From positions 1 through 23,316 of IMG/VR virus record IMGVR_UViG_3300008267_000623: a stretch of 23,316 nt of DNA; one strand, given 5' to 3'. This DNA comes from a virus. Numbering within the stretch: the stretch's first letter is position 1; each line of letters opens with the position of its first letter. Positions 1 through 23,316 of this stretch are shown here, piece after piece. The position numbers were made by a program, and so were the translations under genes. Under the pieces are notes generated by a model that was not told the DNA's origin, searched no databases, and worked only from the letters and a program-made list of their open reading frames with translations.

Positions 1-713
1 CGATTTGAGAAACGATCCATGCGTGGTACAATCTTCAATACGTCAGTGACATAGTCAAGAATTTTGACAGATTTTGTCTCATTCTTCACTGTAAACGTAC
101 CACGTTTGATCATAGAATTGATACCACCACCATTAGCACTTTTACCGCTAAGAATAGCAGCGATCGTTTGCACTTCAAAATCATATTGATTAAAGTAGTG
201 CGTCAACTTTTTGTAATCAGGACGAATAAATGACCACACTTGAACGTAGTCTTTTAACTGCCATGATTTAGAAGTGGAATTGAGCAGTGCTGTATACTCA
301 ACCAGTTCTTCTGAACTTGTAATTTCAATCTTTACGTAAGGAATATCAGAATTCTCACGCATCAGAGCAAAATACAAATGCTGTCCATCGATAATGTAAG
401 TGCCATTTAATCCGTTAAAATACAGATCAGCAACTACAATAGGACGAACAATACCCATCTTACCTACAGATTCAGCAAGTTTTGTTACTTGGGCTGGAAT
501 AATCGCACGATTAATACCCTCCATAAACTTGAAACCTGTTTTAGATCCTTTCTCAAGAATTTTCACATCAAAAAGACTTGACAATGTTTTCTTGAACGTT
601 TTACGAGTTTTTTTCTGAGATTGCTCAGCGGTGATACGCATAACACCGTTTTCAATTACCAACGCTTTTCTGCTTGTTGTTTTTTTAGCAGATTTTTTGA
701 TGTTCTTTTTCAT
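1..713 (-). CDS. ParB-like nuclease-domain protein (partial, C-terminus beyond window)
   Basis: The frame is open from an ATG at 713 to the left edge, giving 237 residues without a stop. After a Lys-rich N-terminus (about residues 1-17), residues 60-125 resemble the N-terminal ParB/sulfiredoxin-like domain: a segment 'GIVRPIVVA' (about 87-95), then 'YIIDGQH' (106-112) followed by a helix 'LYFALMREN'. This matches the 'qRpivV..dG.yylIdGqHR..A' pattern of ParB-domain phage proteins, with Leu in place of the usual Arg after GQH. In this superfamily the domain binds or cleaves nucleic acid or uses CTP; phage members are mostly uncharacterised regulators. The start fits the leader motif shared by the leftward genes (CCTTAAAT 11 nt upstream). 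It is the most leftward gene, with the tRNA upstream. Domain call fairly firm; role (partition, regulation or nuclease) unknown. Confidence 0.75.
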   Translation of the reverse strand, partial: MKKNIKKSAKKTTSRKALVIENGVMRITAEQSQKKTRKTFKKTLSSLFDVKILEKGSKTGFKFMEGINRAIIPAQVTKLAESVGKMGIVRPIVVADLYFNGLNGTYIIDGQHLYFALMRENSDIPYVKIEITSSEELVEYTALLNSTSKSWQLKDYVQVWSFIRPDYKKLTHYFNQYDFEVQTIAAILSGKSANGGGINSMIKRGTFTVKNETKSVKILDYVTDVLKIVPRMDRFSN

Positions 714-754
714 TTAACAATGAAATTTAAGGGGTGAATGAATATGTGAATTCG

Positions 755-828
755 TGATCCTGATTGGGGTCGAACCAATAACCTACAGCTTAGAAGGCTG
801 TTGCTCTATCCAATTGAGCTACAAGATC
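755..828 (-). tRNA. tRNA-Arg (anticodon TCT)
   Basis: Read on the minus strand the sequence folds as a complete cloverleaf: 7-bp acceptor stem GATCTTG/CAGGATC with one G-U pair, D stem GCTC/GAGC with a 9-nt loop containing GG, anticodon stem ACAGC/GCTGT with loop CTTCTAA (anticodon TCT, reading AGA), 5-nt variable loop and T arm ATTGG-TTCGACC-CCAAT. The discriminator is A; CCA is not encoded. AGA is a frequent Arg codon in the rightward structural genes, so the tRNA probably supplements the host pool. It lies between the ParB-like gene and a group of small membrane-protein genes, all on the same strand. Confidence 0.95.
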
Positions 829-835
829 TGCAAAG

Positions 836-895
836 GATTGGTAGGAAACAATATGCAGAAAAAAAAGCAAAAACTACATACATTTCCCACCAATC
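836..895. repeat. 13-bp inverted repeat flanking a T-rich loop next to the tRNA
   Basis: GATTGGTAGGAAA (836-848) and TTTCCCACCAATC (883-895) pair over 13 positions with one G-U on the minus strand, leaving a 34-nt loop. The minus-strand loop contains a run of eight Ts. It sits between the stop of the small gene at 909-1133 and the 5' end of tRNA-Arg. It could act as a weak terminator for the leftward small genes or as a processing element before the tRNA; the long loop is not typical of an intrinsic terminator. Confidence 0.5.
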
Positions 896-908
896 ACTAA
901 GTTTTGTA

Positions 909-1133
909 TCACTCGTTATCATCAATAAAGATGCTATCAAGGACACCGATACGATCATACGGAACTTCTGCTACGAGTCTTCCGCAATTTTCAACAAGAA
1001 GATACTTTTCTTCCAATGTCACTTGGTATTCAGAACAATCCCAACCTGAACGTGGACAACATTCATGTTCTATCATAGCAAGAAATAACCAAAGACACAC
1101 GATAGAAAGTGCTGCGATGATGATGTTTTTCAT
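909..1133 (-). CDS. Small N-terminally anchored protein, unknown function
   Basis: 74 residues. Residues 3-20 form one hydrophobic segment (a membrane anchor or uncleaved signal); the rest is polar and acidic with four Cys after the segment (in HECCPRSGWDCSEY and NCGRL) and an acidic end (DDNE). The Cys-containing tail would lie outside the cytoplasm if the segment exports it. The start lies 7 nt past the stop of 1141-1356, so the two are probably co-translated. A TTTTAAAA block 10 nt before the ATG fits the leader motif of the other leftward genes, even though it overlaps the end of the upstream gene. No family recognised. Confidence 0.6.
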   Translation of the reverse strand: MKNIIIAALSIVCLWLFLAMIEHECCPRSGWDCSEYQVTLEEKYLLVENCGRLVAEVPYDRIGVLDSIFIDDNE

Positions 1134-1140
1134 ATGCTTT

Positions 1141-1356
1141 TTATTTTAAAAACATCATTGAATCATCTTTTGCATCTGACATGGCGCTGTATGCACCACT
1201 GATTACAATCATGTATATAACATACAGAATTGCAAACGGATAGTTTTGAGTTAATCCGTAGAAACTAAAACCAAAAACTAGAGAGAAAATAAATCCGAAG
1301 AATGGTACTACCATGTACCAGCAGAGAAGGTTGAATAGATGGATGAGCATTGTCAT
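1141..1356 (-). CDS. Small multi-pass membrane protein, unknown function
   Basis: 71 residues (69 if the second ATG at 1350 is used). Hydrophobic over most of its length: about residues 4-31 (one or two passes, including GFIFSLVFGFSF) and 41-55 (a further pass), ending in a short charged tail with SDAKDDS. CCTTAAAA lies 10 nt upstream of the first ATG, which favours that start. It follows the terminator of the lipoprotein gene and precedes 909-1133 by 7 nt, so it probably heads a two-gene leftward transcript. Small phage membrane proteins of this kind are often superinfection-exclusion or lysis accessories, but nothing in the sequence singles out either. Confidence 0.6.
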   Translation of the reverse strand: MTMLIHLFNLLCWYMVVPFFGFIFSLVFGFSFYGLTQNYPFAILYVIYMIVISGAYSAMSDAKDDSMMFLK

Positions 1357-1390
1357 ACCAATTTTATTTTAAGGGTGATTGAATACAAAG

Positions 1391-1419
1391 AAAAGGGGGC
1401 AGCGTAGAAACGCACCCCC
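1391..1419 (-). terminator. Intrinsic terminator after the small lipoprotein gene
   Basis: GGGGG (1395-1399) pairs with CCCCC (1415-1419), enclosing an inner GCGT-AGAA-ACGC stem. On the minus strand it is followed by TTTTCTTT. It lies 31 nt past the stop of the lipoprotein gene and just before the leader of 1141-1356, as expected for an intrinsic terminator separating two leftward units. Confidence 0.8.
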
Positions 1420-1449
1420 GTTGATTGCTTGCCATATGAGAAAAAATAG

Positions 1450-1560
1450 TTATTGTCTTACACGTGTAATTATCTTTCCTTTACCACGACATCCATATCC
1501 ATTAGTTACACATGAAGAAAGCAAGCATAGTGCCAAACAAACGATCAAAAGATTTCTCAT
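1450..1560 (-). CDS. Small lipoprotein (36 residues)
   Basis: Reading from ATG at 1560 gives 36 residues. Residues 1-16 form a textbook lipoprotein signal peptide (MRN, then a Leu/Val/Ala/Cys-rich core) with lipobox LSSC, placing the lipidated Cys at residue 17. The mature peptide would be only about 20 residues (starting CVTNGYGCRG) and is basic (GKGKIITRVRQ). Signal peptidase II processing and membrane anchoring are expected from the motif. An intrinsic terminator follows. A TAAAT block lies 8-9 nt upstream, a weaker version of the leftward leader motif. Function unknown; small phage lipoproteins are often exclusion factors, which is inference only. Confidence 0.65.
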   Translation of the reverse strand: MRNLLIVCLALCLLSSCVTNGYGCRGKGKIITRVRQ

Positions 1561-1598
1561 GATTGAGAATTTATGTTGAGGAAATTGTTTACAATGTG

Positions 1599-2104
1599 GC
1601 GGAAATGCTTTGACATTCCGCACATGCTTGGTTCAAGTGAAGTCTGCACCAAGGAACACCTAGACAAAGGTTATTGTCCCCGTTTCTACACATCATGCGC
1701 ACTGATAGCATACGAAACTATTTACGATGGGGACAATAAATTGCACTGAGAGCGGGATTCGAACCCTGCTGACGCGTCGCGTCTGTTCCATTCATCTCAG
1801 TGTGTGTAATAAAAAATGTTTTAACAGGTGGGACTACTGATTACCCACAATACAAGGACAGACCCCTTTTCACCCACTGTCCACACAAATGATCAGTTTA
1901 TGTGTTAATAACAGGCTGGATTGTTTACCAGCAACGCCCGCAGAGATCATTCCTTTCGTGACTTCAGCGTATCCAGAGCGTTCACTACGTTGATCAGCAT
2001 CGTATGCATACGTAGAACGATGGTGGTTTTATCTCATCTGTCTGTTAAACCCTAAATAGATCTTTTCAGACCTATCTTTGGTGTCTTAGTTCCTCTCAAG
2101 AACT
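1599..2104 (-). ncRNA. Candidate large structured RNA (chain of hairpins)
   Basis: This 500-nt gene-free stretch holds at least ten short-range inverted repeats: GCGGAA(A)TG/CATTCCGC (1599-1621), CTTGGT/ACCAAG (1627-1653), TTATTGTCCCC/GGGGACAATAA (1671-1739) with inner stems, a tRNA-like fold (1745-1801), GTGGG/CCCAC (1828-1848), GGACAG/CTGTCC (1856-1882), ACACA/TGTGT (1883-1905), GCTGG/CCAGC (1915-1932), CTACGT/ACGTAG or CATCGT/ACGATG (1985-2022), ATAGATC/GACCTAT with one G-U (2056-2075) and AGTTC/GAACT (2088-2104). Flanking genes are leftward, hence the strand. No convincing gene fits; an open frame of about 50 codons around 1880-2035 has no start. Large ornate RNAs (GOLLD, ROOL) are known beside phage tRNAs, but membership is untested. 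Confidence 0.4.
1745..1801 (-). ncRNA. Minimal tRNA-like element lacking a D arm
   Basis: On the minus strand a perfect 7-bp acceptor-like stem ACTGAGA/TCTCAGT closes 43 nt that contain a T-arm-like sequence with the GTTCGAATCC signature and a GACGC/GCGTC hairpin in the anticodon position. The total is only 57 nt, too short for a cloverleaf: the D arm is replaced by about 9 nt, there is essentially no variable loop, the presumed anticodon loop lacks the invariant U33, and the T stem pairs only with a bulged A. It may be a decayed tRNA or a tRNA mimic embedded in the larger structured RNA; a functional decoding tRNA is unlikely. Confidence 0.4.
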
Positions 2105-2131
2105 TATTCGACCACTGTTAAAACAAAATCT

Positions 2132-2323
2132 TTAGAATCGACTGGGACGCTTGTATTTAATGCCAAATGCTTTGCAGTAGTTATACTTACAAGCTTCAGC
2201 GTACATGCGTCTTGATTCATTAAACATCTTAAAATTAAATTTCCAGAGTCCGCGTGCTCCGTCTATTATAAGAATAGGGATGATGAGCAGGGACATGACA
2301 AGGATTTGAAGAAGATACTTCAT
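2132..2323 (-). CDS. Small membrane-anchored basic protein, unknown function
   Basis: 63 residues. Residues 4-20 form a hydrophobic segment rich in Leu, Ile and Val; the remainder is basic and aromatic (GLWKFNFKMFNESRRMYAEACKYNYCK) and ends KYKRPSRF. It looks like a type II single-pass protein with a positively charged tail. The ATG at 2323 is preceded by CCTTAAAT at 10 nt, the best example of the leftward leader motif. It lies between the two candidate structured RNAs. No family recognised. Confidence 0.6.
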   Translation of the reverse strand: MKYLLQILVMSLLIIPILIIDGARGLWKFNFKMFNESRRMYAEACKYNYCKAFGIKYKRPSRF

Positions 2324-2374
2324 TTGCTTTTTTATTTAAGGATTAATAGTTTAAAAAGTTTACCCCTCTGCACT

Positions 2375-2815
2375 CAGTTGTAATGCTTTCAATTAAGTAG
2401 TCATGGACAGAGTCCATAGTCACTGTATCCTCAAAGCCTAACCTACTCGTAGGTTCTTACAACTGCTCACCCCTTGGGAGACTGATACTCTAGGGTTCAC
2501 CCCTATATTGCACACAGTATCTTTATACATACTGTGGTGTATCAGTGTGGTTTCACATCTTAGCTGTGGGCGTTACCACAGTTCATTCCTCCAACCAGTT
2601 TTAAGGTTGCAGAGAGTAACATCACTAAGAAGTCTTCATATCCACGGTGAGATGGTGCATTAGTAAAAGATCTTAACGGAATCTTATGAGGGAGACTAGC
2701 TCCAACACCGTGGTGCTCTTAACACCCTTTATACGCCTACGTTTTAAATTAAATAGGCTGCGTTCTCTCCCAGGGTGACGATCCCTGACTACGCTCGTGA
2801 TTAGAAGAGAGAGAA
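2375..2815 (-). ncRNA. Candidate large structured RNA with multi-branch folds
   Basis: About 440 nt without a good gene but with nested perfect inverted repeats. CAGTTGTAA (2375-2383) pairs with TTACAACTG (2457-2465), enclosing ATGGAC/GTCCAT (2403-2417) and AACCTA/TAGGTT (2440-2455), a three-way junction. GATACT/AGTATC (2484-2521) encloses TAGGG/CCCTA. CACAGTAT/ATACTGTG (2513-2536) competes with it. Further stems are CTGTGG/CCACAG (2564-2581), CAACC/GGTTG (2592-2609), CCACGGTG/CACCGTGG (2642-2713) enclosing two hairpins, GCCTA/TAGGC (2735-2758), and TTCTCTC/GAGAGAA (2763-2815) enclosing CAGGG/CCCTG. The strand is inferred from neighbours. Together these look like a folded RNA rather than chance; identity unknown. 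Confidence 0.45.
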
Positions 2816-2827
2816 TAGACACATAGT

Positions 2828-2986
2828 TTACAATGCGTCTATAATAGAAGCAAGCTCTATAGCTTCTTCATATGTCTTTGCCCATATCTTATAACCATCA
2901 ATTATCCAGAGATGCTTATCTCCTTCTTGTGCTATAGATGTGGGACTAGTATATCCCTTAGGATAGACATCTGTTATATGATCCAT
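2828..2986 (-). CDS. Small protein of 52 residues, unknown function
   Basis: ATG at 2986 to TAA at 2828 gives 52 residues with ordinary composition: a polar N-terminus (MDHITDVYPKGYTSPTS), then a segment (HLWIIDGYKIWAKTYEEAIELASIID) that would form two short strands followed by an amphipathic helix. Such an 'I.dG.ki.A.t.eEAi.la..i' pattern is common in small Bacteroidota phage proteins. Codon use is AT-rich, unlike the structured RNA next door. TAAAT lies 8 nt upstream of the ATG. A 6-bp inverted repeat (ATAGAC/GTCTAT) overlaps its 3' end. Function unknown. Confidence 0.5.
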   Translation of the reverse strand: MDHITDVYPKGYTSPTSIAQEGDKHLWIIDGYKIWAKTYEEAIELASIIDAL

Positions 2987-3023
2987 ACTTACTGATTTAC
3001 ATAGCCATCTACTATCGACACCC

Positions 3024-3057
3024 CTACTTACACCTAATAGTGTGTATTACCAAGTAG
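3024..3057. other. Hairpin upstream of the 52-residue gene
   Basis: CTACTT (3024-3029) pairs with AAGTAG (3052-3057) and encloses a smaller ACAC/GTGT hairpin. It lies 38 nt upstream of the start of 2828-2986, so it would be in its leader or promoter region. Between 2987 and 3281 there is no gene: the stretch holds this hairpin, the long inverted repeat at 3138-3229 and the terminator at 3229-3269. Confidence 0.3.
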
Positions 3058-3137
3058 TATAAAATACCCACCTGTTTTCCAGTCACTCACTAACTCATTG
3101 ATACACAGGGAATTATACACTTTACCAGTCACAAATC

Positions 3138-3229
3138 TACCAATTTACCAATTGACACGCGGACACGTGAGGAGATCGTCTACCTGTCCGTACATTGTCC
3201 GTATAAACTCGCAGATTGGTGAATTGGTA
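3138..3229. repeat. 15-bp inverted repeat built from ACCAAT units, with internal repeats
   Basis: TACCAATTTACCAAT (3138-3152) and ATTGGTGAATTGGTA (3215-3229) are inverted repeats, 14 of 15 positions matching and one G-U. Each arm contains two copies of ACCAAT/ATTGGT. Inside lie CGGACA (3160-3165), which can pair with either of two tandem TGTCCGTA copies (3185-3192 and 3196-3203). The symmetry and repeated half-sites suit a binding site for a dimeric protein (operator, centromere-like or origin element) or a folded RNA. No gene occupies the stretch. Confidence 0.5.
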
Positions 3230-3269
3230 AAGAAAATATCCCGCTACCCCGAGATGAGGTAGCGAGATA
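3229..3269 (-). terminator. Intrinsic terminator of the 180-residue gene
   Basis: On the minus strand, TATCTCGCTACC (3269-3258) pairs with GGTAGCGGGATA (3248-3237) over 12 bp, with one T-G pair, around a 9-nt loop, and is followed by TTTTCTTT. It starts 13 nt past the stop of 3282-3824. Confidence 0.85.
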
Positions 3270-3281
3270 TTAGTGTGTGGA

Positions 3282-3824
3282 TTACTCGAATCCGAGTTCT
3301 ACGTCAGCAGGTTGTTCTGCTTCTGCTTGTTCTAACTGATTTTCAGTTGGAACTGCAATAGATGCGTCAGCAGTAGCTGTACGAGATGCGAGTCGTGCGA
3401 AGAGTGCTTGTTTCTTCGCAATGAAGAGTTCGCGTTCCTTCTCCATTTTGAGTTTCGCATTGGTAGCAGAAGTGATTTCTCTGCTTTCGTGCTTGTAAAC
3501 TTCGGAGAATTCGAGAGAATGATTGATGCTGTTGAAGAGCACCAAGCGACCTTTACCATCGAGACTCATTTGTACGCGTTCGTCGCCACTCTTGATGCTA
3601 CCATCGCGAGTGTCTACGTAGTCCTTGGTTGTCAGAGTGCAACCGACTAAACGTGTGAGTTCACTCGCAGAAGTGTCTACGCCTTTTCTACGTAGAGAGT
3701 TGTGCGTGATACCGATTTCGATGTTCTGACCTTCGCAACTTGCACTAAACATTGCATAAGGGGTGGCGTTTGCACCGAAGAGCTGTTCTGGATTAGTCAG
3801 CTCGAGAATGAGAATTTTCTTCAT
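3282..3824 (-). CDS. Unknown 180-residue protein with acidic C-terminal tail
   Basis: Residues 1-115 look like a compact, beta-rich globular domain (alternating hydrophobic segments, e.g. IEIGITHN, GCTLTTKDYV, GRLVLFN). Residues 115-150 are a charged helix (KLKMEKERELFIAKKQALFARL), and the last 25 residues are acidic and Gln-rich, ending ELGFE. A globular domain plus flexible acidic tail with a terminal aromatic resembles single-stranded DNA-binding proteins in outline, but no OB-fold signature was recognised, so this is speculation. Codon use is more GC-rich (CGT, GCG, CTG) than neighbouring genes, which suggests high expression. Monocistronic: its own terminator, CTTTAAAT 10 nt before ATG, and a conserved hairpin element about 100 nt upstream. 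Confidence 0.7.
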   Translation of the reverse strand: MKKILILELTNPEQLFGANATPYAMFSASCEGQNIEIGITHNSLRRKGVDTSASELTRLVGCTLTTKDYVDTRDGSIKSGDERVQMSLDGKGRLVLFNSINHSLEFSEVYKHESREITSATNAKLKMEKERELFIAKKQALFARLASRTATADASIAVPTENQLEQAEAEQPADVELGFE

Positions 3825-3922
3825 TTGAAGGAAAATTTAAAGATTAAAAAATAAAAATACCAATTAACAAACGTATATATTCTGTCTTCACGCTATGGTA
3901 AACAATTAAGATGCAAAATATT

Positions 3923-3950
3923 AAAGGTGTTCCACGTAGTGGGATGAAAT
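3923..3950 (-). promoter_or_regulatory. Conserved leader element, copy 1 (covarying hairpin)
   Basis: On the plus strand the element reads AAAGGTGTT, then CCAC-GTA-GTGG, then GATGAAAT. A second copy at 4362-4389 has identical flanks and loop, but its stem reads GTGC-GTA-GCAC. Pairing is kept although three of four base pairs changed. It lies between the terminator of the upstream gene and the start of 3282-3824. The strand is assigned from the flanking leftward genes. Confidence 0.65.
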
Positions 3951-3960
3951 TATTTGGGTG

Positions 3961-3988
3961 TAAAAGAAGGGGATGTAATTCCCCTTCT
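3961..3988 (-). terminator. Intrinsic terminator of the 98-residue gene
   Basis: AGAAGGGGA (3965-3973) and TCCCCTTCT (3980-3988) form a 9-bp perfect hairpin with a 6-nt loop, followed on the minus strand by TTTTA. It begins 7 nt past the stop of 3996-4292. Confidence 0.85.
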
Positions 3989-3995
3989 GAAGCGG

Positions 3996-4292
3996 TTAAT
4001 ACGAATATTTCCGCTCAATGCGCTTAATAGCGACTTTTTTCAAAAACTCATTCAGCACGCGAACGTAATTACCCCACTTTTCAGCATCTGCTGTAATAAA
4101 GCGGAATAATAGCATAACGTCGCTACTGTTAGAGTTCTTTACTGCAGATCTCTGAACAAGCATTCCTGGTAATTCAGGATAGTAGTCATCGTTAGTACAT
4201 CTTGCACGCAACTTAATGCTGTACAAATTGAATGTCTTGTCGATACAAATGCGCTTGTACCCAAATGGAAGCTGAATGTCTCGAGGATCCAT
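3996..4292 (-). CDS. Unknown 98-residue protein
   Basis: 98 residues, basic at the C-terminus (KKVAIKRIERKYSY) with no membrane segment or signal peptide. It begins MDPRDIQLPFGYKRI; the middle (MLLFRFITADAEKWGNYVRVLNEFLKKV) suggests a strand followed by a long helix. No motif allows a function to be named. Expressed on its own: terminator directly downstream, CCTTAATC about 12 nt before the ATG, and copy 2 of the conserved hairpin element in its leader. Confidence 0.65.
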   Translation of the reverse strand: MDPRDIQLPFGYKRICIDKTFNLYSIKLRARCTNDDYYPELPGMLVQRSAVKNSNSSDVMLLFRFITADAEKWGNYVRVLNEFLKKVAIKRIERKYSY

Positions 4293-4361
4293 AAAACTGT
4301 TTTAGATTAAGGAATAAATAACCAATTCATAGAAGTATAAGAATCAACCTCTTACAATTAT

Positions 4362-4389
4362 AAAGGTGTTGTGCGTAGCACGATGAAAT
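4362..4389 (-). promoter_or_regulatory. Conserved leader element, copy 2 (covarying hairpin)
   Basis: Plus-strand AAAGGTGTT, stem GTGC-GTA-GCAC, then GATGAAAT; all 20 unpaired positions equal those of the copy at 3923-3950, while the 4-bp stem differs with compensating changes. It lies about 70 nt upstream of the 98-residue gene, just after the preceding gene's terminator. Downstream both leaders also share TATACNTNTNTNAATTGGT, a possible promoter -10 region. Confidence 0.65.
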
Positions 4390-4399
4390 ATAAACTACG

Positions 4400-4434
4400 A
4401 AAAAGAACCCCTACGACTTTCGTTTTCGGGGTTC
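4400..4434 (-). terminator. Intrinsic terminator of the 65-residue gene
   Basis: GAACCCC (4405-4411) pairs with GGGGTTC (4428-4434). On the minus strand the hairpin is followed by TTTTT (4404-4400). It begins 6 nt past the stop of 4440-4637. Confidence 0.85.
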
Positions 4435-4439
4435 CTAAC

Positions 4440-4637
4440 CTAACTCATCTCATACACTTCCATATGCTGGATACCACGTGCAGACCATTCATTTCTGAAC
4501 TCTAACTGCTCGCGTAGTGTTTCTATCGCTTTCACTTCGTCTACAGCATCCACTTCATAAGTGTCTGTGTCTACATCGATGTTACCTGTTTTAAAGTTAA
4601 CATCTACCAGTTCAGCGATAATAAAGAATGTGATCAT
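4440..4637 (-). CDS. Small acidic protein of 65 residues, unknown function
   Basis: 65 residues: a beta-like N-terminus (MITFFIIAELVDV), an acidic middle (DVDTDTYEVDAVDEVKAIETLREQL) and a C-terminal helix. The 'Y.V.A.de.eAie.L' pattern is typical of small phage proteins with one strand-helix repeat, but no named family was recognised. Monocistronic: terminator downstream and an unusual leader upstream in which an 11-bp hairpin followed by a T-rich stretch ends only about 11 nt before the ATG, so expression may be controlled by attenuation. Confidence 0.6.
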   Translation of the reverse strand: MITFFIIAELVDVNFKTGNIDVDTDTYEVDAVDEVKAIETLREQLEFRNEWSARGIQHMEVYEMS

Positions 4638-4683
4638 ACAAAAGAAAATTTAGGAGGTTAAGAAATAATATCAACCTCCTAAA
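4638..4683 (-). promoter_or_regulatory. Attenuator-like hairpin at the start of the 65-residue gene
   Basis: TTTAGGAGGTT (4649-4659) and AACCTCCTAAA (4673-4683) form an 11-bp perfect hairpin with a 13-nt loop, followed on the minus strand by TTTTCTTTTG and the ATG. This has the shape of an intrinsic terminator placed directly before a start codon. The downstream arm also carries the CTCCTAAAT version of the leader motif, so folding would hide it. The minus-strand arm contains AGGAGG, but too far from the ATG to act as a normal ribosome-binding site. Confidence 0.5.
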
Positions 4684-4697
4684 CGTTCATTTCTGAG

Positions 4698-4748
4698 TTA
4701 AGGTTGTCCTTTAGCGGATTGTTTTTTCATCAAGACTATTAACAGCAT
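4698..4748 (-). CDS. Possible 16-residue leader peptide
   Basis: ATG at 4748 to TAA at 4698 encodes 16 residues (MLLIVLMKKQSAKGQP), with CTCCTTAAAT 15 nt upstream. The start lies in the loop of a perfect 7-bp hairpin CAAGACT/AGTCTTG (4731-4756), and the attenuator-like hairpin of the next gene follows 15 nt past the stop. The order short peptide, hairpin, terminator-like hairpin, gene recalls translation-coupled attenuation. It could equally be a chance frame. Confidence 0.25.
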   Translation of the reverse strand: MLLIVLMKKQSAKGQP

Positions 4749-4895
4749 GAGTCTTGTCTAACCATTTAAGGAGTGATATCAACTCTCCTAAGATTAGAAT
4801 TAAAATAAATAAATGGGATTAACTATCCCAACCTTATAATAGTACTACGCCCTATATAATAGAAAGAACATTCTGTACCAGTAGGAAATAAAATA

Positions 4896-4976
4896 TCAAT
4901 CATTCTCTACAACTACTTCTAAATCAATGTCTTGCACAGCATGCTTGTTGCAGATTGAGTGTAGCACAGCATCCAT
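4896..4976 (-). CDS. Very small possible gene (26 residues)
   Basis: ATG at 4976 to TGA at 4896 gives 26 residues ending in an acidic stretch (QDIDLEVVVEND). Composition is protein-like, but there is no leader motif and an overlapping frame is also open. The AT-rich bases between it and about 4793 hold no gene, only a GGGAT/ATCCC hairpin near 4823-4837. Confidence 0.2.
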   Translation of the reverse strand: MDAVLHSICNKHAVQDIDLEVVVEND

Positions 4977-5143
4977 CTGTAGAAATACCACATTTCCCTA
5001 CAAAAATGTCTACCCACTCTTTTTTTCTGCAGAAAAATCATCACCTCTCCTCAACTACTGGGGGTACCGCGCTTCAGTTTTGAGCTAGGGGTTGCTTGAT
5101 ATAGTAGTCATCACACCCTACTCTATAAACAATTTTCATCACC

Positions 5144-5202
5144 GTTGTTAAAGTTGTCAAGGTTGTTAAGTCTGTGGGGGGGGTTAATTTAGGGTTGACA
5201 AC
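5144..5202. repeat. Iteron-like tandem 9-mers with an inverted copy
   Basis: Three head-to-tail 9-mers GTTGTTAAA, GTTGTCAAG, GTTGTTAAG (5144-5170) are followed by TTGACAAC (5195-5202), the reverse complement of the core of the middle copy. A run of eight Gs (5176-5183) lies between. They occupy the divergent intergenic region between leftward and rightward genes, where replication origins and master operators often lie in phages. Site type is inferred from layout only. Confidence 0.5.
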
Positions 5203-5244
5203 ATGGGGGAGGTCTCACTTACACAATAGATTTTTTTCATTCAG

Positions 5245-5275
5245 TTTGAAAATTTCCTAGTTTTGTTGTATATTG
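5245..5275 (+). promoter_or_regulatory. Rightward promoter candidate
   Basis: TTTG (5245-5248), a 20-nt spacer and TATATTG (5269-5275) resemble the Bacteroidota housekeeping promoter (TTTG about -33, TAnnTTTG about -7), with one T missing in the downstream box. The same bases also read as TTGAAA-17 nt-TATATT. Transcription would begin near 5282, exactly where the hairpin-rich stretch begins. Confidence 0.45.
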
Positions 5276-5281
5276 ATTATG

Positions 5282-5575
5282 TATCCGCTTAACCAGCGAT
5301 CCTGTTCGATGGACCAAAGGTGGTTAGATAGAACGGTAGAAGTCGGGTTGTGGGAGTAGCGCGTAGACGTGAAACTGGTTTTCTCCGATAGGTACACAAA
5401 TGGTAGATTTTTGACATTCTAGGGGTGGAACATTACACTGCGGGTTAAGTGTCCTGAATTAACAGGAATGCGAAGTTTCATGTGGGGGTAGGAGAGCCCA
5501 TCTCTCTGACGTACAGCCTAGAATAGTCGGTCTATTAAATTACAGTGAAAAGGAAACATGCATTTCCCCACGGGG
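5282..5575 (+). ncRNA. Candidate structured RNA or long leader in the divergent region
   Basis: About 290 nt without a gene. ATTCTAGG (5416-5423) pairs with CCTAGAAT (5517-5524) as an 8-bp closing stem around CACT/AGTG (5436-5451), TCCTG/CAGGA (5452-5467) and GGAGAG/CTCTCT with G-U (5491-5507). Upstream, TAACCA/TGGTTA (5290-5326) has in its loop GTTC (5304-5307), which could pair with GAAC (5331-5334) as a pseudoknot. GC content is well above the flanks, as for stable RNAs in AT-rich genomes. It follows a promoter candidate. It may be an independent RNA or the 5' leader of the rightward genes; no clear terminator was seen before 5686. Confidence 0.4.
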
Positions 5576-5608
5576 ATTCTATTGTTCAGATATTGTGTAT
5601 AACATATA

Positions 5609-5639
5609 TTGGTTTGCTAATCATCCTTAATTAAATTTG
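5609..5639 (+). promoter_or_regulatory. Second rightward promoter candidate before the late genes
   Basis: TAAATTTG (5632-5639) matches the Bacteroidota TAnnTTTG box exactly. TTG (5609-5611) lies 20 nt upstream, although the stronger TTTG (5613-5616) is 15 nt away, a short spacing. The start point would be near 5646, some 40 nt before the first rightward gene. Confidence 0.35.
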
Positions 5640-5685
5640 GTAAGTTTAAATATTTAAGGTATATTAGTAGTGTAAACCAATCTAT

Positions 5686-5976
5686 ATGATGCACAATTGT
5701 AATGTCCATTGTCATGCCCACACCTCTCAAGACACTGAACTATTAGGTATTGAGGATCCAGGTAAGTGGTTGCCTTTTTGTTTTCTATTAGATGTTGTTG
5801 TTGCTATTAAGCAGAGTACGGACGACGAAGAAGAAGGAACGTACAATTGCACCACCGTCTTTACAGACCATGGTGATAGTTACATTATAGACACTCCCTT
5901 TTATACTTTCCAAGAAATCTGGACATCATATCTGACTCCCTCCCAAGAAGAGGATGAGAAGGATATTCATTTATAA
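5686..5976 (+). CDS. Unknown 96-residue acidic protein, first rightward gene
   Basis: 96 residues. The N-terminus is His/Cys-rich (MMHNCNVHCHAHTS), the middle has two hydrophobic strands (FCFLLDVVVAIKQ) and the C-terminal part reads TTVFTDHGDSYIIDTPFYTFQEIW, a pattern of short beta strands ending in an aromatic loop, before an acidic tail (SQEEDEKDIHL). 'T.v.t..G..y.i.tp...' patterns occur in small Bacteroidota phage and host proteins of unknown role. The start is either of two adjacent ATGs. It lies 17 nt before the next gene and probably opens the rightward operon. Confidence 0.6.
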   Translation: MMHNCNVHCHAHTSQDTELLGIEDPGKWLPFCFLLDVVVAIKQSTDDEEEGTYNCTTVFTDHGDSYIIDTPFYTFQEIWTSYLTPSQEEDEKDIHL

Positions 5977-5993
5977 TTTAAAAACCAACAAAC

Positions 5994-6245
5994 ATGTCAG
6001 AAGAACAAAAACAGGTGACAATTCAAGAGTTGATTAAACACCTTCAAGAACAAGTGGGTCTTGCTGAAGTGAGAGCAAAACTCCAATCTCTTAACGCTGA
6101 AATTGCCAAGGGAAGAGCTGAGGAATTACAAGCATTAGCTTTTATTGCTCAAATTACTAATCCCATGCCACAAGAACAGCAAGAAGAAGAGGAAGAATTT
6201 CCTGTAGAAAAACCCGCTTCTAAGAGAAAATTAAAAACCGACTAA
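5994..6245 (+). CDS. Small helical acidic protein (83 residues)
   Basis: Residues 8-57 are heptad-like and rich in Gln, Glu, Leu and Ala (IQELIKHLQEQVGLAEVRAKLQSLNAEIAKGRAEELQ in two parts), predicting a coiled coil. Residues 60-75 are strongly acidic and the end is basic (SKRKLKTD). No catalytic motif. The leader carries TTTAAAA 10 nt before the ATG, like the leftward genes. It is placed between the first rightward gene and the winged-helix-like gene, 5 nt upstream of the latter. Likely a small oligomeric accessory protein; function unknown. Confidence 0.6.
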   Translation: MSEEQKQVTIQELIKHLQEQVGLAEVRAKLQSLNAEIAKGRAEELQALAFIAQITNPMPQEQQEEEEEFPVEKPASKRKLKTD

Positions 6246-6250
6246 TTATT

Positions 6251-6616
6251 ATGGCTATTGTTAATCAGGTGGAGAAACGCGCTAAAATGTCTATCGACCA
6301 GGTGATACAATATCAGCTATTGACACATTGCTTTATTTCAAATATTACGCTCAGTGTTGCGGACCTTAAATGTTTAACGCTTTTAGCACTAGACAAAGAG
6401 CAAGAATTAAATGCTTTTTGTAATAAGGTGCATCAGTATAAAATATTTAAGAGTCCGCAATCTGTGCGAAATGCTATTATTAAAGCAGAAAAAAATGGAC
6501 TGATTGTCAAAGAAGGAAAGAGTAAAAAACGTATTTGGATCAATCCTTCTTTGAAAGTGCAAACCGATGGAAATATTCTTTTAGATTATAAATTTTTAGC
6601 CGTTGCATCCGAGTAA
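6251..6616 (+). CDS. Winged-helix-like DNA-binding protein (121 residues)
   Basis: The middle (about 45-95) reads as a helix-turn-helix followed by a wing: 'YKIFKSPQSVRNAIIKAEKNGLIVKEGKSKKRIWINP'. This matches the recognition-helix plus beta-hairpin pattern 's.qsVrn.i.kle..GLi.k.g..k..i.lnp' of winged-helix proteins, including regulators and replication-initiator domains. The N-terminal half is helical and Leu-rich. In crAss-like and related phages small wHTH proteins are encoded near the packaging genes; it could be a transcriptional regulator or a small-terminase-like DNA binder. Overlaps the start region of the next gene by 14 nt. Confidence 0.6.
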   Translation: MAIVNQVEKRAKMSIDQVIQYQLLTHCFISNITLSVADLKCLTLLALDKEQELNAFCNKVHQYKIFKSPQSVRNAIIKAEKNGLIVKEGKSKKRIWINPSLKVQTDGNILLDYKFLAVASE

Positions 6617-6998
6617 GGTGAGAGATCTTCTTCCATCCTATGCGATGGAAATTGATTATTCTGTTGAAGAGGTGGAAGCTGTAACTAAGTTTTTTTATAA
6701 AACATTACGTGCTAAACTCTCTCAACTAGAAAGACCAACCATTCATGTTCATAATCTAGGTAATTTCTATATAAAAGAAAAAGCTTTAGATAGGAATATG
6801 GACTGGTGTGTACGCTATTTAGAAAAACTCAATCCTACTGATATTGGTGAATATGGAATGAGAAGAAGCGTAAAAAACAATTATGAGTTGATGAAAAATG
6901 TAAAAGATCAACTTAATGAAGAAAGAGAACGTAGAAAAGAAATAATAAAAAAGCGTTATGGCAATACGGAAAAACGTAATACAACTTTGGAAAAATAA
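6603..6998 (+). CDS. IHF/HU-like DNA-binding protein
   Basis: 131 residues from a TTG at 6603; GTG at 6618 or ATG at 6645 are alternatives, since no good ribosome-binding sequence decides. Residues 8-63 fit the IHF/HU fold: two N-terminal helices (MEIDYSVEEVEAVTKFFYKTLRAKL) followed by 'PTIHVHNLGNFYIK', the counterpart of the 'p.v.i.gfGtF.v+' strand of bacterial IHF/HU. The remaining 65 residues are a basic helical extension. IHF-like subunits next to packaging genes are a recurring feature of crAss-like phages. The likely role is bending phage DNA, perhaps during packaging or transcription. Overlaps both neighbours, so translation is coupled. Confidence 0.75.
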   Translation: MHPSKVRDLLPSYAMEIDYSVEEVEAVTKFFYKTLRAKLSQLERPTIHVHNLGNFYIKEKALDRNMDWCVRYLEKLNPTDIGEYGMRRSVKNNYELMKNVKDQLNEERERRKEIIKKRYGNTEKRNTTLEK

Positions 6999-7287
6999 GG
7001 GTCAGATTCTTGAAGGAATCACCAATTCTATTTTTAAAAAAGAAGACGTAGAAGAAATTGCATCTCAACGTATGACTATTTGTAGAAAGTGCTATCTCTA
7101 TGATATGCATGGAACAGGTTGTATGGTGCCAGGAACACATCCATGTTGTAATCAAAAAGCAGGTGGTTGTGGATGTTCTCTTTCTTTAAAAACAAGAAGT
7201 CTTTCTTCAGACTGTCCATTAAATAAATGGAAAGCAATTCTATCTGAAGAAGAAGAGAACAAGTTAAATGAAAAATTAGGATTATGA
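6958..7287 (+). CDS. Cys-rich zinc-binding protein (109 residues)
   Basis: Eight Cys lie between residues 42 and 86 (42, 45, 55, 63, 64, 71, 73, 86) with a His at 62: CRKC, a loop with HGTGC, HPCC, then GCGC, and later 'SSDCPLNKW'. The spacing suggests one or two zinc sites. The family pattern (helical N-terminus, R..iC..C, CGC.l..K.r, CP..kW) recurs in crAss-like and other Bacteroidota phages, usually close to the large terminase. Role unknown; nucleic-acid binding is plausible. Overlaps the IHF-like gene by 41 nt and the nuclease gene by an ATGA junction. Confidence 0.7.
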   Translation: MAIRKNVIQLWKNKGQILEGITNSIFKKEDVEEIASQRMTICRKCYLYDMHGTGCMVPGTHPCCNQKAGGCGCSLSLKTRSLSSDCPLNKWKAILSEEEENKLNEKLGL

Positions 7288-8129
7288 GTTTAATATTCAA
7301 ACCAGAAAATCATCAATATGTATCTATAGATGATGCTGCTATAAATTGGACTAGTGTAACTAGTTTTATATCCAATTTTAAACAACCATTTGATGCAGAT
7401 ACAATTGCTGTAAAATCTTCTAAAAATAAGAAGTCAAAATGGTATGGACTTTCTCCAGAAGAAATTAAAGAAGCATGGAAATCTGAAGCAAATAGAGCAA
7501 CAACTTTAGGTACATGGTATCATAATCAAAGAGAAGTTGATTTGTGTGGACTTGAGACAATAGAACGAGAAGGTGTAACAGTTCCTATTATTAAACCCAT
7601 TGAGGAAGAAGGAATAAAACATGCACCCGATCAAAAATTAAAAGATGGTGTCTATCCAGAACATCTTGTTTATTTAAAATCTGTAGGGCTTTGTGGTCAG
7701 TCTGATTTAGTTGAAGTGGTAAATGGTAAGGTGAATATTACAGACTACAAAACAAACAAAGAAATTAAAACTGGAAGTTATGTAAACTGGGAAGGAATAT
7801 CACAAAAAATGAATCCTCCTGTAGCACATTTAGATGATTGTAATTTAAATCATTACATTTTACAACTTAGTTTGTACATGTTTATGATATTAAAACACAA
7901 TCCTAAACTAAAACCTGGAAATCTAACAATTCATCATATTATATTTGAAGAAGCAGGTAGAGATAAGTTTGATAATCCTATTACAGCAAAAGATAGTCAT
8001 GGTAATCCTATTGTAAAGGATATAGTGATATATGATCTTCCATATTTAAAAGCTGAGATTTTAGAAATTATTAATTGGAAAAAAGAACAAGATAATGCAA
8101 CTTCCAACACTACTAGAACTTCTGCATAA
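7284..8129 (+). CDS. PD-(D/E)XK family nuclease (RecB/Cas4-like)
   Basis: 281 residues. Conserved elements of RecB-type nucleases appear in order: 'GTWYHNQ' with His at about 80 (the G..H motif before the active site), 'GQSDLVEV' with Asp 141, 'ITDYKTNK' with Asp 154 and Lys 156 (the D-x-K of the active site), and 'HYILQLSLYMFM' with Gln 194 and Tyr 198 (the QxxxY motif). Members cut double-stranded DNA ends, and phage versions recycle host DNA, process replication intermediates or act in recombination. Starts at an ATGA overlap with the zinc-binding gene. No Cys cluster of the Cas4 iron-sulphur type was seen. Family assignment is firm; the precise substrate is not known. Confidence 0.85.
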   Translation: MSLIFKPENHQYVSIDDAAINWTSVTSFISNFKQPFDADTIAVKSSKNKKSKWYGLSPEEIKEAWKSEANRATTLGTWYHNQREVDLCGLETIEREGVTVPIIKPIEEEGIKHAPDQKLKDGVYPEHLVYLKSVGLCGQSDLVEVVNGKVNITDYKTNKEIKTGSYVNWEGISQKMNPPVAHLDDCNLNHYILQLSLYMFMILKHNPKLKPGNLTIHHIIFEEAGRDKFDNPITAKDSHGNPIVKDIVIYDLPYLKAEILEIINWKKEQDNATSNTTRTSA

Positions 8130-8319
8130 ATATGCTGATGGTGATATTGATGAAACTATTAAAATGTTTAAATACATTGATAGTAATAATCAAGTGAAAC
8201 AGATTCACATAGACGAACTTAAAAAAGAAATGATATTTAATCACATCTATCCTGCATCTGCAAGAGCAACAGGATTTAGAGGAGTAAAAACTAGACAAGA
8301 CAATGGTTTTAAATCATAG
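8095..8319 (+). CDS. Unknown 74-residue protein
   Basis: 74 residues overlapping the end of the nuclease gene by 35 nt in another frame, and the start of the next gene by 17 nt. The N-terminal half is helical and acidic (LLELLHKYADGDIDETIKMFKYID), the C-terminal half basic (ASARATGFRGVKTRQDNGFKS). An internal Met at residue 24 (MFKYIDSNN) would be a non-overlapping alternative start. No family recognised. Position in a coupled operon upstream of the terminase suggests a head or DNA-metabolism accessory. Confidence 0.5.
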   Translation: MQLPTLLELLHKYADGDIDETIKMFKYIDSNNQVKQIHIDELKKEMIFNHIYPASARATGFRGVKTRQDNGFKS

Positions 8320-8923
8320 TGTAGATAATATAAAGTGTTTGATTCGACTTTCTCATTTTACAAAAAATGAAGAAGATTATAATTCATTTCATAATGCTTA
8401 TATTTTTGGTATTCAATCTGTATGTGGTAAAATACTAACGTTCCATGTTATGACAGATTATGGAATGCTTAGAAGTAGAGTGCCTATTGATCAAGTGTTT
8501 TTAAAAGAACCGACATCAGATATTCCTGCACATTTTAAACAATTATGGGATTGTTTTTCTGAAAACGTTAGCGTAATATCCTACGACTATCTTTACGAAA
8601 AAAGATGTCAAGTGATTCTTAGAGATGGAACAAAGGTTTGGGCAACATATTTATTCACTGTAGATTGGTATAGAAATAGTTATTCCGATGAACCCACAGA
8701 TTACAAATGTGGTCATATTTTGGTGGCTGATGATGGATATTTATTGTGCCAACCAAACAACCGTATCTATTGGAGAGACTCAAACTGGGTCACAAAACCA
8801 TTTCCTATAAATCCAAAAGAAATAAAGGTGGATGATAATCTTTTATCTGTAGAAACAATATCTGACAGATGGGTGAGTGAAGATGGAGATTCATACTATT
8901 ACGATTTAAAAGAACAAGAATGA
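8303..8923 (+). CDS. Conserved phage protein of unknown function (206 residues)
   Basis: 206 residues, beta-rich and aromatic, no membrane segment. Notable blocks are 'VWATYLFTVDWYRNSYSDEPTDYKCGHIL' (in two parts), 'DDGYLLCQPNNRIYWRDSNWV' (in two parts) and an acidic end. The 'F.vDW......seep...K..H.l...dG...cqPNNR..w.d.s' pattern resembles a conserved protein found near the terminase in Bacteroidota phages, recognised from memory rather than a search. Uncharacterised; may be structural or associated with the head. Overlaps the next gene by an ATGA junction. Confidence 0.65.
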   Translation: MVLNHSVDNIKCLIRLSHFTKNEEDYNSFHNAYIFGIQSVCGKILTFHVMTDYGMLRSRVPIDQVFLKEPTSDIPAHFKQLWDCFSENVSVISYDYLYEKRCQVILRDGTKVWATYLFTVDWYRNSYSDEPTDYKCGHILVADDGYLLCQPNNRIYWRDSNWVTKPFPINPKEIKVDDNLLSVETISDRWVSEDGDSYYYDLKEQE

Positions 8924-9432
8924 TAAGACTTTTTGATATAGCAAATGGAAAGGTAATAGCATCAGAACATTGTTATACAATGAAGTTTTTAAAAGATATA
9001 ATGGAAGAATATCCAGATGATCATTTAAAAATTTATACGTATCTGTTTTATATGACTTGTCCAAATCCTGATTTAAATCCGTTTTTTCATTTTCCAGATG
9101 AAGAAAAAGAAGAGGTGATATTACAAGAAATTGATGCGGAGTTTAGTACAGATGATGATATGATAGTAAGAGCAATTAAGCTTTGCGAAAAAATGTACCA
9201 AACAGAAACATCAAGAGCGTATTACGGAATTAAGAAAGCATTAGATAATATTGCTCGATATATGTCTAGTACACAAATCACTGATGGTAGAGATGGTAAT
9301 ATTGCTCAAATTGGACGTATTGCAAAAGACTTTGATGCAATAAGACAATCTTACAAAGGTGTATATAAAGATCTGATGGAAGAACAACAATCCTCTGTAC
9401 GAGGGGGACAAAACTTAGCTTATGACCAATAA
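8920..9432 (+). CDS. Helical protein upstream of terminase (small-terminase candidate)
   Basis: 170 residues, mostly helical and acidic. Residues 75-105 hold 'EIDAEFSTDDDMIVRAIKLCEKMYQTETSRAYYGIKKALDNIARYM' (split here: a loop and two helices), followed by 'TDGRDGNIAQIGRIAKDFDAIRQSYKGVY', a repeat-like helical pair. It sits two genes upstream of the large terminase, in ATGA coupling with the preceding gene. Small terminases are usually 100-200 residues, helical, and encoded just before the large subunit, so this is the best positional candidate. No clear helix-turn-helix was seen in it, which weakens the case; the winged-helix gene at 6251 is a rival. Confidence 0.6.
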   Translation: MIRLFDIANGKVIASEHCYTMKFLKDIMEEYPDDHLKIYTYLFYMTCPNPDLNPFFHFPDEEKEEVILQEIDAEFSTDDDMIVRAIKLCEKMYQTETSRAYYGIKKALDNIARYMSSTQITDGRDGNIAQIGRIAKDFDAIRQSYKGVYKDLMEEQQSSVRGGQNLAYDQ

Positions 9433-9646
9433 CACAACAGAAAATGAATATTTGCAACATTGGGTATTTGTATTCAATCCTTTTGACCAGATGTGGAATG
9501 CTGTTCCAAGAGACATTTATACACAATACTGGAATCATTATAAGCACCCTCGCGTTATAAGAAGTAGCAAATATGCTACACTTATTGATATTTTGCATAA
9601 AACAAAAGGGGATGAACAAGAAATAAAAAAGATTGGTAGAAAGTGA
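9422..9646 (+). CDS. Small aromatic-rich protein before the terminase (74 residues)
   Basis: 74 residues. 'YLQHWVFVFNPFDQMWNAVPRDIYTQYWN' (residues 10-38, in two parts) is rich in Trp, Phe and Tyr; it is followed by 'RVIRSSKYATLIDILHKTKG' and a basic end. The pattern 'HWVf.fNpf...W.AvprD.y..YW' recurs in small Bacteroidota phage proteins just before the large terminase, recalled rather than searched. It overlaps its upstream neighbour by 11 nt, and its stop TGA overlaps the GTG start of the terminase. Function unknown. Confidence 0.6.
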   Translation: MTNNTTENEYLQHWVFVFNPFDQMWNAVPRDIYTQYWNHYKHPRVIRSSKYATLIDILHKTKGDEQEIKKIGRK

Positions 9647-11853
9647 ATTTAGCATCTTACATAGAAATTCCTACATGGGATGGTGGTGAATGGATAACCT
9701 CTGAATTTGCAACACGCGAAGATTGGAAAAACTTTGTTAGAAGTGTATTTAAAGATGAAGGTCCTAACGAAGGGTATCAATTTGATGAAACATCTTTTTT
9801 ATTTAATGAACAAGGAAGAAAGTTTCAAAAAGACGGATATTATTGTAATGCTCCTGTAAAAACTAAAGACTATATTACATATTGGAATGATCAAAAAGAT
9901 AAGTGTAGAAAGGGTGTGATATTTAAAAATAAAGACCGCGTTTGGTATTTATCTAGAGATTATTATATGTGGTTAAACTTTCTTCCTATTTACGACAAGG
10001 AAGAATCTAGATTTGATTTTGCAAAGGTGAGGGATGCTCAATATCACATGGCGTTATATGAATGTTTAGCAGAATTAGAATATAAGCACTGTCCTATTTT
10101 AAAAAAACGTCAGATTGCTTCTTCATATTTTCATGCTGCTAAACTAATTAATACGTATTGGTTTGAAGAAGGATCTGTTTTGAAAATGGGAGCTTCTTTA
10201 AAAGACTATATTAATGAGAAGGGTACGTGGAGAATGCTTAATGAATATAAAAACTTTCTAAACGAACATACTGCGTGGTATCGTCCTAACGATCCAGATA
10301 AAGTGATGACATGGCAGCAGAGAATTAAGGTGAGAATAAATGGACGAGATACATACAGAGGAAATAAATCTCTTCTTACAGGTACATCATTTGAAAAAGA
10401 TGCTACAGCTGGTGTGGGTGGTCCTTGTACTTATTTCTTTCATGAAGAGGCTGGTATTGCTCCTAAAATGGACTTAACATACGAATATATGCGTCCTGCA
10501 TTGCAATCTGGTATGATTACAACAGGTACATTTATTGCTGCTGGATCTGTGGGTGATCTTGATCAATGCGAACCATTAAAAGATTTTATTCTTAAACCTG
10601 ATTCTTATGATATGTTGGCTGTTACAACAAATCTATTAGATTCAAAAGGTACAATAGGAACAAGTGGTTTGTTTATTCCAGAACAGTGGAGTATGCCTCC
10701 GTTTATTGATCAGTATGGAAACTCAAGAGTAGAAGAAGCTTTAGAAGCAATTAAGAAAGAAAGAGAACGTTGGAAAAGAGAATTAAGTCCAGAACAGTAT
10801 CAACTACGTATTTCTCAGAAACCAACTAATATTGAAGAAGCATTTGCTTTTAGAAAGGTGAGTGTGTTTCCACAACATTTAGTTAGCAAACAAGCACAAC
10901 GTATTGATGATAAGGAATATCCGTATGAACTTTTAGATTTGGTTAGAGATGCAGAAGGAAGAATTAAAGCTGAAGAGTCTAGAAAACTACCAATAAACGA
11001 ATTTCCTATTTCTAAAAAAGCTGAAGATAAAGAAGGAGTTATAGTTGTTTGGGAAAGACCTGGTAAAGACATATCTTTTGGTACATATTACGCATCAGTT
11101 GACCCTGTTTCAGAGGGTAAGAGTACAACATCAGATTCTCTTTGTTCAATATTTATTTACAAAAATCCAGTGGAAGTCACTCAAGACGATGGAAATGGTA
11201 GAGTGAAAAGTTTTATTGAACATGATAAAATTGTAGCTAGCTGGTGTGGTAGATTTGATGATATTAATAAAACACATGAACGTCTAGAACTTCTTATAGA
11301 ATGGTATAATGCATGGACTATTGTCGAAAACAATATATCCTTGTTTATACAGTATATGATTTCTAAAAAGAAACAAAAGTATTTAGTACCAAAAGATCAG
11401 ATATTGTTTCTAAAAGACTTGGGATCAAACTCAAACGTTTACCAAACATATGGTTGGAAAAACACAGGGACATTATTTAAACAACACCTTCTATCATATG
11501 GAATACAATACCTTTCTGAAGAAATCGATCAAGAAATTGCAGAAAATGGTGACATCTATAAGACTACTTATGGCGTGGAAAGGATACCAGATCCTATGTT
11601 ACTTAAGGAAATGCAAGCATACCATGAAGGTTTAAACGTAGACCGTTTAGTGGCATTTTGTGCACTTATAGCATTTGCCAAAGTGCAGCAGTCAAATAGA
11701 GGTTATCATAAGCGAACTGAGACAAACAAAAACTTGGAAATCTCAGGAAAAAGTTATAAATTAAAATTGAACCCTTTTAAACATATTGGAAGTGGTTCTG
11801 CTTCTTCATTAGGTGCGTCTAAACCTCGTAGACCCTTTAAAAATTTTAGATGA
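9643..11853 (+). CDS. terL: Terminase large subunit (ATPase and nuclease)
   Basis: 736 residues from a GTG start in a GTGA overlap with the preceding gene. The ATPase half shows a divergent Walker A region (KKRQIASSYF, about 154-163), a Walker B motif 'TYFFHEEA' with Glu 268-269, and a motif-III-like 'TTGTFIAAGSVGD'. The nuclease half has the RNase H-like acidic set: 'ASVDP' (Asp 487), 'IVENN' (Glu 562) and 'NVDRLVAF' (Asp 667). Large terminases pump DNA into the prohead through the portal and cut the concatemer. Length and motif order fit crAss-type terminases. The Walker A lacks the usual Gly-Lys, as in other divergent phage terminases. The next gene starts in an ATGA overlap. Confidence 0.93.
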   Translation: MNLASYIEIPTWDGGEWITSEFATREDWKNFVRSVFKDEGPNEGYQFDETSFLFNEQGRKFQKDGYYCNAPVKTKDYITYWNDQKDKCRKGVIFKNKDRVWYLSRDYYMWLNFLPIYDKEESRFDFAKVRDAQYHMALYECLAELEYKHCPILKKRQIASSYFHAAKLINTYWFEEGSVLKMGASLKDYINEKGTWRMLNEYKNFLNEHTAWYRPNDPDKVMTWQQRIKVRINGRDTYRGNKSLLTGTSFEKDATAGVGGPCTYFFHEEAGIAPKMDLTYEYMRPALQSGMITTGTFIAAGSVGDLDQCEPLKDFILKPDSYDMLAVTTNLLDSKGTIGTSGLFIPEQWSMPPFIDQYGNSRVEEALEAIKKERERWKRELSPEQYQLRISQKPTNIEEAFAFRKVSVFPQHLVSKQAQRIDDKEYPYELLDLVRDAEGRIKAEESRKLPINEFPISKKAEDKEGVIVVWERPGKDISFGTYYASVDPVSEGKSTTSDSLCSIFIYKNPVEVTQDDGNGRVKSFIEHDKIVASWCGRFDDINKTHERLELLIEWYNAWTIVENNISLFIQYMISKKKQKYLVPKDQILFLKDLGSNSNVYQTYGWKNTGTLFKQHLLSYGIQYLSEEIDQEIAENGDIYKTTYGVERIPDPMLLKEMQAYHEGLNVDRLVAFCALIAFAKVQQSNRGYHKRTETNKNLEISGKSYKLKLNPFKHIGSGSASSLGASKPRRPFKNFR

Positions 11854-11942
11854 TTTATACAAGTTCATACACTTATACGGAGTTTTTACATGTAGAAACT
11901 TCTACGAGCGAAGTGGTTTACACCTATACAACTATATCATAA
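11850..11942 (+). CDS. Thr/Ser/Tyr-rich micro-protein (30 residues) between terminase and portal
   Basis: An ATG overlapping the terminase stop (ATGA) opens a 30-residue frame ending with TAA one base before the portal ATG. Composition is extreme: 17 of 30 residues are Thr, Ser or Tyr, with the pattern YTSSYTYTEF and later VVYTYTTIS. It exactly fills the gap between the two genes with coupled junctions on both sides, as expected of a real translated unit, although it could also serve only to carry ribosomes across the gap. Not recognised. Confidence 0.5.
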   Translation: MIYTSSYTYTEFLHVETSTSEVVYTYTTIS

Positions 11943-11943
11943 C

Positions 11944-14676
11944 ATGCAGATACTCAACGCATTAGATTTAAAATCAGGTAAAAAAGCTGAATATAACAAG
12001 CTGGGTACCCTCACCCAACCTGTTCAGTTTTTACCTAACCACGCTAAGAATGAAGAGTGGAGAGCAATGAATATGGATTGGTTAGAGTGGCAGGGTATTA
12101 AACAAATCCGTCGTAATTCAAGAAAGCTACTTAAAAATTATAAATTAGCAAAGGGTATTATTGATCGTACAGATTACATTATTGAGGAAGATAATGAGTA
12201 TAGAGATGTAGTGGATATGCTAACAAAAGAAGATCAGTCAGCTTTAGAATTGAAGTTTTATCCAATTATTCCAAACGTAATTAATCTAATGGTGGGGGAG
12301 TTTTCTAAAAGAAACTCCAAAATTATGTTTAGGGCTGTAGATGACATTTCTTATAATGAAATGTTAGAGCAGAAAAGAGCAATGATTGAAGAAACATTAT
12401 TAGCTAATGCTGAAAGAAACATCTTAGCAAAGATGATTAATATGGGAGTAGATCCCAATTCAGAGGAAGCACAACAAGCAGTTTCTCCAGAAAGACTTAA
12501 GACGCTTCCTGAAATTGAAAGTTATTTTAAGAAAGATTATCGTTCGATGATTGAAGAATGGGCTTCTCATCAGACTAAAGTGGATGAGGAGCGTTTCAAG
12601 ATCTTTGAACTTGAAAATATGGCATTCCGTGATATGTTAATTACGGATAGAGAGTTTTGGCATTTTAAAATGAATGAGGATGATTATGAAATAGAATTAT
12701 GGAACCCTGTTCTTACGTTCTATCATAAATCTCCTGATGTTCGCTACATTTCTCAGGGTAACTGGGTTGGTAAGTTTGATATTATGACCGTAGCGGATGT
12801 TATTGATAAGTATGGTTATATGATGACTCAAGAACAATTAGAGTCTTTAGAAAATATCTATCCTATTCGATCTGCTGGACTTCCTCTACATGGATTACAA
12901 AACGATGGTTCATTTTATGACGCAACACGTCCTCATAGTTGGAACGTAGAGGGACCATCTTTAGCTATGCGTCAATATCTGTCTACGTATGAGAATATGC
13001 CATTTAATGGAGATATTGTACAATGGATATTATCAGAAGGAGAAGACTTCTTTGATTATGGTCCTACATATATGTTGCGCGTAGCTCAGATTTATTGGAA
13101 GACACAGCGTAAGGTGGGTCACCTCACAAAGATTACAGAAGATGGTGAGTTAATTCAAGATATTGTAGATGAGACATTCAAAATAATTGAAAAACCTGTT
13201 TACAATACAAAGATTAGTACACAAAAAACAAAAGAGAATTTAATTTTTGGTGAACATATTGATTGGATTTGGATTAATGAAACGTGGGGTGGTATTAAGG
13301 TGGGACCTAATCGTCCTACATTCTGGGGAATGAATGATCCTTCTGGATGGTCACCAATCTATTTGAATGTAAGCAAAATTCCTTTTCAATTTAAAGGAGA
13401 TGCTACAATTTATGGATGTAAACTTCCTGTAGAAGGTTCTGTGTTTTCTGATCGCAATACACGATCAGTATCTATGGTGGATTTAATGAAACCATTCCAG
13501 ATTGGATATAACATTGTAAATAATCAAATTGCGGATATACTTGTCGACGAGTTGGGAACAGTAATCCTTTTAGACCAGAATGCTTTACCTCGTCACTCTT
13601 TAGGAGAAGATTGGGGTAGAAATAATCTGGCAAAGGCTTACGTTGCAATGAAGAATTTTAATATGCTTCCGCTTGATACCTCTATTACTAATACTGAGAA
13701 TGCTCTCAATTTCCAACACTATCAAGTGTTAAACTTAGAGCAAACACAACGTTTATTATCACGTATTCAGCTTGCTAACTATTTTAAAATGCAAGCTTTT
13801 GAAACAATTGGTGTAAGTGCACAAAGAATGGGTACACCAATTGCACAAGAAACTGCCACTGGAGTGCAGCAATCTGTTGCAGCATCATATGCACAAACTG
13901 AACAATATTTTACGCAGCACTCTGACTTTTTAATGCCTCGTGTGCATCAAATGCGTACAGATCTTGCGCAGTATTATCAGTCTAAAAAACCTTCATTACG
14001 TTTACAATATATTACAAGCGAAGATGAAAAGGTTAATTTCCAAATTAATGGAACCGATCTTCTTCTTAGAGATTTAAATGTTTTTGCTACAACTAAGAGT
14101 AACCATAGAATGGTTCTTGAGCAATTGAAACAATTAGCAATTAGTAACAATACGGCAGGTGCTTCTATTTTTGATCTTGGAAATATTCTTAAATCTGAGT
14201 CTATTTCTGAGGTGACACATATTCTTAAAGCTGCTGATGAAAAAGCACAAGCAGCACGTCAACAAGAAATGCAACAGCAACAACAAATGCAAGAACAACA
14301 AATTCAAGCTAAGTTGGAAGAAGAGCGTATGAAGATGGAATTTGAAGCAGCTGAAAACGATAAGGATAGACAAAATAAAATTATTGAAGCTCAAATTAAA
14401 GCTGCAGGTTACGGATCTATGGCAGATGTAAACAAAAACATGCAGTCTGATTATCAAGATGCTTTAGCTGATATCAGAAAACAAGACGAGTATAGAGAAC
14501 GTATGGGACTTGAACGTGAAAAAGAAACTAATCGCATGATTAATTCTCAACAACAAGCTTCTTTAAAACAACAAGAAATAGCAGCTAAAGAACGAATTGC
14601 TCAAAAACAGGTTGAGGTTGCTCGCATCAATAAGAATAAATATGATGTTTCTTCAAAAAAGAAAACTAAAGACTAA
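11944..14676 (+). CDS. Portal protein (crAss-like, 910 residues)
   Basis: 910 residues directly after the terminase. The N-terminal third is helical ('YKLAKGIIDRTDYI', 'FYPIIPNVINLMVGEF'); the centre has Trp/Tyr-rich strands (about 270-480), including 'NETWGGIKVGPNRPTFWGMNDPSGW' in two parts; then 'MVDLMKPFQIGYNIVNNQ' leads to a long helix ('TGVQQSVAASYAQTEQYFTQ'). Residues about 755-900 are a Gln/Glu/Lys-rich coiled coil. Length, position and this layout match portals of crAss-like phages: a dodecameric ring at the head vertex through which DNA enters and leaves. The extended C-terminal coiled coil would face the head interior. Stop and next start overlap (TAATG). Confidence 0.85.
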   Translation: MQILNALDLKSGKKAEYNKLGTLTQPVQFLPNHAKNEEWRAMNMDWLEWQGIKQIRRNSRKLLKNYKLAKGIIDRTDYIIEEDNEYRDVVDMLTKEDQSALELKFYPIIPNVINLMVGEFSKRNSKIMFRAVDDISYNEMLEQKRAMIEETLLANAERNILAKMINMGVDPNSEEAQQAVSPERLKTLPEIESYFKKDYRSMIEEWASHQTKVDEERFKIFELENMAFRDMLITDREFWHFKMNEDDYEIELWNPVLTFYHKSPDVRYISQGNWVGKFDIMTVADVIDKYGYMMTQEQLESLENIYPIRSAGLPLHGLQNDGSFYDATRPHSWNVEGPSLAMRQYLSTYENMPFNGDIVQWILSEGEDFFDYGPTYMLRVAQIYWKTQRKVGHLTKITEDGELIQDIVDETFKIIEKPVYNTKISTQKTKENLIFGEHIDWIWINETWGGIKVGPNRPTFWGMNDPSGWSPIYLNVSKIPFQFKGDATIYGCKLPVEGSVFSDRNTRSVSMVDLMKPFQIGYNIVNNQIADILVDELGTVILLDQNALPRHSLGEDWGRNNLAKAYVAMKNFNMLPLDTSITNTENALNFQHYQVLNLEQTQRLLSRIQLANYFKMQAFETIGVSAQRMGTPIAQETATGVQQSVAASYAQTEQYFTQHSDFLMPRVHQMRTDLAQYYQSKKPSLRLQYITSEDEKVNFQINGTDLLLRDLNVFATTKSNHRMVLEQLKQLAISNNTAGASIFDLGNILKSESISEVTHILKAADEKAQAARQQEMQQQQQMQEQQIQAKLEEERMKMEFEAAENDKDRQNKIIEAQIKAAGYGSMADVNKNMQSDYQDALADIRKQDEYRERMGLEREKETNRMINSQQQASLKQQEIAAKERIAQKQVEVARINKNKYDVSSKKKTKD

Positions 14677-15971
14677 TGTATCCTACACAAATGGAAAGTA
14701 TACTTTCTAAAATATATAATAGAGTTTGTTGTATTTCAAACCTAACAGGAGAACCGCAACCTATTACGTTTGCACCTTCTACATCTCAAGATTCATTTGG
14801 AAGACTGAGAGTGTCTGAACCTTTTACATTATTTGATTCTAGTCATAGATATTCTGATAATGGTTTATGGGCTACAGAAACAGCTACTGGTGGTACAGCT
14901 GTGTTTAATGCTAATCAAGGGCTTGTTGATTTGAATGTTACGGCAGCATTTAATTCTTCTGTTGCAAGAGAAACATTTAAAGTATTTTCTTACCAACCTG
15001 GTAAGTCTTTACTTGTTATGACAACCTTTGTAATGTCTCCTGCCAAAACAGGACTTGTACAACATGTTGGATATTATGGTGATGAGAATGGTTTCTATTT
15101 AGAGCAAAAAAATAGTGATGTAGCTTTTGTAAGAAGAAGTTCTGTTACAGGATCTGTTGTAGAAACTGTTGTTTTACAAGCTGATTGGAACTATGATAAG
15201 ATGGATGGCACAGGTCCTTCAGGAGTTACACTTGATCTTACAAAAGCTCAAATCCTATGGATGGATATGGAGTGGTTAGGTGTAGGATCTGTGCGTATGG
15301 GGTTTGTCATTGATGATAACTTTCTTATCTGTCATTCCTTTAAACATGCTAATATAGCACCCACTACATACATCACAACTGCTTCATTACCATTACGTTA
15401 TGAGATATTTAATACAGCCGACACATCTGGAGCTAGTACATTAAAACAGATTTGCTCCACTGTGCTTTCAGAAGGTGGGTATGAATTAAGAGGTGAAGCA
15501 TATAGTGCAGCAACGGCTATTGGAACTCCTTATAATATGACAGTTGCCTCCACTTATTATCCAATAGTATCTATAAGATTAAAATCAGCCAATTTAGATG
15601 GAATAGTTATACCTACAGCAATGTCATGTCTTCCAATCACTACAGGAACTTATGAATGGAGATTGGTTGAAAAAGGTACAACGTCTGGAGGATCTTGGGT
15701 ATCTGCAGGAACAGGCTCAGTGGTCGAATATAATATAACTGGTACATCGTTCACTGGAGGTAATATAGTGCACACAGGATTTTTTAATGCTTCTAATCAA
15801 GGAACAACAGTCTCTGGATTAGATAAATCAGGTTTATTTGACCACCAGCTACAAAGAGATTCTTTTACTAGCACTGTTTATGAGTTTACACTTGTTGTAG
15901 CTGCTAACACAGTAGGCGGTAGTGGTAGTAATATTTTAGGTCATATAGATTGGGATGAAATCAGTAGATAA
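14676..15971 (+). CDS. Conserved beta-rich virion protein (431 residues)
   Basis: Starts in a TAATG overlap with the portal. The N-terminal part has 'SQDSFGRLRVSEPFTLFDSS' (about residues 36-55), then 'SYQPGKSLLVMTTFVM', 'VGYYGDENGFYLEQ', 'VRRSSVTG', 'DWNYDKMDGTGPSGVTLD', 'MEWLGVGSVRMGFV' and 'LPLRYEIFN'. This series belongs to a widespread family of beta-sandwich structural proteins in large marine, cyano- and Bacteroidota phages, recognised from memory. Members are virion or tail/head-fibre components. The C-terminal 150 residues (Gly/Thr/Ser-rich strands) look like an adhesin-type extension. Position after the portal suggests a tail or head-appendage role. The exact location in the virion is not known. 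Confidence 0.7.
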   Translation: MYPTQMESILSKIYNRVCCISNLTGEPQPITFAPSTSQDSFGRLRVSEPFTLFDSSHRYSDNGLWATETATGGTAVFNANQGLVDLNVTAAFNSSVARETFKVFSYQPGKSLLVMTTFVMSPAKTGLVQHVGYYGDENGFYLEQKNSDVAFVRRSSVTGSVVETVVLQADWNYDKMDGTGPSGVTLDLTKAQILWMDMEWLGVGSVRMGFVIDDNFLICHSFKHANIAPTTYITTASLPLRYEIFNTADTSGASTLKQICSTVLSEGGYELRGEAYSAATAIGTPYNMTVASTYYPIVSIRLKSANLDGIVIPTAMSCLPITTGTYEWRLVEKGTTSGGSWVSAGTGSVVEYNITGTSFTGGNIVHTGFFNASNQGTTVSGLDKSGLFDHQLQRDSFTSTVYEFTLVVAANTVGGSGSNILGHIDWDEISR

Positions 15972-15989
15972 TAAAATAATATAAATAAA

Positions 15990-17327
15990 ATGGCTAGAGG
16001 ATTATTTGAAAGTATAGATTGGCTTATAGCTAAAGATAAAAAAATCTGCTGTTTAATTGATAATATCAATAATGAATTAGCTATTAAAATTACAAATGAA
16101 CTAGGAACACCTTCCTTTCGTTCTGATACATTAGTCAATCTTCCTGCTGCTGGTGAAACAGGCAGAATGTTTATTTCCACAGACACATTTGCATTCTATA
16201 GAGATAATGGAACAGGTTGGGATTTAATTGGTGGTCCTGGTATTGGTACAGTGACTGGTTCAGGTACTACCAACTACCTGCCTAAATGGACAGGTTCTAC
16301 TGCGTTAGGGAATTCGTTGATATATGATAATGGTACGAGTGTAGGTATTGGTACTGCTTCACCATCAGCATCTTCGATTCTTAACCTGTCTTCAACTACC
16401 AAGGGTCTGCTAATTCCTAAGATGACAGGTACTCAGGTTGAGGCTATTGCATCTCCTGATCAGGGACTTCTTGCATATTCTACAGACACTAGTGGTACAA
16501 CTGTCAATCAGCAGGGACTGTGGCAATACAACGCAGGATCATGGCAGAACACAGCTCTTAAGGATGACGTGCGTAAGCTTATTTGGAAATATCAAAATAC
16601 ATTTGAGTATTTTTCTGATTTCGCTCAAGGTTCTGACGGATGGAATGCAAACAATAGTGGTGCTTCATCTTATGCAAATGATGCAAATTTTCAGATTAAT
16701 TCTAACTCTTGGTTTAATGGAATAGCATGTTCTACAGGAACTACTGCTACAGGAAGAGGTGCTGGGTATCTTGGATTTGGTCAAACGGGGAATCTAGGTA
16801 TAGTAAAAGGTAATGATAATAGCATTACAGACATGTACCTGATTAATTGTATTGTAACAAATTTAAGTACCGTAACAGATGAATATATTGCAAAGTTTGG
16901 ATTAGGATATATCGGCAATAACGCATCAGAGAAATTTATTGGAATGCTATACAATAGATTATTGTATGGAGATTTTTGGGTTCTTCAATTAAACGATAGT
17001 GGAACTTTTTATACTGTTGTTACAAATGTTCCCGTTGTTGCAAATACTTTATATACATTTAGAGTACTAATAACAGATTGGTACAAGTCAATTGCTAGTC
17101 TCCCCGGTGGAAGTATTAGAGCATGGATTGATGGTACAGAAGTAACTGCAACAAGTGGAACATACCCAATACCTACAGCACCTGTGTATAATGGAAATAC
17201 AACAGGTCTTGGTAGATTTCATCCTACTTATGGTATATGGAAAAGTGCGGGAACCAATGCTAGAATTGTATACATGGATGGATTTTATATATACAGAAAC
17301 TTTTTAACAAATAGATTTACTTTATGA
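15990..17327 (+). CDS. Tail-fibre/appendage protein, module 1 (445 residues)
   Basis: Three parts. Residues 1-85 are an attachment domain ending 'FAFYRDNGTGWDLIGGPG'. Residues 86-195 are the linker cassette of Bacteroidota phage fibres ('GTVTGSGTTNYLPKWTGS', 'SVGIGTASPSASSILNLSS', 'TTKGLLIPKMTGTQ'). Residues 200-445 are a beta-sandwich, lectin-like tip ('FSDFAQGSDGWNANNSGASS', 'GSIRAWIDGTEVTATSGTYP'), probably contacting host surface sugars. The cassette (16250-16570) has clearly higher GC and CTG/CAG/AAG codons than the rest, a sign of recombinational exchange. Followed by a coupled small gene (ATGA). Fibre call confident; receptor unknown. Confidence 0.75.
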   Translation: MARGLFESIDWLIAKDKKICCLIDNINNELAIKITNELGTPSFRSDTLVNLPAAGETGRMFISTDTFAFYRDNGTGWDLIGGPGIGTVTGSGTTNYLPKWTGSTALGNSLIYDNGTSVGIGTASPSASSILNLSSTTKGLLIPKMTGTQVEAIASPDQGLLAYSTDTSGTTVNQQGLWQYNAGSWQNTALKDDVRKLIWKYQNTFEYFSDFAQGSDGWNANNSGASSYANDANFQINSNSWFNGIACSTGTTATGRGAGYLGFGQTGNLGIVKGNDNSITDMYLINCIVTNLSTVTDEYIAKFGLGYIGNNASEKFIGMLYNRLLYGDFWVLQLNDSGTFYTVVTNVPVVANTLYTFRVLITDWYKSIASLPGGSIRAWIDGTEVTATSGTYPIPTAPVYNGNTTGLGRFHPTYGIWKSAGTNARIVYMDGFYIYRNFLTNRFTL

Positions 17328-17548
17328 AACTAGCTCTTCAGGTAATTAACACAGTAATTACATACGATAGTACATTATTTACGGTAGTCCCATCTATTTC
17401 TTCAGGACTATATTCAGTTAGTCTCGTTCGCAATAGTGACGGATTTGTCATACTGTCCGCATCAGATGGTAACATCTCTTGGGGTCTTGACATGACATCC
17501 TTGACTAGTTCCACAAAGGGGACACTGACCGTGATTGATTTGCCATAA
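17324..17548 (+). CDS. Small fibre-associated beta protein (74 residues)
   Basis: 74 residues, no charged clusters, alternating strands (ITYDSTLFTVVPSISSGLYSVSL in two parts, DGFVILSASDGNISWG, KGTLTVIDLP). Starts in an ATGA overlap with the fibre gene. Codon use is shifted toward C and G (GTC, CTC, GAC) relative to the tip domain just before it, resembling the linker cassette of the fibre. It is probably a small tip subunit or fibre chaperone travelling with the fibre; no family recognised. Confidence 0.5.
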   Translation: MKLALQVINTVITYDSTLFTVVPSISSGLYSVSLVRNSDGFVILSASDGNISWGLDMTSLTSSTKGTLTVIDLP

Positions 17549-17569
17549 GAATTTGTAAATTTGCAAAAT

Positions 17570-17854
17570 ATGAAAACAATTCAACCAGTAAATGTTTGGG
17601 TAAATGGTCAGCAACAGACAGCTAATCAATTTAGCTTACGCATCATTGCAGATGATTTAGCAACCTCTGCTACATTTTATTATGAGCTTGTGAATCAGAC
17701 AGTTCCTGCTGAAGGAGATCCTGTCAACACTGTTCTAGCTAATGGTAATTCTTCTCTTTCTGGAGCAGAATATGATGCTTGGGATGAAAGTGGTGATGTA
17801 AACAATGAAGCTTATGTATTAATGGCAGCTAAACTCAACCTTACACTTATTTAA
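17570..17854 (+). CDS. Small virion-module protein, paralogue A (94 residues)
   Basis: 94 residues from ATG at 17570 (an in-frame TTG at 17561 is less likely because the paralogue at 20033 begins with the same MKTIQPV). Blocks 'VNVWVNGQQQTANQFSLRI', 'DDLATSATFYYEL', 'NTVLANGNSSLSGAEYDAWDE' and 'AYVLMAAKLNLTL' are shared with 20033-20335 almost residue for residue. The family looks like a small beta-rich structural protein common in Bacteroidota phages, placed after fibre genes. A role as fibre-attachment or decoration subunit is inference. The leader is AT-rich with no Shine-Dalgarno sequence. Confidence 0.65.
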   Translation: MKTIQPVNVWVNGQQQTANQFSLRIIADDLATSATFYYELVNQTVPAEGDPVNTVLANGNSSLSGAEYDAWDESGDVNNEAYVLMAAKLNLTLI

Positions 17855-17878
17855 TAATCCCTTATAAACCAAACAATT

Positions 17879-18265
17879 ATGAAAGATTCAACAGTAGTAT
17901 TATCCCCTAGCTGGGAACAATCATTTCAATTTGCCTCTGAAAGAGGTGATCATTTAACCTGGGTAATTATAGGTTCAGTATTACTTTTAGCAACACTTGC
18001 TGTATTTATTGGAGCTGCTACAAATGCTAGTTGGTTTCCTAAGATTGGAGCTATGAGCAATGTTTTTGTATTTGTTCTTTTAGTAGGAGCATTAACATCT
18101 TTGTTGTGGCAACCTAGTCAAATTAGATGGAACAATGACAAGCCGTTTTCCAAAGAACATGTAAACCAAGTGGTAAAAGATTCTGGATCTGTAAAACCCA
18201 TTTGGGATAGTCTTAGAAAAAACTGTTTGATTGTAGGAGGACCTTATAACTGCTATCAGAAATGA
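17879..18265 (+). CDS. Two-pass membrane protein (128 residues)
   Basis: An N-terminal hydrophilic stretch of about 26 residues is followed by two hydrophobic segments (about 27-47, 'WVIIGSVLLLATLAVFIGAA', and about 60-79, 'NVFVFVLLVGALTSLLW'), then a hydrophilic C-terminal domain of about 50 residues with two Cys (KNCLIVGGPYNCYQK). Both termini would be on the same side. Overlaps 18262-18600 by an ATGA junction, so the two are made together. Candidate holin or membrane-associated infection protein; the long tail is unusual for a holin. Confidence 0.6.
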   Translation: MKDSTVVLSPSWEQSFQFASERGDHLTWVIIGSVLLLATLAVFIGAATNASWFPKIGAMSNVFVFVLLVGALTSLLWQPSQIRWNNDKPFSKEHVNQVVKDSGSVKPIWDSLRKNCLIVGGPYNCYQK

Positions 18266-18600
18266 TATTGACATCTGCTATACTTCTAATTCTGGCTGCT
18301 ATGTTCAATGCTGTAATGGACAGCGTTGAATATGAGACAGCTTTTGAGAAGTCTGTCTTTCATAAGCTCAATCCCAAATGGTGGTGTAAATCAATCAGTT
18401 GGGAGTATGTTAAGTTCCTACCTTTCACTAAATACAGACCAGACGCATGGCATTTAGCCAAGAGCTCTATGGTGGTATGTATAGTGTTAGCAATTGTATT
18501 TAGCATAGACACTGTATATAAGCTTCCTCAATTTGTCCTTCTTGGACTTATTTGGAATATGTCATTCAACCTATTTTATAATCATATTTTTAAAAAGTAA
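18262..18600 (+). CDS. Membrane protein (112 residues), partner of the preceding gene
   Basis: Hydrophobic segments at about residues 1-19 and 69-86 (VVCIVLAIVFSIDTVY), and possibly 90-105. Between them is a Trp/Lys-rich loop ('FHKLNPKWWCKSISWEYVKF', 'KYRPDAWHLAKSSM'). The loop pattern with 'DAWHl.Ks' resembles a family of Bacteroidota phage and host membrane proteins of unknown role. Its ATGA overlap with 17879-18265 and location between two fibre modules suggests a lysis or exclusion pair, unproven. The next gene starts 3 nt after its stop. Confidence 0.6.
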   Translation: MILTSAILLILAAMFNAVMDSVEYETAFEKSVFHKLNPKWWCKSISWEYVKFLPFTKYRPDAWHLAKSSMVVCIVLAIVFSIDTVYKLPQFVLLGLIWNMSFNLFYNHIFKK

Positions 18601-18603
18601 ATC

Positions 18604-20004
18604 ATGGCAATTAAAAAATATAGAGCTCTTAGTCCTGATCCCTACATTAACAAAATTGTAGGTGATACTGAGTTTGCTAGACTTGCTCATCTTAATGACT
18701 TAGCTAATCAAGTGCAAAGTGAGATTGATGCTATTGTTCCTACTACATACACTCCAGGTTCTGTATTATTTACAGGTCCTGCTGGTGATATTTCTCAAGA
18801 TCCTACACAGCTGTATTGGAATGATGTAAATAATAGACTTGGTATTGGATTAAACACTCCAACATCAGCTTTACATGTAATTGGTGGTGCAAACGTTGCT
18901 GCACCTCTTGGTACACTTCCTATAGATTATAATACAGGTGCATTAAAGCTCCCGCAATTAATAATTGAGTCTGTTGTTAGAAATGACATGAACACTCGAC
19001 ATTTAATCAGAGCAGGGGGTTGGCATACCTCTACTTGGTTTGGTGCTGAAACTATGCTAAATTGGATTAACTCAGGAGGTTCGTCTGCCACTCAAAATGA
19101 TGCATTTGGAATTAAAGCTCTTTCAACATGTACAACATGTAATAATAATCAGGCATTTGGTGGTTGGGCATTGTTTGCTCTTACTACAGGTACTCAGAAT
19201 TGTGCATTTGGATTAGATAGCTTATGGAAACTTATTGATGGTTCTGCTAATACTGCGTATGGTTATTTGTCTGGGGAGAGTTTAACCACAGGTAGTTTTA
19301 ACACTTTTATTGGACAGCGAGCTGGTAGAGGTATCACCACAGGTAGCTATAATACAGTGTTAGGTGGTCAGGTTCAAAGCTTATCTACCACACTCGCTAA
19401 TCACATCATCATTGCAGATGGTCAAAATAATAGAAGATTTGTAGCATTCAATGATGGTAACATATTCTTGGGGGGGTCTACAACGCTTCCAACAAATGCT
19501 GGTTATAAGTTGCAAGTAGCTGGAACAGGTTATTTTGAAGGATTGCCTGCAGCTTTTGACTATACAAAAAGTGTTCTTACTATCAAGAACATGAATACTG
19601 CTGGTCAAAACACTTACGGACTTGTCACCCTTGACACAAACGTTGCATCTAGTCCTGCTGACATTAGACTTGGTACTAATCCTACTTCTCTTCGTCTTTA
19701 TGCAACAGATTTACCTGCTGCTGTAGCCACTGGTGCTGCAATTCAGATGTTTAGAAATACTGATCCTAATTTTCCTGGACAAGTGTACTTTGACTCTGGA
19801 TCTAATAATTCATCTTCTCTTATTTTCAGAACAGCTCCTGCTTCTACAACACTGACAGAAAGAATGCGTGTTAAAGCTAATGGGTCTGTTAGATATACAC
19901 CAATGACTCAACCTGCTACAGCAGAAGCTGGGGATGTTTATTATGACAGTGGAACAAACAAACTCCGTTGTTATAATGGTACTATTTGGAATGATTTATT
20001 CTAA
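18604..20004 (+). CDS. Tail-fibre/appendage protein, module 2 with YadA-like head repeats (466 residues)
   Basis: Residues 1-45 form a short attachment segment. Residues 46-95 repeat the fibre cassette seen in module 1 ('PGSVLFTGPAGDISQDP', 'RLGIGLNTPTSALHVIGG'). Residues 165-256 carry repeats of the type 'N.afG..al..ltTG..NtfiG..aG' (e.g. 'QAFGGWALFALTTG', 'GSFNTFIGQRAG', 'GSYNTVLGG'), the left-handed beta-roll of trimeric autotransporter heads. The C-terminus ends 'AGDVYYDSGTNKLRCYNGT', a common trimerisation or tip end in these fibres. Probably a homotrimer on the virion used for host recognition. Differs from module 1 in the tip, which suggests different receptors or a fibre pair. Confidence 0.75.
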   Translation: MAIKKYRALSPDPYINKIVGDTEFARLAHLNDLANQVQSEIDAIVPTTYTPGSVLFTGPAGDISQDPTQLYWNDVNNRLGIGLNTPTSALHVIGGANVAAPLGTLPIDYNTGALKLPQLIIESVVRNDMNTRHLIRAGGWHTSTWFGAETMLNWINSGGSSATQNDAFGIKALSTCTTCNNNQAFGGWALFALTTGTQNCAFGLDSLWKLIDGSANTAYGYLSGESLTTGSFNTFIGQRAGRGITTGSYNTVLGGQVQSLSTTLANHIIIADGQNNRRFVAFNDGNIFLGGSTTLPTNAGYKLQVAGTGYFEGLPAAFDYTKSVLTIKNMNTAGQNTYGLVTLDTNVASSPADIRLGTNPTSLRLYATDLPAAVATGAAIQMFRNTDPNFPGQVYFDSGSNNSSSLIFRTAPASTTLTERMRVKANGSVRYTPMTQPATAEAGDVYYDSGTNKLRCYNGTIWNDLF

Positions 20005-20032
20005 TTTTTTAATTTTTAAATAAACAACAATT

Positions 20033-20335
20033 ATGAAAACAATTCAACCCGTAACACTTTGGGTAAACGGACAACAGCAAACTGCAAATCAATTTAATTT
20101 GCGCATTGTTAATGATGATCTTGCATCATCAGCTACGTTCTATTTTGAACTTATCAATCAAGTGACCACTCCTGGTGAAAACCCTGATTCTGAGCCTCAG
20201 ATCACTAACACAGTTCTTGCTAATGGTAACTCTTCACTTCAGGGTGCTGAGTATGACAGCTGGGGAGATAGTGGAAACATCAATGATGATGCTTACACAT
20301 TGATTGCAGCTAAGTTAAATCTTACCCTAGTTTAA
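20033..20335 (+). CDS. Small virion-module protein, paralogue B (100 residues)
   Basis: 100 residues, a paralogue of 17570-17854: both start MKTIQPV, share 'WVNGQQQTANQF', 'TNTVLANGNSSL' or its near copy, 'GAEYD.W' and end 'AAKLNLTL'. The B copy carries a 6-residue insertion (about 47-52, ENPDSEPQ region). Leader is AT-rich with TTTTTAAAT about 11 nt before the ATG. It closes fibre module 2 as paralogue A closes module 1, supporting a structural role tied to fibres. A CCTAG/CTAGG hairpin overlaps its stop. Confidence 0.65.
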   Translation: MKTIQPVTLWVNGQQQTANQFNLRIVNDDLASSATFYFELINQVTTPGENPDSEPQITNTVLANGNSSLQGAEYDSWGDSGNINDDAYTLIAAKLNLTLV

Positions 20336-20407
20336 TCTAGGACAAGATTTAATATATAGCTGTATACTGCACTAAAAGAAAAAAACCAAGCTACATTTTT
20401 AATATTT

Positions 20408-20423
20408 ACGCATATAATTGCGT
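20408..20423. promoter_or_regulatory. Short palindrome in the gap before the scaffold-like gene
   Basis: ACGCA-TATAAT-TGCGT (20408-20423) lies in the 117-nt AT-rich gap between the second fibre module and the scaffold-like gene, the longest gap in the rightward operon. It may be an operator or part of a promoter for head genes; a TATATTG downstream is only a weak -7 box. Confidence 0.3.
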
Positions 20424-20452
20424 ATATTATATTGTAGACAAAAAACCAATTT

Positions 20453-21706
20453 ATGAGTACACAACCAACTGGTGCACAGACAAATGTGCAGCAAGTAGAT
20501 CTTGACATTGATAGTCTTTTTACAGGTGCACCCGATGCATCTAGTATAGTTACAGCAGGAGCAGAAACTCCTGATTTAAGTAAAGAAGTTAAAAAACCTG
20601 GGTTTTTTAGCAAAGATAAAGTGGATCTAAGTTTTTTAGATCCTGGTAAAAAAGAAGAAGAGGAAGAAGAGTCTAAAGATGGTGAAAAGAAAGAAACACC
20701 TGTTTCACGTGAAACACTAGACGAACTTCTTAAAGAAGAGGAAGAGCAAGAAAAAGCAAGTGGTGGTAGACCAAGAGTAGATAAGTCTGGATTGGTTGAT
20801 ACCATGAGTAAGTTGATAGATGAGGGTTTGATTGTACCCTTTGACGATGACAAACCGATGGAAGATTATTCGGTTAAAGATTGGAAAGAACTTTTAGAAG
20901 CAAATTTCCAAGAAAGAGAAAAGAAAGTTCGTCAAGAAACACCAAAAGAGTTCTTTGAGAGTCTCCCTGAAGAGTTGCAATATGCTGCAAAATATGTAGC
21001 GGATGGTGGTCAGGATTTAAAAGGATTATTTCAGGTGCTTGCACAAGTAGAAGAGTATCGTGAAATGAATCCAGAAGTTCCTAATGATCAAGAAGTTATT
21101 GTTCGTAGCTACTTACGTGCAACAGGATTTGGAAATGATGAAGAGATTTCAGAAGAAATTTCTACATGGAAAGATCTTGGTAAGTTAGAACAACAAGCTC
21201 GTAAGTTTAAACCGAAGTTGGATGCAATGCAAGAACAGGTTGTACAAGAACAACTTGCTCGTCAAGAAGAATTGAAAGTGCAGCAACAACAAGCAGCTGA
21301 AGCATATATCGATAATGTATATGATACATTAAAAACAGCTGAAATTAATGGTTTAAAGTTAGATAGAAAAACTCAAGCGACTCTTTACACAGGATTGGTT
21401 CAACCACAATATCCTTCTATTAGCGGACGTCCTACAAATCTTTTAGGACATCTTTTAGAGAAGTATCAGTTTGTAGAACCCAACTATCCTCTGATTGCTG
21501 AAGCATTATGGCTTCTTTCTGATCCAGATGCATACCGTCAGAGTTTGGTAAAACAAGGTAAGAATCAAGCAGTTGAAAGCACGGTGAGACAATTAAAGAC
21601 AGAACAAAGTAGAAAAATTGCTAGTACTAATGTGGATGCTGATGATATTAAACCACAAGAATCTAGTAGAAGAATTCCAAGAAACACAAATATATTTAAA
21701 CGTTAA
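20453..21706 (+). CDS. Acidic coiled-coil protein, probable scaffold or head-assembly protein (417 residues)
   Basis: Directly upstream of the major capsid gene. The N-terminal 100 residues are low-complexity and very acidic ('DPGKKEEEEEESKDGEKKET', 'LLKEEEEQEKASGG'). Residues 120-300 are helical with Gln/Glu-rich coiled coil ('EQQARKFKPKLDAMQEQVV', 'LARQEELKVQQQQAAEAY'). The C-terminal 120 residues are mixed, ending in a basic segment ('SSRRIPRNTNIFKR'), the usual place for capsid-binding in scaffolds. Charge, helical make-up and position fit a scaffolding protein; ejected internal virion protein is an alternative. Confidence 0.55.
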   Translation: MSTQPTGAQTNVQQVDLDIDSLFTGAPDASSIVTAGAETPDLSKEVKKPGFFSKDKVDLSFLDPGKKEEEEEESKDGEKKETPVSRETLDELLKEEEEQEKASGGRPRVDKSGLVDTMSKLIDEGLIVPFDDDKPMEDYSVKDWKELLEANFQEREKKVRQETPKEFFESLPEELQYAAKYVADGGQDLKGLFQVLAQVEEYREMNPEVPNDQEVIVRSYLRATGFGNDEEISEEISTWKDLGKLEQQARKFKPKLDAMQEQVVQEQLARQEELKVQQQQAAEAYIDNVYDTLKTAEINGLKLDRKTQATLYTGLVQPQYPSISGRPTNLLGHLLEKYQFVEPNYPLIAEALWLLSDPDAYRQSLVKQGKNQAVESTVRQLKTEQSRKIASTNVDADDIKPQESSRRIPRNTNIFKR

Positions 21707-21736
21707 TATTTTTAATCAAAATTTCAAAAGTTAACT

Positions 21737-23316
21737 ATGGCAACTCCAGTTTTAAACAATGGTATATTTCTGCGTGATACCAGTTATGCGGGCGCAAGCT
21801 CACACGTAGATTCTTACCACCTGGTAAACATGATGAAAACTGCTGAACCAATGGATTTGGGTCCAGTTGATTTGTGGGCAATGGCACAAAAGGTAGAAAT
21901 GCCTTTGTATCAGATGTCTTCCTTTGGTGGAAAGAACGTAATTGAAGTGAATAATGCTCGTGGTGAGTACAAGTGGCAAGTACCTGTATCTCAAGATCTT
22001 CCCTACATTGTAGAGAATATTGAGGACAGTAATGCTAATTTGGGTCAAGACGGTACTACCTTCAAGATTAAATTAAACAAGCGTATTTTCGGACATGGTG
22101 ATATTATCACCTACGATAAATACAATGGTGTAGAATTGTATATTGTCCCTACGGATGATATTCTTCCTGTTGCTGATGGTGTAATTTACACTGTGCAACT
22201 GGTAAACAATGACAACACTCTGTATTTCAGTCCTCAAATGCAAAGTTTGTATCTCACTCCTGGTACTAAATTTTTCCGTAAAGGTTCTGCTCGCGGTGAA
22301 TATGGTGAGCGTTTCTCTGATATCGGAGCATATGGTGCAGGTTTCCGTGAGTTCTACAACTTCGTAGGTGGTGCTGAAGCTCACGTACACTACTCTGTAT
22401 CTTCTCGTGCTGATTTGATGTTGAAGGGTGGTCTTAAAAATGACGGTTCTGTACCTGTAGTAGAGATCTGGCGTAACTTTGATAAGACTAACGATCCTTC
22501 AATCACTAGTTTGGAAGGTCTTGCTTCTAAAATGGGTAAAGACTACGTTAAGCGTGCTATGAACTCTGGTACTCTTACTCGTACATTCTTAACCACTCTT
22601 GAAGCTGCTCACCTTACTAAGATTGCTACCGACATCGAAACTTACTTGATGTGGGGACAGGGTGGTCGTATTAAACAAGATGGTCCAGATGATGTACGTC
22701 TGTCTGTAGGTCTTTGGAAGCAGTTGGATAACTCTTACAAGCGCATCTACAACAAATCTAGTTTCAACTTGGATCTATTCAAATCTGAAATTTTCAACTT
22801 CTTCAACGGTCGTGTTGAATTCAAAGGACCTGATCCTCAGCGTTCTTTAGTTGTACAGACTGGTATGGGAGGTATGAGAATGGTTAACGAAGCTATCAAG
22901 CGTGAAGCTGTTAACTCTGGTTTGGTTATCAATGCTAAAGAAGTTGGTGCAATTACTGGTCAAGGAATGGATCTGAATTTCGGATTCGCTTACACTAGCT
23001 ACGTGATTCCGTTCTTAGCTAACGTTAAGTTTGTACTGAACCCTGCGTTCGATAACGTACATACTAACGATATTGAGAATCCAATCATTGATGGTTTCCC
23101 TCTTTCTTCTTACAACTTTATCATTTTCGATATCACTGACAACACTAACGATAACATCTTCTTGCTGAAATTAGCTTGGGATAATCAACTGAAGTGGTGG
23201 TATCAGAATGGTACTATGGACTATATGGGTCGTACCAATGGATTCCAGTCTTCTGGACAGTTCAACGGTTACCGTGTATTCATGAGTCAGACAATGCCTG
23301 CTATCTGGGTTAAAGA
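21737..23316 (+). CDS. Major capsid protein, crAss-type (3' end beyond window)
   Basis: ATG at 21737 opens a frame of 526 codons with no stop before the right edge. It begins MATPVLNNGIFLRDTSYAG and continues with 'GPVDLWAMAQKVEMPLYQM', 'GEYKWQVPVSQDLPYIVENI', 'RGEYGERFSDIGAYGAGFRE', 'TFLTTLEAAHLTKIATDIE', 'MSQTMPAIWVK'. These match the crAss-like major capsid protein (HK97-fold, about 490-550 residues in the family), so only the last few codons are probably missing. Codon use is more GC-rich and biased (CGT, GGT, AAC, TAC, TTC) than elsewhere, typical of a highly expressed capsid gene. Preceded by a 30-nt A-rich leader after the scaffold-like gene. Confidence 0.9.
   Translation, partial: MATPVLNNGIFLRDTSYAGASSHVDSYHLVNMMKTAEPMDLGPVDLWAMAQKVEMPLYQMSSFGGKNVIEVNNARGEYKWQVPVSQDLPYIVENIEDSNANLGQDGTTFKIKLNKRIFGHGDIITYDKYNGVELYIVPTDDILPVADGVIYTVQLVNNDNTLYFSPQMQSLYLTPGTKFFRKGSARGEYGERFSDIGAYGAGFREFYNFVGGAEAHVHYSVSSRADLMLKGGLKNDGSVPVVEIWRNFDKTNDPSITSLEGLASKMGKDYVKRAMNSGTLTRTFLTTLEAAHLTKIATDIETYLMWGQGGRIKQDGPDDVRLSVGLWKQLDNSYKRIYNKSSFNLDLFKSEIFNFFNGRVEFKGPDPQRSLVVQTGMGGMRMVNEAIKREAVNSGLVINAKEVGAITGQGMDLNFGFAYTSYVIPFLANVKFVLNPAFDNVHTNDIENPIIDGFPLSSYNFIIFDITDNTNDNIFLLKLAWDNQLKWWYQNGTMDYMGRTNGFQSSGQFNGYRVFMSQTMPAIWVK

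Follow-up and report, generated by a model that had tools for sequence, protein, structure and literature searches.

The window, that is, the whole stretch of DNA analysed here (23,316 nt of an IMG/VR record), comes from a crAss-like phage. Its terminase matches those of crAss-like records at less than 60% identity, its portal protein shares 25-81% identity with the portals of large relatives, and the pair of crAss-type terminase and portal places it in the Crassvirales. Two small leftward genes, a 63-aa ORF (2323-2132) and a 36-aa lipoprotein-like ORF (1560-1450, minus strand; it resembles the ORF at the same place in the relative L003, with a blast match of 69% over 1382-1528), flank a gap of about 540 nt that holds no convincing gene and whose longest ORFs reach at most 58 aa. 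The first-pass annotation had described a gene-free stretch of some 500 nt between small leftward genes, and was right in both respects. It had also placed the stretch beside a tRNA and credited its stems with high local GC; the tRNA-Arg (UCU; 828-754, minus strand) is actually about 0.8-1.3 kb away, and the GC content is only mildly raised, at 0.41-0.43 against about 0.35-0.40 nearby. A similarity search of the stretch against the DNA of 50,697 phage records returned only a 27-nt match at chance level.

The gap is rich in perfect inverted repeats, including 11 bp at 1671-1681/1729-1739, 11 bp at 1817-1827/2115-2125 and 8 bp at 1744-1751/1795-1802. The chain of hairpins reported earlier is thus present, but as local structure it is not distinctive: in 150-nt sliding folds most of the stretch has z-scores between about 0 and -2.4, only position 1651 reaches -3.5, and stronger values occur elsewhere in the window. 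Compared with dinucleotide shuffles, the entire stretch has z = -2.9 on the minus strand (one of 100 shuffles equally stable) and z = -3.4 on the plus strand (none of 100). We rejected local minimum-energy z-scores as proof of structure, since they are too weak, and the hairpins alone are insufficient to make the case for a structured RNA. The informative element is instead a long-range helix of 11 bp that closes 287 nt. The strongest fold of the window (z = -7.2, minus strand) is found at 3080-3375, where a terminator-like stem and inverted ACCAATT/AATTGGT repeats are kept in the relative L002.

Two hairpins towards the lipoprotein gene (1802-1744 and 1739-1595) are separate from the RNA described below. 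The first, on the minus strand, is a tRNA-like minihelix by its sequence and fold, with an 8-bp acceptor-like stem and a T-arm (loop UUCGAAU) and without a D-arm. It has no ARAGORN or Rfam tRNA match and forms no D-arm cloverleaf; its interpretation as a tRNA or tmRNA is unsupported. The second, found by the inverted-repeat search, is closed by the 11 bp UUAUUGUCCCC/GGGGACAAUAA (1739-1671, minus strand). Further on, a terminator-like hairpin at 1400-1450 resembles positions 18759-18807 of L003, the end of the tmRNA gene of that phage. Such genes were seen in several crAss-like phages (L003, L004 and L005 at 18405-18760; L008 at 11258-11669), with an Rfam score of 87.5 bits in L003 and a tag peptide ending in ASIFGEVAVAA. 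Another relative, L007, has a Pistol ribozyme at 6877-6936 (37.6 bits, over the gathering score).

At a permissive threshold, Rfam gave one relevant family, manA (RF01745), with two adjacent minus-strand matches: the first, to the full model, covers 1905-2133 at 29.0 bits (E 9e-5), and the second reaches 20.0 bits at 1818-1902. Both fall below the curated gathering cut-off of 55.2 bits, and canonical manA, in 14 records of cyanophages and marine phages, scores 124-188 bits. Every other Rfam family was rejected, even at lax thresholds. Weinberg et al. (2010, PMC2864571) described the manA family, using sequences from cyanophages and marine metagenomes. A model built from 12 marine manA sequences only (R1) had its best match over 1.16 Mb, comprising the phage and 81 relative loci, within the window at 1823-1881; the match is weak (14.4 bits), with E 0.0057 in the window alone and 0.29 over the 1.16 Mb. 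A larger model (R3; 25 sequences, window excluded) gave a single full-length match at 1823-2119 (27.9 bits, E 6.1e-6; next best 8.0 bits, E 0.64) or, alternatively, two separate significant halves at 1910-2119 (25.0 bits) and 1823-1881 (25.3 bits). The R3 score of the second half, domain B, is inflated because part of the training set, the L389 group, was collected by means of a loop that the window also has; neither the Rfam nor the R1 result is affected in this way. In the joint alignment both partners vary in 43 of the 45 pairs, and none of 500 shuffles reaches the observed score; as this alignment was fitted to the model and consists mostly of marine rows, the result lends more support to the family than to the window.

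Positions 2125-1811 of the minus strand thus very probably encode a manA-related RNA. The structured phage RNA postulated by the first-pass annotation therefore holds, on the minus strand, whereas its coordinates (1599-2104) cut the RNA, and the new class it had considered gives way to a divergent relative of an already described family. We keep the RNA outside the curated manA family, because the central multi-stem domain is missing and the score is below the cut-off. The complete reading, a highly diverged tandem manA-type RNA of a crAss-like phage together with the explanation proposed below, seems to us likely.

The whole RNA spans about 310 nt (2125-1817, minus strand) and consists of domain A (2119-1910) and domain B (1881-1823) inside an outer helix, P1. 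The 5' strand of P1, UGUUUUAACAG (2125-2115), pairs perfectly over 11 bp with 1827-1817, and this pairing is predicted without constraint at a probability of 0.998. Its 3' strand, CUGUUAAAACA, is followed by six U (1816-1811), so that 1827-1811 looks like a terminator. In the RF01745 and R3 alignments, the first core (about 2115-2081) reads GUG-GU-CGAAUAA, a hairpin GUUC/GAAC (2103-2089) and UAAG-AC, in agreement with the manA pattern GUG-aC-UGAAUAA..UAAG-Gu; the 2-bp helix is GU/AC in the window and AC/GU in cyanophages. Domain A ends, in the Rfam alignment, with hairpin A, GCUGG-UAAACAAU-CCAGC (1932-1915), which has an 8-nt loop. Next comes an 8-bp hairpin (1904-1882) whose loop carries CUGAU (1896-1892), the presumed 5' half of a pseudoknot. 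Hairpin B, GUGGG-UAAUCAGUAGU-CCCAC (1848-1828), lies 0 nt from P1 and would stack on it; with 5 bp and an 11-nt loop, it follows the manA loop pattern UAnnCAGnAnU. The AUCAG in this loop (1841-1837) is complementary to CUGAU in the loop 51 nt upstream, which makes a putative loop-loop pseudoknot. Minimum-energy folding supports P1 and not hairpin B. The central multi-stem domain of manA, with its GUGGUG/ACCA loops, was not found in the window, and the R3 alignment skips across it.

Because the window scores under 55.2 bits and canonical manA 124-188, we searched for intermediates. IMG/VR pattern scans with the manA core returned numerous marine manA together with a single outlier, L235 (IMGVR_UViG_3300040751_004890), and a scan with the loop of the 3' hairpin returned L374 (IMGVR_UViG_3300021256_000056, a 195-kb phage) and the group L387-L405. 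Five 207-nt pattern matches (L221, L223, L233, L234 and L245) looked coding on inspection by eye and were discarded, and most matches to the hairpin-B pattern that lack the CUGAU hairpin look coding- or chance-like and were set aside. The Rfam manA scores of L389 (53.2 bits), of the second copy in L235 (37.5 bits) and of L374 (19.9 bits) show that the window lies on a continuum and is not isolated. Although L374 was caught only through the hairpin-B loop, it also has the same core, a second core, the CUGAU hairpin and the U-run, and R3 matches it at 4730-5020 (19.0 bits). It shares with the window an 8-nt hairpin-A loop (UAAGCAUU against UAAACAAU), a short second core, a long P1 (12-14 bp), a U-run after P1 and the distance from core 1 to hairpin B (263 nt, compared with 269 nt in the window), whereas the sequences of its P1 and stems are unrelated and the portal protein of the window finds no match in it. 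L235, L383 and L386 also carry two units in tandem (in L235 by eye), with the 11-nt loop UAAUCAGUARU, a CUGAU hairpin that belongs to the first unit and a first 5' strand able to pair with the last 3' strand. Unlike the window, they have a full-length second unit and a tRNA-Thr about 220-240 nt downstream (222 nt), then more tRNAs, and the L235 contig also bears tail sheath and rhodopsin-like genes. The tandem layout is found again in L374 and L235, which are unrelated phages and have it next to tRNA clusters. The tRNA context invoked by the first-pass annotation is relevant through these close architectural relatives, which lie within or next to such clusters.

The putative pseudoknot is retained across this range. 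Among the 129 manA RNAs of the marine scan, a loop-loop complement is found in all but two, and those two carry an AUCAG loop. The partners are CUGUA/UACAG, CUGU/ACAG or AUGU/ACAU in the marine RNAs, and CUGAU/AUCAG in L374, in L235 and in the L389 group, with CUGAU inside a hairpin loop. The partners change in a compensatory way across the family. The 5' strand of P1 in the window can pair with CUGUUA, after hairpin A, or with CUGUUAAAACA, after hairpin B, the outer of the two partners being the one predicted at 0.998. By inspection, L235 has the same choice, GUUGAUG being able to pair with CAUCUAG or CAUCUAC. These alternative partners suggest that the window and L235 each encode one composite RNA and not two independent ones.

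Some observations were made near manA in these and other phages. Just upstream of the tandem manA of L235, whose contig has a contractile tail sheath, are a gene for a rhodopsin-like protein (7258-7884, minus strand; PF01036, E 2.7e-15) and a PAS/histidine-kinase gene. Matches to the Glutamine riboswitch type, freshwater-2 and freshwater-1 were also seen (L205 1031-1083; L217 1225-1273; L389 3960-4028; L235 5900-5944).

Among the crAss-like records searched, the RNA stands alone. R3 found no manA-type RNA in the 81 syntenic relative loci, nor was any present in the further crAss-like records that were searched, and a scan of genome contigs gave only three manA matches, none in Bacteroidota. 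We rejected direct inheritance from syntenic relatives, as in the closest of them (L003-L005, 69%) the corresponding place is a gap of 250 nt that contains the neighbour RNA described below and no manA. As far as our searches show, this would be the first manA-type RNA in a crAss-like phage.

A second conserved RNA lies one gene upstream of the manA-type RNA (2662-2363, minus strand), outside the coordinates given by the first-pass annotation, and is marked by UAAUGCAC, a CCCAAGG loop and GUGCAGAGGGG. Its elements are, in order, UAAUGCAC, a hairpin with the loop UUCCCAAGG, a second hairpin, CAGUUGUAA/UUACAACUG, whose middle varies, and GUGCAGAGGGG; CCC and GGG, both invariant, could pair as a putative pseudoknot. 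A dedicated model (R2) matches the window at 2359-2495 (38.5 bits, E 5.6e-9), and a pattern scan of IMG/VR gave at least 120 matches. Instances in crAss-like phages include the window, L003 (9199), L018 (2495), L038 (4963) and more than 100 others. Across 24 sequences, both partners vary in 16 of 21 pairs and 97% of cells are paired; none of 500 shuffles comes near the observed value, nor does any slide. The RNA was present in 20 of 26 records (18 with a single copy, two with two), a count that does not measure prevalence because many of these records were picked for the motif. Four instances gave no Rfam match, and the RNA is absent from Rfam 15; a twister ribozyme was rejected, the resemblance being limited to UAA, CCCAAG and GAGGG, with no Rfam match. 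Downstream ORFs begin at a median of 83 nt among the matches listed, and in L003 the RNA precedes the homologous lipoprotein gene, the place taken by the manA-type RNA in the window. This family is an unlisted class and more novel than the manA-type RNA.

The window copy carries an insert of about 170 nt in its CCCAAGG hairpin (2645-2472, minus strand). Such inserted domains of about 130-200 nt, with the fixed borders GTGGATATRAAGACTTC ... ATCAGYCTCCCAAGG, recur in L104 (8262), L156 and L180; in L045, an ORF at roughly this site looks GIY-YIG-like by eye. R2 also gave weak matches in cr130_1 (18.7 bits) and in Leptolyngbya phage Lbo-JY46 (18.8 bits). Another motif, ACTCTCATCC...GGGTTGCAACCTTGTGAGAGTA, was seen in L018 (2210-2400), L043, L070 (2400-2490) and others, and lies at most 450 nt upstream of the neighbour RNA in 27 of 105 cases among the matches listed.

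What might the manA-type RNA do? The family has been treated as a candidate cis-regulator (PMC2864571; PMC9964418). A U-run of at least four within 14 nt after P1 occurs in 48% of 124 manA RNAs, against 5.6% in the background, which suggests that folding is coupled to termination, and the next ORF begins at a median of 42 nt. In the window, the ATG of the lipoprotein gene is 257 nt downstream, with other hairpins between. On computational grounds, the outer 11-bp P1 clamps the GUG..GAAUAA/UAAG core, the 3' hairpin stacked on P1 and, within the same closing helix, a shortened second unit. We propose that leftward transcription reaches this RNA after the 63-aa ORF. Upon closure, the 3' strand of P1 would run into the six U and form a terminator-like end; the fold state, perhaps set by a ligand, a protein or a tRNA, might then control read-through, first into the tRNA-like hairpin and then into the small lipoprotein gene. 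Since the closing helix runs into U6, we tentatively read the RNA as a leader or attenuator, a modelled role that is possible and still somewhat doubtful.

The tRNA-like hairpin directly downstream is compatible with this reading and also with that of a stand-alone RNA of about 310 nt whose ends are closed, which would be transcribed together with tRNAs or RNAs resembling them and act in trans in translation or as a scaffold, not as a leader. P1 and U6 would terminate such an RNA, and tRNAs recur nearby: tRNA-Thr in the tandem relatives, the tRNA cluster around L374, a tRNA-Trp 274 nt downstream of manA in L391, L396, L400 and L403, a tRNA-Gly abutting the manA of S-SSM7, and, 15 nt downstream in the window, the tRNA-like hairpin itself. 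Yet a tRNA lies within 400 nt of only 10 of the 157 manA matches, and marine manA mostly precede an ORF by a short distance (the median of 42 nt), as published for 5' UTRs (PMC2864571), so that we consider the stand-alone role rather doubtful. A riboswitch proper, in which manA binds a metabolite and lets the phage sense the state of its host, fits the complex pseudoknotted fold and the original authors' rating of manA as a riboswitch candidate (PMC2864571). It is unlikely, given that manA is an orphan RNA for which the literature searched gave no report of a ligand or partner, that the neighbouring genes vary between phages, and that the missing central domain probably removes part of any pocket in the window. 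Equally speculative is a broader view, in which manA-type RNAs would be widespread phage RNAs whose double form, closed by an outer helix, sits in the tRNA arrays of unrelated large phages and acts in trans on tRNAs or translation, the present locus being an RNA island with a second, undescribed family.

A decayed tRNA or tmRNA cluster that left chance hairpins could account for the minihelix at 1802-1744, with its intact T-loop, and the closest relatives (L003-L005) do have a tmRNA elsewhere, but 2125-1817 matches no tRNA or tmRNA model and keeps its manA features intact, which makes decay very unlikely. That the stretch is coding or its structure due to chance is more improbable still: ORFs of 40-58 aa overlap it and its local fold z-scores are ordinary, but it is homologous to a covarying RNA family, in which P1, hairpin B and the pseudoknot have all changed in a compensatory manner.

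The reduced form in the crAss-like phage keeps P1, the GAAUAA/UAAG loop and the pseudoknotted 3' hairpin, the other parts being dispensable, and this reduced tandem manA provides minimal constructs. The neighbour RNA covaries strongly, is usually present in a single copy per carrier genome, and is missing from Rfam 15 despite occurring in a highly abundant order of phages.

Compared with known systems, the RNA at this locus is best modelled as a real structured RNA and a variant of manA, and not as GOLLD or ROOL. The latter are structured phage RNAs frequently found near tRNA islands, and GOLLD frequently exceeds 800 nt (PMC12286853). Membership in either, as first suggested, has in its favour a phage, a structured RNA and a tRNA context, and is practically excluded by their different folds, by the far smaller size of our RNA (about 310 nt) and by the Rfam search of 4 kb, which gave no match to either up to an E of 10. 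Canonical manA occurs in T4-like cyanophages. Like the RNA of the window, it has a closing P1 stacked on a 3' hairpin of 5 bp with an 11-nt loop, a GUG..GAAUAA/UAAG internal loop with a hairpin, a 2-bp helix, a loop-loop pseudoknot, a U-run after P1 and an intergenic position in a phage. The window differs by a P1 of 11 bp instead of 5, by two units in tandem within one outer P1, by the loss of the GUGGUG/ACCA central domain, by scores of 29 and 20 bits against 124-188, and by the phage that carries it, a member of the Crassvirales rather than a cyanophage.

What the first reader, a model, noticed from the sequence alone, without database searches (positions are those of the whole stretch)
3923..4389. 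Duplicated 28-nt leader element with compensatory stem changes
Two copies (3923-3950 and 4362-4389) are identical at all 20 unpaired positions (AAAGGTGTT, GTA loop, GATGAAAT), while the 4-bp stem changes from CCAC/GTGG to GTGC/GCAC. Three of four pairs changed with pairing preserved. This is direct covariation evidence within one window, and both copies precede leftward genes at similar places. It may be a small regulatory RNA motif or a protein-binding hairpin.
Basis: seen in the sequence. Interest (0 to 1): 0.8.

Follow-up and report, generated by a model that had tools for sequence, protein, structure and literature searches.

The report
Mini-hairpins before crAss-like phage early genes
A freshwater-type crAss-like phage and its relatives carry a tiny hairpin, whose stem letters change freely but always in matching pairs, in front of two or three early genes; it looks like a DNA-hairpin start signal similar to that of phage N4, which would bear on the open question of how crAss-like phages begin transcription.

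Summary
The window is a crAss-like phage fragment. Eight distinct copies occur in four lineages (window 2, IMGVR_3300015613_000334 2, a 127-kb phage 1, a 125-kb phage 3). All 35 stem pairs are Watson-Crick. In the seven 4-bp copies there are ten two-sided changes, no one-sided change and no G·U (0/500 shuffles reach this). Fifty-five unrelated places with the same flanks and a GNA triplet form no complete stem. The loop is always 5'-GNA-3' on the template strand of the following early gene, closed by C-G in 7 of 8: the known extra-stable DNA mini-hairpin and the loop class of phage N4 virion-RNA-polymerase promoters. Each copy lies 69-106 nt before an early gene, after the preceding gene's terminator-like repeat. 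The 125-127-kb relatives encode the crAss virion RNA polymerase. My preferred reading is a template-strand DNA-hairpin early promoter that works like N4's but is not a member: the N4 contact bases (-11 purine, -8G, +1C) are absent and the polymerase family differs. The main rival is a hairpin in the mRNA leader. Sequence alone does not settle this; transcription start mapping would.

The parts
3923..3950 (-). Hairpin element of gene A: flank 3923-3931, stem 3932-3935/3939-3942, GNA (GTA) loop 3936-3938 on the + (template) strand, flank 3943-3950
4362..4389 (-). Hairpin element of gene B: flank 4362-4370, stem 4371-4374/4378-4381, GNA (GTA) loop 4375-4377 on the + (template) strand, flank 4382-4389
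3913..3927 (-). Box1-like 3' extension of the gene A element (mRNA sense CCTTTAATATTTTGC)
   Evidence: box1 is repeated 9 times in early leaders of the relative G002
4352..4366 (-). Box1-like 3' extension of the gene B element (mRNA sense CCTTTATAATTGTAA)
3842..3853 (-). Gene-proximal box2 TATTTTTTAATC, putative ordinary early promoter core of gene A
4305..4316 (-). Gene-proximal box2 TATTCCTTAATC, putative ordinary early promoter core of gene B
3282..3824 (-). Early gene A (180 aa); family found only in the four lineages that carry the element; weak OB-fold/SSB-like model
3996..4292 (-). Early gene B (98 aa), beta4-alpha model without a clear structural relative
3965..3988 (-). Terminator-like inverted repeat (8-bp stem, 8-nt loop, then T's) after gene B, directly upstream of the gene A element
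   Evidence: read from sequence; not flagged by the strict terminator scan
4405..4434 (-). Terminator-like inverted repeat (7-bp stem, then TTTTT) after gene 4440-4637, directly upstream of the gene B element
   Evidence: read from sequence; loop too long for the strict scan

Best explanation
The element is a distal early promoter, or the core of one, that is read as a DNA mini-hairpin. Under negative supercoiling the inverted repeat extrudes. The template strand forms a 4-8 bp stem capped by an extra-stable GNA triloop. The phage's virion RNA polymerase, or an early transcription factor acting with it, recognises the structure together with the flanking single-stranded sequence and starts transcription toward the early gene at or just after RACACCTTTA. 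SHOWN: the paired stem, the GNA loop on the template strand, the conserved flanks, the position, and restriction to early genes A, B and C. INFERRED: extrusion, recognition by the virion RNA polymerase, and the start site.
For: Stem structure rather than sequence is conserved: 28/28 cells paired, 10 two-sided changes, 0 one-sided, shuffles 0/500; mean pairwise divergence 0.59 in stems versus 0.12 in flanks. The loop is GNA in 8/8 copies on the template strand and the closing pair is C-G in 7/8. The literature names 5'-GNA-3' loops as extraordinarily stable DNA mini-hairpins (PMC4686876), and a 5'G...3'A loop closed by C:G on the template strand as the requirement for extrusion of N4 promoters (PMC4496689). 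N4-like phages have three early hairpin promoters with 4-5 bp stems and 3-nt loops (PMC3715699), which is the same size and number. No G-U pair occurs. The elements sit after the preceding gene's terminator-like repeat and 69-106 nt before early genes. Crassvirales virion RNA polymerase transcribes early genes in a rifampicin-resistant way (PMC10136315), and its homolog is encoded in relatives G001 and G002. In G002 the same box1 that follows the hairpins by 4 nt recurs in early leaders only.
Against: No transcription start is mapped. Stem length varies (4 to 7 bp) while both flanks are fixed, so the loop-to-flank distance is not constant as it is in N4. The N4 contact bases (purine at -11, -8G, +1C) are absent. 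phi14:2 and crAss001, which have the polymerase, show no such repeated hairpin, nor does L010, whose portal is 83% identical. Most early genes, hairpin or not, also have a gene-proximal box2 that could be their promoter. ViennaRNA DNA energies do not favour one strand.
Confidence: 0.42

Rival explanations
1. RNA leader operator: the hairpin is in the 5' untranslated RNA of genes A, B and C and is bound with its flanks by a phage or host protein, perhaps the product of gene A, to control translation or stability, in the manner of T4 gp32 autoregulation.
For: The stem covaries and lies in the leader at a similar distance from the start codon. Gene A has a weak single-stranded-DNA-binding OB-fold resemblance, and gene A is the one gene that carries the element in all four lineages. 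As RNA the mRNA strand folds the same stem.
Against: No G-U pair is seen in any stem. The mRNA-strand loop would be UNC, not a known stable RNA triloop. Only 17-26 nt separate the upstream terminator-like repeat from the stem, leaving little room for a separate promoter upstream. The gene-proximal box2 would give an RNA without the hairpin. Structure E-values for gene A are 0.02 or worse in the PDB library.
Confidence: 0.3
2. Topology switch: the hairpin is the spacer of a host-type two-box promoter (upstream ATTYCA, downstream TATAATnTTG), and its extrusion under supercoiling turns the promoter off or on.
For: Conserved boxes lie on both sides. An N4 hairpin placed between -35 and -10 made an E. 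coli promoter gyrase-dependent (PMC4496689).
Against: The box match to Bacteroidetes promoters is loose and from memory. One copy has a spacer 6 bp longer.
Confidence: 0.1
3. 5'-terminal RNA hairpin that only protects the early mRNA from decay.
For: The upstream flank TATATTYCA resembles the box2 promoter core, so RNA could begin at the stem.
Against: Does not explain the fixed GNA loop or the conserved RACACCTTTA flank.
Confidence: 0.08
4. Replication or priming signal on single-stranded DNA that happens to lie between early genes.
For: GNA mini-hairpins occur at some single-strand origins (from memory). Gene A may be an SSB.
Against: Copies precede genes A, B and C in fixed orientation and similar spacing, which a replication signal does not need.
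Confidence: 0.05

Closest known systems
Coliphage N4 and N4-like (Schitoviridae) virion RNA polymerase hairpin promoters
   Same: Template-strand mini-hairpin with a 3-nt 5'-GNA-3' loop closed by C-G, 4-7 bp variable stem, a few copies, before early genes of a short-tailed phage with a virion-packaged RNA polymerase
   Different: N4 needs a purine at the loop centre, -8G and +1C; here the centre is T, C or A, -8 varies and the template base at the +1 distance is G. Long fixed flanks on both sides and variable loop-to-flank distance. The polymerase is the two-barrel crAss type, not the T7-like N4 type.
T4 gene 32 autoregulatory leader (from memory)
   Same: Structured element in the leader of a possible single-stranded-DNA-binding protein gene, followed by AT-rich sequence up to the start codon
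   Different: T4 uses a pseudoknot at one gene; a 3-nt loop cannot form one, and here the element is repeated at two or three genes
P23-45 virion RNA polymerase promoters (PMC10770324)
   Same: Early promoters of a phage two-barrel virion RNA polymerase in a small early region
   Different: A linear AT-rich motif; no hairpin mentioned in the passages read

Membership tests
N4-type vRNAP hairpin promoter | Template-strand hairpin with 3-nt loop and short stem (4-7 bp) | tested here: met
   8/8 copies; stems 4-7 bp, up to 8 with flanking pairs
N4-type vRNAP hairpin promoter | Loop 5'-G..A-3' closed by 5'C:G3' on the template strand | tested here: met
   GNA 8/8, C-G closing 7/8, one T-A
N4-type vRNAP hairpin promoter | Purine at loop centre (-11) | tested here: not met
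   T in four, C in two, A in two copies
N4-type vRNAP hairpin promoter | -8G in the stem and +1C on the template | tested here: not met
   the base next to the closing pair is A, G or C; the template base at the equivalent +1 distance is G
N4-type vRNAP hairpin promoter | Few copies before early genes | tested here: met
   1-3 copies per phage; whole records of G001 and G002 searched
N4-type vRNAP hairpin promoter | Served by a virion RNA polymerase | tested here: inconclusive
   crAss-type vRNAP homolog encoded in G001 and G002, not in this partial window; service of this site not shown
N4-type vRNAP hairpin promoter | Hairpin extrudes and transcription starts 11 nt from the loop centre | not testable with these tools
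   no transcript data
RNA families (Rfam 15) | Match to a covariance model | tested here: not met
   no match to E 5 in 3200-5700
SSB-type translational operator | Downstream gene encodes a single-stranded-DNA-binding protein | tested here: inconclusive
   gene A model OB-like, best PDB hits SSBs at E 0.02, pLDDT 66
SSB-type translational operator | Hairpin lies within the transcript | not testable with these tools
   no transcript data

The most novel reading that the evidence does not exclude
Some crAss-like phages start early transcription at extruded template-strand DNA hairpins read by their two-barrel virion RNA polymerase: an independent invention of the N4 strategy by an unrelated polymerase, with a different code (fixed flanks, free stem, GNA cap).
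Probability: 0.33. Interest if true: 0.85.

Novelty: new variant of a known kind. Interest (0 to 1): 0.62.

Why it matters
How the giant virion RNA polymerase of crAss-like phages finds its promoters is not described in the literature held here (the Crassvirales review uses the word 'promoter' nowhere; the primary phi14:2 paper was not available). A small, structure-defined candidate with natural compensatory changes gives ready-made test templates. If true, DNA-hairpin promoters evolved at least twice with unrelated polymerases. If instead it is an RNA operator, it is a new phage leader motif.

Tried and rejected
Coding on the + strand (ATG in GATGAAAT): not conserved, ATTGGAAT has no ATG and GTGAAATAA stops (read). 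Intrinsic terminator: the terminator-like repeats are separate and adjacent. Rfam: none. Same element in phi14:2 and crAss001: absent. In L010 and other relatives without gene A: absent. Exact reader pattern in viral contigs: 0; relaxed patterns needed. Genome contigs: only unpaired chance hits. Gene A homologs by profile: no new lineage. Gene B fold search: no informative hit. DNA folding energies to choose the strand: uninformative, as both strands fold the same stem with similar energy. One short phage search was a wasted query.

Full report
WHAT IS THERE. The two copies are exactly as described: AAAGGTGTT-stem-GTA-stem-GATGAAAT at 3923-3950 and 4362-4389. All 20 unpaired positions are identical, and three of four pairs are changed on both sides. 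With up to 3 mismatches no other match exists in the window, and none appears in 100 shuffles.

WHAT THE WINDOW IS. Terminase, portal and major head protein match phage families, and the terminase's relatives in named phages are mainly Crassvirales; hundreds of IMG/VR contigs carry a related portal. The gene layout, with a leftward block of small genes and a tRNA-Arg diverging from a rightward packaging/structural block, resembles that of phi14:2 and crAss001, where the block of small genes next to the structural genes is early (PMC8375218). Both elements therefore lie in the presumed early region.

RELATIVES. IMGVR_3300015613_000334 (L003) has both copies with the loop changed to GCA in both. 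A group of near-identical contigs (L006, L089, L090, L095, L113; G001 is 127 kb) has one, CTGC-GTA-GCAG. G002 (IMGVR_3300008120_000016, 124.7 kb) has three: CACC-GTA-GGTG, CCCC-GAA-GGGG and a 7-bp CTCAACT-GAA-AGTTGAG. A search of whole records with variable spacing found no further paired copy in G001 or G002. That makes eight distinct copies in four lineages. All 35 stem pairs are Watson-Crick. In the seven 4-bp copies, 28/28 cells pair, 10 cells change on both sides and none on one side; the covariation score is 0.98 against 0.22 in shuffles (0/500), and sliding the partner destroys it. As a natural control, the collections hold 55 other distinct sequences with the same flanks and a GNA triplet in the middle, and none is fully paired. 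The number of independent evolutionary events is small, so this is strong evidence for a constrained stem but not a formal R-scape test.

ANATOMY. Read in the sense of the following gene, the element is TATTYCAYY, 5' arm, UNC, 3' arm, RACACCTTTA(t)AT. It begins 17-26 nt after a terminator-like inverted repeat of the preceding gene and ends 69-106 nt before the start codon (read). The repeats near window 3965 and 4405 are visible in the sequence but were not flagged by the strict scan. The genes that carry it are A (all four lineages), B (three of four) and, in G002, a third gene. In G002 the 15-nt box CCTTTATWAWNTYGG, which follows each hairpin after a 4-nt AACA spacer, also occurs six times without the hairpin in early leaders on the same strand (9 in all at up to 2 mismatches, against 0.2 expected), and a second box TATTYCTTAAYC lies shortly upstream of most early start codons (7 against 0.1). 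The early genes of G002 therefore seem to have an ordinary two-box promoter, and the hairpin is a second, distal element on a few of them. Between window and L003 the element is 27/28 and 26/28 identical while the rest of the leaders is 81-83% identical.

WHICH STRAND. The loop is GNA on the template strand in all eight copies, and the closing pair is C-G in seven. GNA triloops closed by G-C pairs are the known extraordinarily stable DNA mini-hairpins (PMC4686876), and a loop with 5'G and 3'A closed by C:G on the template strand is what N4 promoters need for extrusion (PMC4496689). On the mRNA strand the loop would be UNC, which to my knowledge has no such property, and no stem has a G-U pair. 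These points favour DNA on the template strand. The ViennaRNA DNA energies do not separate the strands, and the RNA folds too.

MECHANISM. I commit to a DNA-hairpin early promoter, probably for the virion RNA polymerase. Crassvirales polymerase transcribes early genes in rifampicin-resistant fashion (PMC10136315), and homologs are present in G001 and G002. N4-like phages use three hairpin promoters with 4-5 bp stems and 3-nt loops before early genes (PMC3715699). Against membership in the N4 class: the -11 purine, -8G and +1C are missing, the loop-to-flank distance varies, and the polymerase family differs. Against generality: phi14:2 and crAss001 show no repeated GNA hairpin. The main rival is an RNA leader element. 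It gains some weight because gene A resembles OB-fold SSBs, though only at E 0.02 and with pLDDT 66, which recalls T4 gp32 autoregulation.

LIMITS. No transcript data, eight copies, one near-identical group, incomplete window genome, and the primary phi14:2 polymerase paper was not readable here.

Noticed in passing
L145 2135-4965 (+); window 3842, 4305, 4656 (-): Two further early-leader motifs, CCTTTATWAWNTYGG and TATTYCTTAAYC, probably the ordinary early promoter of this phage group; the second also precedes window early genes.
   Followed up: partly
window 3282-3824: Early gene A encodes a small protein found only with the hairpin element, with a weak OB-fold/SSB-like model; two homologs end in APF or EDPF, like SSB tails.
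   Followed up: partly
window 17561-17854 and 20033-20335: Two paralogous small genes (MKTIQPVxxWVNGQQQTANQF...) among structural genes, with a long gene of fibre-like type between them.
   Followed up: no
window 4814-4842 (-) and L003 about 2220 (-): Conserved patch CTATTATAA(G/T)GTTGGGATAGTTAATCCCA upstream of early gene 4440-4637, with its own small inverted repeat.
   Followed up: no
L003 1033-1035 and 1473-1475: Both copies in L003 share the same loop change (GTA to GCA) although their stems stay different, as if the loop centre changed in concert.
   Followed up: no
window 754-828 (-) and 3-713 (-): tRNA-Arg(TCT) and a ParB-like gene at the left end of the early block.
   Followed up: no
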